A DNA stretch of 64,000 nt. It comes from Pelomonas sp. Root405. GTDB lineage: Bacteria; Pseudomonadota; Gammaproteobacteria; Burkholderiales; Burkholderiaceae_C. The stretch is from the NCBI RefSeq assembly GCF_001425165.1, contig NZ_LMDU01000013.1, positions 248,001-312,000 on the forward strand, written 5' to 3'. Shown piece after piece: positions 1 through 64,000 of this stretch (its first letter is position 1; every line of letters begins with the position of its first letter). Below the pieces are notes generated by a model that ran no database searches, was not told where the DNA came from, and saw nothing but the letters and a program-made list of their open reading frames with translations. A program made the translations under genes and the position numbers.

Positions 1-908
<908 letters not shown>

Positions 909-970
909 GGGTCTGCTCGGGAATGCCAGGGGACAGGCGGGTGCCTGATTGATGATAGTCCAAACGGTCT

Positions 971-998
971 CGGGGCCCTTGTGGGGATAAGGGCCCCG
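971..998 (-). terminator. Hairpin between clpP and clpX
   Basis: Perfect 10-bp inverted repeat (cggggccctt / aagggccccg) with an 8-nt loop, in the 132-bp gap between clpP and clpX. On the transcribed minus strand there is no proper U-run after it, only a TTT. It is more likely an attenuating or mRNA-stabilising hairpin than a full terminator. Confidence 0.5.
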
Positions 999-1040
999 AT
1001 TACGCTATGAATCCGGGGGCCAGTTACAGGCCCTCACGAC

Positions 1041-1649
1041 TCAAGGCCGGTGTTCCAGTACCTGGTCGACCAAGCCGTAGTTCTTGGCTTCGGCCGCAGA
1101 CATGAAGTAGTCGCGCTCCGTGTCGGACTGGATTTTCTCCAGGGTCTGGCCGGTGCGCTCGGCGAGGATGCGATTCAATGTCTCGCGAGTCTTCAGGATT
1201 TCACGCGCATGGATCTCGATATCGGTCGCCTGGCCCTGCGCGCCGCCCAGCGGCTGATGGATCATGACCTTGGCGTTAGGCAGCGAGAACCGCTTGCCCT
1301 TGGCGCCAGCGGCAAGCAAAAAGGCGCCCATGCTGGCGGCCATGCCCATGCAGAGGGTTGAGACCTCGGGTTTGATGAATTGCATGGTGTCAAAGATCGA
1401 CATACCGGCCGATACGCTGCCGCCAGGGCTATTGATGTAGAGCGAGATTTCCTTGTCGGGGTTTTCGCTTTCCAGGAAAAGCATTTGAGCGACAACAAGG
1501 TTGGCCACGCCGTCGTTGACCGGACCGACCAGAAAGATGATTCGCTCGCGCAGCAGGCGTGAGTAGATGTCGTAGGCGCGCTCGCCACGACCAGACTGTT
1601 CGATGACCATGGGCACGAGGCCGAGATTGCTGGTGTCGAGAGCGCTCAT
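1041..1649 (-). CDS. clpP: ATP-dependent Clp protease proteolytic subunit ClpP
   Basis: Serine peptidase that forms the tetradecameric chamber used with ClpX/ClpA. It has 202 residues, normal for the family. The catalytic triad can be placed: S106 in AASMGAFL, H131 in MIHQPLGG, and D180, with the same spacing as E. coli S97/H122/D171. The substrate-binding GGSVSAG stretch is intact. It lies between tig (upstream, 109 bp gap) and clpX (downstream) on the minus strand, the conserved tig-clpP-clpX order. Confidence 0.97.
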
Positions 1650-1708
1650 TCAGATCCTTGAAGACAAAGCTTGTTCACTGTAATGGGGGCGAATTATCGC
1701 CACGCAAG

Positions 1709-1743
1709 TAAAAAGGCGCCGGCCTTGCGGCACGGCGCCTTCA
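1709..1743 (-). terminator. Rho-independent terminator after tig
   Basis: Stem aaggcgccg / cggcgcctt (1713-1721 with 1733-1741) with an 11-nt loop. On the minus strand it is followed by a T-run, seen as aaaa at 1710-1714 on the plus strand. It sits just downstream of the tig stop, so clpP is probably also served by its own promoter. Confidence 0.8.
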
Positions 1744-1758
1744 TGAGGCCAGGGGCTA

Positions 1759-3072
1759 TCAGTTGCCGGTGGCCATCAGCTCGTCGAACGGCAGCGACTT
1801 GTCGGTTACCTTGGCGGTCGACAACACAAAGTCCGTGACGTTGTTCTCAACGACCACCGCCTCGACCTCGGCCATGCGCTCGCGGTCGGTGAGGTACCAA
1901 CGCATGACTTCAGCGGGCTTTTCGTAGCTCTGCGACAGCTCTTCGATGTGCGCCTGCAACTGGGCCGGCTTGGCTTGAAGATTGTTCGTGCGCACCAGTT
2001 CGGCGACCACCAGGCCCAGGCGCACGCGGCGCTCGGCTTGCGGCTTGAAGATGTCGGCGGGGATCTCGGCCTTGTCGGCATCCTTGACGCCGCGCTTCTT
2101 CAAGTCCTCGCGCGCCTGACCGACCATGCGCTCGGCTTCACCCTGGACCAGGGCGTTGGGCACGTCCAGTTCGGAGACGGCCACCAAGGCGTCCATGACG
2201 GCGCCCTTGTTGCGTGCCAGCACGCGGAACTTCACCTCGCGCTCGAGGTTCTTCTTGATGTCTGAGCGCAGGCCTTCGACCGTCGCATCCTTGATGCCCA
2301 GGGACTTCGCGAAAGCCTCGTTCACTTCGGGCAAGTGCTGGGCTTCGATCTTCTTGACCGTGACGAGGAAATCGGCTTCCTTGCCGGCCACATCCTTGCC
2401 GTGATAGTCCTCGGGGAACTGCAGCGGGAAGGTTTTGGACTCGCCTGCCTTCATGCCGCGCACAGCTGCGTCGAACTGCTCCAGCATCTGGCCTTCGCCG
2501 ATCAGGAACTGGAAAGCCTCGGCCTTGCCGCCGGCGAAAGTCTCGCCGTCGATCTTGCCTTCGAAGTCGATGGTGACGCGGTCACCGACCTGAGCCACAT
2601 CCGCCGCAGGGCGCTGGGCGAAGCTGCGGCGCTGCTTGCGCAGGATCTCGACAGTCTTGTCGATGGCCTCCTCGGTCACTTCGCTGGTGACGCGCTCGAC
2701 TTCAGCGCCGGCCAGGTCACCGATCTTGACTTCGGGGTAGACCTCGAAGGTCGCGTCGAAAGCCATCTGGCCTTCAGGCGCTTCATTCTTTTGCTCGATG
2801 CGCGGCATGCCCGCAACGCGGAGCTGCGCTTCGTTGGCTGCGGTGTTGAAGGCGGCGCCGAGCTTGTCGTTGACGACTTCGTATTGCACCGAGTAGCCGT
2901 AGCGCTGGGCAACGACATTCATCGGCACCTTGCCGGGGCGGAAGCCGTCGGCCTTGACGGTACGGGCCAGCTTCTTCAAGCGGGCTTCGACTTCGCTGCT
3001 GATGTCAGCGGCCGCAACGTGCAGGGTAATGCGGCGTTCCAGCTTTTCAAGGGTTTCGACGGTGACGGCCAT
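1759..3072 (-). CDS. tig: Trigger factor (ribosome-associated chaperone, peptidyl-prolyl isomerase)
   Basis: Binds nascent chains at the ribosomal tunnel exit. It has 437 residues, as in other proteobacteria. The N-terminal ribosome-binding domain contains the GFRPGKVPMN loop (family signature GFRxGKxP), the middle domain is FKBP-like (GDRVTIDFEGKIDGE), and the C-terminal substrate cradle is helical. ATG at 3072 is used. First gene of the tig-clpP-clpX group, directly downstream of tRNA-Leu. Confidence 0.96.
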   Translation of the reverse strand: MAVTVETLEKLERRITLHVAAADISSEVEARLKKLARTVKADGFRPGKVPMNVVAQRYGYSVQYEVVNDKLGAAFNTAANEAQLRVAGMPRIEQKNEAPEGQMAFDATFEVYPEVKIGDLAGAEVERVTSEVTEEAIDKTVEILRKQRRSFAQRPAADVAQVGDRVTIDFEGKIDGETFAGGKAEAFQFLIGEGQMLEQFDAAVRGMKAGESKTFPLQFPEDYHGKDVAGKEADFLVTVKKIEAQHLPEVNEAFAKSLGIKDATVEGLRSDIKKNLEREVKFRVLARNKGAVMDALVAVSELDVPNALVQGEAERMVGQAREDLKKRGVKDADKAEIPADIFKPQAERRVRLGLVVAELVRTNNLQAKPAQLQAHIEELSQSYEKPAEVMRWYLTDRERMAEVEAVVVENNVTDFVLSTAKVTDKSLPFDELMATGN

Positions 3073-3104
3073 GATTGGACTCGGGAACAGTTGAAGGACA
3101 GTGG

Positions 3105-3191
3105 TGGTGCGCGGGGCCGGACTCGAACCGGCACGCCCGTGAAGGCGTCAGGACCTAAACCTGGTGCGTCTACCAATTTCGCCACCCGCGC
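3105..3191 (-). tRNA. tRNA-Leu (anticodon TAG)
   Basis: 87 nt including the encoded CCA (complement of 3105-3107). Acceptor arms GCGCGGG/CCCGCGC pair exactly. The D-arm GGCGAAATTGGTAGACGC, a long variable arm typical of a class II tRNA, and the T-loop GGTTCGAGTCC are all visible. The anticodon loop TTTAGGT gives TAG, which reads CUA and CUN leucine codons. The outermost anticodon-stem pair is C-A. This tRNA reads the CTA codons used in the leader peptide at 17384-17440. Confidence 0.95.
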
Positions 3192-3325
3192 AATTCTTGG
3201 GTTGGGCCGCCACCACTTCAAAATGATGCGGCAGCCCCGTAGGCGATTCGGCAAACCGGCGATTGTAGCGATCTCGCGCGGCCTGCCCGCCGCCCCGGTC
3301 CGCGGATCGGCAAAACCCTGAGGAG

Positions 3326-6300
3326 TCAGCTCACAAGCGTTTCGCCGGCGTCATCGGGAAGTCGGCTGTGCATACGGCTATGTTCCTCCGGCCTTTGCAC
3401 GCGGAACCATGCCGCGTACATCGCCGGCAAGGCCAGCAGCGTCAGCACCGTCGCCACGATGAGGCCGCCCATGATGGCCACCGCCATCGGCCCCCAGAAC
3501 ACGCTGCGCGACAGCGGGATCATGGCCAGCACGGCCGCCGCTGCTGTCAGCACGATGGGGCGGAAGCGCCGAACGGCCGACTCGACGATGGCCGACCAGT
3601 CCGGCACGCCTCGGGCGCGGTCCTGCTCGATCTGGTCGATGAGGATCACCGAGTTGCGCATGATCATGCCCATCAAGGCGATGACGCCCAGCAGCGCGAC
3701 GAAGCCAAACGGCCGGTTCAACAGCAGCAGCGCGGCGGCTACGCCGGCGATACCCAGCGGGCCGGTCAGAAAGACCAGCATCGCGCGGCTGAAGCTCTGC
3801 AACTGCAGCATCAGCAGCGTGAAGGTGATGAACAGCATGATGGGCACGCCTGCGGCAATGGACCCCTGGCCTTTGCTGCTCTCTTCCACCGCGCCGGCGA
3901 TCTCGATGCGATAACCCGTCGGCATCTTCTTCTGCAGCTCATCAAGCTCAGGCCACACCTCCTTGGTGACCGTCGCGCCTTGCAAGCCTTCCGCCACGTC
4001 GCCCTGCACGGTGACCGCGTAGTTGCGGCCCTCGCGCCACATGACGCCAGGTTCCCAGTCGAATTCCACCTTGGCGATCTGCGTCAGCGGAATCGATCGG
4101 CCAGAACTGGTGGGCAGATAGGCATTGCCGATATCGGTGATGAAGGCTCGTTCGTCCTGAGGCTGGCGCAGCACGATGTCGATGAGCTTGTCGGCCTCCC
4201 GGTACTGGCCGATGACGCTGCCCGACAGCAAGGTGCGCGCCGCCTGCGCCAGGCTCTGGCTGCTGACGCCCAGCGCCCGCGCCTTGTCCTGGTCGACTTT
4301 CAGGCGCAGCGTCTTGACGTTCTCGTTCCAGTTGTCGTTGACGCCACGCATGTTGGGATTGGTGCGCAGGATGTCCTTGGCCTGGTCGGCCCAGTCCCGA
4401 ACGATCTTGGGGTCGGCACCGGTGACGCGGAACTGCACCGGATAGGGCACGGGCGGGCCATTGGGCAGCAGCTTCACGCGCCCGCGCGCCTCGGGGAACT
4501 CGTTGGCCAGTACGGTCGGCAGGCGTTTCCTGAGTTCCTCTCGCTCCTCCAGGCTCTTCGGCAGCAGGATGGATTGCGTGACATTGGACTGCGGAAAGAT
4601 CTGGTCAAGCGGCAGATAGAAGCGGGGCACGCCGGATCCGATCCAACTGGTTACGCTGGCGATGCCGGGCTCCTTCAGCATGCGCGCCTCGAACCGCTTG
4701 GCCAAGGCCTCGGTCTCCTGGATGGTCGAGCCCTCTGGCAGCCACAGGTCGACCAGCACCTCGGGACGGCTGGAATCGGGGAAGAACTGCTGTTGCACCC
4801 GGCCCATGCCGAGGATGCCCAGAGCGAACACCAGCAGCGTGATGGCTATCGTCTTCCAGCGGTTCTCCACGCACCAGCGCACCAGGCCGCGGAAGCGGTT
4901 GTAGAACGGCGTGTCGAAGAGCTCGTGCACCTCACCGTCCGCGGCGGGTTTGCTCTTGAGCAGCAAGGCGCCCAGATAGGGCACGAAATAGACCGAGACG
5001 ACCCAGGAGATGACCAACGAAGCAGCCGTCACCGCAAAGATCGCGAAGGTGTACTCGCCCACCGTCGACTTGGCCAGGCCGATGGGCAGGAAGCCAACCG
5101 CCGTGATCAGCGTCCCGGTCAGCATGGGCATCGCCGTCACGTCATAGGCGTAGGTGGCCGCGTGCATCTTGTCGTAGCCCTCTTCGAGCTTGCGAACCAT
5201 CATCTCGACCGCAATGATGGCGTCGTCCACCAGCAGTCCTAACGCGATGATCAACGACCCTAGCGAGATCTTGTGCAAACCCACGCCCCAATAGAACATG
5301 GTCGTGAAGGTGATGGCCAGCACCAGCGGAATCGTGATACCGACGACCAGGCCGGGCCAGATGTCGATGCGCAGCGGTTTTGTATGCAGGCCCAGTGAGA
5401 TGAAGCTGACCGCCAGCACGATGACGACAGCTTCGATCAGCACCCGCACGAATTCACCAACCGAGGTTGTCACGGCCTTGGGCTGGTCCTGGATCTGCTC
5501 CAGCTTGATGCCCAGCGGCAGTTCGCGGTCGATGGCCTTGAGCGCGGCATTCAGCGCCTTGCCCATCGCGATGATGTCGCCGCCCTTGGCCATGGACACG
5601 CCCAGAGCCAGCACTTCCTTGCCCTGGTGGCGCACCTTGGTGGCCGGCGGGTCGACGTAGGCCCGCTTGATCTCGGCGATGTCGCCGAGGCGCATCTGGC
5701 TTGCGACGCCGGTTTGCGGATTGACCGCGCGGATGGGCACTTCGGACAGCGCCTGCGCTGACGTGAACTGCCCCTGCACGCGAACCTGGAAGTTGGCGCT
5801 GCCCGCATTCAGCAGGCCCGCGCCCTCGACGGCGTTCTGGGCGCCGATCTGGTTGATGACCTGGCTGAAGTCCAGCCCGAGCTGGGCCAGGCGCTTCTGG
5901 GAAACCTCGATGAAGAGCTTTTCCGGCTGCACGCCGAAGATCTCGACCTTGGCCACGTCCTTCACCTGCAGCAGGGTCTGGCGCACGCGGTCAGCATGCT
6001 CGCGCAGCTCCTCGCGGCTGAAGCCGTCGGCCGACAGCGCATAGATCGAGCCATAGACGTCGCCGAACTCGTCATTGAAGACGGGGCCGAGCACGCCCTG
6101 CGGCAGCGTGCTGCGCATGTCGCTGATCTTCTTGCGCGTCTGGTACCAGAGGTCGGCGACCTCCTTGGGCGGCGTGTTGTCCTTGACCTGGAAGACGGTC
6201 AGCGACTCGCCGGGCTTGGTGTACGAGCGGATCTTGTCCGCGTGGTTCACTTCCTGCAGCGTCTTCTCGATCTTGTCGGTGACCTGGTCGGCCATCTGCT

Positions 6301-6511
6301 GGGCCGTCGCACCGGGCCAGAAGGCCTGGATGACCATGGCACGGAAGGTGAAAGGCGGGTCTTCGTCCTGGCCGAGCTGGAAATAGGCAACGAAGCCCAT
6401 CAGCATCAGCACCACCATCAGGTAGCGCGTCAGGGCTGGATGTTCCAGCGCCCAGCGTGAGACGTTGAAGCCACCGCCGATGTCCGGCTGCTTGGTGAGG
6501 GGGGAATTCAT
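3326..6511 (-). CDS. RND-family efflux permease (AcrB/TriC-like)
   Basis: Inner-membrane proton-driven multidrug or solvent exporter, the pump of a tripartite system. From ATG 6511 (MNSPLTKQPD) it is 1061 residues, with twelve predicted membrane segments in two repeats, each with a large periplasmic loop. The TM4 region carries GLLVDDAIIAVEMMVRKLEE, with the paired acidic residues of RND pumps. The reading frame stays open further upstream to 6691, but that part overlaps the adaptor gene; the chosen start lies 13 bp after the adaptor stop. No outer-membrane TolC-type partner is encoded nearby. Substrate unknown. Confidence 0.93.
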   Translation of the reverse strand: MNSPLTKQPDIGGGFNVSRWALEHPALTRYLMVVLMLMGFVAYFQLGQDEDPPFTFRAMVIQAFWPGATAQQMADQVTDKIEKTLQEVNHADKIRSYTKPGESLTVFQVKDNTPPKEVADLWYQTRKKISDMRSTLPQGVLGPVFNDEFGDVYGSIYALSADGFSREELREHADRVRQTLLQVKDVAKVEIFGVQPEKLFIEVSQKRLAQLGLDFSQVINQIGAQNAVEGAGLLNAGSANFQVRVQGQFTSAQALSEVPIRAVNPQTGVASQMRLGDIAEIKRAYVDPPATKVRHQGKEVLALGVSMAKGGDIIAMGKALNAALKAIDRELPLGIKLEQIQDQPKAVTTSVGEFVRVLIEAVVIVLAVSFISLGLHTKPLRIDIWPGLVVGITIPLVLAITFTTMFYWGVGLHKISLGSLIIALGLLVDDAIIAVEMMVRKLEEGYDKMHAATYAYDVTAMPMLTGTLITAVGFLPIGLAKSTVGEYTFAIFAVTAASLVISWVVSVYFVPYLGALLLKSKPAADGEVHELFDTPFYNRFRGLVRWCVENRWKTIAITLLVFALGILGMGRVQQQFFPDSSRPEVLVDLWLPEGSTIQETEALAKRFEARMLKEPGIASVTSWIGSGVPRFYLPLDQIFPQSNVTQSILLPKSLEEREELRKRLPTVLANEFPEARGRVKLLPNGPPVPYPVQFRVTGADPKIVRDWADQAKDILRTNPNMRGVNDNWNENVKTLRLKVDQDKARALGVSSQSLAQAARTLLSGSVIGQYREADKLIDIVLRQPQDERAFITDIGNAYLPTSSGRSIPLTQIAKVEFDWEPGVMWREGRNYAVTVQGDVAEGLQGATVTKEVWPELDELQKKMPTGYRIEIAGAVEESSKGQGSIAAGVPIMLFITFTLLMLQLQSFSRAMLVFLTGPLGIAGVAAALLLLNRPFGFVALLGVIALMGMIMRNSVILIDQIEQDRARGVPDWSAIVESAVRRFRPIVLTAAAAVLAMIPLSRSVFWGPMAVAIMGGLIVATVLTLLALPAMYAAWFRVQRPEEHSRMHSRLPDDAGETLVS

Positions 6512-6524
6512 GCGCGGCCCCGGC

Positions 6525-7652
6525 TCAGCGTGATGCGGCCACGGCGGGCGGCGCCGGCGGCGCGCTGGTGGTGCGTGGCGGCACGTAGCGTTTGACCTTC
6601 TGCCCCGGGCTGAGTACATGCACTCCCGCAACGACGACCTCCTGGCCGGGGTTGAGCCCGCCTGCGATGACGACCTCGTTGCCATCGGCACCGCCGATCT
6701 GCACGGGGACCGGCTTCACGGTCATCGATGGGCCGTCGAGCACCCAAACCGAGGTCTTGCCGCCCTGCTGCATCACGGCCGCCAGCGGCAGCTTGACGAC
6801 ACCGGCCGTCTGCGGCAAGTCCAGCACGACGGTGGCCGATTGGCCCAGCCGCACATCGAGCTTGCCGGCGTCAGCCTTGACGAGGAAGGTGCGCGTCACT
6901 GGGTCGGCCGCTGCAGCGACTTCGCGCAGCGTCAGGGGATAGGTCTGGTCGGCGCCCCAAAGCCGCACCTTCAGTGCGCCGGGCACGCCGGCTGCCGCTT
7001 TCACGCGGGCCACCTGATCCTCGGGCACAGAAAAGACGACGTCGCGCGGCCCGTCCAGCGCCACGCGCACGACCGGCGTACCGGCGGCCAAGACCTGCCC
7101 GGGCTCTGCGTCGACACCGGTCACGACGCCACCGCCGTCAGCAACAAGTTGGGCGTAACCAGCCTGGTTGCCTTGCACATCCGACTGGGCGCGGGCTTGT
7201 TCAAGCTGGGCTTGCGCCGCCTTGAAGGCCGAGTCACGCCGCTCCAGCTCGGCCGCGCTGATGAATCCCTGACGCTGCAGGTCGACGAAGCGCTTGTAGT
7301 CAGCGCCGGCCTGGTCTCGGTTGGTGCGCGCTGCCATGACGGCGGCGCTGGCGGCGGCCTCGGCCAGCCTCAAGTCCTGCGCATCGATGCGGGCCAATAG
7401 CTGGCCGGCCTTCACCGTGTCGCCGAGGTTCACCGGCCGGCTCAGCAGCTTGCCGTTAACGCGGAAGGACAGGCGTGATTCGACTCGCGCCTCGACCTCG
7501 GCCGCATACTCATGGCTGGCGTTTGCTGAGCTCGCGCTGACAAGCTGGGTTCGCACGGCGCGCTCCGGCTCGGGTGCGGCAGGCTGCTTACCGCAAGCCG
7601 AAAGCAGGACCGCCAACAACAGAGGCGGTGCGAGACGCAGAAGATGGGGCAT
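6525..7652 (-). CDS. RND efflux periplasmic adaptor (HlyD/MFP family lipoprotein)
   Basis: Membrane-fusion protein linking the RND permease to an outer-membrane channel. From ATG 7652 it is 375 residues and begins with a lipoprotein signal peptide ending in the lipobox LLSAC, so the mature protein is lipid-anchored at the Cys. A biotinyl-lipoyl-like and alpha-hairpin section follows (VNLGDTVKAGQLLARIDAQD), then beta-barrel domains. The frame is open up to 7733, but that extension would run through the promoter and operator at 7695-7740, so the internal start is preferred. Transcribed just before the permease. Confidence 0.92.
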   Translation of the reverse strand: MPHLLRLAPPLLLAVLLSACGKQPAAPEPERAVRTQLVSASSANASHEYAAEVEARVESRLSFRVNGKLLSRPVNLGDTVKAGQLLARIDAQDLRLAEAAASAAVMAARTNRDQAGADYKRFVDLQRQGFISAAELERRDSAFKAAQAQLEQARAQSDVQGNQAGYAQLVADGGGVVTGVDAEPGQVLAAGTPVVRVALDGPRDVVFSVPEDQVARVKAAAGVPGALKVRLWGADQTYPLTLREVAAAADPVTRTFLVKADAGKLDVRLGQSATVVLDLPQTAGVVKLPLAAVMQQGGKTSVWVLDGPSMTVKPVPVQIGGADGNEVVIAGGLNPGQEVVVAGVHVLSPGQKVKRYVPPRTTSAPPAPPAVAASR

Positions 7653-7694
7653 GCAGACCTCGGCAGGGGTGAAGCGGCCGGTTAGGAAATTTAA

Positions 7695-7740
7695 TGACCG
7701 GCGGGTCAGTAATGTATTCAGAGCCTGTGACAACTGTCAA
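7695..7740 (-). promoter_or_regulatory. Promoter and palindromic operator of the RND efflux operon
   Basis: On the minus strand there is a perfect -35 TTGACA (complement of 7735-7740) and, 18 bp on, a -10 TACATT (complement of 7711-7716). Transcription would start near 7704. Exactly there lies the palindrome TGACC-GGCG-GGTCA (7695-7708), which resembles operators of TetR/AcrR repressors of efflux pumps. No TetR gene is next to it, so the repressor would be encoded elsewhere. The element sits between the divergent adaptor and hpnC genes. Confidence 0.65.
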
Positions 7741-7797
7741 ACGCCGCATAACTTCACTGAAAAATCGCGACTTTGCAAGCGGAACTTGAGGCGAAGC

Positions 7798-8622
7798 TTG
7801 AGCGTCGACCACTACGAAAACTTCCCCGTCGCCTCCTGGCTTTGCCCGCCCGCTCTGCGTCCGGCGGTCGTTGCGATCTACCACTTCGCGCGCACGGCGG
7901 ACGATATTGCCGACGAAGGGGACGCGAGTACAGCGGAGCGCCGACAAGCGCTGCAGGACTATCGCGCCGAACTTCAAGCCGCGGTGGCCGCCCAGCCGCC
8001 ATCGCCGCGCTGGCAGCGCGTCTTCGCGCCGCTCGCGCGCGAGATGCATCGCTTGCAGCCGGCCCTGCTGCACGACCTGCTCGACGCCTTCGAACAAGAC
8101 CTGGCGCCGCCGCGCTACCTTGACCATGACCATCTGCTGGACTACTGCCGCCGCTCGGCCAACCCGATCGGTCGGCTGCTGCTCGGGCTGTACGGCGTGA
8201 CAGACGCCGTTTCACTGCGGCGCTCGGATGCGATCTGCTCAGCATTGCAGTTGATCAACTTCTGGCAGGACTTCACCCGCGACGGACCGAACGGCCGGCT
8301 CTATGTCCCTCAGCTCGACTTGGACCGCCATGGAGTCAGCGGTGACGACGTGTTGTCCTGCCGCGACAGCCCCGCCGCGCGCGCGCTGATCGCCGACCTC
8401 TGTGCCTGGGCGCGCGCGTTGATGCTCGACGGGGCGCCTCTTGCGCTGACCCTGCCCGGCCGCGCCGGCTGGGAGTTGCGCTTTGTCGTGCAGGGCGGCC
8501 TCGCCATTCTCGACAAGATATCTTCCCGCGGCCACGACAGCCTGCTGCACCGCCCTGCCCTGACCGCCTGGGACGCGCCGCGGCTGGCCTGGCGTGCGCT
8601 GACAATGCGCGCCAAAACATGA
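7798..8622 (+). CDS. hpnC: Squalene synthase HpnC (hydroxysqualene synthase)
   Basis: Converts presqualene diphosphate to hydroxysqualene in the HpnCDE route. 274 residues from TTG at 7798, which gives MSVDHYENFPVASWL, matching the family N-terminus (HYENFPVAS). Both Asp-rich motifs of the squalene/phytoene synthase fold are present: ARTADDIADEGD and NFWQDFTRDGPNGRLYVP. The frame is open upstream to 7321, but that part overlaps the divergent adaptor gene. First of three genes hpnC-hpnD-hpnE with gaps of about 10 bp or overlaps. Confidence 0.92.
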   Translation: MSVDHYENFPVASWLCPPALRPAVVAIYHFARTADDIADEGDASTAERRQALQDYRAELQAAVAAQPPSPRWQRVFAPLAREMHRLQPALLHDLLDAFEQDLAPPRYLDHDHLLDYCRRSANPIGRLLLGLYGVTDAVSLRRSDAICSALQLINFWQDFTRDGPNGRLYVPQLDLDRHGVSGDDVLSCRDSPAARALIADLCAWARALMLDGAPLALTLPGRAGWELRFVVQGGLAILDKISSRGHDSLLHRPALTAWDAPRLAWRALTMRAKT

Positions 8623-8632
8623 GCCCTGCGCT

Positions 8633-9481
8633 TTGACTCCCGAACAGTACGTCCAAGAGAAAGCCGCCGCGAGCGGTTCGAGCTTCTACTACGCCTTCCT
8701 TTTCCTGCCCCCGCCGCGGCGTGCGGCGATCACCGCCTTCTACGCCTTCTGCCGCGAGGTGGACGACGTCGTCGACGAGACCCAGGATGCCAGCGTCGCC
8801 GCGACCAAGCTGGCCTGGTGGCGCAAGGAGGTCGGCAGCGCCTTTGCCGGCCAGCCATCCCACCCGGTCATGAAGGCGCTGATGCCGCATGCGCCTACCT
8901 ACGACATCCGCCTCGACCACCTGAACGCGGTCATCGAAGGTTGCGAGATGGACCTGCAGCAGACGCGCTACCTCGACTTCCCGGGCTTGGCACGCTATTG
9001 CCACCTGGTCGCCGGCGTCGTTGGCGAAGTGGCCAGCAGCATCTTTGGCCGCAACCAGCCGCAGACCATCGCCTACGCCCACAAGCTGGGTCTGGCAATG
9101 CAGCTCACCAACATCATTCGCGACGTCGGCGACGACGCCCGGCGTGGGCGCGTCTACCTGCCCGTGAACGAGCTGCAGCAGTTTGGCGTCAAGGCCAACG
9201 AGATCCTGCTGCGAAGCAAGCCGTGGGGCTACTCCGATCGCTTCACCGCGCTGATGAAGTTCCAGGCCGAGCGGGCGCACCAGCTCTACGACGAGGCCCT
9301 CGCCCTGCTGCCCGAGGGGGACCGCGCGGCACAGAAGCCCGGCCTGATGATGGCCAACATCTACCGCGCCCTGCTGGTCGAGATTGAGCGCGAGAACTTC
9401 CAGGTCCTGCACCAGCGCATTGCGCTGACGCCGCTGCGCAAGCTCTGGATCGCGATGAAGACCAATTGGCGCGGGCGGTGA
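8633..9481 (+). CDS. hpnD: Presqualene diphosphate synthase HpnD
   Basis: Condenses two farnesyl diphosphates to presqualene diphosphate. 282 residues from TTG at 8633. The trans-isoprenyl synthase motifs are FCREVDDVVDE (first Asp-rich) and NIIRDVGDDARRGRVYLP (second). It starts 10 bp after hpnC and its 3' end overlaps the hpnE start. Assignment to HpnD rather than phytoene synthase rests on the hpnC and hpnE neighbours. Confidence 0.92.
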   Translation: MTPEQYVQEKAAASGSSFYYAFLFLPPPRRAAITAFYAFCREVDDVVDETQDASVAATKLAWWRKEVGSAFAGQPSHPVMKALMPHAPTYDIRLDHLNAVIEGCEMDLQQTRYLDFPGLARYCHLVAGVVGEVASSIFGRNQPQTIAYAHKLGLAMQLTNIIRDVGDDARRGRVYLPVNELQQFGVKANEILLRSKPWGYSDRFTALMKFQAERAHQLYDEALALLPEGDRAAQKPGLMMANIYRALLVEIERENFQVLHQRIALTPLRKLWIAMKTNWRGR

Positions 9482-10752
9482 AGGCAGCCATCGTTGGCGG
9501 CGGTTGGGCCGGCATTGCGGCAGCCGTGGCGCTCGCCGACGCTGGCCATGACATCACCCTCTTCGAGATGGCGCCGCAACTCGGCGGCCGCGCGCGCAGC
9601 GTCGTTGGTGAACCACCCTACGACAACGGCCAGCACATCCTCATCGGCGCCTACCGCGACAGCCTCGCGCTGATGCGCCGCCTTGGAGTCGATCCCCAGC
9701 AGGTGCTCAAGCGCCTGCCCCTCGCCCTGCCCTACCCGGGCGAACCCGGCCTGCGTCTACCACCCGGCTCACCCCTCGTTGCCTTCACGCGCGGCGTGCT
9801 CGCCCATCGCGGCTGGCCGTGGCCGGCGCGACTCGGTTTGTTGACGACGGCCGGCGGCTGGTTGACCCGGGGTTTTCGTTGCGACCCGCGCCTGAGCGTT
9901 GCCGAGTTGTGCGCCGGCCTGCCGACCGCAGTCAAGCGCGACCTCGTCGAGCCCTTGTGCGTGGCCGCGCTGAACACGCCGGCACCGCAGGCCAGCGCGC
10001 AAGTCTTCCTGCGCGTGCTGAAGGACGCACTCTTCAGCGGCGCCGGCAGTGCCGACCTGCTGCTGCCGCGTCGGCCGCTTTCTGATGTGCTCGCCGGGCC
10101 TGCGACGGCGTGGTTAGGTCCGCGCCTGCGGCTGGGTCGGCGGGTGCAAACCATCGAACGCGGCGGGCTTGTGGACGGCGAAAGCTTCGACGGCATCGTG
10201 CTCGCCTGCACGAGCGTCGAGGCGGCACGCTTGACCGCCGATGTCGCACCAGGGTGGTCCGCCGCGGCCCGTGCGCTCGGCTATGAGCCCATCATCACCG
10301 TCTACCTGAGCAGCCCCGGCAGCGCTATGCCTGCGCCGATGCTGGCACTGCGCGATGGACCCGATGCGCCTGCCCAGTTTGTCTTCGACCACGGCCAACT
10401 CGGGGGTGCTCCGGGCCGCTTCGCCTTCGTCGTCAGCGGCGCGGCGCCCTGGGTGGAACGCGGCGGCTGCGCCGAGGCGGTGCTGGCCCAGGCGCAGCGC
10501 GAACTGGCATGGGCCACGCCGCCGGTCATCGACAAGGTACTGACCGAAAAGCGCGCGACCTTCGCCTGCACGCCAGGTCTGGCCAGGCCACCGGCGCAGA
10601 TCGCGCCGGACTTATGGGCCGCGGGCGACTACATCGACGGCCCTTACCCTGCCACGCTTGAAGGCGCCGTGCGCGCTGGCATTGCAGCGGCTCAAGGACT
10701 GGGCAAGGGCGCGAACGGCGCCGCCAGCGGCTCGCCGACAAAGACGCCCTGA
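9478..10752 (+). CDS. hpnE: Hydroxysqualene dehydroxylase HpnE (FAD-dependent)
   Basis: FAD-dependent amine-oxidase-fold enzyme that turns hydroxysqualene into squalene. The N-terminal dinucleotide motif is GGGWAGIAAA, followed by GGRARSV. GTG at 9478 overlaps the hpnD stop (GTGA) and gives MKAAIVGGG, the usual family start; an in-frame TTG at 9466 is the alternative (428 residues). The C-terminus WAAGDYIDGPYPATLEGAVRAG is typical of the family's FAD-binding end. Its last 61 bp overlap the convergent gene that ends at 10692. No squalene-hopene cyclase is in the window. Confidence 0.9.
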   Translation: MKAAIVGGGWAGIAAAVALADAGHDITLFEMAPQLGGRARSVVGEPPYDNGQHILIGAYRDSLALMRRLGVDPQQVLKRLPLALPYPGEPGLRLPPGSPLVAFTRGVLAHRGWPWPARLGLLTTAGGWLTRGFRCDPRLSVAELCAGLPTAVKRDLVEPLCVAALNTPAPQASAQVFLRVLKDALFSGAGSADLLLPRRPLSDVLAGPATAWLGPRLRLGRRVQTIERGGLVDGESFDGIVLACTSVEAARLTADVAPGWSAAARALGYEPIITVYLSSPGSAMPAPMLALRDGPDAPAQFVFDHGQLGGAPGRFAFVVSGAAPWVERGGCAEAVLAQAQRELAWATPPVIDKVLTEKRATFACTPGLARPPAQIAPDLWAAGDYIDGPYPATLEGAVRAGIAAAQGLGKGANGAASGSPTKTP

Positions 10753-11816
10753 GCGGGCCAGGCCACGCTGTGCCAATAGGCCTCCAGCGCGCTGACACCC
10801 TGTGCATAGGCCTGGATCAGCATCTGCGGGTGGGGAAACTTCTGCAGATGGTTGCAGGGCTCGCTGACTGCCCCATAGCTGGCGGTTGCACCGGCGTCGA
10901 TCCAGTCGAGGATATTCATCTGACCTTCGCCGACGGGCTTGTCGAGCAGCCCCCCAGCAGACGTCAGATGGTCGGCCAGCGCGCCGGGCAACCATTCGCC
11001 CCCTAGCGGCGCGGGCACGCGGATCAAGCCGGTCTGGTAGATGAGGGTGCGACGCATCGGCGGCAGTGCATCGCTCCTGACGCGTTCGATTTCCAAGCCC
11101 GCCACACCGGGCACCGGGCCGGCCGGCGGGAACAGGCGCTCGCGGACGTTGCGAGCGGCATCGGGCGTTGTCGCGAGGTAGGCGATGGCCGGTTCAGGCG
11201 CGCCTGCGGCCAGCGAGTGATCCGAGGCCATACCGCGCTCGATCATGGCCATGGCCGCCGGCACCGAACGCGCGGCCAACTGCATCGTCGGGCGCACGCC
11301 GATGACCAGCCAGGGCTTGGCGCCGAAATAACTCGTGTACGGACTGATGCGCGTAGCCGCGCAGCTGTTGGCGCAAACATCGGGCTGCAGGCCGATGCCC
11401 AGGGCGCTGGTCAAAGAGTTGCATTCCACGGCATACGGCCGAACCCAGGCCAGCGCTAAGCCATGGACGTTCTCGGGCATGTGGGTGCGGATGGTCCGGT
11501 CCAGCGCGTTGAATTCCTCGCGCGTCAGGCTCGCCCGCGATGGCAGCTGCACCCGCAGGATTTGCTCGGGCGCGATACCCCTGCGCTTGGCGTAGTACTC
11601 GCCCACGGCGACCGAATAAGGGTCAGCCGTGTTGATGACGAGGCCCAGTTCATGGGACGTGATGCGGCCATACAGGCGCGGCACGCGCGACCAGCGGCTG
11701 TCCGCCGCGCTGGGGGCCGAAGCCGATTCCGCAGCCTGAACGCCGCCAGCGCAGGCCAAGAAAAGCAAGGCCAAGGCTTGCCATCTGCTGGAGCGCACTT
11801 TCGCCATACAAAACAC
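10692..11816 (-). CDS. TIGR03790-family secreted protein of unknown function
   Basis: Matches the TIGR03790 pattern (GLVINTADPYSVAVGEYYAKRRGI, and later GATASYGAVSEPCNHLQKFP). Function unknown. The start is GTG at 11816: GGAGGAG stands 7 nt upstream of it, whereas ATG 11807 is too far from that ribosome site. Residues ~10-28 form a signal peptide (ALALLFLACAGGVQA), so it is exported. 374 residues. It is divergent from the IclR gene with only about 25 bp between starts, which suggests shared regulation, and it converges on hpnE with a 61-bp overlap. Confidence 0.8.
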   Translation of the reverse strand: MFCMAKVRSSRWQALALLFLACAGGVQAAESASAPSAADSRWSRVPRLYGRITSHELGLVINTADPYSVAVGEYYAKRRGIAPEQILRVQLPSRASLTREEFNALDRTIRTHMPENVHGLALAWVRPYAVECNSLTSALGIGLQPDVCANSCAATRISPYTSYFGAKPWLVIGVRPTMQLAARSVPAAMAMIERGMASDHSLAAGAPEPAIAYLATTPDAARNVRERLFPPAGPVPGVAGLEIERVRSDALPPMRRTLIYQTGLIRVPAPLGGEWLPGALADHLTSAGGLLDKPVGEGQMNILDWIDAGATASYGAVSEPCNHLQKFPHPQMLIQAYAQGVSALEAYWHSVAWPAQGVFVGEPLAAPFAPLPSP

Positions 11817-11841
11817 CGGCAATCTCCTCCACAATGACGCC

Positions 11842-12612
11842 ATGAAATCCAAAGAGGCCCAGCAGACCCCGGCGATCCAGGTCCTGGAACGGATGTTCTC
11901 GCTGCTGGACGTGCTGGCCCAGCACCAGGACCCGGTTTCGCTAAAGGCACTGTCCGAAGCCACGGGCCTGCACCCGTCCACGGCCCATCGCATTCTCAAT
12001 GACCTGACTTTGGGTCGCTACGTGGACCGGCCCGAAGCCGGCAGTTATCGGCTCGGCATGCGCATGCTGGAGCTGGGCAATCTCGTCAAGGCGCGGCTGG
12101 ACGTGCGCGACGCCGCGCTGCCGGCCATGCGCGAGTTGCACAAGTTCACCCACCAACCGGTCAACCTGTCCGTGCGCCAGGGCGACGAGATCGTCTACAT
12201 CGAGCGCACTTACTCCGAACGCTCGGGCATGCAGGTCGTGCGTGCCGTCGGAGGCCGCGCGCCGTTGCACCTGACGTCGGTCGGCAAGCTCTTCCTGGCC
12301 AGCGACGACAGCCCACGCGTGCGTGCCTATGCGACGCGTACCGGCCTGTCCGGTCACACTCGGAACAGCCTGACCGAGATCGGCGCGCTGGAACGCGAAC
12401 TGGCCATGGTGCGACAGCGCGGCGTGGCGCGTGACGACGAAGAGTTGGAACTGGGCGTGCGCTGCATGGCCGCCGGCATCTATGACGACCAGGCCAAGCT
12501 GGTCGCCGGGTTGTCGATTTCTGCGCCCGCCGACCGGCTGGAAGAAAGCTGGGTGGTGCGGCTGAAGGAAACGGCAGCGCAGATCTCATCGGCTCTGGGT
12601 CACCGCGCCTGA
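11842..12612 (+). CDS. IclR-family transcriptional regulator
   Basis: 256 residues. The N-terminal winged helix (LLDVLAQHQDPVSLKALSEA, TGLHPSTAHRIL) is followed by the IclR effector domain, with GAPLHLTSVGK-like sequence (GGRAPLHLTSVGKLFLA) and GVARDDEELELGVRCMAAG. The ligand cannot be told from sequence. Divergent from the TIGR03790 gene and terminated by the hairpin at 12623-12648. Confidence 0.93.
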   Translation: MKSKEAQQTPAIQVLERMFSLLDVLAQHQDPVSLKALSEATGLHPSTAHRILNDLTLGRYVDRPEAGSYRLGMRMLELGNLVKARLDVRDAALPAMRELHKFTHQPVNLSVRQGDEIVYIERTYSERSGMQVVRAVGGRAPLHLTSVGKLFLASDDSPRVRAYATRTGLSGHTRNSLTEIGALERELAMVRQRGVARDDEELELGVRCMAAGIYDDQAKLVAGLSISAPADRLEESWVVRLKETAAQISSALGHRA

Positions 12613-12622
12613 TCCCAGAAGC

Positions 12623-12648
12623 AAACGCGGCGCCGAGGCGCCGCGTTT
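12623..12648. terminator. Bidirectional terminator between the iclR and pbpG genes
   Basis: Nearly perfect palindrome aaacgcggcgc / gcgccgcgttt (11-bp stem, 4-nt loop) with flanking A and T tracts on either side. It lies 10 bp after the IclR stop and 19 bp after the convergent endopeptidase stop, so it can serve both. Confidence 0.8.
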
Positions 12649-12667
12649 CACGTCCGCTGAACCGTCG

Positions 12668-13672
12668 TCAGAGCTTGGCTGACACCGAGGCCGTTTCGCC
12701 CTGGCTGGCCAGCCACTTGCGCATGCGCTCGGCGTCCGCAATCCGGGACGCGCTGCCGCTGGAATCAAGGAACACCATGATGAGCTTGCGGCCCGCCATG
12801 CTGGCCTGCATGACGACGCACTTGCCGGCTTCATTGATGAAGCCGGTCTTCTGCAGACCGATGTCCCACAGCGGGTTGGACAGCAGGCCATTGGTACTGC
12901 GGAACTGCACCAGACGCTTGCCCAGGGCCACGCGCGCTTCACGCGACGTCGACAGGTCGCGCAGCAACGGAATCTGGCTGGACACGTTCACGAGCGTCGC
13001 CAGGTCCTTCGCGCTGCTCTGGTTGCGGCTGGACAGGCCTGTCGGCTCCACATAGTGCGTGTCGGCCATGCCCAGGCTGACCGCCTTCGCATTCATCGCA
13101 GCCACGAAAGCGGACAGGCCGCCGGGATAGTGACGGCCCAGCGCGTTGGCGGCACGGTTCTCGCTGGCCATCAGGGCGAGGTGCAGCATCTCGCCGCGCG
13201 TCAGCGTCGTGCCGACAGCCAAGCGCGAACGCGTATTTTTCTCGGTGTCGATGTCCTCGGCAGTGACCGTCAGCTTCTCGTCCAGCGAAAGGCCAGCTTC
13301 CACGACGACCAAGGCCGTCATCAGCTTGGTAATGGACGCAATGGGCAGCACGGCTTGCGGATTCTTGGAGAACAGCACCTCGTTGGTCTCCTGGTCCAGC
13401 ACGTAGGCGACGCTCGACTTCAGATCAAGCGGATCGTCGACTGCATGCAAGCCTGCCACCTGCCCGAAGGTGGGCACGGCGCGCATGACCACCGGCGCCG
13501 GTTTGCGAAGCACGACCGAGCGCTTTTTGCGCGTTTGCGAACCGCCCGCCTTGATGGTTTTCGTTACTTTGGACTTGGCGCTGGCGGCGGCGGCCGTGGC
13601 CGCGCTCGGCAGGGCAAGCAGCAGGCTGAGGCTCAGAAAGGCGGCGGCAAATGTCTTCAACGGGATCCCCAA
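12668..13672 (-). CDS. pbpG: D-alanyl-D-alanine endopeptidase (PBP7/PbpG-like, S11 family)
   Basis: Periplasmic penicillin-binding protein that trims peptidoglycan cross-links. Active-site motifs are SxxK = SITK (S113, K116), SxN = SEN in ASENRAAN, and KTG = LQKTGFIN. An N-terminal signal peptide (FLSLSLLLALPSAATA) is followed by a basic linker. The first start is TTG 13672; the in-frame TTG at 13660 (MKTFAAAFL) has a GGGGA 5 nt upstream and may be the true one. 334 residues, in the normal range. Convergent with the IclR gene. Confidence 0.9.
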   Translation of the reverse strand: MGIPLKTFAAAFLSLSLLLALPSAATAAAASAKSKVTKTIKAGGSQTRKKRSVVLRKPAPVVMRAVPTFGQVAGLHAVDDPLDLKSSVAYVLDQETNEVLFSKNPQAVLPIASITKLMTALVVVEAGLSLDEKLTVTAEDIDTEKNTRSRLAVGTTLTRGEMLHLALMASENRAANALGRHYPGGLSAFVAAMNAKAVSLGMADTHYVEPTGLSSRNQSSAKDLATLVNVSSQIPLLRDLSTSREARVALGKRLVQFRSTNGLLSNPLWDIGLQKTGFINEAGKCVVMQASMAGRKLIMVFLDSSGSASRIADAERMRKWLASQGETASVSAKL

Positions 13673-14048
13673 CAGCAGGGCGGCAGTGTATGTGCCACCG
13701 AAAACACTGACAAGATAAGAACTTAAGTGAAATACCTCAAGTGAACTCTCGCCCTTTTTCTAGGGGAGGCACTGCAGGCCATCACGCGCTCAGTCCTTTC
13801 GCAGCTGGCTCCGACCCTTGCAAGTAGGCCTTGTCTGACACGGCAGCGGTATCAGGGTCAGCCCCAAAACCTCTGCCGGTCTGACCCGCATGCTGCTAGC
13901 GGATACACCAAGGCCTGAATTTTGAGGGCGGCAAGCCCCGCATGAGCCCCAAGCACCGGGGCGTTTACGCGCCAGATTGCCCGTAACGAGGTAACGATCC
14001 CTCCGGGCGTGACGCTGTGCACGCCCGTTACACCAACGGCGGGTGGCT
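13673..14048. other. 376-bp non-coding region between pbpG and leuA
   Basis: No convincing gene on either strand. It contains an inverted repeat GGGTCAG / CTGACCC (starting near 13855 and 13890, 19-nt loop) and a second one CGGGCGTG / CACGCCCG near 14003-14026, just past the leuA stop. Neither has a U-run in the leuA direction. The right part may hold the leuA transcript end and the left part the pbpG promoter; a small RNA cannot be excluded. Confidence 0.5.
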
Positions 14049-15590
14049 TCAGCCCTGCGCGGCGACGCGCTCGGTCTTGCTCTGCAGCTTGTTCAGCGCA
14101 GAGAGATAGGCTTTGGCGGACGCGACGACGATGTCCGGGTCGGCGCCAACGCCGTTGACCACCCGCCCGGCGTGCTGCAGGCGCACCGTCACCTCGCCCT
14201 GCGACTCGGTGCTGCCGCCGGTGATGGCGTTGACCGAGTACAGCAGCATCTCGGCGCCCGACTCGGCCACGGATTCGATGGCACGCAGCGTTGCATCAAC
14301 CGGCCCGTTGCCGTCGCTCTCGGCGCGGTGCTCCTGATGGCCCATCGCGAAGACGATGGCCGCGTGAGGGCGCTCACCGGTCTCGCTGCGCTGGGACAGC
14401 GACAGCAGGCGGTAGTGCTCCTGCTCGGCGGTGACCGATTCGTCCATGACGAGGGCAATGATGTCCTCGTCGAAAATCTCGTTCTTGCGGTCGGCGAGGT
14501 CCTTGAAGCGCTGGAAAGCCGCGTTGACCTCGGCCTCACTCTCCAGCTGAATACCCAATTCCTGCAGCCGCGCCTTGAAGGCGTTGCGGCCGGACAGCTT
14601 GCCCAGAACGATCTTGTTCGCAGCCCAGCCGACATCCTCGGCGCGCATGATCTCGTAGGTGTCACGCGCCTTCAGCACGCCATCCTGGTGGATACCGCTC
14701 GCATGCGCAAACGCGTTGGCACCAACAACGGCCTTGTTGGGCTGCACGACGAAGCCGGTCGTTTGCGACACCAGCTTGGAGGCCGGCACGATCTGCGAGG
14801 TGTCGATGCCAATGTCCAGTCCGAAATAGTCGCGGCGCGTCTTGACGGCCATGACAACTTCTTCGAGCGAGCAATTGCCGGCGCGCTCGCCAAGGCCATT
14901 GATGGTGCATTCCACCTGGCGCGCGCCGCCGATCTTCACGCCGGCCAGCGAGTTGGCGACCGCCATGCCGAGGTCGTTGTGGCAGTGCACGCTCCAGATC
15001 GCACGGTCAGAGTTGGGCACCTTCTCGCGCAGGCGGCGGATGAAGTCGCCGTACAACTCGGGGATGCCATAGCCGACCGTGTCAGGGATGTTGATCGTGC
15101 CGGCGCCTTCCTTGATGACGGCCTCGCAGACGCGGGCCAGGAAGTCGATGTCGGAGCGGTAGCCGTCTTCCGGTGAAAACTCGATGTCGCCACACAGGTT
15201 GCGCGCGAAGCGCACGGCCAGCGTCGCCTGCTCCAGCACCTGCTCGCGCGTCATGCGCAGCTTCTTCTCCATGTGGAGTTCGCTGGTGGCGATGAAGGTG
15301 TGGATGCGTGCGTTGCTGGCGCCGGCAAGGGCCTCGGCGGCTCGCGCGATATCGCGGTCGTTGGCGCGCGCCAGTGAGCAGACGGTGCTGTCCTTGATAG
15401 CTGCGGCAATGGCCTTGACGGCTTCGAAGTCGCCATTGCTCGACGCTGCAAAGCCGGCCTCGATGATGTCGACCTTCATGCGCTCCAACTGGCGGGCTAT
15501 GCGCATCTTCTCTTCGCGCGTCATAGAGGCGCCGGGCGACTGCTCGCCGTCTCGCAGCGTGGTGTCGAAGATGATCAGCTTGTCGGTCAT
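14049..15590 (-). CDS. leuA: 2-isopropylmalate synthase, type 1 (LeuA)
   Basis: First committed step of leucine synthesis: acetyl-CoA plus 2-oxoisovalerate. 513 residues, the size of the E. coli-like (type 1) enzyme. The HMGL-like barrel starts with [13 protein letters not shown]; metal-binding HCHNDLG and the [11 protein letters not shown] stretch follow, and the C-terminal LeuA allosteric domain ends the protein. Its ATG overlaps the stop of the upstream, different 2-isopropylmalate synthase (ATGA at 15587-15590), so the two are translationally coupled. Confidence 0.95.
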
Positions 15591-17275
15591 CGCAGGTTCT
15601 CCTCTCGAATTTGCGGCACGGTGACCGGCGCGCGCGCCAGGCCGGACAGGATGGCCTGCATGGACGCACGCACGATGCTGCCATCAATGCCGACGCCATG
15701 GCGCGTCACATCACCAACGCGCAGTTCCAGATACGCCACGGCGCGCGCATCGGCGCCGCTGCCGATGGAGTGTTCGTGATAGTCGAGCACGCGCACTTCC
15801 GTCCCGAGGCGGGCCGACAGCGCATCGACGAAGGCGTCGATAGGGCCGTTGCCCTGGCCTTGCACATGGCCCACCCAGCCGCCCAGCACGACCTCGGCCG
15901 ACAGGCGCATCGCGCCGCCCGCTACTTCGGTCATCTGCGGCTGCACGACCGATGCCGCTGCGTCGCCGATGCCGTACTCGCGCTCGAAGATGGCGTAGAG
16001 GTCGGCGGCAGTCAGCTCCTTGCCGCTGTCGTCCATAACGGCCTGCACGACTTGGCTGAACTCGATCTGCAGTCGCCGCGGCAGCTCAAGCCCGTACTCG
16101 GTCTCCAGCAGGTAGGCGATGCCGCCCTTGCCGGACTGGCTGTTCACGCGGATGACGGCGTCATAGCTGCGACCGAGGTCCTTGGGGTCGATGGGGAGAT
16201 AGGGCATGTCCCAAATCTCGCCGTCCTTGCGCGCCGCGAAGGCTTTCTTGATCGCGTCCTGGTGCGAGCCGGAGAAAGAGGTGTAGACGAGGTCGCCGAC
16301 GTAGGGGTGGCGCGGGTGCACCGAGATCTGCGTGCAATGCTCGACACAGCGGCGCACCTCGTCGATGTCGGAGAAGTCGAGCTGCGGGTCCACGCCCTGC
16401 GTGTAAAGGTTCAGCGCGATGTTGACCAGGTCGACATTGCCGGTGCGCTCGCCATTGCCGAACAGGCAGCCTTCGACGCGATCGGCACCCGCCATCAGCG
16501 CGAGCTCGCCAGCCGCCGTGCCCGTGCCGCGGTCGTTGTGCGGGTGGACGGACAGCACGATGGCATCACGGCGCTCGAGGTTGCGGTGCATCCACTCGAT
16601 CATGTCCGCGAAGATGTTCGGTGTGCTGTGCTCGACGGTGGATGGCAGGTTGATGATGCACTTGCGCTCGGGCGTGGGCTCCCACACCGCCGTCACCGCA
16701 TCGACGACGCGCTTGCTGAAGGCCAGTTCAGTGCCAGAGAACATTTCGGGCGAGTACTCGAAGCGCCAGTCGATGCCGGGGCGCGCGGCGGCCAGCTCCT
16801 TGATCTGGCGGGCATGCGAAGCCGCCAGTTCCACGATGCCGTCCTCGTCCTGGCCCAGCACGACACGGCGCATGATGGGCGCGACAGCGTTGTAGACGTG
16901 CACGATGACGCGCCGGGCGCCGTCCAGAGACTCGAAGGTGCGCTCAATCAAGTGCGAGCGCGCCTGCGTCAGCACCTGGATGCTCACGTCATCGGGGATG
17001 TGGCCGCCCTCGATGAGCAGGCGCACGAAGTCGAACTCGGTCTGCGAGGCCGATGGGAAACCGACCTCGATCTCCTTGAAGCCGATCTTCACCAGTTGCT
17101 GGAACATGCGCAGCTTGCGGGTGATGTCCATCGGCTCGATCAGCGCCTGGTTGCCGTCGCGCAGGTCGGTGCTCAGCCAAATCGGCGCACGGGTCAGCAC
17201 GGCGTCGGGCCAGCGGCGGTCCGGCAAGGTGATGGGCGCAAAGGCGCGGTACTTCTGCTGCGGTTGCTTCAACAT
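15587..17275 (-). CDS. leuA: 2-isopropylmalate synthase, type 2 (long LeuA)
   Basis: Same reaction as the downstream gene but the long, yeast/actinobacteria-like type. From ATG 17275 ([12 protein letters not shown], the family N-terminus) it is 562 residues. Visible motifs are [11 protein letters not shown] (catalytic Arg-Asp), [10 protein letters not shown] (metal-binding His) and [12 protein letters not shown], and then a C-terminal regulatory domain. The frame is open to 17344, but that region is the attenuator hairpin. Expression is probably controlled by the leader peptide and terminator at 17316-17440. Confidence 0.95.
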
Positions 17276-17315
17276 GGTTTCCATCCGAGGGTGGGTGGCG
17301 CAACCAGCAGCCTTG

Positions 17316-17354
17316 AAAACACGAACGGCCCGCTGCGGTTGCATACGGGCCGTT
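17316..17354 (-). terminator. Transcription attenuator upstream of the leuA pair
   Basis: Perfect 9-bp stem aacggcccg / cgggccgtt (17324-17332 with 17346-17354), 13-nt loop, followed on the minus strand by GTTTTC. It lies between the Leu-rich leader peptide stop and the leuA start, the classic position of a leucine attenuator. A small competing stem GAACC-ACG-GGTTC lies inside the end of the leader reading frame. Confidence 0.75.
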
Positions 17355-17383
17355 GGGGTCAGATTGAGCGTGCGCGCGGCTGA

Positions 17384-17440
17384 CTAGCGAACCCGTGGTT
17401 CCTCTAGGGCTAGTAGCAGGCTAATGCTGGCGCAACTCAT
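17384..17440 (-). CDS. leuL: leu leader peptide (18 residues)
   Basis: Short reading frame ATG...TAG encoding MSCASISLLLALEEPRVR. Four of five residues at its centre are leucine, encoded CTG CTA CTA (GCC) CTA. CTA is very rare in a GC-rich genome, so ribosome stalling would report Leu-tRNA(UAG) charging. The stop is 30 nt before the terminator stem. The ribosome site is weak. The reading is direct from sequence; the attenuation role is inferred from the standard leuL/trpL arrangement. Confidence 0.75.
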   Translation of the reverse strand: MSCASISLLLALEEPRVR

Positions 17441-17464
17441 GGGGCTGGAATCTAGCATGAAAGC

Positions 17465-18289
17465 CTACTGATGCAAGCCACGTTCATCGGGCTCGTCCGT
17501 GCTCGTGGAGATGACGCTGACCGGCTTGCCCTTGTACTTCCGCCAGCCGTAGATCACATAACCCGACAGCCCATAGACGCAGAAGATCACGAACAACACT
17601 GTGGGCGGGTCGAGTGCGATGAGGCCGATGCCCAGCATGATGGCCACCAGCACGATGAAGGGCACGCTGCGCCGCCTGTCGAACACTTTGAAGCTGTAGA
17701 AGGGCGCATTCGTGACCATCGAAAGCCCGGCGAACAAGGTCACGCCAAACGCTGTCCAGCGCAGCCAGGGCATGTTGCCGACGCCGGCATACCAGGGCGC
17801 ATCGACCGCGCACCAGATCAGGCCCATGACGATGGCGGCGGCGGCGGGACTTGGCAGGCCCTGGAAAAAGCGTTTGTCGACGACGCCGATATTGACGTTG
17901 AAGCGCGCCAGCCGCAGCGCCGCGCCGGCGATGTAGACGAAGGCGGGAATCCAGCCCGGCTTGCCCACGTCCTTGAGCGCCCACATGTAGACGATGAGGG
18001 CGGGCGCGGCACCGAAGGCGACCATGTCGGACAGGCTGTCCATCTGCTCGCCGAAGGCCGACTGCGTGTTGGTCATGCGCGCGACACGGCCGTCCAGGCT
18101 GTCGAGCACGGCGGCCGCGAAGATCGCCACACAGGCCGTCTCGAAGCGGCCGTTCATCGCCATGATGATGGCGTAGAAGGCACTGAACAACGCGGCCAAC
18201 GTGATCGCGTTCGGCAGGGCGTAGATGCCTTTGCGGCGGGGTCGGACGGCGATGCTGGGCTCGTCGTCCTCGATGGGTTCAGGCGTCAT
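17465..18289 (-). CDS. pssA: CDP-diacylglycerol--serine O-phosphatidyltransferase (PssA)
   Basis: Integral membrane enzyme making phosphatidylserine, precursor of phosphatidylethanolamine. 274 residues from ATG 18289. The CDP-alcohol phosphatidyltransferase signature D-G-x2-A-R-x8-G-x3-D-x3-D is visible in SLDGRVARMTN...GEQMDSLSD. About eight hydrophobic helices. It sits between ilvC and the leuA pair, a conserved Burkholderiales arrangement, although its product has no role in amino acid synthesis. Confidence 0.93.
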   Translation of the reverse strand: MTPEPIEDDEPSIAVRPRRKGIYALPNAITLAALFSAFYAIIMAMNGRFETACVAIFAAAVLDSLDGRVARMTNTQSAFGEQMDSLSDMVAFGAAPALIVYMWALKDVGKPGWIPAFVYIAGAALRLARFNVNIGVVDKRFFQGLPSPAAAAIVMGLIWCAVDAPWYAGVGNMPWLRWTAFGVTLFAGLSMVTNAPFYSFKVFDRRRSVPFIVLVAIMLGIGLIALDPPTVLFVIFCVYGLSGYVIYGWRKYKGKPVSVISTSTDEPDERGLHQ

Positions 18290-18353
18290 GGACGGCAGGA
18301 TAGCGCAGCGTCTGAGCAAGCTACGCCTGAGAGCTTGAGATGCTCGTCAGGGA

Positions 18354-18386
18354 CGAAAAAGGCCGGTGCCTCGCGGCACCGGCCTC
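18354..18386 (-). terminator. Terminator after ilvC
   Basis: 11-bp stem aggccggtgcc / ggcaccggcct (18360-18370 with 18375-18385), tetraloop tcgc, followed on the minus strand by a T5 run (aaaaa at 18356-18360). It separates ilvBNC from pssA and the leuA pair, which would need read-through or their own promoters. Confidence 0.85.
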
Positions 18387-18406
18387 TATCGCTGAAAGAC
18401 AGCGGA

Positions 18407-19958
<1,552 letters not shown>

Positions 19959-19986
19959 GGGTCTTCGTCCTTCGCGCTCTTCAGCG

Positions 19987-20102
19987 CCGGCAGCGGTAAC
20001 TGCCGGACCTTGGCTGCGGGTTCGAGTTAACGGGAATTGCTACAGGTATCGGACTGATTGCAGCCTCCGCCGTGAGCTCCGGCTGGCGCGGTAACGCCGG
20101 CC
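19987..20102. repeat. Pair of hairpins with identical CGGTAA loops between ilvB and ilvN
   Basis: First: CCGGCAG-CGGTAA-CTGCCGG at 19987-20006 (7-bp perfect stem). Second: GGCTGGCG-CGGTAA-CGCCGGCC at 20081-20102 (8 bp with one G-T). Same hexaloop and similar stems, 88 bp apart, in the 165-bp gap inside the operon. They could be mRNA-processing or stability elements, or a small dispersed repeat. Confidence 0.55.
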
Positions 20103-20123
20103 AGAACTCGCGGCTTCAGGCGC

Positions 20124-21908
20124 TCACAGGTCTTCCGACCCCAGCAGCATCTCTGAAATGCCCTTGCCCGCCTTGACCATGGGCCAGACGTTCTCGGTCG
20201 GATCGGTGCGGATGTCCAGGAAGACGGTGCGATCCTTGAGGCGCATCGCCTCCTTCAGCGCAGGCTCCACGTCGCTCGGCTTCTCGACCAGGATACCGAC
20301 GTGGCCATAGGCCTCGGCAAGTTTCACGAAGTCGGGCAGCGCGTCCATGTAGCTGTGTGAATAGCGGCCGCCGTAGTCCAACTGCTGCCACTGGCGCACC
20401 ATGCCCAAGTAGCGGTTGTTCAGCGACACGATCTTGACCGGCGTCTTGTACTGGAAGCAGGTCGACAGCTCCTGGATGCACATCTGGATGCTGCCCTCGC
20501 CGGTGATGCAGAACACGTCCGCCTCCGGCTTGGCGAGCTTGATGCCCATCGCATACGGCAGGCCCACGCCCATCGTGCCCAGACCGCCGGAGTTGATCCA
20601 GCGGCGGGGCTGGTCGAACTTGTAGTACTGGGCGGCCCACATCTGGTGCTGGCCGACGTCCGACGTGATGTAGGTGTCGCGGTCGCGCGTCAACTGCCAG
20701 AGGGTGTCGACCACCATCTGCGGCTTGATCACCTCGTCCGAGCCCTTGAAGGCGAGGCAGTCGCGGCCCCGCCATTCGTTGATCTGGCTCCACCAGGCGT
20801 TGACGGCATTGGCATCCGGCTTGGCCTGCGCCTCCTTCAACTGCGCGATCAGCTCTTGCAGAACGTCCTTCACGTCGCCCACGATGGGGATGTCGACGCG
20901 CACGCGCTTGGAGATCGACGAAGGGTCGATGTCCACGTGGATGATCTTGCGTTCGACCGAGCCGAAGTGCTTGGGGTTGCCGATCACACGGTCGTCGAAA
21001 CGCGCGCCCACGGCCAGCAGCACGTCGCAGTGCTGCATGGTCATGTTGGCTTCGTAGGTGCCGTGCATGCCGAGCATGCCCAGGAAGCGTGGGTCGGTGC
21101 CAGGCATCGCGCCCAGACCCATCAGCGTGTTGGTGCAAGGAAATCCCAGCATGTCGACCAGCTGGCGCAGCTCGGCCGTCGCTTCACCCAGGATGACGCC
21201 GCCGCCGGTGTAGATATAGGGCCGCTTGGCTTGCAGCAACAGCTGCACGGCCTTGCGGATCTGGCCGCTATGACCCTTCTTCACAGGGTTGTAGGAGCGC
21301 ATCTCGATGCGGTCCGGATAACTGAACGTCGTCTTGGCCAGCGAGACGTCTTTGGGGATATCGACAACGACCGGGCCGGGGCGGCCAGTGCGCGCAATGT
21401 GGAAGGCCTTCTTCAGCGTCAGCGCCAGATCGCGCACGTCCTTCACCAGGAAGTTGTGCTTGACGATGGGGCGAGTGATGCCGACTGTGTCGCACTCCTG
21501 GAAGGCATCCAGGCCGATGGCCGGGGTCGGAACCTGACCCGTGATGATGACCATCGGGATCGAGTCCATGTAGGCCGTCGCGATGCCGGTCACGGCATTC
21601 GTGACGCCAGGGCCGGAAGTGACCAGTGCCACGCCGACCTCGCCGCTCGCCCGGGCAAAGCCATCAGCGGCATGGACGGCGGCCTGCTCATGGCGCACCA
21701 GCACGTGCTGGATGCTCTCCTGCTTGTAGAGAGCGTCGTAGATGTAAAGCACCGCGCCGCCTGGGTAACCCCAGAGATGGCGCACCCCTTCGGCCTGCAG
21801 GCAGCGAACGAGGATCTCGGAACCGTTGAGCTCCGCGGTGGCATGGGAGGGGGAGATTTGCGGCTGCGCCAGGGCGGCGCGCTTGATTTCCGCGGCAGAC
21901 ATATCCAT
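20124..21908 (-). CDS. ilvB: Acetolactate synthase large (catalytic) subunit
   Basis: TPP- and FAD-dependent enzyme, first common step of branched-chain amino acid synthesis. 594 residues from ATG 21908, which has AAGG 8 nt upstream. The TPP glutamate lies in the N-terminal domain (GYPGGAVLYIYDAL...RHEQAAVHAADGFARA), and the C-terminal TPP/Mg site is ITGEGSIQM...NNRYLGM. First gene of ilvB-ilvN-ilvC. The frame is open further upstream to 22070, but without family similarity. Confidence 0.96.
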   Translation of the reverse strand: MDMSAAEIKRAALAQPQISPSHATAELNGSEILVRCLQAEGVRHLWGYPGGAVLYIYDALYKQESIQHVLVRHEQAAVHAADGFARASGEVGVALVTSGPGVTNAVTGIATAYMDSIPMVIITGQVPTPAIGLDAFQECDTVGITRPIVKHNFLVKDVRDLALTLKKAFHIARTGRPGPVVVDIPKDVSLAKTTFSYPDRIEMRSYNPVKKGHSGQIRKAVQLLLQAKRPYIYTGGGVILGEATAELRQLVDMLGFPCTNTLMGLGAMPGTDPRFLGMLGMHGTYEANMTMQHCDVLLAVGARFDDRVIGNPKHFGSVERKIIHVDIDPSSISKRVRVDIPIVGDVKDVLQELIAQLKEAQAKPDANAVNAWWSQINEWRGRDCLAFKGSDEVIKPQMVVDTLWQLTRDRDTYITSDVGQHQMWAAQYYKFDQPRRWINSGGLGTMGVGLPYAMGIKLAKPEADVFCITGEGSIQMCIQELSTCFQYKTPVKIVSLNNRYLGMVRQWQQLDYGGRYSHSYMDALPDFVKLAEAYGHVGILVEKPSDVEPALKEAMRLKDRTVFLDIRTDPTENVWPMVKAGKGISEMLLGSEDL

Positions 21909-22136
21909 TTTTAGAACCTTTGTGAATTTCTCTAACGAAAAACCATTGGTGCCCCTCTTCTCGCCCTCGTGAGGCGGATTTGGAACCTGCGCATCAATCG
22001 ATGGTGCCCCTGTCGGGCGGCCACTGAAAGACCATTGACTCTTTGTGCGAAGCAGCATTATGCCGAGCAAAACGGTACGAGCCTTCGTATCAGGCGAATG
22101 ACATAATCCGCGCTGCCGCCCGGACCCGCCCCAGCC
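21909..22136. promoter_or_regulatory. Divergent control region of ilvB and the ECF sigma gene
   Basis: 228 bp between divergent genes. Contains a direct repeat TGGTGCCCCT (21947-21956 and 22002-22011) on the ilvB leader side, and AT-rich CATAAT-like hexamers on both strands near 22060 and 22100 that could be -10 elements. No good -35 partner and no convincing leader peptide with Val/Ile/Leu codons were found. Confidence 0.4.
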
Positions 22137-22703
22137 TTGGCCACCGACAAAGAACTCAACGACTTCCTGCGTACCGTGGATCGTCGCGCCTTCAAGCGCA
22201 CGGCCTACGTGGTTCGCGATGACGATGCCGCCCTGGACATCGTGCAGGACGCCATGATCAAGCTGGCCGAGAACTATTTCGACCGCCCTGCGGCCGAGTT
22301 GCCACCGTTGTTCCAGCGCATCCTGTCCAACGCGACGATGGACTATTTCCGTCGTCAGAAGACGCGCAATGCGGTCATGAGCAACATGTCCGACTTCGAG
22401 GGCAGCGATGCGGACGGCGATTTCGACTTGTTGGAGGTGCTCGAAACGCAGGAAGGCGCTTTGGGGGCCCTAAGTGCCGCTGATGAAGTCAGTCGGGCGC
22501 AAATCTTGCAACGAATTGATGCCGAGGTGCAGGAATTGCCGACACGTCAACGAGAAGCCTTTCTGCTGCGTTACTGGGAGGAACTGGATGTTGCCGAGAC
22601 CGCTTCCGTGATGGGATGTTCCGAAGGCAGCGTCAAAACGCACTGCTCGCGGGCCGTGCACGCATTGGCCAAGGCACTCAAGGCCAAAGGAATCACGCTA
22701 TGA
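22137..22703 (+). CDS. RNA polymerase sigma factor, ECF subfamily (sigma-70 family)
   Basis: 188 residues from TTG 22137. Region 2 is seen at AYVVRDDDAALDIVQDAMIK and region 4 at LPTRQREAFLLRYWEELDVA with the helix-turn-helix ASVMGCSEGSVKTHCSRA. The stop overlaps the next ATG (ATGA at 22700-22703). The order sigma, DUF3619, DUF3106, RDD recurs in Burkholderiales. Its regulon and signal are unknown. Confidence 0.9.
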   Translation: MATDKELNDFLRTVDRRAFKRTAYVVRDDDAALDIVQDAMIKLAENYFDRPAAELPPLFQRILSNATMDYFRRQKTRNAVMSNMSDFEGSDADGDFDLLEVLETQEGALGALSAADEVSRAQILQRIDAEVQELPTRQREAFLLRYWEELDVAETASVMGCSEGSVKTHCSRAVHALAKALKAKGITL

Positions 22704-23170
22704 AGTCGTCCAATCTGCCCACCCCCTCCGCCGAGCTCGATTCCCGCGTCACACGCTTTGGCTTGCGCGTTGCTGCAAGCCTGACTGAACGAAGCAACGC
22801 ACTGCCCCACGATGTGTCGGAACGCCTGCGCTTCGCACGCGAGCAGGCCGTCGCTCGCGCCAGCCAAGCCCGCGCAGCTGCAAGCGCGACGGTGAGCGCC
22901 GCGCCCAACGCGGTGCAAATGGGCTCGACCCTAGCCTTGAACGGCGGTCCGCGCAGCCCCGGAAATGACGGCGGCCTTTGGACCCTGCTCTTGTCCGCCC
23001 TGCCCCTACTGTTGCTGGCGGCCGGACTGCTGTTGATGCAGCAAGGCCAGGTCAACGAGCAGATTGCGGCGGCCGCCGAGGTCGACACCGCGCTGCTCAG
23101 CGACAGTTTGCCGCCGTCCGCCTTCACCGACCCGGGCTTTGCGGAGTTCCTCCGCGATGCCGAAGAATGA
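22700..23170 (+). CDS. DUF3619-family membrane protein, candidate anti-sigma factor
   Basis: 156 residues. The N-terminal ~85 residues are charged, soluble and helical, one membrane segment follows (LLLSALPLLLLAAGLLLM), then ~35 residues predicted in the periplasm. This topology (cytoplasmic N-terminus, single helix) and its position directly after an ECF sigma gene with a 4-bp overlap fit an anti-sigma factor, but no recognised anti-sigma motif is visible. Call to DUF3619 is from family memory. Confidence 0.78.
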   Translation: MKSSNLPTPSAELDSRVTRFGLRVAASLTERSNALPHDVSERLRFAREQAVARASQARAAASATVSAAPNAVQMGSTLALNGGPRSPGNDGGLWTLLLSALPLLLLAAGLLLMQQGQVNEQIAAAAEVDTALLSDSLPPSAFTDPGFAEFLRDAEE

Positions 23171-24002
23171 CCGGACACGCATGATCCGAGCCGCGCTGAC
23201 GCTGCCCGCCCTTTGCCGCCTGTCGATGGCCCTGCTGCTCAACGCAGCAGGGTTTTCTGCTTTTGCGCAGCCAGCGGATGCCGCCGTGGCGCCAGAACCC
23301 GCCGCCAGTGTGGCCGCCGCCCCGTCGGCTGCGGCGAGCAAACCCCGGCCGCTGGCCAAGCCGGTCGCGCCCACGGCGCTCAGCGCACCGCCTCCCGCGT
23401 GGAGTGGCCTGACGGCGAAGCAGCAGGCGCTGCTTGCACCGTTGGAGCGCGATTGGGCCGGCATAGAGGATTCGCAACGAAGCAAATGGCTGAGCGCCAC
23501 GCCGACGTTGGCCACGATGTCGGGCGAGGAGATCAAGCGTGTGCACGACCGTATGCGCGATTGGACAAGTCTGAGCGCCTCCGAACGCGCCAACGCCCGC
23601 ATCGGGTTTCAGGTCTCCAGGCAACTGACTGCCGAACAACGGCAAGCTCGCTGGGAAGCCTACCAAGCGCTGCCGCCCGAGGAGCGTCAGGCGTTGGCGG
23701 AAAAAGCCCGCGCGCGCCGCCAGGCTCAGGCCGCTCGTGCGCCTAACAAACCCATTGCGGCGTTGCCCAAGTCCAACATCGTGCCCGCTGCGCCCAAGCT
23801 CGTCGCGCAGGTGCCAGTGACCGGTAGCCTGATCCAGGCCAAGCCCGGTGCCACCACGGTGCTGATCACACGCGGACTGGCCCGGCCCAGCCACCATGCG
23901 GCGGGTCAGTCCAAGGTCGTGGCAGACCCGGCCCTGGTTGACTCCAAAACCTTGCTGCCCAAGTCGCTCAAGGCGCCGCGCTCGGCCACCCCGCGCCCAT
24001 GA
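23157..24002 (+). CDS. DUF3106-family exported protein
   Basis: 281 residues from ATG 23157 (GGAG 10 nt upstream); an in-frame ATG at 23181 starts the signal peptide directly (MIRAALTLPALCRLSMALLL). After an Ala/Pro-rich linker comes the DUF3106 core: WSGLTAKQQALLAPLERDW, and the repeated 'RARWEAYQALPPEERQAL'-like motif, which resembles the WxxLs/PPEERxxL repeats of the family. Predicted periplasmic. Overlaps DUF3619 by 14 bp and the RDD gene by 4 bp. Function unknown; possibly a signal sensor of the sigma system. Confidence 0.78.
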   Translation: MPKNDRTRMIRAALTLPALCRLSMALLLNAAGFSAFAQPADAAVAPEPAASVAAAPSAAASKPRPLAKPVAPTALSAPPPAWSGLTAKQQALLAPLERDWAGIEDSQRSKWLSATPTLATMSGEEIKRVHDRMRDWTSLSASERANARIGFQVSRQLTAEQRQARWEAYQALPPEERQALAEKARARRQAQAARAPNKPIAALPKSNIVPAAPKLVAQVPVTGSLIQAKPGATTVLITRGLARPSHHAAGQSKVVADPALVDSKTLLPKSLKAPRSATPRP

Positions 24003-24502
24003 CGGCACCGGTCGACACGACCGCCGCACCTCCGGGCCTGGCGAGACGCTTCGCCGCCTTCGTCTATGAAGGCGTTCTGCTTTTCGGCGTGCTGTTCTTC
24101 GCCTGCTTCGTCTACGTCGTGGCGACGCGACAGCAAGATGCGCTGTTTGGCCTGCCAGGCTATGTCTTCGTCTTCGGCGTGCCAGCGCTCTACTTTGTGA
24201 CGTTCTGGACGCGTTCCGGCCAGACCTTGGCCTTGAAGACCTGGCATCTGCGCGTGGTCGACCTGCACGGGCAACCGCTTGGCATTGGCAGGGCCTTGGC
24301 ACGCTATGCATTGAGCTGGCTATGGGTCTTGCCCGGCCTGAGCTTGTGGACACTTGGCGTCAAGGGCTGGCTGCTGGCCGCTGCAGTCCTGGCCTGGATG
24401 GTCGCCTATGCGCAACTGGCGCGCCTGCACCCGCAGCGGCAATTCCCGCACGACGCAATCTGCGGCTCGCGTGTCATTACACAACTTCCGCTGAGTGCAT
24501 GA
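23999..24502 (+). CDS. RDD-family membrane protein
   Basis: 167 residues, three to four membrane helices. The RDD core is seen as LARRFAAFVYEGVLLFGVLF (Arg and the acidic position in TM1) and GQTLALKTWHLRVVD. Function of the family is not settled. ATG overlaps the DUF3106 stop (ATGA), and its own stop overlaps the dgkA start. Confidence 0.85.
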   Translation: MTAPVDTTAAPPGLARRFAAFVYEGVLLFGVLFFACFVYVVATRQQDALFGLPGYVFVFGVPALYFVTFWTRSGQTLALKTWHLRVVDLHGQPLGIGRALARYALSWLWVLPGLSLWTLGVKGWLLAAAVLAWMVAYAQLARLHPQRQFPHDAICGSRVITQLPLSA

Positions 24503-24876
24503 GCAACCCGCACAAGGGCCGCACTGGTCTGGATCGCATCAGGCATGCCGCAGGCTATTCTCTGGCAGGCCTGAATGCTGCCTACAGCGGCGAAAGCGCC
24601 TTTCGCCAGGAGGTGTGGCTGATGGTTATTGCCACGCCACTGGCCTTCTGGCTTGGCAACGACTGGGTGCAGATCGCCCTGCTGATCGGCTCGCTGCTGA
24701 TCATGCTCATCGTCGAGCTGCTGAACTCGGCCATTGAGGCGGCCATCGATCGTGTGTCCTTCGAACTGCACGACCTGTCCAAGCGCTCCAAGGACATTGC
24801 CAGCGCAGCGGTGCTGCTGTCGCTACTGCTAGCTGCCGGCGTCTGGGGTGCGGCGGTCTGGCAGCACCTGCGCTAG
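24499..24876 (+). CDS. dgkA: Diacylglycerol kinase (DgkA type)
   Basis: Small trimeric inner-membrane kinase that recycles diacylglycerol to phosphatidic acid. 125 residues, three membrane helices. Signature VELLNSAIEAAIDR carries the catalytic/metal-binding Glu and Asn of the family. ATG overlaps the RDD stop by 4 bp, so it is the last gene of the sigma-DUF3619-DUF3106-RDD group. Confidence 0.93.
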   Translation: MSNPHKGRTGLDRIRHAAGYSLAGLNAAYSGESAFRQEVWLMVIATPLAFWLGNDWVQIALLIGSLLIMLIVELLNSAIEAAIDRVSFELHDLSKRSKDIASAAVLLSLLLAAGVWGAAVWQHLR

Positions 24877-24904
24877 CGCGATTCATGCAACAGTCGGCAC
24901 TGCC

Positions 24905-25693
24905 ATGAGCACCCGACGCGGCATCTTCCAGCTCCTGCCCAGCGGCCTTGCTGGCATCGAAGCCGTCGTGGCCGACTCTGCCCACGCCTTCGGTCGCCAC
25001 ACCCACGAGCAGTTCGGCATCGGCCTCATCGAACGCGGCGCGCAGAAGTCGGCCAGCGGCCGGGGCGTCGTCGAGGCCGGCCCGGGCGACCTCATCACCG
25101 TCAACCCCGGCGAGGTGCACGACGGCAAGCCCTTCGATGCCAGTGGCCGGCGCTGGCGGATGCTTTATGCCGACCCCGCGCAGCTCATCGCTGCGGCGGG
25201 CGATGTCATGCCCAGCGCAGGCTTTGAGTTCAAGGCGCCGGTCATCCGTGACAACAGATTGGCGATGCGCTTCAGCGATCTCTTCGACGCTGCAACTGCC
25301 GGGAGCGACGCTCTGCATGCCGAGACAGCGCTGCTCACGCTGACCGCCGCTCTGCTGCAGCCAAGGCCAGAAACCGCAGCCGCCGGTGGCCACGTCATCG
25401 CTGCCCGCGAGCGCATGGACGACGAGCCCGGCGCGGCACTGACATTGACCGATCTGGCCGCGGAGGCGGGCCTGAGCCGCTACCAGTTCCTGCGCGCCTT
25501 CACTCGCCTGACCGGCCTGCCGCCGCACGCCTATCTGCTCCAACGCCGGGTGCAGCGTGCACGCCAGTTGGTACGAGCCGGCCAGCCCTTGGCCGAGGCA
25601 GCAGCGGCGAGCGGGTTCGCGGACCAGAGCCATATGACGCGCTGCTTCGTGCGCAGCTTCGGACTCACGCCTGGCGCCTACTCCCGCCCCTGA
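24905..25693 (+). CDS. AraC-family transcriptional regulator
   Basis: 262 residues from ATG 24905. N-terminal cupin sensing domain (FGRHTHEQFGIGLIERG, PGDLITVNPGEVHDG) and C-terminal double helix-turn-helix (LTLTDLAAEAGLSRYQFLRAF, AAAASGFADQSHMTRCFVR, ending FGLTPGAY). It precedes a LysE-type exporter gene by 65 bp on the same strand. Regulators of this type often control the exporter beside them; the ligand is unknown. Confidence 0.9.
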   Translation: MSTRRGIFQLLPSGLAGIEAVVADSAHAFGRHTHEQFGIGLIERGAQKSASGRGVVEAGPGDLITVNPGEVHDGKPFDASGRRWRMLYADPAQLIAAAGDVMPSAGFEFKAPVIRDNRLAMRFSDLFDAATAGSDALHAETALLTLTAALLQPRPETAAAGGHVIAARERMDDEPGAALTLTDLAAEAGLSRYQFLRAFTRLTGLPPHAYLLQRRVQRARQLVRAGQPLAEAAAASGFADQSHMTRCFVRSFGLTPGAYSRP

Positions 25694-25758
25694 AATTTCG
25701 TTCAAGACGGCGCGCGGTGCGGGCGGCAGCATGGGCCTCCCCTCACTGGAGCGCCCGC

Positions 25759-26370
25759 ATGAACATCGAATTCCTGACCATCTCACTGCTGGTCGTCGCC
25801 TCGCCAGGTACGGGCGCTGCGGTGACCATTGCCGCCGGCCTTTCGCGCGGCAAGCGCACGGCGACCGTCGCGGCGCTGGGCTGCACGCTGGGCATCGTGC
25901 CCCACATGCTCGCGGCTGTGACCGGCCTGGCGGCATTGCTGCACGCAAGCAGCCTGGCCTTCGAGGTCATCAAGTTCGCTGGCGTGGCCTATCTGCTCTA
26001 CCTGGCCTGGATGACCTGGCGCGAGAAGGGCGTGTTGAAGATCGAGGCGGAGGGATCTCAACGCTCCGACTGGGGAGTCGTTCGTCACGCGGTACTGGTG
26101 AACTTGCTCAACCCCAAGCTGTCGATGTTCTTCCTGGCTTTCCTGCCGCAGTTCATCGCCAAGGACGACGCAGCCCCGACGCTGACGATGCTGCAGCTAT
26201 CGGCCATATTCATGGCCATGACTTTTGGGGTCTTTGCGCTCTATGGCGCCTTTGCGGCCCGCATGCGTGAGCGGGTGCTGGGCAGCCCGACGGTGATGGC
26301 CTGGCTGCGTCGCAGCTTTGCGGCCACCTTTGTGGCCTTGGGCGCCAAGCTGGCGTTGACACCCCGATGA
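25759..26370 (+). CDS. LysE/RhtB-family amino-acid exporter
   Basis: 203 residues, about six membrane helices. The N-terminus VVASPGTGAAVTIAAGLSRG matches the LysE/RhtB signature (SPGP-like) and NLLNPKLSMFFLAFLPQF is the conserved central motif. ATG 25759 has GGAG 8 nt upstream. Exports an unidentified amino acid or related compound. Converges on glnB with a 7-bp gap. Confidence 0.88.
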   Translation: MNIEFLTISLLVVASPGTGAAVTIAAGLSRGKRTATVAALGCTLGIVPHMLAAVTGLAALLHASSLAFEVIKFAGVAYLLYLAWMTWREKGVLKIEAEGSQRSDWGVVRHAVLVNLLNPKLSMFFLAFLPQFIAKDDAAPTLTMLQLSAIFMAMTFGVFALYGAFAARMRERVLGSPTVMAWLRRSFAATFVALGAKLALTPR

Positions 26371-26377
26371 ACGTGGC

Positions 26378-28416
<2,039 letters not shown>

Positions 28417-28418
<2 letters not shown>

Positions 28419-29592
28419 GGGACTCACTTCAAGCGGGGCGGAAAAAAATTATGTCATCCGGGTCGATGCCGACCCGGCGGCATTGCCTCTGGCTGCGTGG
28501 GATGCGCTGCTCGCCCGACAGGCGCGGCCGACGCCCTTCATGCGTCTGGCCTATCTGCGTGCGTTGCATGAATCGGGCAGCGCCAGCGCCGAGACCGGCT
28601 GGCAGCCGCAGTTCGTATCGATCTGGGCGGGCGACGAACTTGTCGCGGCCTGCCCGGCCTACCTGAAGTCGCACAGCTATGGCGAGTATGTCTTCGACTG
28701 GGCCTGGGCCGACGCCTACCGGCGGCACGGCCTTGCCTACTACCCCAAGCTGTTGGTGGCCGTGCCCTTCACGCCGGTGCCGGGCAGCCGGCTGCTGGCG
28801 GTCGATGACAAAGCTCGGCTGTTGCTCGCCCAGGCGTTGCGGGCACTGGCCCGGGAAGCTGAGACGTCGTCCCTGCATGTGCTGTTCGGCGACGAAGCAG
28901 ACCAGCGCGCACTGGCCGACACTGGCTGCATGCCGCGCGCCGGCGTGCAGTTCCACTGGACGGCCGAAGGCGATGCCGACTTCTCCGGCTTCCTTGCCCG
29001 GCTGCAACGGGACAAGCGCAAGAAGATCCAGCAGGAGCAGCGCCGCGTTCGAGACGCCGGCGTTGTCTTCGAGACCCGCCTTGGCCAGGATATCGGTGCC
29101 GAGGACTGGGACTTCTTCTACCGCTGCTATCAGCAGACCTATCGCGAGCACCACAGCACGCCCTATCTCAGCCGGGACTTCTTTGCCCGCATGGCAAACG
29201 ACATGCCGCAGCACTGGCTGATGTTCACCGCGCGGCGTGGCGAAGTGCTGGTCGCGACGTCGCTGATTGCGCTGGACCCCGAACGTCGCGCCGCCTTCGG
29301 CCGCTACTGGGGCGCGACCGCGCACATTGCTAGCCTGCACTTCGATGCCTGCTACTACCAGCCGCTGGCCTGGTGCATCGCCAACGGCTACCAACGCTTC
29401 GAGGGCGGCGCGCAGGGCGAGCACAAGATGGCGCGTGGCCTGATGCCGACGCCCACGGCGTCCAGCCACTGGCTTGCGCATCCGTCCTTCGCCGACGCAG
29501 TCAACGACTTCCTTGCCCGCGAGGGCGAGGCCATGGCCGGCTACATCGACGAACTGGCCGAACACGCCCCCTACAAGGCCGGTCCGCCCTAG
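28417..29592 (+). CDS. FemAB/GNAT-like N-acyltransferase (DUF482/COG3146 family)
   Basis: 391 residues from ATG 28417. Family features are ARPTPFMRLAYLRALHESG near the N-terminus, the basic helix RDKRKKIQQEQRRVRDAG in the middle, and the C-terminal GGAQGEHKMARGLMPTPTAS. The substrate is not known; membership in the acyl-CoA N-acyltransferase fold is inferred from family knowledge. Its start overlaps that of nadE on the other strand, and its stop overlaps the stop of the convergent PagL-like gene. Confidence 0.82.
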
Positions 29593-30170
29593 AAGCGGTG
29601 CGCATAGCGCACCTGCAGGAAGTTCTCACCCGGGTTGGGCCGTCGGAAGCCACCGTTGGAATAGTGCTCGATGCGAACGACCAGCTCCTGCGAGCGTTTG
29701 TCGTCCAGTGACCAGCCGGCGCCCAGGTGGCTGCCGAAATTGAAGCGGCTGGAGAAGCGCTTGCCATCGGTCTCGTAGACCCGGCTCGTCACCGTCGCCC
29801 CGATACCGACCTCGACAAAGGCACCGCGCCAGGCCCACCACCGCAGTGTCGGCGTCACAGCCGCCTGCGTCAGCCAGCCAGCCCGGCCGGCTGCGGCGGA
29901 CGGATACCGCCAACGCGAAAGCGAGATATCCCAATGCCCCGCCAGATCTGTTCGACCGAAACGCCAGCTCTGCGGCCCCGGCAATTGCAGGCCGACGGCG
30001 AGTTGACGGCCGTATTCGGACGCGCCGACCTGTCCGAACAGCCACAGCCCCCCCTCCTCTGCGGGTTGAGCAGCCGCAGGGGCCAGTGCGCTTGCAAGCA
30101 GACTGGCCGTTAGAAATTTCCTCAATCGCGAGGCGCGGCGCGCGCGTAGCCAGGGTGCGTCATGGTTCAT
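29589..30170 (-). CDS. pagL: Acyloxyacyl hydrolase, PagL-like lipid A 3-O-deacylase
   Basis: Outer-membrane beta-barrel enzyme removing the 3-O acyl chain from lipid A. 193 residues from ATG 30170, with a signal peptide (FLTASLLASALAPAAAQP). The PagL active-site segment is visible: H and S in RIEHYSNGG, then NPGENFLQVRY with the conserved Glu. It ends in an aromatic residue (F), the usual outer-membrane barrel end. The frame is open upstream to 30368 through the ppa terminator, so the internal start is used. Confidence 0.82.
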   Translation of the reverse strand: MNHDAPWLRARRASRLRKFLTASLLASALAPAAAQPAEEGGLWLFGQVGASEYGRQLAVGLQLPGPQSWRFGRTDLAGHWDISLSRWRYPSAAAGRAGWLTQAAVTPTLRWWAWRGAFVEVGIGATVTSRVYETDGKRFSSRFNFGSHLGAGWSLDDKRSQELVVRIEHYSNGGFRRPNPGENFLQVRYAHRF

Positions 30171-30226
30171 GACGGCCGCGTCGGCAAGCGGCGCTCCCGC
30201 ACCCTTGCCTACCCGACCCCAGAAAG

Positions 30227-30254
30227 AAAAGACGCCGCAACAGCGGCGTCTTTT
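30227..30254 (-). terminator. Rho-independent terminator after ppa
   Basis: 12-bp stem aaaagacgccgc / gcggcgtctttt with loop aaca, lying 16 bp after the ppa stop on the minus strand. The T-rich stretch TTTTCTTTCT follows in the ppa direction. Confidence 0.88.
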
Positions 30255-30270
30255 GTAGTGAGATGGCCGG

Positions 30271-30801
30271 TCAGACCTTGGCGTAATTCGCCATGCCCTC
30301 GGTGATCTCCGATTTGGCCTTGTCCGGGCCTTCCCAGCCCTTGACCTTGACCCACTTGCCCTTCTCAAGGTCCTTGTAGTGCTCGAAGAAATGCTGGATC
30401 GCTGCCAGGCGCGCCGGGTTCACGTCCTCGATCTTCTGCCAGTGGTCGTACATCGGCAGGATCTTGCTGGTGGGCACAGCCAGCAGCTTGGCGTCGCCAC
30501 CGGCCTCGTCGTCCATCATCAACACGCCCAGCGGGCGGCAAGTCACCACGACACCCGGCGTCAGCGCGAAGGGGGTGATGACCAGCACATCCACCGGGTC
30601 ACCGTCATCCGCCAGCGTCCTGGGGATGTACCCATAGTTGCACGGGTAGTACATAGGCGTCGTCAGGAAGCGGTCGACGAAGATCGCACCGCTTTCCTTG
30701 TCAACCTCGTACTTGATCGGGTCGGCATTCATCGGGATCTCGATGATGACGTTGAACTCGTCGGGCACCTTGGCGCCGGGGGTCACGTTGTGCAGGCTCA
30801 T
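30271..30801 (-). CDS. ppa: Inorganic pyrophosphatase (soluble, family I)
   Basis: Hydrolyses cytoplasmic PPi, pulling biosynthetic reactions. 176 residues from ATG 30801 (MSLHNVTPGAKVPDEFNVII). The signature DGDPVDVLVIT has the three metal-binding Asp, and YPCNYGYIPRT is the preceding conserved stretch. Divergent from the membrane pyrophosphatase gene 161 bp away. Confidence 0.96.
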   Translation of the reverse strand: MSLHNVTPGAKVPDEFNVIIEIPMNADPIKYEVDKESGAIFVDRFLTTPMYYPCNYGYIPRTLADDGDPVDVLVITPFALTPGVVVTCRPLGVLMMDDEAGGDAKLLAVPTSKILPMYDHWQKIEDVNPARLAAIQHFFEHYKDLEKGKWVKVKGWEGPDKAKSEITEGMANYAKV

Positions 30802-30962
30802 GGTCGTTTTTTGTGTGATGGAAAACCCGCATTCTAGGTTTCCCGAACATCGCTGGTAAACGCGCAACCGGCGTGTCAAGGCGGCCCGTAAGCTCCGCCG
30901 CGCAAAGCCCGCCAGCAGTCGCGCACGGGCCTCAGCTGACACGCTAAACAGGAGACTCATAC

Positions 30963-33131
30963 ATGTCGACGGAAATGGCGCTGTATTTCGCGCTGGCCTG
31001 CGGCCTCGCGGCCGTTCTCTATGGCTTCATCCAACGAAGCTGGATCCTGAGCCAAGACGCGGGCAATGCCCGCATGCAGGAGATCGCCGCGGCGATCCAG
31101 CAAGGTGCCGCCGCCTACCTCGGCAGGCAGTACCGCACTATCGGCATGGTCGGCGTCGTGCTGGCCATCGCCATTGCGGTGGTGCCGGGACTTGGCATGA
31201 CGACAGCCATCGGCTTTGTCATTGGCGCGCTGCTTTCGGGCATCTGCGGCTTCATCGGTATGAACATCTCCGTGCGCGCCAATGTGCGCACCGCACAGGC
31301 CGCGTCCAAGGGCATCGGCCCGGCGCTGGACGTTGCATTCAAGGGCGGTGCCATCACCGGCATGCTGGTCGTGGGACTTGGCCTGCTGGGCGTCGGCGGC
31401 TTCTATCTCGCCATCGGCGGCGGGCACGACAGCACGGCCCTCAAGCCCATGCTCGGCCTAGCCTTCGGCTCGTCGCTGATCTCCATCTTTGCGCGCCTGG
31501 GCGGCGGCATCTTCACCAAGGGCGCTGACGTCGGCGCCGACCTGGTGGGCAAGGTCGAGGCCGGGATCCCAGAAGACGATCCGCGCAATCCAGCCGTTAT
31601 CGCAGACAACGTCGGTGACAACGTCGGCGACTGCGCCGGCATGGCGGCCGACCTGTTCGAAACTTACGCCGTGACGCTGATCGCCGCGATGGCGCTCGGG
31701 GCGCTGATGATCACTGGCAGCAGCGCGCTGGCCGGCGTCGTCTACCCGCTGGCACTCGGCGGTGTATCCATCCTCGCGTCCATCGTCGGCTGCTACTTCG
31801 TCAAGGCCAGCCCCGGCATGAAGAACGTGATGCCGGCTCTGTACAAGGGCCTGATCGTGGCCGGCGTGCTGAGCCTGATCGCCTTCTTCTTCGTCACGAG
31901 AGCCATGTTCCCGGGCACCATCGAGCTGACCGGCGGCGGCACGACCAATGCCATGGCGCTGTTCGGCGCCTGCACTGTCGGCCTGGTGTTGACTGCCGCC
32001 ATGGTGTGGATCACGGAGTACTACACCGGCACCCAGTACCACCCGGTGCAGCACGTGGCGCAGGCCTCGACCACCGGACATGGCACCAACGTCATCGCTG
32101 GCCTGGGCGTGTCGATGAAGTCGACAGCCTGGCCGGTCCTGTTCGTCTGCGCCGCCATCTACGCTGCCTTTGCGCTGGCGGGCCTCTATGGCATCGCCGT
32201 CGCGGCGACTTCGATGCTGAGCATGGCCGGCATCGTCGTGGCGCTGGACGCTTACGGGCCGATCACCGACAACGCAGGCGGTATCGCCGAGATGGCCGAG
32301 CTGCCCGAGAGCGTGCGCGACGTCACCGACCCGCTGGACGCCGTGGGCAACACCACCAAGGCCGTCACCAAGGGCTATGCCATCGGGTCGGCCGGCCTGG
32401 CGGCACTGGTGCTGTTTGCCGACTACACGCATGCGCTGGAAGCGCGCGGCATGCACGAGGTTTTCTCGCTGTCCGACCACAAGGTCATCCTGGGCCTCTT
32501 CCTCGGCGGCCTGATCCCCTTCCTGTTCGCTGCGATGGCGATGGAGGCGGTGGGTCGCGCGGCTGGTGCCGTCGTCGTGGAGGTGCGCAAGCAGTTCGCC
32601 GACGGCGCCATCATGGCCGGCAAGCGCAAGCCAGACTACAGCGCGGCGGTCGACATGCTGACCACGGCGGCCATCAAGGAAATGATCGTGCCGTCGCTGC
32701 TGCCGGTGGTGGCGCCTATCCTGGTCGGGTTGATCCTCGGCCCGGCGGCGCTCGGCGGCCTGCTGATGGGCACCATCGTCACCGGCCTCTTCGTCGGCAT
32801 CTCGATGTGCACGGGCGGCGGCGCCTGGGACAACGCGAAGAAGCTGATCGAGGAAGGCTTCACCGACAGCAACGGGGTGCTGCACAAGAAGGGCTCGGAG
32901 GCGCACAAGGCCGCTGTCACGGGCGACACCGTGGGTGATCCCTACAAGGACACCGCCGGCCCGGCCGTGAACCCGCTGATCAAGATCATCAACATCGTGG
33001 CCCTGCTGATCGTGCCGCTGCTGCCCATACCCGCGAGCAGCACGGCGCCCGCGCCCGCACCGACGCAGGCCTCAGTGATGGCGCCGGCTGCCAGCATGGC
33101 CGAGATGCCGGCCTCGGCGGCTTCACAGTAG
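30963..33131 (+). CDS. hppA: Membrane-bound proton-pumping pyrophosphatase, K+-independent type
   Basis: Couples PPi hydrolysis to H+ export across the inner membrane. 722 residues, about sixteen membrane helices. The PPi-binding signature is intact: [30 protein letters not shown] and [12 protein letters not shown]. In [10 protein letters not shown] a Lys stands at the site that distinguishes K+-independent from K+-dependent enzymes (Ala there in the latter), so it is predicted K+-independent. GGAG lies 9 nt before ATG 30963. The C-terminus has an Ala/Pro-rich tail beyond the last helix. Confidence 0.95.
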
Positions 33132-33153
33132 CCCCGGGGAAGTCCCCGGTATG

Positions 33154-33186
33154 ACGGCCCGAGAAATCACACTTCTCGGGCCGTTT
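33154..33186 (+). terminator. Terminator after hppA
   Basis: 12-bp stem acggcccgagaa / ttctcgggccgt with a 7-nt loop, followed by TTT. It lies 22 bp after the hppA stop and just before the J-domain gene. Confidence 0.8.
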
Positions 33187-33217
33187 GCACATCTGGCCCA
33201 CGGCAGAATCGCAGCTC

Positions 33218-34060
33218 ATGGCGAGCATGGCGATCACGAGGCACGAACTGACGCGGCGACGCGAGCAACTGCAGGACCTGCAGCGCTATCTAGCCGTGCT
33301 GGAGGCCGACCACGACGGTGCTCGCGCCAAACTGCTCGGCTTTCGCCAGCGCTACCTCGAAGCGCTGGGCCCGCTGATGCGCGAGCTCGACGAGCTCGAA
33401 GCCCAGTTGCACCAGGCCACAGCCCTGCTGTCCGATGCGCTGCGGCGCCAGGGTGTTGAGGCGCCGCTGCCGGCAACGCCCGCCGCCAAGGCCTGGCCCG
33501 ACATTGCCGCATTGCCCAGCGCGACACCGCTGCCGCCCGAGCCGGTCGGCCCCACGATGGACCTGCCGCCACCCAGCCTGAAGACGCTGTACCGCCGCGC
33601 CGCCATGCGCTTCCACCCCGACCTGGCCCCACACGGCCCCGAGCGCGAGGTCTGCGAGCAGCGCATGATGATCGTCAACGACGCCTATGCGAGTGGCGAC
33701 CGGCACAAGCTGGAGACCATGCTGCTGGCGGCCGGTGAAGCACCTGAGAAGGTCATCGGCGGCCCCGCCGACGCCGTGCGCGCCTGGCTGGGCCTGTGTG
33801 AGCACCTGGTGCAGGGCCGCATCCGCATCGTGCAGGCGCAGACCGCCCTGCTGCATTCACTGCAGATGCATCAATTGCGCATCGCGATTGAGCGCGCCGA
33901 GGCCGGGGGCATGCGCCCGCTGGACATCATGGCCGCGCGGTTGCGCGCCCAGATCGCGGAGCGCCGCCAGGAGCTCTACATCGGCGAACGTGTCGGCGGT
34001 GACGCCAGCTTGGCGGCCGACTTTCTTCGCAAGCGCTATCAGCGTGTGACAGGCCGTTGA
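33218..34060 (+). CDS. J-domain protein with N-terminal coiled coil
   Basis: 280 residues from ATG 33218 (33227 is an alternative). Residues ~10-80 are a charged coiled coil (REQLQDLQRYLAVLEADHDG). A J-domain follows, with the HPD motif in LYRRAAMRFHPDLAPHGP, where the HPD His-Pro-Asp triggers Hsp70 ATPase. The C-terminal third is helical and ends in basic residues. It lacks the G/F and zinc regions of DnaJ, so it is a type III co-chaperone. Client unknown. Converges on the putative exporter gene with 13 bp between stops. Confidence 0.8.
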   Translation: MASMAITRHELTRRREQLQDLQRYLAVLEADHDGARAKLLGFRQRYLEALGPLMRELDELEAQLHQATALLSDALRRQGVEAPLPATPAAKAWPDIAALPSATPLPPEPVGPTMDLPPPSLKTLYRRAAMRFHPDLAPHGPEREVCEQRMMIVNDAYASGDRHKLETMLLAAGEAPEKVIGGPADAVRAWLGLCEHLVQGRIRIVQAQTALLHSLQMHQLRIAIERAEAGGMRPLDIMAARLRAQIAERRQELYIGERVGGDASLAADFLRKRYQRVTGR

Positions 34061-34073
34061 ACGCTGCGCCCGC

Positions 34074-35132
34074 TCAGTGCGGGCCGCCGTCCAGCAACCA
34101 GGCTGCGCCAAGCGCAACGCTGGCCAGCCATGCACTCGTGGCCAGCATCAGCAGCACCAGCCGCCAGCCGGCGCTGGCCAGGTGGGGGAAGGATGTCTTC
34201 ATGCCCAGCCCCGCCACGCCCAGCATCAGGCAGGCGCGGGAGGTGGTGTTCAGTGGCTCGTGCAGCCCCTGAAGCCAGCCCAGCGAGTTGATCGCGGCCA
34301 GCGCGATGAATAGCCACAGGAAGCCCGGCATCAGTCCGCCCAGCCGCCTCACCACGGGGAGCCGCTGCGCGGCGGGCTCGCGGGCCGGCGGGCCGAACGC
34401 CATGGACACCCCCAGCACGACCACGATCAGCAGGCTGACTCGCAGCAGCTTGACCAACGAGGCCGCATCGCCGGCAGCGGGCGAAACCGAATAGCCGGCC
34501 ACCACCACCTGCGCCACGTCGTGGATGCTGCCTCCAAGAAACAGGCCTGCGGCGCCGGGCGACAGGCCCAGCTGCAGCGCGATCAGCGGGTAGGCCACCA
34601 TGGCCGCCGTCGACAGCAAAGTGGCCATCACGGCAACGATGACGGCGTGGCGTTCGTTGGGCGTGTCGCCGTCACGCGCCTGCGGCAGCACGGCACCGAT
34701 GGCCAGTGCCGCCGACGCGCCGCAGATGGCCGTGGCGCCGCCCGCCAGCACGCCCACGGCCCAGGGCAGGCGCAAGGCCTTGGCGCCCCACCAGCCGCAC
34801 AGCAGCGTGCTGGCCACCATGCCCAGCACGATGAGCACGGTCGGCCAACCCAGCGCCGCCACTTGCTCCCAGGCGATGCGCGCACCCAGCAGGCCCACGC
34901 CCAGGCGCAGCACGGTGCGGCTGCAGAAGTCCACGCCGGCCGCCGTGCGGTCTTGCGGGTTGTGGCTGTGCAGCGCCGCGCCGAACAGAAGCGCGTACAA
35001 CATGGGCGGGCCCTGGTGCAGCGCCGCCACGAAGGACGCAGCCAGCGCGATCAGCACGCAGGTGGCCCAGCCCGGCCAGACGCGGCGAAAGGCCTGGCCC
35101 GGGGCGTCCAGGAGGGCTGTGCGGGCCAACAT
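34074..35132 (-). CDS. YeiH-family putative sulfate exporter (PF03601)
   Basis: 352 residues, about ten membrane helices. Family features are the GGATAICGASAALAIGAVLP and FLGGSIHDVAQVVVAGYSVS stretches. COG2855/YeiH members are described as putative sulfate/sulfite exporters. The start overlaps the reductase stop by 1 bp (TGATG). It is the last gene of the sulfur-type operon, where an exporter would discharge the oxidised sulfur product. Substrate not proven. Confidence 0.85.
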   Translation of the reverse strand: MLARTALLDAPGQAFRRVWPGWATCVLIALAASFVAALHQGPPMLYALLFGAALHSHNPQDRTAAGVDFCSRTVLRLGVGLLGARIAWEQVAALGWPTVLIVLGMVASTLLCGWWGAKALRLPWAVGVLAGGATAICGASAALAIGAVLPQARDGDTPNERHAVIVAVMATLLSTAAMVAYPLIALQLGLSPGAAGLFLGGSIHDVAQVVVAGYSVSPAAGDAASLVKLLRVSLLIVVVLGVSMAFGPPAREPAAQRLPVVRRLGGLMPGFLWLFIALAAINSLGWLQGLHEPLNTTSRACLMLGVAGLGMKTSFPHLASAGWRLVLLMLATSAWLASVALGAAWLLDGGPH

Positions 35133-35905
35133 CACTTTTCTACAAAGGCGCGCTCGATGACGAAGTGGCCGGGGTGGCTCATATTGCCCTCGGTCATGCC
35201 CATGACGTCGAACAGCGCGCGGGTGTCGCGCAGCATCTCCGGGCTGCCGCACAGCATGAAGCGGTCGTTCTCGATGCACAGCGGCGGCAGGCCGAGATCC
35301 TGGGCCAGTTTGCCGCTCTGCATCAGCGTTGGGATGCGGCCCTGGTTGCGGAAGGGCTCGCGGGTGACGGTGGGGTAGTAGAGGAGCTTCTCGCGCACCT
35401 GGTCGCCGAAGTATTCGTTGTCGGGCAGCTCGCGCGTGATGACGTCTTCATAAGCCAGCTCCGCCACCTGCCGGCAGCCGTGCACGAGGATGACCTTCTC
35501 GTACTGCTCGTAGACCTCGGGGTCGCGCACCATGGCCATGAAGGGTGCCAGGCCCGTGCCGGTGGACAGCAGGTAGAGGTGGCGGCCGGGCAGCAGGTTC
35601 TGCGTCAGCAGCGTTCCGGAGGCCTTGCGGCCGATCTGGATCTTGTCGCCGGCCTGGATGTGCTGCAGCCGCGACGTCAGCGGGCCGTCGGGCACCTTGA
35701 TGCTGAGGAACTCCAGCGTTTCCTCCCAGTGCGGGCTGACGACGCTGTAGGCGCGCAACAGCGGCTTGCCGTCGACGATCAGCCCGAGCATCGTGAACTG
35801 GCCGCTCTGGAAGCGAAAGGCCGGGTCGCGGGTGCAGGTGAAGGAGAACTGCCGGTCAGTCCAGTGGCGGACGTCCAGCACCTCGGCATCGAAGAGAACG
35901 CTCAT
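35132..35905 (-). CDS. fpr: Ferredoxin--NADP+ reductase
   Basis: 257 residues from ATG 35905. FAD-binding RxYS motif in LLRAYSVVSPHWE; pyridine-nucleotide site STGTGLAPFMAMVRD; C-terminal GHFVIERAFVEK, as in bacterial subclass I FPRs. Transfers electrons between NADPH and ferredoxin or flavodoxin. Two ferredoxin genes stand upstream in the same operon (39586-39924 and 40880-41113), which are the likely partners. 5 bp after DUF971. Confidence 0.92.
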   Translation of the reverse strand: MSVLFDAEVLDVRHWTDRQFSFTCTRDPAFRFQSGQFTMLGLIVDGKPLLRAYSVVSPHWEETLEFLSIKVPDGPLTSRLQHIQAGDKIQIGRKASGTLLTQNLLPGRHLYLLSTGTGLAPFMAMVRDPEVYEQYEKVILVHGCRQVAELAYEDVITRELPDNEYFGDQVREKLLYYPTVTREPFRNQGRIPTLMQSGKLAQDLGLPPLCIENDRFMLCGSPEMLRDTRALFDVMGMTEGNMSHPGHFVIERAFVEK

Positions 35906-35910
35906 GGTGC

Positions 35911-36216
35911 TCAAGCCTCCAGGGCGAGTTGGTGGAGATAGGGCCAGGGATAGATGCCGCGGTCGTGGCCATCGCTGAAGAGCAGCTGCACGCCGGTCTC
36001 GCCGACGGGCTCGATGCCGGTCAGCGCGGTGTCGGTGGGCGCAGCCAGCGGATGGCCATCGCGGCGGCGCTTCTCGCAGGCCGAGCATTTGCAGGCCGAG
36101 CGCAGTTGCGGCGCCGTGAAGTAGGCCTCACGGCCGTCGGCCCAGCCCAGTTCGAGCATGCCGCTGGCCTGATGCCACACCAGCTGGGTGGGCACCGTGT
36201 CGGTGTAGAGGGGCAT
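35911..36216 (-). CDS. DUF971-domain protein (gamma-butyrobetaine hydroxylase N-terminal-like)
   Basis: 101 residues from ATG 36216. The DUF971 pattern is visible: LELGWADGREAYFTAPQLR, a Cys-rich LRSACKCSACEKRR that may bind metal, and the end GHDRGIYPWPYLHQLA. The domain occurs alone or fused to Fe-S carrier proteins and to gamma-butyrobetaine hydroxylase. Exact role unknown; in an operon with two ferredoxins and a flavoprotein an Fe-S assembly role is possible. 8 bp after the ATPase gene. Confidence 0.85.
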   Translation of the reverse strand: MPLYTDTVPTQLVWHQASGMLELGWADGREAYFTAPQLRSACKCSACEKRRRDGHPLAAPTDTALTGIEPVGETGVQLLFSDGHDRGIYPWPYLHQLALEA

Positions 36217-36224
36217 GGCGGTTC

Positions 36225-37091
36225 CTAGACGAGGTGGCCGACGCCTTGCGGGCCGACCTCGGTGCTCAGGCCCACGAGGCCGCCCTCGCTCAGCTCGCCG
36301 CCCATGGCGGCGATGCTCTCCTCGCGGATCAGTCCCTTGATCTGCTTGACCATGGCGGCGAACTCGGGCTCGGACGTCATCGCTGCAGTGCGCGGCCGGG
36401 GCAGCGGCACGTCCAGCTCGGCCTTGATGCGGCCGGGCCGCGCCGTCATCACGTAAATGCGATCGGACAGGAACACCGCTTCCTCGATGTCGTGCGTGAT
36501 GAACAGCACCGAGATGCGCAGGCGCTGCCACATGTTGGTCAGGATCTCCTGCATCACCACGCGGGTCTGCGAGTCCAGCGCACCGAAGGGCTCGTCCATC
36601 AGCAGCACTTGCGGGCTGGTGGCCAGCGCCCGCACGATGCCCACGCGCTGCTTCATGCCGCCGGAGAGCTGGTCAGGGTAGTGGTTCTCGAACGCGAGCA
36701 GCCCGGCCAGACCCAGCAGCGTGCGCGCCTGCGCCTGCCGCTCGTTGGCGGTGGCGCCCTTCATGCGCAGACCGAACTCGACGTTCGCGCGCACCGTCAT
36801 CCACGGAAACAGCGAGTACTGCTGAAACACCACGCCGCGGTCGGAGCCCGGGCCGGTGATGCGCTGGCCGTCCAGCAGCACCTGGCCGCCGGTGGGCTTG
36901 AGAAAGCCGGCCACCGCGTTCAGCAGCGTCGACTTGCCGCAGCCGGACGGGCCGATCAACGACACGAACTCGCCGGGGCGCACGTGGACGTTGGCGGAGC
37001 GAACGGCCTCGAAGTCCTGGCCCTTGCTCTGGAAGCGGATGTGCAGGTCGCGCACGTCGACGCGGCCATGGGATGCGACGCTCATGTCCAT
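36225..37091 (-). CDS. ABC transporter ATP-binding protein (TauB/SsuB/NrtD-like)
   Basis: 288 residues from ATG 37091. Walker [11 protein letters not shown]-loop FQQYSLFPW, signature LSGGMKQRV, Walker [12 protein letters not shown] and H-loop ITHDIEEA are all intact, so it is predicted active. The closest family is the nitrate/sulfonate/taurine importer ATPases. A longer open frame reaches back to 38240 but overlaps the permease. Start overlaps the permease stop (TGATG). Confidence 0.92.
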
Positions 37092-38023
37092 CAGGGTGCT
37101 CCGGTTGAGTGGGCCTGCCAGGGCATGGCGAGCTTCGCCAGCAAGCGGATCGCGCCGCTGCACAGCAGGCCCAGCACGCCGATGGTGATCATGCCGAGCG
37201 CGATCTCGGCGTAGCTGATCAGCGAGTAGGCCTCCCAGGTGAAGTAGCCGATGCCGAACTGGCCCGAGATCATCTCGGCGGCGATCAGCGACACCCACGC
37301 CACGCCCATGCCCACCGCCAGGCCCGTGAAGATGTGCGGCAGCGCGCCGGGCACCACGACATGGCGCAGCAGGCTGGTCTCGCCGGCCCCCAGCGTGCGG
37401 GCCGCACGCAGCAGCACGGGGTCGATGGCCTCCACGCCGTGCACGGTATTGAGCAGGATGGGAAAGAAGGCACCCAGGAAGGTGATGAAGACGATGCTCA
37501 CCTCGTTGTCGGGCCACAGCATGATGGACATGGGGACCCAGGCGATGGCTGGGATGGGGCGCAGCACCTCCAGCGCCGGCATGGTCAATGCGCGCGCCAG
37601 CCGATAGCGCCCGATCACCACGCCCAGGCCCACGCCAAGCACCGTGGCCACCAGGAAGCCCAGCAGGATGCGCCGCACGCTGATACCGATGTTGGTGACG
37701 AACTTCGGGCTGGCGTTGACCTCCACCACCTTCTCCAGCACCTCCGCCGGCGTCGGGATGTTGTTGAAGCGGACGTAGGCGTCGAGCTTGTAGTGCGTGG
37801 CCAGTTGCCAGAACAGCAACATGCTGGCGATGGAGATGGCACCCATCAGCGCCGTGGCGCCGCGGCCCTGCCAGAAGCGCTGCCACAGACTGGGCATAGC
37901 GGCGGCCGGCGGCGGCAGGGGCAACGGCGTCACGCCCTGGCCGACATGGGCCGGCAGCGTCGGCTTGGGAGGCGCCGCTGCAGCCAGCGGCGCATAGGTG
38001 TCGAGGTGGGGCAGCGCGCTCAT
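37091..38023 (-). CDS. ABC transporter permease (TauC/SsuC/NrtB-like)
   Basis: 310 residues from ATG 38023 (GAAG 8 nt upstream); a GTG at 38032 overlapping the upstream stop is an alternative. A Pro/Ala-rich N-terminal tail of about 50 residues precedes six membrane helices of the BPD_transp_1 type. The EAA loop is seen as LRAARTLGAGETSLLRHVVVP. Works with the ATPase (36225-37091) and the binding protein (38029-39501). Confidence 0.92.
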   Translation of the reverse strand: MSALPHLDTYAPLAAAAPPKPTLPAHVGQGVTPLPLPPPAAAMPSLWQRFWQGRGATALMGAISIASMLLFWQLATHYKLDAYVRFNNIPTPAEVLEKVVEVNASPKFVTNIGISVRRILLGFLVATVLGVGLGVVIGRYRLARALTMPALEVLRPIPAIAWVPMSIMLWPDNEVSIVFITFLGAFFPILLNTVHGVEAIDPVLLRAARTLGAGETSLLRHVVVPGALPHIFTGLAVGMGVAWVSLIAAEMISGQFGIGYFTWEAYSLISYAEIALGMITIGVLGLLCSGAIRLLAKLAMPWQAHSTGAP

Positions 38024-38028
38024 GGCCG

Positions 38029-39501
38029 TCACTTCGCGCTGGCGGTGCTGGCGACGACGGTGGCGGTGGCCTGGCCCAGGGCCTCCGCGAACGTGGCGAG
38101 CTTGCCGTTGCCCTTGGCGGCGTAGGCCTCGGCGTCCTTCTTGAGCAAGAAGGGCACAGCCAGCGGCGCCTTGGGGTTGCTGGCGTCGACCGCGTAGAAG
38201 GCCTTGTCGGCGACCACCTTGATGCCCAGCTCCTTGTCATACAGATAGGCCACGCTGACTTTCTTGCCGGCCGCCTCGTAGAACTTCACGCCGGCCAGCA
38301 GGCAGGCGGGCGAACTGAGCACGACGATCTCGCCGCTCGACAGCCAAATTTCGCCGGCGTCCTTGGGCCGCGTGACGGGCGTCTTGCAGATCGGGTCGTT
38401 GCCGGCGATGTCGTAGTTGGCCAGGGTCTGCTTCTGCGCCTCATAGTCCTGGCCGCGCTGCTTGAAGGCCTCGCGCACATAGGTCTCATTGACCCAGGCG
38501 GCGATGTCGAACTCCTTGACCCGGCCCAGCTTGGACAGCACGCCATGGGCGATCTTGATGGTCTCGACCCAACGCGGCTTGATGCTCGGATCCAGCGTGT
38601 GGATGCCGCCCGGGCCCAGGTAGAGGTAGGCCACCTCCTTCTCGATCTTGGTCCATTCCTCGATCTTGGTGGCCGCGAGCTTGGGGTCCTTGCGCACCCA
38701 GTCGTTGGCCTCCATCAGCGCCTTGATGTAGGCCACCACCGCCTCGGGGTACTTGTCGGCGAAGGCCTTGCGCACGACGACGCCGTGGAAGGTCGGCACC
38801 TTGGTTTGCGCGCCGTCGAAGATCTTGCGGGCGAAGCCGCGGTGCGGCAACAGGTCGGCAAACGGCACGAAGTCCCCATGCGCGTCGATCTTCTTTTCCT
38901 GCAGGTTGGTCGTGCCCACCTCGGGGCTCTGGCTGACCAGGTTCCAGTAGTCGGCCGGCCAGCCACGCTCCTGCATGGCCTGCAGCATCATCCCGTGAGC
39001 GGCCGAGCCGAAGGGCACCGAGACAACCTTGCCCTTCAGGTCGGCCAGCTCGTAGTAGGGGCTGTCCTTGTGCACCACCACGCCATTGCCCGAGCCGAAG
39101 GCGTTATAAGCGATGACGGCGATCAGCTGCGTCTCGTTGCCCTTGTTCTGCTGGCCGGTCGCGCCGTTCACCAGCAGCGGGTAGTCGCCCATCATGCCGA
39201 TCTGCAGCTTGCCGGCGATCATGCCGTTGGTGACGGGCGGGCCGGAGGTGAAGTTCTGCCAGTCGAGCTTCCACTCGATGTTGGCGTACTTGCCCGTCTT
39301 GGGCAGGTGCTTCTCGAGCAGCTTCATCTCCTTGAGCACCACGCCGCCGGTGACGGTGTTGGTGGTGGTGTTCTGCGTGCCGATGCCGATGATCACCACC
39401 TCCTTGGCGGCCTGTGCCTGCAGAAGGGTCATGCCGAGCACAAGGCCGGTGAGGCACCGCAGAAGGGCGGCGGGAACATGCGAGAGCGTGGGGTTTCTCA
39501 T
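38029..39501 (-). CDS. ABC transporter substrate-binding protein with C-terminal NosL-like domain
   Basis: 490 residues, ~150 longer than usual SsuA/TauA/NrtA-type binding proteins. Residues 1-32 are a signal peptide (ending QAQA). Residues ~35-350 are the binding domain (IGIGTQNTTTNTVTGGVVLK, GMMGDYPLLVNGATG, FGSAAHGMMLQA). Residues ~370-475 resemble NosL: two Cys (C372, C400) and AVPFLLKKDAEAYAAKGNG, like the 'PF...DA..FA...GG' stretch of NosL copper-binding lipoproteins. The fusion is an inference from pattern; the first domain is secure. Ligand unknown; sulfonate or a related anion is likely. Confidence 0.85.
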   Translation of the reverse strand: MRNPTLSHVPAALLRCLTGLVLGMTLLQAQAAKEVVIIGIGTQNTTTNTVTGGVVLKEMKLLEKHLPKTGKYANIEWKLDWQNFTSGPPVTNGMIAGKLQIGMMGDYPLLVNGATGQQNKGNETQLIAVIAYNAFGSGNGVVVHKDSPYYELADLKGKVVSVPFGSAAHGMMLQAMQERGWPADYWNLVSQSPEVGTTNLQEKKIDAHGDFVPFADLLPHRGFARKIFDGAQTKVPTFHGVVVRKAFADKYPEAVVAYIKALMEANDWVRKDPKLAATKIEEWTKIEKEVAYLYLGPGGIHTLDPSIKPRWVETIKIAHGVLSKLGRVKEFDIAAWVNETYVREAFKQRGQDYEAQKQTLANYDIAGNDPICKTPVTRPKDAGEIWLSSGEIVVLSSPACLLAGVKFYEAAGKKVSVAYLYDKELGIKVVADKAFYAVDASNPKAPLAVPFLLKKDAEAYAAKGNGKLATFAEALGQATATVVASTASAK

Positions 39502-39585
39502 CTCAATCTCCTGGGCAGTCGATTCACGTTCAAGAAGCCGTTGCGCAAGATCAGTGCCTGGCGCGGTGGCTCCACCTGGGATGTC

Positions 39586-39924
39586 TCAAACCTGTTCGGC
39601 GCTTTCGGTCAGCAGCGCACGCTTGTTCGTCTGGCTGGCCCAGTGCTCGGCATCGGGCAGAGGATCCTGGGCGGCTGTGATGAGCGGCCATTGCGCGGCC
39701 AGCCGGCGGTTCAACTCGACGTATTCGCGCTGATCGGCGGGCAAGTCCTTCTCGTCGAAGATGGCCTCGACCGGGCACTCGGGTACGCAGACGCCACAGT
39801 CGATGCACACCTCGGGGTCAATGACGAGAAAGTCTGGGCCTTCGTGGAAGCACTCCACCGGGCAGGCGGCGACGCAGTCGGTGTACTTGCAGCGGATGCA
39901 AGCCTCGGTGACGACGAAGGTCAT
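39586..39924 (-). CDS. fdxA: Ferredoxin, FdxA type (3Fe-4S/4Fe-4S)
   Basis: 112 residues. Two cluster motifs, CIRCKYTDCVAACPVECF and CIDCGVCVPECP, follow the FdxA pattern of seven-iron ferredoxins. The C-terminal extension (LNRRLAAQWPLITAAQDPLPDA, here 'AAQWPLI...PLPDA') is typical of FdxA. Start overlaps the HEAT protein stop by 4 bp. Likely electron carrier between the reductase at 35132-35905 and the AprBA-like enzyme. Confidence 0.92.
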   Translation of the reverse strand: MTFVVTEACIRCKYTDCVAACPVECFHEGPDFLVIDPEVCIDCGVCVPECPVEAIFDEKDLPADQREYVELNRRLAAQWPLITAAQDPLPDAEHWASQTNKRALLTESAEQV

Positions 39925-40877
39925 GCCGCACCCCCATTCATCTGAATGGTGGTCAGCGCGAGCTTCGAGAGCTTGCGCACGTCCGGATCGGGGTCGCGCA
40001 GCGTGCGCTCCAGCGGCGTGATGGCGCGCGGGTCACCGATCTCGCCCAGCGCGATGACGGCCTCCTTGCGCAGGTTGCTGACCGGGTGGATCAGCGCCTC
40101 CACCAGCGCCATCACGCCATCGCGCGCCTTGAGCTTGCCCAGGCTGCGGGCGGCCTTCACGCGCACCTGCCAGAACTCGTCGTCCATGGCGCGTACGAGG
40201 TTGGGCACGCCGAGGATGGAGCCCGTCTTGGCGAAGGTCGTCGCGGCCTCCTCGCGCACCTGCCACACCGGGTCGGCCAGTGCGCGGCTGAGCGCAGGGT
40301 GCACGCTGACATCGGCATCGTTGGCGAAGCTCAGCGCGCCGACGGCGACGCGGCGCACCTCGGCGTCGCCGTCATGCGCAGCCACTTCGGTGAGTGCGGA
40401 GATGGCCTGGGGCTTCTTCAGATAGCCCAGCACGCTGACGGCCGCGCGGCGCACCCTGGCCTCGGCATGCGCGAGCGCCGCCAGGGCCGGGTCGAAGGCG
40501 GCGTCCACGCGCAAGGCCTTCACGGCCTGCAGCGCGGCGGCCTGCACTTCCGGATCGGCATCGCCAAGGTAGGGCAGCAAGGCTATGGCCGAGGCTGGGT
40601 CCTTCAGCTCCGCCAGCGTGTAGGCGACGGCCGCGCGCACGCCGGCGTCCTCGTCCTTCAGCAGCGGCGCAATGGCGGCGAGCACCTCGGGCTCCTCGAA
40701 GCCTTCCAGCGCCTTGGCGGCTTCGAGCCGCACGGTGGCGTCGGCGTCCGACAGCGCGGCTATCAGCAGCGGCGCGATGTCATCTTCCTCGTCGGTGTAG
40801 GGCAGGTCGATGACGGCGATGCGGCGCACGCCCGCGTCCTCGTGGCGCAGGCGGTCATGGATGGATGTAGCCAGCAT
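39921..40877 (-). CDS. HEAT-repeat protein (ten repeats)
   Basis: 318 residues from ATG 40877, made almost wholly of about ten ~30-residue HEAT/PBS-lyase-like repeats, each with a V-R-x2-A-V/A-x-A-L core (e.g. DAGVRRIAVIDL, DATVRLEAAKAL, DPEVQAAALQAV, DAEVRRVAVGAL, DPDVRKLSKLAL). No signal peptide, no enzyme motif. Probably a cytoplasmic scaffold. It is locked between the two ferredoxin genes (2-bp gap on one side, ATGA overlap on the other), so it probably binds the ferredoxins or the flavoprotein complex. Confidence 0.88.
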   Translation of the reverse strand: MLATSIHDRLRHEDAGVRRIAVIDLPYTDEEDDIAPLLIAALSDADATVRLEAAKALEGFEEPEVLAAIAPLLKDEDAGVRAAVAYTLAELKDPASAIALLPYLGDADPEVQAAALQAVKALRVDAAFDPALAALAHAEARVRRAAVSVLGYLKKPQAISALTEVAAHDGDAEVRRVAVGALSFANDADVSVHPALSRALADPVWQVREEAATTFAKTGSILGVPNLVRAMDDEFWQVRVKAARSLGKLKARDGVMALVEALIHPVSNLRKEAVIALGEIGDPRAITPLERTLRDPDPDVRKLSKLALTTIQMNGGAA

Positions 40878-40879
40878 GT

Positions 40880-41113
40880 TCACCTCACCAGGTAGGGGAT
40901 ATCGACGCGCACCGCGCCGGTGGGGCAGTCCTTCTCGCAGGGCATGCAGTACCAGCATTCATCGAACTTCATGAACGCCTTGTTCTTGGTCAGGTCGATG
41001 GCCAGCACGTCGAGTGGGCAGACGTCGACGCAGACGGTGCAGCCCTTGTCGGCGATGCATTTGTCCTCGTCGATGACGACGGGCGCCTGGGTGCGGGTGA
41101 TGGCAATGGTCAT
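40880..41113 (-). CDS. 4Fe-4S ferredoxin, AprB-like
   Basis: 77 residues, eight Cys at 19, 25, 28, 32, 53, 56, 59 and 63. The second motif CWYCMPCEKDCPTGAV matches the pattern in adenylylsulfate reductase beta subunit (CWECYSCVKMCPQGAI), and the first has the insertion KCIADKGCTVC also seen in AprB. The ~70-residue C-terminal tail of AprB is missing, so it is a short version. It starts 13 bp after the AprA-like flavoprotein and is its probable electron-transfer subunit. Confidence 0.85.
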   Translation of the reverse strand: MTIAITRTQAPVVIDEDKCIADKGCTVCVDVCPLDVLAIDLTKNKAFMKFDECWYCMPCEKDCPTGAVRVDIPYLVR

Positions 41114-41126
41114 GGCAATCTCCTCG

Positions 41127-42854
41127 TTAGGCTGCTACGGGCGTGGCGACGCGCAGGCGCTGGTAGGCGGACTTCTCTTCCTCATTCAGCTCCACGACGT
41201 AGGGCTCCACCTCGCGCTTGCGGAACACGGCGTTGCCGTTGGCATCGCTGGTCACATTGGTGTGGCAGAACCAGTCGGCGTCGTTCTTCTCGGGGTGGTC
41301 CACGCGCAGGTGGTACAGACCCCAGCGGCTCTCGGTGCGGTACAGCGAGGCGCGTGCCGCCAACTCGGCGCAGTCGCGGATGGTGTGGGCCTCCATCGCC
41401 CGCATCAGCTCGTGCGGGTCGGCCGCGCCCATGTGCTGCAGGTCCTCGCGGATCTCGTCGAAGCGCTGCAGGCCGATCTCCATCTTGCGGGTGACCTTGG
41501 GCGGCTGCAGGTAGTCGTTGACGATGCGGCGCGTCTTGTATTCGACCTGGAAGGGCGTGAGACCTTCGGTGCGGCCCAGCGGCGCGTAGACGCGGGCCTT
41601 CTCCTTCTCGATCTGGCCCGCGTCGACGTTGGACTGCCCAGTTCCGCTGACGTAGTCCGCCGCGTTCTCACCGCAGAACTTGCCGTAGACGAAGGCGCCC
41701 AGCATGTAGTTGTGCGGGATGCTGGCGCAGTCACCGGCCGCGTACAGGCCGGGAATGGAGCATTCGCCACGTTCGTTGGTCCAGATGCCCGAGGCGCTGT
41801 GGCCGCTGCAGAAGCCGATCTCCGAGATGTGCATCTCGATCATCTGCTTGCGGTAGTCGGTGCCTCGGCCTTCGTGGAAGCGGCCGCGGCTGGGGCGTTC
41901 GTTGGTGTGCAGGATGTGCTCGATCTCGCTGATAGTTTCCTCAGCGAGGTGGTCGAGCTTCAGGAACACCGGGCCCTTGCCGCCTTCGAGTTCGTTGAAG
42001 AACTCCATCATCATCTGGCCGCTCCAGTAGTCGCACTCGATGAAGCGCTGGCCGGCGTTGTTGGACGTGTAGCCGCCGAACGGGCCGGTCACGTAGGCGC
42101 AGGCGGGGCCGTTGTAGTCCTTGATCAGCGGGTTGATCTGGAAGCACTCGAGGTTGGTCAGCTCGGCGCCTGCGTGATAAGCCATCACGTGCCCTTCACC
42201 GCAGTTGGTCGGGTTCTCGTAGGTGCCGAACAGATAGCCACTGGCGGGCAGGCCCAGGCGCCCGGCAGCGCCCGTGCAGATGACGACTGCCTTGGCCTTG
42301 ATGACATGGAAGTCCGCCGTGCGGCAATCGAAGCCCATGACGCCGGCAATCTCGCCGTCCGGCCCCGTCAGTAGCCGTGTCGCCACGACGCGGTTGGTGA
42401 TCTCCACGCGCGCCCGCTTGAGCTGCCGGTAGAGCACCCGCTTCATGTGGTGCCCCTCGGGCATGGGCAGCACATAACTGCCCAAGTGGTGGACCTTGCG
42501 CACCGAGTAGTCACCGGTCTCGTCCTTCTCGAACTTGATGCCCCAGCGGTCCAGCTCCTCGATCATCGGGAAGCTGTTGGCCGCGTAGGCGTAGACACCC
42601 TTCTGGTCAACGATGCCGTCGTTGGCGACGGTGATCTCCTTGGTGTATTGCTCCGGCGTCGCGTGACCAGGGATGACGGCGTTGTTCAGACCGTCCATGC
42701 CCATGCTGATGGCGCCGCTGCGCTTGACGTTGGCCTTGTCCAGCACCAATACGCGCAGCTTGGGGTTCTTCTCCTTGGCCTTCACCGCAGCCATCGGGCC
42801 GCCGGTGCCGCCGCCAACGATGACGATGTCGTACTCGGTTTCGATCGTGTTCAT
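41127..42854 (-). CDS. AprA-like flavoprotein (fumarate reductase/adenylylsulfate reductase family)
   Basis: 575 residues from ATG 42854. N-terminal FAD motif VIVGGGTGGPMAAVKAKE, KANVKRSGAISMGMDGLNN near the flavin, and ATRLLTGPDGEIAGVMGFD; C-terminal FAD site PGLYAAGDCASIPHNY. The KRSGA...MGMDGLNNA stretch is closer to AprA than to FrdA/SdhA. No ATP sulfurylase (sat) gene is near, so the classical APS pathway is unlikely and the true substrate is unknown. A palindrome CGCAT-N6-ATGCG (42906-42921) lies 52 bp upstream. Confidence 0.85.
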   Translation of the reverse strand: MNTIETEYDIVIVGGGTGGPMAAVKAKEKNPKLRVLVLDKANVKRSGAISMGMDGLNNAVIPGHATPEQYTKEITVANDGIVDQKGVYAYAANSFPMIEELDRWGIKFEKDETGDYSVRKVHHLGSYVLPMPEGHHMKRVLYRQLKRARVEITNRVVATRLLTGPDGEIAGVMGFDCRTADFHVIKAKAVVICTGAAGRLGLPASGYLFGTYENPTNCGEGHVMAYHAGAELTNLECFQINPLIKDYNGPACAYVTGPFGGYTSNNAGQRFIECDYWSGQMMMEFFNELEGGKGPVFLKLDHLAEETISEIEHILHTNERPSRGRFHEGRGTDYRKQMIEMHISEIGFCSGHSASGIWTNERGECSIPGLYAAGDCASIPHNYMLGAFVYGKFCGENAADYVSGTGQSNVDAGQIEKEKARVYAPLGRTEGLTPFQVEYKTRRIVNDYLQPPKVTRKMEIGLQRFDEIREDLQHMGAADPHELMRAMEAHTIRDCAELAARASLYRTESRWGLYHLRVDHPEKNDADWFCHTNVTSDANGNAVFRKREVEPYVVELNEEEKSAYQRLRVATPVAA

Positions 42855-42933
42855 TGAAATTCCCTCAGTCTCGGGTTCGGGTTGAGCGGGGTGAACGAAG
42901 CTGTCCGCATGTCGATATGCGCTGAGCGCGGGC

Positions 42934-43755
42934 TCATGTGGCGCGCTCCGCCAGCGGCACACGGTCGACGCGGACCTTGTACTGAAAGGCGTCGCCGCGG
43001 TAATAGAGGTGCTCGTAGTCGATGGGCGCGCCGTCGGCCGTGTGGGTGGTGCGCTCGATGAACAACACCGGCGAGCCGGCCTCCACCTTGAGCTGCGCGG
43101 CCTGCATCTCGTCGGCCAGCGTGGAGCCGATCTGCAACTCGGCGTGGCCGAGGGCCAGGCCGTAGTCGTTCTCGAGGATGACGAAGATGTCACGCGCGGC
43201 GAGGTCTTCCTTGGCCAGGCGCTGGCCGATGGACAAAGGCACCCAGGTCACGTCCAGCGAGATCGGCTCGCGGTTCAGGAAGCGCAGGCGCTGCAGCTCC
43301 GTGACCTTGGCGCGTTTGGGCAGCTGCAGCTTTTCGGCGACCTGGGGCGAGGGCGTCACCGTCTTGATGGACAGCACGCGGGCGAAGGTCTCGTAGCCCA
43401 TCTGCCGCATCGCCTCGCCGAAGCCCTGCAGCCGGCCCAGGTTCTGGAAGGCCTTGGGCTTGGAGACGAAGCTGCCCTTGCCGTGGATGCGAAAGATCAG
43501 ACCTTCGTTCTGCAGGTCGTTGAGCGCCTGCCGCACGGTGATGCGGCTGACGTCGAACGCAGCCATCATCTCGCTCTCCGACGGCATCTGCTGATGCGGC
43601 TGGTAGCTGCCATCGAGGATGCGTGCGCGCAAGATTTCCTTGATCTGCGCGTACAGCGGCTGTGGTGAGGAGAGCTTGATCCGGTGCACGCTGTCCGCCT
43701 CGGGGGCGGTGACCAGCGTCAGGGATTTGCTAGCTGCAAGAGCGCCTTTGCTCAT
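42934..43755 (-). CDS. GntR/HutC-family transcriptional regulator (UTRA domain)
   Basis: 273 residues. Winged helix with QPLYAQIKEILRARILDGSY and SRITVRQALNDLQNEGL; the UTRA effector domain follows, with the HutC-type GSPVLFIERTTHTADGAPID. It is the first gene of the block, on the same strand and 79 bp ahead of the flavoprotein. A palindromic site 17 bp before its start suggests autoregulation. The effector is probably the substrate or product of the operon. Confidence 0.92.
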   Translation of the reverse strand: MSKGALAASKSLTLVTAPEADSVHRIKLSSPQPLYAQIKEILRARILDGSYQPHQQMPSESEMMAAFDVSRITVRQALNDLQNEGLIFRIHGKGSFVSKPKAFQNLGRLQGFGEAMRQMGYETFARVLSIKTVTPSPQVAEKLQLPKRAKVTELQRLRFLNREPISLDVTWVPLSIGQRLAKEDLAARDIFVILENDYGLALGHAELQIGSTLADEMQAAQLKVEAGSPVLFIERTTHTADGAPIDYEHLYYRGDAFQYKVRVDRVPLAERAT

Positions 43756-44088
43756 GGCCGTCCAACTCGTTATGACGAGTCATGACGAGCACGAGCCGTG
43801 CCAGGAATTTCGGCTGCGTTCTGCACGCCGGTGGTGCCCGTTTTAGGCCGAAAGCGCGATAGCCAATTTCGGCGTCTGACGCCAGGACAGAACGCCCAGA
43901 TTGGCCGCCTTCGGACCAGTGCCGGCACGGCCCAAGGCATCATCAACGCAGACGCACCGAAGCGGTTCTCTGCCCCGTTCTAGAGCGATCAAGCGCGCTT
44001 TCGCGGTGCCGTAGTCGCCGTAGTTGCCGTCACCAGACGCTTACAAAGTATTCCTAGTAGATTCCAAGTGGATGGTTAATCATGCACC
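43756..44088. other. 333-bp divergent region between the gntR and copG-like genes
   Basis: Besides the operator/promoter it holds TTTCGGC (43808), GCCGAAA (43847) and TTTCGGC (43867), which can form either of two alternative hairpins. Close to the copG-like start is ATGGT-N9-ACCAT (44072-44090), a possible operator for that regulator. No gene is supported here. Confidence 0.45.
43766..43803 (-). promoter_or_regulatory. Operator and possible sigma-54 promoter of the gntR operon
   Basis: Operator: perfect palindrome ATGAC-GA-GTCAT at 43772-43783, inside overlapping repeats CTCGT-N4-ACGAG (43766-43779), with ATGACGAG repeated at 43772 and 43782. Promoter candidate on the minus strand: TGGCACGGCTCGTGCT (complement of 43788-43803), with GG and GC exactly ten bases apart as in sigma-54 sites (consensus TGGCACG-N4-TTGCW, one mismatch). 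The operator would then cover the transcription start. The sigma-54 part is tentative, because the same stretch is itself a GCACG/CGTGC palindrome. Confidence 0.45.
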
Positions 44089-44511
44089 ATGCCTTCCACC
44101 CCACTGCTGTCGCCCAAAGCCACGAAACCGGTTGATGAAAAACTGACCATCAACATCGGCTGCGTCGACCTGGGCCAGATCGACCTCCTCGTGCAGGAGG
44201 GCTTCTATGCCAACCGCAGCGATCTGATCCGCACGGCGATCCGCAACCAGATCGCCACGCACGCCGAGGTGGTCAAGCAGGTAGTCACGCGCAAGAGCAT
44301 CGTGCTGGGCATCCAGCAGTTCAGCGCGGCCGACTTGGCGCAGGTCCGCGCGGCTGGCCAGAAGCTGCAGATCCGCGTCCTCGGGCTGGCCGTCATCGCC
44401 CCCGACGTCACGCCAGAGCTGGCGCTGGAGACCATCGAGTCGCTGACGGTGCTCGGCGCTCTGCATGCAAGCCCCGCCGTGAAGACAGCCCTCGTTGGGC
44501 GGCTCCTCTAA
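44089..44511 (+). CDS. CopG-like (ribbon-helix-helix) transcriptional regulator
   Basis: 140 residues. The N-terminal ribbon-helix-helix is seen in DEKLTINIGCVDLGQIDLLV and EGFYANRSDLIRTAIRNQI. The C-terminal ~80 residues match no effector domain I recognise and lack NikR's nickel ligands. It is 8 bp before an esterase gene of the PHB depolymerase family, which is its likely target. Divergent from the gntR operon. Confidence 0.78.
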   Translation: MPSTPLLSPKATKPVDEKLTINIGCVDLGQIDLLVQEGFYANRSDLIRTAIRNQIATHAEVVKQVVTRKSIVLGIQQFSAADLAQVRAAGQKLQIRVLGLAVIAPDVTPELALETIESLTVLGALHASPAVKTALVGRLL

Positions 44512-44519
44512 CCCAGACC

Positions 44520-45581
44520 ATGAAAGTTCCCATGCACCCGCAGTTCGGACAGTTGATGAAAGACGCCACGGCGCACACGCGCGCCGGTGATCTCGATGCC
44601 GCGATGGCAGCAATCCGCCAGGCGCTGAAGGGCTCGCCCGGTGTCGCTCCGGCCACGCCGCAGAACGCCGACCTCGTCATCGACATCGATGCACGCCTGA
44701 TCGGCAGCGAGCCCGCAGCCGGCCCGGCGCCCTGCCGGGCTGCAGATTTACCGGCCCGCTTCGTCTCCGGCCACTTCGCGCATCGGGCCGGCGCGCGCGA
44801 CTACCGCCTCTTCACGCCGTCGGCGCGAGCCGAACCGCCGCGCGCCCTGATCGTCATGCTGCACGGCTGCACGCAGAACCCCGACGACTTCGCCAGGGGC
44901 ACGCGCATGAACGCACTGGCAGAAGTGCACAACGTCGTGGTGCTCTACCCCGCCCAGTCGCGCCAGATGAACGCCCAGGGGTGCTGGAACTGGTTCAAGC
45001 ACAACCACCAGCGCCGCGACAAGGGCGAGCCAGCCATCCTGGCGGACATGGCCAGGCAGATCGTCCACAGCCATGGTGTCGACACGGCAAAGGTCTACGT
45101 CGCCGGCCTGTCAGCGGGCGGCGCGATGGCGGCCATCCTGGCGACGGCCTACCCGGACGTCTTCGCCGCCGCCGGCGTGCACTCGGGCCTGCCCGCCGGC
45201 GCAGCGCGCGACCTGCCGGGCGCGCTGGCGGCAATGCAGGGCAAGGGCCAGGGCGGTTGGGCACCCAGCCCCGCGCCCGGTACGCGCGTGATCATCTTCC
45301 ACGGCGATGCCGACGCCACCGTGCACCCCGGCAATGCCGACCACGTGGCCAACGCCCACCGCACCGGCGCCACCGCCCGGCAAGAGACACGGCTGGAGTG
45401 CGGCGGGCGCACTTGCACGCGGCGCATCCACCAGGACGGCAATGGCCGGATCGTGACCGAGCAGTGGGTCATCCACGGCGCCGGCCATGCATGGTCGGGC
45501 GGTGATGCAACGGGCTCTTACGCCGATGCCAAAGGGCCGGACGCGAGTACAGAAATGCTGCGCTTCTTCCTGGAGACTTAA
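44520..45581 (+). CDS. PHB depolymerase-family alpha/beta-hydrolase (esterase)
   Basis: 353 residues. Oxyanion region VMLHGCTQNPDDFARGTRMN, nucleophile elbow GLSAGGAMA, Asp in FHGDADATVHP, and His in GAGHAWSGG complete the catalytic set. N-terminal 80 residues contain a helical AGDLDAAMAAIRQAL segment and no clear signal peptide, so it may be cytoplasmic. Family members hydrolyse PHB oligomers, feruloyl or short esters. The last bases overlap the convergent SNF2 gene stop. Confidence 0.87.
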   Translation: MKVPMHPQFGQLMKDATAHTRAGDLDAAMAAIRQALKGSPGVAPATPQNADLVIDIDARLIGSEPAAGPAPCRAADLPARFVSGHFAHRAGARDYRLFTPSARAEPPRALIVMLHGCTQNPDDFARGTRMNALAEVHNVVVLYPAQSRQMNAQGCWNWFKHNHQRRDKGEPAILADMARQIVHSHGVDTAKVYVAGLSAGGAMAAILATAYPDVFAAAGVHSGLPAGAARDLPGALAAMQGKGQGGWAPSPAPGTRVIIFHGDADATVHPGNADHVANAHRTGATARQETRLECGGRTCTRRIHQDGNGRIVTEQWVIHGAGHAWSGGDATGSYADAKGPDASTEMLRFFLET

Positions 45582-47866
45582 CCTTCGTCGGCCGACTCTG
45601 CAGCCTCCAGCGGTGCCAGCAGCAAGTTCAGCTCCATCGCACTGAACTTGGTCAAGCCGCCGCCGTCGTCCCGCCCCAGCAGACCATCGGCCAACGCCTT
45701 CTTGCTGGCCTGCAACTCCAGCATGCGCTCCTCGATGCTGCCCTCGGCAACCAGCTGATAGACGAAGACCGGCTGATCCTGGCCGATGCGATGGGCACGC
45801 GCGCTCGCCTGGCTTTGCACGGCCGGGTTCCACCACGGATCGACGTGGATGACAGTGTCGGCCGCGGTCAGGTTCAGGCCCACGCCGCCGGCCTTGAGAC
45901 TGGCCAGCAGGATGGGCACCTCGCGGGCCTGGAAGCGGCTCACTACATCACCGCGCTGTGCCGCCGCCGTTTCGCCGGTCAGGCGCAGGTGGGGCAGGCA
46001 TAAACGGTCCAACTCAGCGGCAATCAGGTCGAGCATGCCGGTGAACTGCGAGAACACCAGCAGCCGGCGGCGGCCCTGGGCAACGAAGTGGGGCACATGC
46101 TCGCGCAGCCATTCCAGCTTGGCGCGACCGACGCCGGGAGGAATGTCCACGCCCTTGAGCAGCAAGGGGTCGCAGCAGACCTGGCGCAGCTTGAGCATCG
46201 CATCCAGCACGCTGATGAGGCTGGTCGCGCTGAAGCCGTCGCGCGCCAGGATTCGCCGCACCAGGTGGTCAGCCGCGACGCGCACGCTCTCGTAAAGCTG
46301 CTTCTGTGCGCCGACCAGCGTCACGCGTTTGACCAACTCGGTCAGCGGCGGCAACTCGGTCGCCACTTCAGTCTTCATGCGGCGCAGGATGAAAGGCCGC
46401 ACTCGGGCGGCCAGCAGACGGGCGCGGGCGCCATCGCGGTTCACCTCGATGGGCTTGCGCCAGTGGCGCGCGAAGGTGCGCGAGTCGCCGAGAAAGCCGG
46501 GCATCAACAGGTCGAATAGCGACCACAGTTCGCCGAGGTGGTTTTCCAGAGGCGTGCCGGTCAGCGCGAGACGGTGGCGGCTGTCCAGCCGCCGCAGCGC
46601 GCGGCCTGCGCGGGCCCGGGCGTTCTTGACCGCCTGGGCTTCGTCGAGGATCAGCAGATGCCAAGGCTGCGCCGCCAGCACGCGCAAGTCGCGCCAGACG
46701 AGGTTATATGTGCTGAGCAAGAGGTCGGCGCCCGCCAGGTCGACGGTCGCACGGTCGGCGCCGTGCCAGGTCTTGACCGCCAGCCCCGGCGCGATGCGCG
46801 CAGCCTCCTGCTGCCAGTTGAAGAGCAGCGACGTCGGCACGATAACCAGGGCCGGGCGGTCCAGGCGGCCGGCTTGCTTCTCCATCCAGATGTGGGCCAG
46901 CGCCTGGGCCGTCTTGCCCAGCCCCATGTCATCGGCCAGGATGCCGGCGAGGCCCTGCTGGCGCAGGTATTGCAGCCAGGCCAGGCCGTGCAATTGGTAG
47001 GGACGCAGCTGCAGGCCAAGGCCGGGCGGCTGTTCATGCGATGTGGGCGCGCCGGACGCTAGCAGGCGCCGGCCCAGTGCCTTGAGACCTGCGTCACCGT
47101 GAATCTGCCAGCGGCCGCGCGATTCTTCCTCGATGCAGCGGATGCGGTCCGCATCCCATTCATTGAGCTTCAGCGGCTCGCCCTTTTCCAGCTGCACCGG
47201 CTTCAGCAGATCCAGCAAGGCCAGCATGATGGCCTTGAGCGGCGCCGCCTGTGCGTGATAGCGCCGCCCGCCGGGCGCGCGCAGCGAGACGATGGCGTCG
47301 TCCTCGATGGCCGCGATGGCCACGGCGTCCAGCCAGCGCTTGTCGCGGCGAAGCAGGTTGGCGATCAGCGGCGCGAGGTCGATGCGCTCGCCGTCGACCT
47401 CCATGCCGAGGCTGACCAGCCATGCACCCTTGCGGCGCTCAAGGCCGATGCCTTCGACGCGGCGACTTGGCTGGGGCGCGTCCTCGGCTTCGCTGAGCCC
47501 GAGCTGCCAGCCGTTGACCGCACGGCTGTGATGGGCAAAGCCGGGCGCGGTCGTGACCTGCCAGCCCATGGCCAGCAGTTCGGGCACCTTGTCGACGTGG
47601 AAGTCGCCGAAGAACTCTTCCTGGACGAGGGTCCACAGCGACGCACCCAGCTGCAGCGGCTCACCGCGCCACTGCAGCAGGCGGGGGTCGAGAGCAACAA
47701 GTCCGCGCGTCAGCAGCGCCTGCTCGGCCGCCGCATCCCGCCAGGCCAGTATCGCGACCGTCACCTGTTCGCCGCGCGGCCCCAACGGGCCACGCGGGCG
47801 AAGGCCGAGCAGGCCGTCACCGCGCGTCAGCGTGCGCAGCGTGAGGTGGGGCGGTGAAACAGGCAT
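45578..47866 (-). CDS. SNF2-family DEAD/DEAH-box helicase (RapA-like ATPase)
   Basis: 762 residues. Motif I ADDMGLGKTAQAL, motif II DEAQAVKN, motif III LTGTPLENHLGELWSLF, and motifs V-VI GGVGLNLTAADTVIHVDPWW, ASARAHRIGQ are all intact, so ATPase activity is expected. The N-terminal ~270 residues are a bacterial SNF2 extension. No methyltransferase or nuclease partner adjoins it, so a BREX/DISARM-type role is not supported. It follows rpiB on the same strand. Confidence 0.9.
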   Translation of the reverse strand: MPVSPPHLTLRTLTRGDGLLGLRPRGPLGPRGEQVTVAILAWRDAAAEQALLTRGLVALDPRLLQWRGEPLQLGASLWTLVQEEFFGDFHVDKVPELLAMGWQVTTAPGFAHHSRAVNGWQLGLSEAEDAPQPSRRVEGIGLERRKGAWLVSLGMEVDGERIDLAPLIANLLRRDKRWLDAVAIAAIEDDAIVSLRAPGGRRYHAQAAPLKAIMLALLDLLKPVQLEKGEPLKLNEWDADRIRCIEEESRGRWQIHGDAGLKALGRRLLASGAPTSHEQPPGLGLQLRPYQLHGLAWLQYLRQQGLAGILADDMGLGKTAQALAHIWMEKQAGRLDRPALVIVPTSLLFNWQQEAARIAPGLAVKTWHGADRATVDLAGADLLLSTYNLVWRDLRVLAAQPWHLLILDEAQAVKNARARAGRALRRLDSRHRLALTGTPLENHLGELWSLFDLLMPGFLGDSRTFARHWRKPIEVNRDGARARLLAARVRPFILRRMKTEVATELPPLTELVKRVTLVGAQKQLYESVRVAADHLVRRILARDGFSATSLISVLDAMLKLRQVCCDPLLLKGVDIPPGVGRAKLEWLREHVPHFVAQGRRRLLVFSQFTGMLDLIAAELDRLCLPHLRLTGETAAAQRGDVVSRFQAREVPILLASLKAGGVGLNLTAADTVIHVDPWWNPAVQSQASARAHRIGQDQPVFVYQLVAEGSIEERMLELQASKKALADGLLGRDDGGGLTKFSAMELNLLLAPLEAAESADEG

Positions 47867-47905
47867 CGCGACAGTCTCGCAGTGTGCGAGACCGTCGCAG
47901 CGGGG

Positions 47906-48547
47906 TCAGGAGGCCAAAACAGCCTTGATGTGGCCGGCGATGGCGTCGTCCTGGCAGTTCGTGAAGAACAGTTCCTGGAACTTCTCGCCCGACACGGCGG
48001 CTTTCAGCAGCTCCTGGTCCACGCCCTTCAGCGTCGTCAGCATGTCCTTGCAGGAAGCGGCCTTCAGGTCCTTCAGCACGCCGCGGTTCTTGGCCATGAT
48101 GGCGGCGCGCTCTTTGGGGTAGCCGGCGCCGCGCTCGTTCTCGAACAGCTTGCGGTAGCAGTCCTGCAGGTTCAGCTCGGCGGCCCAGCCGAAGCCTTTG
48201 GCGTAGGGCATGGACAGGCAGTTGCCGTCGTTGATCTGGCCGAACAGGAATGCGTCTGTCGGGTCGATGACCAGGCCGCAGAACACGCCGGGCATGCTGT
48301 TGCAGGCCAGCATGGAACCCATGCCGGTGCCGCAGCCGGTGACGACGAAGTCGGCGGCCTTGGAGTTCAGCAGGATGCCGGCCAGCAGGCCGTTCATGAC
48401 ATAGGTCAGCGACGCCTTGTCTTCCGGCGCGTACATGCCGTAGTGGTGGACCTGGTGGCCCAGCGGCTCGACGACGGTCTTGAGCGCGCTGTGGACAATC
48501 TCGGACTTGGCGGCCTGGCTGTTCTCGATGATGAGGGCGATCTTCAT
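47906..48547 (-). CDS. RpiB/LacA/LacB-family sugar-phosphate isomerase
   Basis: 213 residues, longer than the ~150 residues of RpiB. The family core GCGTGMGSMLACN carries the active-site loop; the partner residue lies in the flexible KMIA-like region. The C-terminal ~60 residues are extra. It could be ribose-5-phosphate isomerase B or a related aldose-ketose isomerase. A hairpin GAGGCGG-N8-CCGCCTC (48578-48599) lies 31 bp before the start. Confidence 0.82.
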   Translation of the reverse strand: MKIALIIENSQAAKSEIVHSALKTVVEPLGHQVHHYGMYAPEDKASLTYVMNGLLAGILLNSKAADFVVTGCGTGMGSMLACNSMPGVFCGLVIDPTDAFLFGQINDGNCLSMPYAKGFGWAAELNLQDCYRKLFENERGAGYPKERAAIMAKNRGVLKDLKAASCKDMLTTLKGVDQELLKAAVSGEKFQELFFTNCQDDAIAGHIKAVLAS

Positions 48548-48815
48548 GACGGTGCTTTCGGTAGCGGAATGAGGGCTGAGGCGGGCTAAGGACCGCCTCG
48601 GTGCATGGGCCGCTGCGGCTCAGGCCAGAGGGGCCTTGAGCGCGGGCCGTCATGCCAGGCGTCGTCCTGAAAGGGGCGGAACTGCATGGTCCCGCTGAGC
48701 GACCTGGCCAACCGCGCACCTGGGTGAAGGTGCTGGCGCAGTCGCAATTGTGCCCGCTATTGGAACGACGTTTCAGAAAACCTCGCTCAATCCCGAGCGC
48801 AAAGTGAGGACTCCG

Positions 48816-49271
48816 TCAATCGCCTTCGCCACCCAGTGGCTTCAGCTGCCGGCCTGCCGGCAGCGCGCGCAGGTATTTGAAGGTGCCCGTGGCATGGGCG
48901 CAGAGCTTGTCGTCGGCACCGAAGACCGAGCCCTCGCAGAAGGCCATCGTCGTCGAGCGGTGCAGCAGCCTGCCCACCGCCCGCAATTCGCCCTCGCCCG
49001 GGCGCATGAAACTGGTCTTCATCTCCACGGTGACGACGCCGGGCCCGAGATCAGGCAGGTGCCCGTTCACGCTGCGCGCCGCATGCGCCATGGCCACGTC
49101 AAGCAGCGTCATCACCACGCCGCCATGCGCCACACGCCATGAGTTCAGGTGCTGCTCGCTGATCGTCAGCCGCAGCTCGGCCTCACCGTCGCCGACGGAA
49201 TGCAGCGCGAAGCCGAGTTGCTGGACAAAAGGGATGTGGATCGGGAACTCCATCCGCCCATCATCCGCCAT
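48816..49271 (-). CDS. PaaI-family thioesterase (hotdog fold)
   Basis: 151 residues. The hotdog motif is WRVAHGGVVMTLLDVAMAHA, with the Asp and HGG of acyl-CoA thioesterases. Last gene of the beta-oxidation operon; overlaps the SDR gene by 11 bp. One of three hotdog proteins in the operon. Confidence 0.87.
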   Translation of the reverse strand: MADDGRMEFPIHIPFVQQLGFALHSVGDGEAELRLTISEQHLNSWRVAHGGVVMTLLDVAMAHAARSVNGHLPDLGPGVVTVEMKTSFMRPGEGELRAVGRLLHRSTTMAFCEGSVFGADDKLCAHATGTFKYLRALPAGRQLKPLGGEGD

Positions 49272-50052
49272 GGATGGCGCTGACGCCGCCGTCTACCGCC
49301 AGGATCTGGCCGGTGATGTGCTTGCCGGCGCGCGACGCGAACAGCAGCGCTGCACCCTTCAGGTCGTCGTCATCGCCGATGCGGTTCAGCGGCGCGTGCG
49401 AAGCCATCTTCTCCTCGCCGACGGCGGCGAGCAGCCCCTTGGTCATCTTGCTGGGGAAGAAGCCCGGTGCCAGTGCGTTGACCGTGATGCCGTACTGGCC
49501 CCATTCGCCGGCCAGCGCGCGCGTGAAGTTCACGGCCGCGCCCTTGCTGGTGTTGTAGGCGATGGTTTTCATGACGGCCGAGTTGCCGCCCAGGCCGGCG
49601 ATGGAGGCGACATTGATGATGCGGCCCGACTTGCGCGGGATCATGCTGGCCTTGGCCACCGCCTGGGCGAAGACGAAGAGGCTGCGGATGTTCAGGTCCA
49701 TGACCTTGTCCCAAGCCTCGATCGGGTGCTCCTCGGCGGGCGCGCCCCAGCTGGCACCGGCGTTGTTGACGAGGATGTCGATCTGGCCCAGGCGCTCCAT
49801 GGTCTCGGCGACGACGCGCTGCGCCTCCTCGGGCTTGGACGCATCGGCCGCCACCCAGCGCGTGTCGATGCCGCGCGCCTGCAGGTGGGCCGCGGCCTCC
49901 TCCAGGTCGGCCGCCTTGCGCGAGGTCAGCATGATCTTGGCGCCGGCTTCACCGAGCGCCTCGGCGATCTGCAGTCCCAGGCCGCGTGAGCCGCCGGTGA
50001 CGAGGGCCACCTGGCCGCTCAGGTCGAAGAGGTCTTGAACTTTGGTGCTCAT
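49261..50052 (-). CDS. Short-chain dehydrogenase/reductase
   Basis: 263 residues, classical SDR: cofactor motif TGGSRGLGLQIA, NNAG at 93-96, catalytic Tyr-Lys in YNTSK, and DGG near the C-terminus. A 3-hydroxyacyl-CoA or 3-oxoacyl reductase role is likely from the operon. Lies 15 bp after the acyl-CoA dehydrogenase. Confidence 0.9.
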   Translation of the reverse strand: MSTKVQDLFDLSGQVALVTGGSRGLGLQIAEALGEAGAKIMLTSRKAADLEEAAAHLQARGIDTRWVAADASKPEEAQRVVAETMERLGQIDILVNNAGASWGAPAEEHPIEAWDKVMDLNIRSLFVFAQAVAKASMIPRKSGRIINVASIAGLGGNSAVMKTIAYNTSKGAAVNFTRALAGEWGQYGITVNALAPGFFPSKMTKGLLAAVGEEKMASHAPLNRIGDDDDLKGAALLFASRAGKHITGQILAVDGGVSAIHGG

Positions 50053-50067
50053 GGTGTCTCCAGCTTC

Positions 50068-51873
50068 TCAAAAATATTCGGGTTTCATTTCGCGGCACAG
50101 CGGCTCGCGGCGGGCGACGACGTCGAGCCAGGCGCCAATCTTGGGCAGCTCGTAGGCAAAGAAATAGCGAGCGGCAGCTCGCTTGCCCTGGGCGAAGTCG
50201 CTGTCACTGGCCACCGCCAGCGCAACGTCCAGCCAGAGCCAGGCCAGCACCGTGTGGCCGAAGGCCTGCATATAGGGCGTCGCGTTGGCTAGCGCCTCCT
50301 CGGGCTCGCCGGTGCTCCAGGCCTTCTTGGTTGCGCCGCCTACCTGGGCCAACGCGGCGGCCAGCTGGTTGGCCTGGGGAGCCCAGTCGGTTTGCATCGC
50401 GCGCTCGATGGTCTGCTGTACACGTGCGGCCAATGCGGCCAGCGACGCCCCGCCCTGCTGCACGACCTTGCGGCCCAGCAGGTCCAGCGCCTGGATGCCG
50501 TGAGTGCCCTCGTGGATCATGTTCAGTCGCTGGTCACGCCACAGCTGCTCTACCGGGAAGTCGCGCGTGTAGCCATAGCCGCCCAGCACCTGGATGGCCA
50601 GGGAGTTGGACTCCAGGCACCACTCGCTCGGCCAGCTCTTGGCGATGGGGATCAGCACGTCGAGCAGCGCCTGCGCCTCCGCCTTGTGAGACGCATCGAG
50701 GCCCGTGTTCAGCTCGTCAACGAGGCGCGCGCAGTACAGCTCCAGTGCCAGTCCGCCTTCGACATAGCTCTTCTGCGCCAGCAGCATGCGGCGCACGTCG
50801 GCATGTTCGATGATGGGCCGCTGCGGGCTGGCCGCGTCCTTGCCGGCTGCAGTCATGGCGCGCCCCTGGGGCCGCTGCTTGGCGTACTCCAGGCTTGCTT
50901 CATAGCCCGCATAGCCCAGCATGACGGCGCCCAGGCCGACGCCAATGCGCATCTCGTTCATCATGAAGAACATGCAGCGCAGGCCTTCGTGAGGCTTGCC
51001 GACGAGGTAGCCGACGGCGCCGGCCTTGCCTTCCGGCTGGAATCGGCCCTCGCCGAAGTTCAACAGACAGTTGGTCGTGCCGCGGTGGCCGAGCTTGTGG
51101 TTCAGGCCGGCCAGCGCGATGTCATTGCGCTCGCCGGTCAGCTGACCGTCCGCACCGACCATCTGCTTGGGCACGATGAACAGCGAGATGCCCTTGGTAC
51201 CCGGGATCAGCTTGCCGTCCGGCCCGGGGATCTTGGCCAGCACCAGGTGCACGATGTTCTCGCGAAGCTCGTGCTCACCGCCGGAGATCCACATCTTGTT
51301 GCCGCGCAGCCGGTAGCGCGGGCCAAGCGGGTCATCCGCGTTCTCGAGTTCGGCGCGCGTGACCACGTCGGACAGCGACGAGCCCGCCTGCGGCTCGGAC
51401 AGGCACATGGTGCCGAACCACTGGCCGGCCAGCAGCGTCTTGGCGAAGACCTCGCGCTGGCGCTCGCTGCCGTGTTCCATCAACAGGTTGGCGTTGCAGG
51501 TCGTCAGCACAGCGTACGAACCGACGGCCACGTTGGCCTTGCTGAGGAAGGCGTGCGCCGCCGTCTCGACGAGGCAGGGCAGCTGCATGCCACCGACGTC
51601 GTAGTCCTTGGCCGCCGCCAACAGGCCCGAGGCCACGTGGGCGTTGACCGCATCCAGCGTCGCCGCCGGCAGGTGTACTCGCTCGCCATCGAAGCGCGGC
51701 TCCTCGGTGTCCAGCAGCCGGTAGATGGGCGCGAACTTCTCGCGCGCGATGCGCTCGCTGGTGTCCAGCACCGCGTTGAAGGTCTCGCGCGAATGGTCGG
51801 CGAAGCGCTCGCGCGCCGTCAGGTCGCCGGCGTGAAGCCAGTCGTAGAGCAGGAACTCCAGGGTCTCGCGCAT
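50068..51873 (-). CDS. Acyl-CoA dehydrogenase (long form, with C-terminal extension)
   Basis: 601 residues, as in the DmdC/FadE5-type enzymes. FAD/substrate stretch MCLSEPQAGSSLSDVVT, LRGNKMWISGGEHE, C-terminal QVLGGYGYTRDFPVEQLWRD and Glu in MIHEGTHGIQA (probable catalytic base). C-terminal ~130 residues form the extra helical domain of this subfamily. Two thioesterases precede it (gap 2 bp). Confidence 0.92.
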   Translation of the reverse strand: MRETLEFLLYDWLHAGDLTARERFADHSRETFNAVLDTSERIAREKFAPIYRLLDTEEPRFDGERVHLPAATLDAVNAHVASGLLAAAKDYDVGGMQLPCLVETAAHAFLSKANVAVGSYAVLTTCNANLLMEHGSERQREVFAKTLLAGQWFGTMCLSEPQAGSSLSDVVTRAELENADDPLGPRYRLRGNKMWISGGEHELRENIVHLVLAKIPGPDGKLIPGTKGISLFIVPKQMVGADGQLTGERNDIALAGLNHKLGHRGTTNCLLNFGEGRFQPEGKAGAVGYLVGKPHEGLRCMFFMMNEMRIGVGLGAVMLGYAGYEASLEYAKQRPQGRAMTAAGKDAASPQRPIIEHADVRRMLLAQKSYVEGGLALELYCARLVDELNTGLDASHKAEAQALLDVLIPIAKSWPSEWCLESNSLAIQVLGGYGYTRDFPVEQLWRDQRLNMIHEGTHGIQALDLLGRKVVQQGGASLAALAARVQQTIERAMQTDWAPQANQLAAALAQVGGATKKAWSTGEPEEALANATPYMQAFGHTVLAWLWLDVALAVASDSDFAQGKRAAARYFFAYELPKIGAWLDVVARREPLCREMKPEYF

Positions 51874-51875
51874 GT

Positions 51876-52295
51876 CTAGGCTTTGGTGATGGCCATGGTG
51901 CCGCTGGCCTTGGCCACGAGCCTGCGCTCGCCGCTCGTCGCCACCGCGTACACCTCAGCCTCGGTGAAAGAGACTTGTCGGCCGGGTTTGATGATCCAGG
52001 CCTCGCATTCCAGCCGCTCGCCGCTCGCGCCGCGCAGCAGGCTGGTCTTGAACTCGGCCGTCAGCACCCAGTGGCCGTCGGGGGCCATCGTCTGCGCCGC
52101 CGCGCCCATCGAATGGTCGGCCAGCGCGGCGATGACGCCGGCATGCACGACGCCGGTGTGCTGGCAGTGGCGCTTTGCAACGATCAGTTGGGTGGACACG
52201 CGCCCGGGCTCAACCGCCGTCGGCTCCACGCCGAGGTCGACCATGAAGGGCGCCGAGCGGAAGAAGCCGCGCAGCGTGTCGAGGTCGACCTGCAT
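51876..52295 (-). CDS. PaaI-family thioesterase (hotdog fold)
   Basis: 139 residues. Hotdog core TGVVHAGVIAALADHSMGAA. It lacks the Gly-Gly of the usual HGG motif (HAG here). It begins 1 bp after the preceding thioesterase stop and ends 2 bp before the acyl-CoA dehydrogenase start. Confidence 0.86.
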   Translation of the reverse strand: MQVDLDTLRGFFRSAPFMVDLGVEPTAVEPGRVSTQLIVAKRHCQHTGVVHAGVIAALADHSMGAAAQTMAPDGHWVLTAEFKTSLLRGASGERLECEAWIIKPGRQVSFTEAEVYAVATSGERRLVAKASGTMAITKA

Positions 52296-52296
52296 G

Positions 52297-52721
52297 TCAG
52301 TCCTGGGCGAGGCGGACGATGGTGCCCTGGGCGAGCGCGCAGAGCTTCTCCACGCCGTCCTTCACCGCGAAGACATCGCAGCGGCACACCGCCTGTGTCT
52401 TGCTGACGGCATCGGCGCTGGCGCGGGCGATCAGACGCTCGCCCACGGCCGGGCGCACATAGTTGATCTTGAATTCCGAGGTCACGACCGGTACCTGCAT
52501 CGCCGTGCCGCCGGCAAAGGTCAGCGCGTTGTCAGCCAGGTAGCTGACGACGCCGCCATGTGCAAAGCCGTTCTGCTGCAGGTGCTCGGGTTTGAGCGCC
52601 AGTTGCAGGTCGACCTTGGCCGGCGACAAGGCCGCCAGTTCCGCGCCCAGCAGCACGCTGAACGGCTGCTTGGCGAGGACCTCGCGACCCATCGCAAGGA
52701 ACACCTCGGGCGAAACACTCA

Positions 52722-52722
<1 letters not shown>
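52297..52722 (-). CDS. PaaI-family thioesterase (hotdog fold)
   Basis: 141 residues from ATG 52722. Hotdog core FAHGGVVSYLADNALTFAGG with the HGG motif. Start overlaps the thiolase stop by 1 bp (TGATG). A longer open frame reaches to 52926 inside the thiolase gene but has no support. Confidence 0.87.
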
Positions 52723-53897
<1,175 letters not shown>

Positions 53898-53971
53898 GTT
53901 TTTTCCAAGTCAGTTGATGCCAGAGCTACTCGCTTCGCTCGGTCGGTCTGGCACGCAAGTCATCAGATTGA

Positions 53972-56065
53972 TCAGGTGAAGCTCTTGCCTTCGGCGACCA
54001 GGCGTGCAAGCAAGGGTGCTGGCGTCCAGAACGCGCCGTCGTCCATTGGGTTCTTGGCAAAGCGTTTCATCGCCTGCACGACGTTGAAGAGGCCGACCGT
54101 GTCGGCGTAGCACATCGGGCCACCGCGGAAGATCGGGAAGCCGTAGCCGGTGAGATAGACCATGTCCACGTCGGACGCGCGCTGGGCGATGCCTTCTTCC
54201 AGCAGGTGGGCGGCCTCGTTGACGAGTGCGAACACCAGGCGGTGCACGATCTCCTCGTCGCTGATGTCGCGCTTCTTGGCGCCAATGGCCTCGCGGTGCT
54301 TGGCCAGCATTTCGTCGACGACCGGCGACGGGATCGCGTCGCGCTTGCCGGCCTGGTAGTCGTACCAGCCGGCGCCGGTCTTCTGGCCGAAGCGGCCCAG
54401 CTCGCACAGGCGGTCGGCGCTGGCCGAGTACTTCATGTTGGCGCGCTCGACGGCGCGGCGTTTGCGGATTGCCCAGCCGATGTCGTTGCCTGCCAGGTCG
54501 CCCATGCGGAAGGGACCCATCGCGAAGCCGAACTTCTCGACGGCCTTGTCGACCTGCTGCGGCGAGCAGCCCTCGTCCAGCAGGAAGCCTGCCTGGCGGC
54601 TGTACTGCTCGATCATGCGGTTGCCGATGAAGCCGTCGCAGACGCCCGACACGACGGCCGTCTTCTTGATCTTCTTGCCAATGGCCATGACCGTGGCCAG
54701 CACGTCCTTGGCGGTTTCCTTGCCGCGCACGACTTCCAGCAGCTTCATCACATTGGCCGGGCTGAAGAAGTGCATGCCCACCACGTCCTGCGGGCGCTTG
54801 GTGAACGACGCGATCTTGTCGACATCCAGCGTCGATGTGTTGGAAGCCAGAATGGCGCCGGGCTTGGCGACTTCGTCCAGCTGCTTGAAGACGGCTTCCT
54901 TGACGCCGATCTCCTCGAACACCGCCTCGATGATGAGGTCGCAGTCTTTCAGGTCGGCGTAGCTCAGCGTCGTCGACAGCAGCGCCATGCGTTGCGCGTA
55001 CTTGTCTTCCTTGAGCTTGCCCTTCTTGACCTGGGACTCGTAGTTCTTCTTGATCGTCGCGACGCCGCGGTCGAGCGCTTCCTGCTTGGTCTCCAGGATG
55101 GTGACCGGGATGCCCGCGTTCAGGAAGTTCATCGAGATGCCGCCGCCCATCGTGCCGGCGCCAATGACGCCCACTTTGGCAATGGTGCGCAGCGGCGTGT
55201 CCTCGGGCACGTCGCTGATCTTGCTGGCCACGCGCTCGGCGAAGAACAGGTGGCGCAGGGCCTTCGATTCGGGCGTCATCATCAGCGCCGCGAAGCCTTC
55301 GCGCTCGGCCCGCATGCCGTCATCGAACTTCATGTTGACCGCACCAGCCACCGCCTCCAGGCAGCGCAGCGGCGCCGGGAAGTTCTTGCTCATGCCTCCC
55401 ACCATGTTGCGTGCGAACTGGAAGTAAGCATCGGCATTCGGGTGGCGCGCCTTCAGTTCACGCACCTTGGGCAGCGGCCGCTTCTCGGAGATTTCCTCAG
55501 CAAACTTGACCGCTGCATCCACCACGTCGGCATCGACGATCTTGTCGAACAGCTTCTGGCCCGGGACCATCGCCAGCATCTGCGCCTCGACCGGCTCGCC
55601 GCTGACGATCATGTTCAGCGCGGGCTCCACACCCAGCGCGCGCGGCAGGCGCTGCGTACCGCCGGCGCCGGGCAGCAAGCCCAACTTCACTTCGGGTAGC
55701 GCGACCTTGGTGCCGGTCTGTGCGACGCGGTAATGGCAGCCCAGCGACAACTCCAGGCCGCCACCCATGCAGACGCTGTGGATGGCGGCAACGACCGGCT
55801 TGCTGCAGTTCTCGACGACAGCGATCAGGCTTAGCAGGTTGGGCTCGGCCAGCGCTTTGGGCGAGCCGAACTCCTTGATGTCGGCACCGCCGGAGAAAGC
55901 CTTGCCGGCGCCGGTGATGACGACCGACGTGACGGCCGGATCGGCCTCCGCGCGTTCCACGCCGGCTGCGCAGGCAGAGCGGGTGGCAAAACCCAGGCCG
56001 TTGACCGGCGGGTTGTCGAGCGTGATCACGGCAACGCTGCCGCGAACTTCGTAATGGGCTGTCAT
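53972..56065 (-). CDS. fadB: 3-hydroxyacyl-CoA dehydrogenase/enoyl-CoA hydratase (FadB/FadJ-like)
   Basis: 697 residues from ATG 56065 (GAGG 8 nt upstream; GTG 56071 is an alternative). N-terminal crotonase domain (FSGGADIKEFG, GGGLELSLGCHYRVA, LLPGAGGTQRLPR), then the NAD-binding hydroxyacyl dehydrogenase domain (GVIGAGTMGGGISMNFL; FFSPANVMKLLEVVRG). Two steps of beta-oxidation in one protein. First gene of the operon, probably controlled by the palindrome at 56115-56138. Confidence 0.94.
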   Translation of the reverse strand: MTAHYEVRGSVAVITLDNPPVNGLGFATRSACAAGVERAEADPAVTSVVITGAGKAFSGGADIKEFGSPKALAEPNLLSLIAVVENCSKPVVAAIHSVCMGGGLELSLGCHYRVAQTGTKVALPEVKLGLLPGAGGTQRLPRALGVEPALNMIVSGEPVEAQMLAMVPGQKLFDKIVDADVVDAAVKFAEEISEKRPLPKVRELKARHPNADAYFQFARNMVGGMSKNFPAPLRCLEAVAGAVNMKFDDGMRAEREGFAALMMTPESKALRHLFFAERVASKISDVPEDTPLRTIAKVGVIGAGTMGGGISMNFLNAGIPVTILETKQEALDRGVATIKKNYESQVKKGKLKEDKYAQRMALLSTTLSYADLKDCDLIIEAVFEEIGVKEAVFKQLDEVAKPGAILASNTSTLDVDKIASFTKRPQDVVGMHFFSPANVMKLLEVVRGKETAKDVLATVMAIGKKIKKTAVVSGVCDGFIGNRMIEQYSRQAGFLLDEGCSPQQVDKAVEKFGFAMGPFRMGDLAGNDIGWAIRKRRAVERANMKYSASADRLCELGRFGQKTGAGWYDYQAGKRDAIPSPVVDEMLAKHREAIGAKKRDISDEEIVHRLVFALVNEAAHLLEEGIAQRASDVDMVYLTGYGFPIFRGGPMCYADTVGLFNVVQAMKRFAKNPMDDGAFWTPAPLLARLVAEGKSFT

Positions 56066-56114
56066 GGGCACGACCTCGGTTGGCGGGCCATGCCGCGCCT
56101 CGCGCAGCCGGCCC

Positions 56115-56138
56115 AGAATAGAACGACCGTTCGATTCT
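56115..56138 (-). promoter_or_regulatory. TetR-type operator before the beta-oxidation operon
   Basis: 24-bp imperfect palindrome AGAATAGAACG-AC-CGTTCGATTCT (one mismatch in each arm pair), 49 bp before the fadB start. A -10-like TAGAAT (complement of 56134-56139) lies inside it, so a bound repressor would block RNA polymerase. GAACG-N2-CGTTC sites are typical of TetR-type fatty-acid repressors. No -35 element is clear and the repressor gene is not in the window. Confidence 0.6.
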
Positions 56139-56193
56139 AGGCAGCCGCCGTGACGCGGTCTTGTCCCGGCAGTGACAAGGCCTGCGCGACGCC

Positions 56194-56583
56194 TCAGTCC
56201 AGCATCGAATCCGGGCTTCGCTTGAGCACCACGGTGTCCTTGAAGGCCTTGGGGCCTTCCTTGGGCGGCGCCGGTTGCATCTTGGATTCGGCATACAGGC
56301 GCGCCGCCTCGGCCGGGTCCACGGGCGCCTCGACAGCAGGCGCGGGGCGCGGCGTGGGACGCACAGCCAGGCGCAACTCATGGTTCTCGCGCTGCACCTG
56401 CTCGATCTGCTTGCGCGCCTGCGTCAACTGCTGGGCCGACAACTGGCGAGCCTGCTCGACGTTGTGAACGCGTTGGCGCTCGCGTTTGAGCTGGCGGGAC
56501 AGCCAGCCCCACAGCGAGCCCGCCGTCACCATGCCGCCCAGCAGGAAGCCGCCCAGCAGCGGCAGCAATTCGTTGTTGTCCAT
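56194..56583 (-). CDS. Membrane-anchored coiled-coil protein, unknown function
   Basis: 129 residues from ATG 56583. Residues ~7-28 form one membrane helix (LLPLLGGFLLGGMVTAGSLW), followed by a charged coiled coil (QVRENHELR-type, as in KQIEQVQRENHELR), and a Pro/Ala-rich tail. I do not recognise a family. It runs divergently from the patatin-like gene, with 145 bp between starts, and is downstream of nothing obvious. The frame is open up to 56730 without support. Confidence 0.7.
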   Translation of the reverse strand: MDNNELLPLLGGFLLGGMVTAGSLWGWLSRQLKRERQRVHNVEQARQLSAQQLTQARKQIEQVQRENHELRLAVRPTPRPAPAVEAPVDPAEAARLYAESKMQPAPPKEGPKAFKDTVVLKRSPDSMLD

Positions 56584-56728
56584 CTGTCCTCCCCGACATC
56601 CTCGTTCGGCAAATGTACGAGCGCCGCCGCGCGCCGCTTGCCGGAGCAGGGTTTCCCACAAGTCGCCACGCCAACTTGACGTTGCGGCGCCCTTGGTGGC
56701 CTCACATGCGGGGGCTAGAGTGCGGGCC

Positions 56729-59065
56729 ATGCTGATTCCGGTCGTCTACCCGCCCCGCGAGCCCGCGCCGCCGCCGCAGTTTTCCCCGCCGCCGCCGCCT
56801 CAATCGCCCGTGGAGCCCGGCCCGCCGCCGCCGCCCGAGCCACCTTCGGCAACGACACCTCCCACGCCACCCGAAGGCGACGTGCCCCGCGTGCTCTATC
56901 TGCTGCGCGTCCTGTGGCTGTGCGCCTTCCCGGTCGGCATCGTCATTGCCGGTGTGGCGGTGCTGCTCTGCTTGGAGCAGGCGCGCGAGACCTTGCTGTC
57001 GCTCGAAGTGGGCAGCGCCCAGACCGCCGTGCTCGTGTTCGCCTTCGCGCTGTGGCTGCTGCTGGCCTGGTACACGGCCCGCCTGCTGCTGGACCGCCGC
57101 TTCAAGCCCGACTCGCTGGGCGAATGCACGCGGCCGCTGTTTGGCGAGCGCCTGCGCCGCTGGCTGCCGCGAGCCCTCATCGCCGGCGGCGGCCTGCCCA
57201 TCGCCCTGTTCTTCCTGATGCAGCCACGCGAGCGCCTCATCGGCGTGGCACTGCTGGCCGTCACGGTAGGCCTGAGCCTCTTCGTCTGGCGCCGGCGCGC
57301 CTGGCTCCTCAAGCTCGGCCCCGGCTCGCGTCTGGCGCGCTGGCTCGCCCTGGATGGCCGGCGCGAAGCCATTGCGCTGCTGGAGCGCGAGGACCGCATG
57401 AGCACGCCGTCGCGTCTGCTGATCGTGCTGGTGCTGCTGCTGCAATGGGCCATCTTTGCCGCGCTGGCCGCCTGGCCTGAGGCGACCGCCCGTGCCCTCG
57501 GCTCGCCCGCCCTCGTGCTGCTGGCCATGGGCAGCTGGATCGTCTTTGGCGGCATCCTGCTGACCTATGCACCCAAGGCGTTGTTCGGTTACCCGTTGAC
57601 CGCCCTGCCCCTGTTGCTCTTCGTCGCCTTCGCGCCGCTGAACGACAACCACCGCGTGGCCAATCCCTACCGCAGCGCCCACGCCACCATCGCCAGTCGG
57701 CAGCCGGCCGACGCGTGGCTGCAGGCCTGGCTGCGCACCGTCGGCGCCGACGGCAATCGTCCGCTGGTCCTCGTCGCCGTGACCGGTGGCGCCTCGCGTG
57801 CGGCCTACTGGGGCGGCGCCTCACTGGCCCGGCTGCAGGATCTGGGCGAACAGCAGGGCGTCAACTTCGCCGACTCGGTCTTCGCCATCAGCGGCACCTC
57901 GGGTGGCGCTTTGGGTGCCGCCAGCTTCGTCGCCGCCGTGGACGCGCGCCGCCAGTCCGTGGACAGCGCGGCCTGCACGCCGTGGAAGCTGGTGCGCGAC
58001 TTCACCGGCCAGGATCACCTCGCCACGCCGGTGGGCTACATGCTCTATCCCGACCTGATGCAGCGCCTTCTGCCGGTGGTCCTGCCCGGCGCGGACCGCT
58101 CGTTGGGGCTGGAGCAGGCCTGGGCGCGCGACTGGCCCGGCAGCCTGACCAGGCAGTGCCCGCTGCGGCCCGGCGCCCACCCCAATCCGTGGGGCCAGCC
58201 GCTGACCGCCCTGCACGGCCGCGCCACCGAAGTCGAATGGCTGCCGCTGTTGGCGCTGAACACTGCGGCGCTGGAGCGCGGCCAGCGCGTCTACCAGGCC
58301 GACTTCATCCTGCCCGCCAGCGACGGCATCGACCTGCTCGACCCGGCGCTGGGCCTGGACGTCGAGCACCTGACACTGGCCCAGGCCGTGCACAACAGCG
58401 CCCGCTTTCCCTACATCAGCCCGGCCGCTGCCGTCTTCTTCAAGGAAGCGCACACGGACGAAGCGGCCAATGACGTGGGCCGCATATGGGACCGCCTGGG
58501 CGACGGCGGCTATGTAGAGGCCAGCGGCACGCTCATGCTGTCCGACCTGCTGCGCGACCTGGAGGCATCAGGCCGGCTGCGCGTCTGCAAGCCCGAGGAA
58601 GACTGTGCGGCGCAGGGCGTGCTCGACCGCTCGCGGCTGCGCCTGCTGCTGCTGGTCAACAGCCCGTCCCAGGTCGAGGACTGGCTGTGCCGCGACGCCC
58701 CTCAGGCGGCGGATGCCCAGCCGCTGGACGGTCGCCGCTATCGCGCCACGCACATGAACCTGCACGAGCTCGTGGCGCCGCCGCGCGGCATCCTCAACAG
58801 CAACGGCGGCCGCGGCCGCGACTCGTCGGTCGAACTCATCAAGCGCATCGGCGGGTGCGGCCAGGTCGCCGAGCTTCGCATGCCCGCGGTCAAGGGACAG
58901 CGCCCGCCGTCGATGAACTGGATGCTGAACTCGGCCTCACGAGACTTCATCGACGCAGCGCTGCTCGAAAAGCTGCCCGTCACCGATGCCGACCTGGGCC
59001 CCGCACAGGCCCAGCTCAACGCGCATTTGCGCCAGGCCAAGGGCTGGATGCTGCTGATGAAGTAG
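56729..59065 (+). CDS. Polytopic membrane patatin-like phospholipase
   Basis: 778 residues from ATG 56729. Residues 7-50 are a Pro-rich segment (PPPPPQSPVEPGPPPPPEPP). About eight hydrophobic helices follow (residues ~57-300). The C-terminal half has patatin motifs: oxyanion loop TGGASRAAYWGG, nucleophile Ser in ISGTSGGALG (GxSxG) and catalytic Asp in GDGGYVEASG. So it is a probable serine lipid hydrolase anchored by an N-terminal membrane domain. The substrate is unknown. Confidence 0.82.
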   Translation: MLIPVVYPPREPAPPPQFSPPPPPQSPVEPGPPPPPEPPSATTPPTPPEGDVPRVLYLLRVLWLCAFPVGIVIAGVAVLLCLEQARETLLSLEVGSAQTAVLVFAFALWLLLAWYTARLLLDRRFKPDSLGECTRPLFGERLRRWLPRALIAGGGLPIALFFLMQPRERLIGVALLAVTVGLSLFVWRRRAWLLKLGPGSRLARWLALDGRREAIALLEREDRMSTPSRLLIVLVLLLQWAIFAALAAWPEATARALGSPALVLLAMGSWIVFGGILLTYAPKALFGYPLTALPLLLFVAFAPLNDNHRVANPYRSAHATIASRQPADAWLQAWLRTVGADGNRPLVLVAVTGGASRAAYWGGASLARLQDLGEQQGVNFADSVFAISGTSGGALGAASFVAAVDARRQSVDSAACTPWKLVRDFTGQDHLATPVGYMLYPDLMQRLLPVVLPGADRSLGLEQAWARDWPGSLTRQCPLRPGAHPNPWGQPLTALHGRATEVEWLPLLALNTAALERGQRVYQADFILPASDGIDLLDPALGLDVEHLTLAQAVHNSARFPYISPAAAVFFKEAHTDEAANDVGRIWDRLGDGGYVEASGTLMLSDLLRDLEASGRLRVCKPEEDCAAQGVLDRSRLRLLLLVNSPSQVEDWLCRDAPQAADAQPLDGRRYRATHMNLHELVAPPRGILNSNGGRGRDSSVELIKRIGGCGQVAELRMPAVKGQRPPSMNWMLNSASRDFIDAALLEKLPVTDADLGPAQAQLNAHLRQAKGWMLLMK

Positions 59066-59097
59066 GACGGCCAGCGCTGTCATGGCGCGCAGCCACA

Positions 59098-59496
59098 ATG
59101 CGGCCCGCCATGCCAAGCCCGTTCCTGAACCTCTTTGCCCCCGAGCGCCGCGCGATGTGGCGTGCGCTGCTCGCGCTGCTTCTCATCGTCATTACCTGGC
59201 TGGCCCTGTCGCCCGCGCCGCCCAGGACGGTTGACACCGGTTGGGACAAGTCCAACCACGCGCTCGCATTTGCTGCGCTGGCCTTTGCCGCCGTCTGGGC
59301 TATGTGGCCGCGGCCGCGTCAATGGCTGGTGTTGGTCGCCGCCCTGCTGGTCTACGGCGGCGCCATCGAGGTTGCGCAAGGCTTCGTGCCGTCGCGCAGC
59401 GCCGACTGGCTCGACGTGCTGGCCGATGGCCTTGGCATCGCCATCGGCCTGGCCGCCGCCTGGCCCGTCGCAGGCACCGCAGCACGACGACCATGA
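59098..59496 (+). CDS. VanZ-like family membrane protein
   Basis: 132 residues from ATG 59098 (ATG 59110 is possible; no clear ribosome site for either). Four hydrophobic helices. The VanZ pattern is visible in DTGWDKSNHALAFAALAF and GAIEVAQGFVPSRSADWLDV (conserved E-x2-Q and R-x3-D-x2-D). Function outside vancomycin clusters is not defined. Follows the patatin-like gene by 32 bp. Confidence 0.82.
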   Translation: MRPAMPSPFLNLFAPERRAMWRALLALLLIVITWLALSPAPPRTVDTGWDKSNHALAFAALAFAAVWAMWPRPRQWLVLVAALLVYGGAIEVAQGFVPSRSADWLDVLADGLGIAIGLAAAWPVAGTAARRP

Positions 59497-59636
59497 CCCC
59501 CATCGCGGCCATTGCAACTTAGGGGGTCGGCGCCCGGCCCCTTGCCGCGCGCCTCGGGTAGCTCCGGCAACGTCCTACAGCGCATGACCCTGCACTGACA
59601 TACCGTTGGCAGCAGATTGCGTTACGGTTGCTTCCC

Positions 59637-60779
59637 ATGTTGACCGACTTGCTCCGCGCTACCCGCGCCCACTCGCTGGCTCTGGCAGCGCCCCTGTCGG
59701 ATGAAGACGCCCAGCTGCAGTCCATGCCTGATGCCAGCCCCGCCAAATGGCATTTGGCGCACACGACGTGGTTCTTCGAGACCATGGTGCTGGCGCCGGA
59801 TCTGAACGGCTATCGCGTCTTCGACGAACGCTGGCCGCGCCTTTTCAATTCCTACTACGAGAGTCTCGGCCCCAGGCACGCAAGGCCGCAGCGCGGTCTG
59901 TTGAGCCGGCCCTCGCTCGACGAGGTCAAGGCCTATCGCGCCCATGTTGATGCGGCCCTGGCCGACCTGCTTCCCCAAGCCCCTGTCGAGACCCGCCGGC
60001 TGATCGAGCTGGGCTGCCAGCATGAGCAACAGCACCAGGAACTGTTGCTGACCGACATCCTTCACGCCTTTTCCTGCAACCCGCTGCTGCCGGCCTACGA
60101 CACCTCGGCACCGCAGCAGACGATGCCACCCGAGCAGCGCTGGCTGCAGCACCCCGGCGGCATCGTCGACATGGGCCACGATGGCAGCGGCTTCGCCTTC
60201 GACAACGAAGGCCCGCGGCACCAGGCGCTGCTGGCGCCGTTCGAGATCAGCAACCGGCTTGTCACCTGCGGTGAGTTCGCCGACTTTATCGCCTCGGGTG
60301 GCTACCGCGAGCCGCTGCTGTGGCTGTCCGACGGCTGGGCCGCCGTGCAGGCCCAGGGCTGGCAGCGACCGGCCTACTGGCTGGACGACGGCCGCGTCTT
60401 CGGGTTGCACGGCGTGCAGCCGATGGACCCCCAGGCGCCCGTGATGCAGCTGAGCTTCTACGAAGCCTGCGCCTTCGCCGAATGGGCCGGTGCACGGCTG
60501 CCGACCGAGTTCGAATGGGAGGCGGCATGCGGCTTGCCCTCTTTCGCGCAGGCCGATAACCAGGCCTGGCAATGGACCCGCTCCAGCTATGCGCCCTACC
60601 CCGGCTACCGGCCGGCCGCGGGCGCTGTAGGCGAGTACAACGGCAAGTTCATGGTCGGCCAGCAGGTGCTGCGGGGCGGCAGCTTGGCAACGCCGGTCGG
60701 ACACGCGCGGTCGAGTTACCGCAATTTTTTCCCGCCGGCCGCGCGCTGGCAGTTCAGTGGAGTGAGGCTCGCACGATGA
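59637..60779 (+). CDS. egtB: Ergothioneine biosynthesis sulfoxide synthase EgtB
   Basis: Iron-dependent enzyme that joins hercynine to a thiol as a sulfoxide. 380 residues from ATG 59637. N-terminal DinB-like iron site: WHLAHTTWFFE and HEQQHQE give the three-His facial triad. C-terminal formylglycine-generating-enzyme-like domain: PFEISNRLVTCGEFADFI, LPTEFEWEAA, and the C-terminal YRNFFPPAARWQFSGVRLAR. Stop overlaps the egtD start (ATGA at 60776-60779). Confidence 0.92.
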   Translation: MLTDLLRATRAHSLALAAPLSDEDAQLQSMPDASPAKWHLAHTTWFFETMVLAPDLNGYRVFDERWPRLFNSYYESLGPRHARPQRGLLSRPSLDEVKAYRAHVDAALADLLPQAPVETRRLIELGCQHEQQHQELLLTDILHAFSCNPLLPAYDTSAPQQTMPPEQRWLQHPGGIVDMGHDGSGFAFDNEGPRHQALLAPFEISNRLVTCGEFADFIASGGYREPLLWLSDGWAAVQAQGWQRPAYWLDDGRVFGLHGVQPMDPQAPVMQLSFYEACAFAEWAGARLPTEFEWEAACGLPSFAQADNQAWQWTRSSYAPYPGYRPAAGAVGEYNGKFMVGQQVLRGGSLATPVGHARSSYRNFFPPAARWQFSGVRLAR

Positions 60780-61738
60780 AACCAGGTATCGAATGGCGCC
60801 AGCCCCGCGCTGCAGTGGAAAACGAACAGTTCGCCGACGACCTGCACGCCGCGTTGAGCCGCATCCCCAAGGCCATCTCCCCCAAGTATTTCTACGACGA
60901 GGTCGGCTCCAAGCTGTTCGAGCAGATCTGCGACCTGCCCGAGTACTACCCAACCCGCACCGAGCTGGCACTGCTGCAGACGCATGCGGCCGACATGGCC
61001 GCGCAGTTCGGCGAGCGCGTGCAGTTGATCGAGTACGGCGCCGGCGCGCTGCGCAAGGTTCGCTTGCTGCTCGACACGATCCCGCGCGACAGCCTGCAGT
61101 TCGTGCCGGTGGACATCTCGGGTCCGCATCTGCTGTCGGCCTGCGACGGCCTCGCCGGCGACTACCCGGGCCTGGCCATCCACCCGCTGGTGGCCGACTT
61201 CACACGCCAGCACGCGCTGCCTGCTTGTGCCGAAGGAAGCCGGCGCGTCGGCTTCTTCCCCGGCTCCAGCATCGGCAACTTCACGCCTGCCGAGGCCGAC
61301 GCCTTCCTGCGCCTGGCGGCGGCCGAGCTGGCCGGCGGCGGCCTGCTGATCGGCATCGACCTCGTCAAGGACGAGCACGTGCTGCACGCTGCCTACAACG
61401 ATGCCGAGGGCGTGACCGCCGCCTTCAACATGAACCTGCTGGACCGCGCCCGCAAGGAACTCGGTGCCGAGTTCCCGACCGACGGCTTCCAGCACCTGGC
61501 CTTCTACAACCCGGCCTACCGCCGCATCGAGATGCACCTGCGCGCAACCCGCCCGCTGGAGCTGCAACTTGGCGGCGAGATCTATGTGTTCAACGAGGGC
61601 GAGACCCTGCATACCGAGCACTCGCACAAGTACACGGTCGACGGCTTCCAGGCGCTGGCCGCACGGGCGGGTTTCAAGCCGGGCAAGGTGTGGACCGACC
61701 CCAACCACTGGTTCGCGGTGCTGTGGCTGGAGGCCTAG
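60776..61738 (+). CDS. egtD: L-histidine N(alpha)-methyltransferase EgtD
   Basis: SAM-dependent trimethylation of histidine to hercynine, the first step of ergothioneine synthesis. 320 residues. Motifs: SPKYFYDEVGSKLFEQIC, LIEYGAGALRKVRLLLD (SAM loop), FPGSSIGNF, and C-terminal NEGETLHTEHSHKYTVDGF. ATG overlaps the egtB stop by 4 bp, so the two are coupled. The glutamyltransferase and lyase genes (egtA, egtC, egtE) are not in the window. Confidence 0.94.
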   Translation: MKPGIEWRQPRAAVENEQFADDLHAALSRIPKAISPKYFYDEVGSKLFEQICDLPEYYPTRTELALLQTHAADMAAQFGERVQLIEYGAGALRKVRLLLDTIPRDSLQFVPVDISGPHLLSACDGLAGDYPGLAIHPLVADFTRQHALPACAEGSRRVGFFPGSSIGNFTPAEADAFLRLAAAELAGGGLLIGIDLVKDEHVLHAAYNDAEGVTAAFNMNLLDRARKELGAEFPTDGFQHLAFYNPAYRRIEMHLRATRPLELQLGGEIYVFNEGETLHTEHSHKYTVDGFQALAARAGFKPGKVWTDPNHWFAVLWLEA

Positions 61739-61769
61739 GGCCGGTCATCAGCCCTCCCATAATCGGCGC

Positions 61770-62387
61770 ATGCCCGATGCTGCGCCCCCTGCCCTGCTTG
61801 ACCCCGGCCCCGTGCCGCTGGACGACCAGCTCTGGCGCGACACCTTCGATGAACTGAAGAAGGTCGCGCGTGCGCGGCTGCGCTCGGCGGGCGACCCGAC
61901 CGGCTGCAACACGACCATGCTGGTCAACGAAAGCTGGCTCAAGCTGTCGGCTCGGGCGGCCCGTCAATCGGATCAATCGGGCCAGCCGGGCCAAACGGAT
62001 GGTGCCGGCGGCCTGAGCTTTCCGACGCGGGCCCACTTCTTCGCCTACGCCTCGCGGGCCATGCGCTCCATCGTGGTCGACCTGCTGCGTGAGCGCGCGG
62101 CGCAGCGGCGCGGCGGCGGCCAGGCGGGCGATGCGGTGCAGTGGGTGACGCTGGACACCGCGCTGGGCGAGCGCGTGCCCGCGCCCGAGGACGAACCGCT
62201 GCAGGTGGACGACGCGCTTCGTACGCTGGAGGCGCGCGAACCCCGCTTGGCCCGTGTGGTCGAGCTGCGCTACTTCGCCGGCATGACCGAAACCGAAGTG
62301 GCCGAGGTGCTGGGCATCAACGAACGCACCGTGCGGCGCGACTGGGACAAGGCGCGTGCGCTGCTGCGCACGTTGCTGGCCGCCTGA
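61770..62387 (+). CDS. RNA polymerase sigma factor, TIGR02999-type (Sig-70 X6, ECF)
   Basis: 205 residues from ATG 61770. Region 2 is NTTMLVNESWLKLSA...RAHFFAYASRAMRSIVVD, region 4 is LRYFAGMTETEVAEVLGINE followed by RTVRRDWDKARALL. A Gln/Gly-rich stretch of ~20 residues lies between them. Members of this family are usually next to a protein kinase gene, and here one begins 64 bp downstream. Confidence 0.88.
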   Translation: MPDAAPPALLDPGPVPLDDQLWRDTFDELKKVARARLRSAGDPTGCNTTMLVNESWLKLSARAARQSDQSGQPGQTDGAGGLSFPTRAHFFAYASRAMRSIVVDLLRERAAQRRGGGQAGDAVQWVTLDTALGERVPAPEDEPLQVDDALRTLEAREPRLARVVELRYFAGMTETEVAEVLGINERTVRRDWDKARALLRTLLAA

Positions 62388-62451
62388 GCTGATGGCCTGA
62401 ATTGCCCGCCTGAATGTCCGGCCTACAGCGCGGAATCCGTTGGCCCCGCTG

Positions 62452-64000
62452 ATGCCATCCGATCCATCCACTGCCATGCAGCTGGCTTTCAGCGACGAAT
62501 GGTGGGGCGAGTATTCGCGCCTCACCGAAGAATCCATGGGTCTGGACCCCGCCGAGCGCCCCGCCTGGCTGGCGGGCCTGGCGCCGCACCTCGCGCCCTT
62601 GCACGACGCGCTTGCCATCTTCCTAAGGGAGCTGGATGACGTCCAGTCAGCGGGTTATATGGAAACGCCCGCCGCCCTATCCACTGGCCACGGGACGGGC
62701 CGAAGCGAGCGATTGGCCGGCCAGCACATCGGGCCCTACAGGCTGCTGCGCTTGCTCGGCGCGGGCGGCATGGGCGAGGTGTGGCTGGCGCAACGGGCCG
62801 ACGGCGCCTACCAGCGCGAGGTGGCGCTGAAGCTGCCGCATGCCCACCTGCTGGCCGGCAGCGTGCGCGAGCGATTCCTGCGCGAACGCGACATCCTGGC
62901 CCGCCTTGCCCACCCCCACATCGCGCGCTTCTACGACGCAGGGCTGGACGACAGCGGCCAGCCCTACATCGCGCTGGAAGCGGTGCATGGCCAGCCGATC
63001 ACGCACTGGGCACGCGAGCACGCACTCATGCTGGATGCGCGGCTGGATCTGTTCGCGCAGGTGACCGACGCCGTCGGGCATGCGCACAGCCGGCTGGTGG
63101 CACACCGCGACCTCAAGCCCGCCAACGTGCTGGTCAGTGCCCAGGGCGTGAGGCTGCTGGACTTCGGTATCGCCAAGCTGCTGGCCGACAACCCGGCGGG
63201 CGACACCGCCTTGACCCGCGCGGACGCGCTGCTGGCCACGCCCGCCTACGCGGCTCCGGAGCAAGTGGCCGGCGGCGCGGTGACCGTGGCCACCGATGTG
63301 TATGCACTCGGCGTGTTGCTGTTCGAGCTGCTGACCGGCACCACGCCGCATGCGGTGCTGAAGTCATCCAACCTGGCGGCTGGCGACCTGCTCGCCTCCG
63401 ACTGCGCCACGCCCGCGCTCGCCGCCGAGGCCGGCAGCACGCCCAAGGCCTGGCGGCAGCGCCTGCGCGGGGACCTGGACGCCATCCTCGCCAAGGCGCT
63501 CGCCACCGCACCGGATGCGCGCTATGCGTCGGTGGCCGACCTGGCCGCCGACCTGCAACGCCATCGCGCCGACCAGCCCATCCAGGCGCGCCGCATCACC
63601 GCTTGGACGCGGCTGGTCAAGGCTGCGCGCCGGCGCCGCGCTGCCGTCGTGATGGCGGCGCTGCTGTGCGCCAGCCTGGTGGCGGGCCTGGCCGGCGTGC
63701 TGTGGCAGGCCCGCGAGGCGCAGGCCCAGACGCGGCGGGCCGAGGCGGTCAAGGCCTTCCTGCTGTCGGTCTACCGCGCCAACGACCCGCGCATCGCGTC
63801 CGACACCCCGCGCGGCCAGATCAGCGCCAAGGCGCTGTTGGACGCGAGCGTGGGTCGCATCGACAGCGCCTTCGCGGCGGACGTGAAGCTGCGCATCGAG
63901 CTGCTGCGTACCGCTGCCGACATCTACCGCGAGCTGGGTGACGAGGCCTCGTACGAGCAGTTGCAGGTACGCCAGCTCGCCCTCGTGCGCGAGCACCTCG
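62452..64000 (+). CDS. Membrane Ser/Thr protein kinase (3' end cut by window)
   Basis: About 516 residues inside the window from ATG 62452 (ATG 62476 is an alternative); it continues beyond 64000. Kinase motifs are complete: glycine loop LLGAGGMGEV, catalytic Lys in VALKLP, HRDLKPANV, DFG in LLDFGIAKLL, and YAAPEQVAGG. A single membrane helix (VVMAALLCASLVAGLAGVLW) follows the kinase domain, then the start of a helical extracytoplasmic domain with AKALLDASVGRIDSAF. Probably controls the ECF sigma factor just upstream. Confidence 0.88.
   Translation, partial: MPSDPSTAMQLAFSDEWWGEYSRLTEESMGLDPAERPAWLAGLAPHLAPLHDALAIFLRELDDVQSAGYMETPAALSTGHGTGRSERLAGQHIGPYRLLRLLGAGGMGEVWLAQRADGAYQREVALKLPHAHLLAGSVRERFLRERDILARLAHPHIARFYDAGLDDSGQPYIALEAVHGQPITHWAREHALMLDARLDLFAQVTDAVGHAHSRLVAHRDLKPANVLVSAQGVRLLDFGIAKLLADNPAGDTALTRADALLATPAYAAPEQVAGGAVTVATDVYALGVLLFELLTGTTPHAVLKSSNLAAGDLLASDCATPALAAEAGSTPKAWRQRLRGDLDAILAKALATAPDARYASVADLAADLQRHRADQPIQARRITAWTRLVKAARRRRAAVVMAALLCASLVAGLAGVLWQAREAQAQTRRAEAVKAFLLSVYRANDPRIASDTPRGQISAKALLDASVGRIDSAFAADVKLRIELLRTAADIYRELGDEASYEQLQVRQLALVREHL

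Follow-up and report, generated by a model that had tools for sequence, protein, structure and literature searches.

A predicted leucine attenuator with a probably leaderless leader peptide upstream of leuA genes in Pelomonas and related Burkholderiales

In a 64,000-nucleotide stretch of the genome of Pelomonas sp. Root405 (hereafter the window), two adjacent leuA genes on the minus strand are very probably controlled by a ribosome-mediated, leucine-sensing attenuator, whose leader peptide would be encoded at the 5′ end of a leaderless or nearly leaderless mRNA. This reading is drawn from sequence and comparison with relatives, namely from a short reading frame with rare leucine codons, a hairpin, an alternative pairing with one covarying pair, the spacing between a −10 box and the ATG of the frame, and the lack of a Shine-Dalgarno sequence. 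Along the minus strand, the order is TGCTAGATT, 8 nt, the ATG, the frame for MSCASISLLLALEEPRVR with its stop codon, a spacer, AACGGCCCG-loop-CGGGCCGTT, the tail TTCGTGTTTTC, and the leuA ATG at 17275. The features are as follows:

17471..17476, minus strand: −35-like TTGCAT, 16 nt before the −10 hexamer and within the last pssA codons; weak
17449..17457, minus strand: extended −10 box TGCTAGATT (hexamer 17454-17449), 8 nt before the leader ATG
17384..17440, minus strand: leader peptide frame MSCASISLLLALEEPRVR, no Shine-Dalgarno sequence, predicted transcript start at or just before its A
17405..17419, minus strand: regulatory Leu codons CTG CTA CTA (GCC) CTA, read from the sequence
17390..17396, minus strand: antiterminator outer arm ACGGGTT, in the leader codons Pro-Arg-Val; from folds and alignment
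17380..17384, minus strand: antiterminator inner arm GTCAG; from the fold only
17358..17362, minus strand: antiterminator inner arm CTGAC; from the fold only
17345..17351, minus strand: antiterminator outer arm GGCCCGT, overlapping the terminator 5′ arm; from folds and alignment
17324..17354, minus strand: terminator hairpin with a 9-bp stem, arms AACGGCCCG (17354-17346) and CGGGCCGTT (17332-17324)
17315..17325, minus strand: U-rich tail TTCGTGTTTTC, modest, its first two T being part of the stem
15587..17275, minus strand: leuA, yeast-type 2-isopropylmalate synthase (TIGR00970, 760.5 bits, cut-off 697.4)
14049..15590, minus strand: second leuA, bacterial-type 2-isopropylmalate synthase (TIGR00973, 691.4 bits, cut-off 598.7)

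An earlier note on this DNA had placed the element in front of two 2-isopropylmalate synthase genes, and both exceed the cut-offs of their models. We took the ATG at 17275, 48 nt 3′ of the terminator stem, as the start of the first gene. The two leuA frames share 4 nt (15587-15590), and co-transcription of both genes is therefore likely. Upstream lies pssA (TIGR00473), which ends at 17465, 24 nt before the leader, and further upstream are frames that we take to be ilvC and ilvN/ilvB; inspection by eye of the stretch before ilvB in the window gave nothing convincing of the same design. The tRNA-Leu(TAG) gene that the note had brought in as support is indeed present at 3105-3191, but at a distance of 14 kb it does not serve as evidence.

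The leader frame runs from its ATG at 17440-17438 to a TAG at 17386-17384, and its four Leu codons begin at 17419 (CTG), 17416, 17413, and 17407 (all CTA), confirming the frame of four leucines, three of them CTA, from which the note had started. CTA is as rare as the note had supposed: it makes up 19 of the 1662 Leu codons (1.1%) in 36 long reading frames of the window, as compared with three of four in the leader, and on that usage the chance of at least three CTA among four is about 6e-6. Only the leader frame and its own upstream-ATG extension, among 399 ATG frames of 12-30 residues in the window, combine a Leu cluster with at least three CTA codons. CTA also makes up 72 of the 124 Leu codons in the leaders of 28 relatives. 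A longer leader beginning at the in-frame ATG at 17458 was considered and rejected; a matching ATG is found in only 5/28 loci, and it sits within the extended −10 box.

The 9-bp stem claimed for the terminator stands and is conserved, whereas the T-run turns out weaker than had been claimed, being only TTCGTGTTTTC, and the terminator is missed by a mechanical scan that asks for 5 T in 8. A promoter scan of the region found no promoter, both scans weighing against the reading, and the leader folds only moderately better than its shuffles (z = −1.68); the case is carried by conservation, not by fold energy. Across 27 distinct sequences, 98.4% of the cells of the terminator helix are paired and 7/9 pairs are invariant; the pairs hardly vary and show no covariation, as expected because one arm serves two partners. 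The terminator 5′ arm GGCCCG can indeed pair either with the 3′ arm CGGGCC or with ACGGGTT in the leader, so that the antiterminator that the note had proposed to look for by folding the leader RNA is found.

This alternative pairing was taken from folds that end before the terminator 3′ arm; the pairing GGGUU/GACCC returned by RNAalifold is compatible with the terminator and was rejected as the switch. In the 27 distinct aligned sequences, the outer helix ACGGGTT/GGCCCGT is 95.2% paired, as compared with 24-48% when slid by 1-3 columns, and the inner helix GTCAG/CTGAC appears when the leaders of the window and of close relatives are folded. The outermost pair of the outer helix is A-U in 19 sequences, U-A in 4, G-C in 2, and unpaired in 2; its six double changes fall on the third base of a Pro codon, from which it follows that the pairing, not the peptide, is kept. 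The innermost U-G pair is broken in 6/27. Covariation of the antiterminator is thus confined to one pair, and two of five whole-structure covariation measures (pairs with a double change, further pair types) are not above shuffles, as expected because one pair carries the signal. When a ribosome stalled on the Leu run was simulated, at least 5/7 terminator-arm bases were hidden in 28/28 folds, and with a ribosome at the stop codon the terminator formed in 28/28; with mononucleotide-shuffled spacers, 52% of the stalled-ribosome folds still hide the terminator arm, and folding alone is therefore weak, supporting evidence only.

The element would then work as follows. The −10 box would place the transcript start on the leader AUG or no more than one or two nucleotides from it, and a ribosome could load the moment the 5′ end emerges. 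With ample Leu-tRNA, this ribosome would reach the stop codon and cover ACGGGTT, leaving GGCCCG to pair with CGGGCC, and transcription would end before leuA. If the Leu-tRNA that reads CTA runs short, the ribosome would instead stall in CTG-CTA-CTA-Ala-CTA and leave ACGGGTT free to pair with GGCCCGT, helped by GTCAG/CTGAC; with the antiterminator in place no terminator would form, and both leuA genes would be made.

Much of the evidence comes from relatives, 58/60 of which gave a match in a search with LeuA. The 30 best loci (L001-L030), which carry the LeuA type of the window and were fetched through the gene alone, bear out the conservation of frame and stem that the earlier note had put forward as its test: 28/30 keep both the Leu-rich frame and the CGGCCCG...CGGGCCG hairpin, 27 of them in the window's own family (f1) and one (L027) in family f10, and the hairpin is absent from L029 and L030, which belong to other families. 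The attenuator layout is thus supported both by this conservation and by the alternative pairing. Eight further f1 genomes (L084-L091) all have a Leu-rich leader, which precedes the bacterial-type leuA in seven and the yeast type in one (L091); one genome, G022, carries both leuA types, and there the copy beside the match to the covariance model described below was examined. By eye, their hairpins have the GGCCCG/CGGGCC core or a close variant, such as GCCCG/CGGGC in L087 and L088. G035, which completes the 36 f1 genomes, has no LeuA match and a weak match to the same model (4.6e-4).

That model, R1, was built from 22 sequences, 21 of them from f1, and it matches 354/399 genomes and 129/141 genera of the family, a count that therefore reflects detection rather than independent proof. 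Across the order it matches 23/399 genomes; the 15 strong matches comprise 11 of 12 f1 genomes and four of f10, and the other eight are candidate matches with E values from 4.5e-4 to 0.009. In 80 named LeuA loci R1 is strong in ten, all before leuA (Roseateles, Paucibacter, Variovorax, Polaromonas (2), Pseudacidovorax (2), Xylophilus, Comamonas, and Ottowia); at E up to 1 it gives 16 rows, that is, these ten, four weak antisense copies of the same hairpins, and two weak rows in L181. Rfam, in turn, yields only tRNA above the gathering threshold in the whole window, three chance, non-leader matches at E up to 10, and no match in 20 related loci.

Where the transcript begins is indicated by a TANNNT box, which lies 6-8 nt before the leader ATG in 35/35 f1 loci found through the leuA gene (8 nt in 19, 7 nt in 12, and 6 nt in 4); it should be noted that 20 of the 36 family genomes behind these loci are of one genus, so that the counts are non-independent and represent far fewer than 35 events. 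The box has a TGn extension in 33/35 loci, and a pyrimidine directly precedes the A in 34/35, as compared with a background, at the other same-strand ATGs in these loci, of 30/1859 (1.6%) for the box and 1/1859 for its TGn-extended form. Shine-Dalgarno potential was scored as the strongest duplex that the 18 upstream nt can form with the anti-Shine-Dalgarno sequence; one of −5 kcal/mol or better is found at 0/35 leaders, at 21/27 leuA starts, and at 16% of random sites. No convincing −35 box was found, the best match beginning with TTG in only 11/35 family loci. By established promoter geometry, a −10 box at such a distance sets the start at the A or no more than one or two nucleotides from it. 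The transcript thus probably begins at or just before the leader AUG, making the leader peptide leaderless, and ribosomes would therefore load without the usual binding site.

In 44 loci matched by R1, a set that is partly circular because R1 picked it and that shares a few genomes with the 35, the box lies at 6-8 nt in 37 (including L076 and L127, where the spacing was read by eye), at 9 nt in two, and at 10 nt in four (L044, L126 from Variovorax, and L128 and L131 from Pseudacidovorax); no clear leader start was identified in L133 from Ottowia. Leaders with 9-10 nt spacing may have one to three untranslated bases. L128, in addition to its 10-nt spacing, is the sole locus of the 44 with a Shine-Dalgarno-like sequence (GGAG, −5.8), a possible drift away from leaderless initiation.

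The same element could be a leucine attenuator without being leaderless, if it were carried on a longer transcript (read-through from ilv-pssA, or a promoter further upstream) and translated by non-canonical internal initiation. Any read-through transcript would cross the site, given that pssA ends 24 nt before the leader; the −35 box is unconvincing, and six of the 44 R1-matched loci have the −10 box at 9-10 nt, one of them with the Shine-Dalgarno-like match. We nevertheless regard this as unlikely in view of the 35 f1 loci, all with the box at 6-8 nt and none with a Shine-Dalgarno sequence, and of L024 and L027, which keep the spacing even though their upstream sequence is, by eye, unlike the end of pssA. 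A far more prosaic reading, in which an ordinary pssA terminator happens to follow a chance short frame and leuA has an independent promoter further down, would account for a hairpin ∼110 nt after pssA and for the modest fold z-score; the rare-CTA Leu run, the −10 box, and the covarying antiterminator are, however, kept in relatives, and the element is kept also where a different leuA type is downstream, which makes that reading exceedingly improbable.

It is also conceivable that an attenuator of the leaderless kind has a product acting in trans, with the terminated leader RNA of ∼120 nt or the peptide acting elsewhere as well. The layout matches that of rnTrpL, the 5′ end of which is reported to be the ATG of the leader reading frame (PMC7298713). 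The N-terminal half of the peptide is, however, poorly conserved among relatives, and a trans-acting role seems quite improbable to us.

The design recurs at other genes. In the window's own genome, a DAHP synthase gene has the leader MSRAAFFSFWFFPRPGGGES behind TGCTAGATT at 8 nt and a terminator AACCGCCGGGC...GCCCGGCGGTTTTTTT, the 5′ arm of which can, by eye, pair with the leader bases CCCGGCGGT. In 24/24 f1 genomes sampled, an aromatic leader with its box at 6-9 nt precedes the DAHP synthase copy that scores higher, and no such leader is found at the second copy in 12/12 examined; of eight DAHP loci scanned outside f1, two have leader and box, one has a leader without the box, and five have neither. 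The leader loci are L264 (G000:C15:122392-123191), L054, L209-L215, L217-L224, L226, L228-L233, and L274, and a terminator was seen in the three sequences inspected (L054, L222, and L264). These leaders, such as MSRAAFFSFWFFPRPGGGES and MQARTSFYFYFWFSSPAEER, mix Phe, Tyr, and Trp codons. At trpE, 11/15 f1 loci scanned (one of which was ended by a contig end) have a Trp leader with the box at 7 nt (one locus) or 9 nt (ten loci), and we predict these to be near-leaderless Trp attenuators. They are of the MFITRKYITGSSDRGAWPWRRW type, and TACACT mostly precedes their ATG by 9 nt (L249-L251, L253, and L257-L263).

Leucine leaders are likewise found outside the family. Of 24 genomes of the order sampled outside f1, one gave no match to LeuA and another, G044 of f10, carries the element in its f1 form. 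The other 22 comprise 14 in which a −10 box precedes the ATG of a Leu-rich frame by 6-9 nt and eight without such a frame in the stretches examined. None of the 14 leaders has a Shine-Dalgarno duplex better than −2.7 kcal/mol. They end in LLLRPAR or looser Leu/Arg-rich variants, and no clear U-tract terminator was seen at them by eye. A DNA pattern for the LLLRPAR end, blind to the promoter, hits 50/399 genomes of the order (a reversed control gave 2 hits). Thirty pattern loci were fetched, three of them from genomes counted in the 14; a leuA motif follows closely in 27, a leader frame with a box 6-9 nt before its ATG is present in 27, and both are present in 26. One hit, L278, with neither leuA motif nor leader frame nearby, is probably due to chance. 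The loci with such leaders are L030, L093, L096-L103, L105-L107, L112, L280-L292, and L295-L307.

Leaders of this non-family type, such as CTGCTGCTGCGCCCCGCGCGC, often end in a small GCGC hairpin, and the sequence past their stop codon is rich in C and poor in G; with no clear U-tract terminator, attenuation there is possibly Rho-dependent. In L102, the conserved leader end is broken by a stop codon while the GCGCC...GGCGC hairpin is intact, which points to selection on the RNA rather than on the end of the peptide. Frames were also listed, in a search restricted to those with a TANNNT box, in Pseudomonas and Halopseudomonas (L142, L146, and L148), where a leuA leader of the type MNTYHTLILLRQHANLCLVSQRLRG begins 7 nt after the box, and in Massilia, Oxalobacteraceae, Herbaspirillum, and Duganella (L134, L136, L139, and L140), where Leu-rich frames such as ..ALALAGLLLPA lie 6-7 nt after the box and before a yeast-type leuA.

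The persistence outside the family of a leaderless-type Leu leader with another C-terminus and no evident U-tract terminator suggests that the sensing frame predates the device for termination. More broadly, we think it rather likely that amino acid attenuators in Burkholderiales generally use leaderless leader peptides, a design extending to leuA, to one DAHP synthase (Phe/Tyr/Trp), and, less exactly, to trpE, in which a −10 box would place the start on or beside the leader AUG and the first ribosome would load while the 5′ end is leaving the polymerase. For attenuation to work, the polymerase must not pass the hairpin until the first ribosome has engaged the leader, and a leader that starts at its own first nucleotide would be a simple solution, as well as a natural assay for leaderless initiation in proteobacteria. 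Were the general design true, it would take the place of ribosome loading through a Shine-Dalgarno sequence as in the enteric model, and termination would be the default for transcripts that read through from upstream genes, since the leader on these goes untranslated. The element is family-wide, compact (about 130 nt), and without an Rfam match, and the presence in this genome of a sister element with another amino acid specificity makes the predictions testable side by side.

Leader-peptide attenuation is classical. In Escherichia coli and other enterics, the leuL attenuator (Rfam Leu_leader) has a leader peptide with Leu codons and mutually exclusive antiterminator and terminator structures, and it controls leuA. 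The element in the window shares these traits but differs from leuL in having no Rfam match, no Shine-Dalgarno sequence, and a predicted start at the AUG, and in controlling a yeast-type together with a bacterial-type leuA. A 2004 comparative study of proteobacterial attenuators (Vitreschak et al.) is said to cover attenuators of this sort and may list some of these elements. In the parts of the literature searched, we found no description of a leu leader from Burkholderiales. Leaderless transcripts with a TA-rich box directly upstream are reported from the mapping of start sites in Burkholderia cenocepacia, but we saw no leu leader named there, and neither 'leuA' nor 'attenuat' occurs in the main text (PMC4603805); the main text of a survey of premature terminators likewise contains neither 'leuA' nor 'leucine' (PMC2965389).

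Among leaders described elsewhere, that of Campylobacter jejuni LeuL, with five Leu codons, all rare, and a short terminated RNA before leuABCD, was found through a ribosome binding site search and belongs to the Epsilonproteobacteria (PMC3847290). The actinobacterial LEU element also has a Leu-run leader frame before leuA, but is described as a pseudoknot whose base stem joins the Leu run to the Shine-Dalgarno box of leuA (PMC1262725); that pseudoknot is conserved and there is no intrinsic terminator, whereas here there are a terminator hairpin and an antiterminator. Closer in their start are the leaders of Streptomyces lividans, several of which are reported to be leaderless, including leuL1 before leuA and leuL2 before leuS (PMC8079986); leaderless Leu-run leaders before leucine genes, here a prediction, are common to both, and leuL2 has a hairpin and U stretch, but S. 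lividans belongs to the Actinobacteria and leuL1 lacks a typical terminator (PMC8079986). In Sinorhizobium meliloti, the 5′ end of rnTrpL/trpL is reported to coincide with the leader ATG, and rnTrpL and the peptide peTrpL also act in trans (PMC7298713). Both are thus proteobacterial attenuators starting at the leader ATG, a start that is reported there and only predicted here, and rnTrpL differs in that it concerns Trp and trpE(G) in an alphaproteobacterium (PMC7298713). Taken against these systems, the attenuator in the window is of a kind already known, and what would be novel is its leaderless, multi-operon aspect, which we put forward as a prediction.
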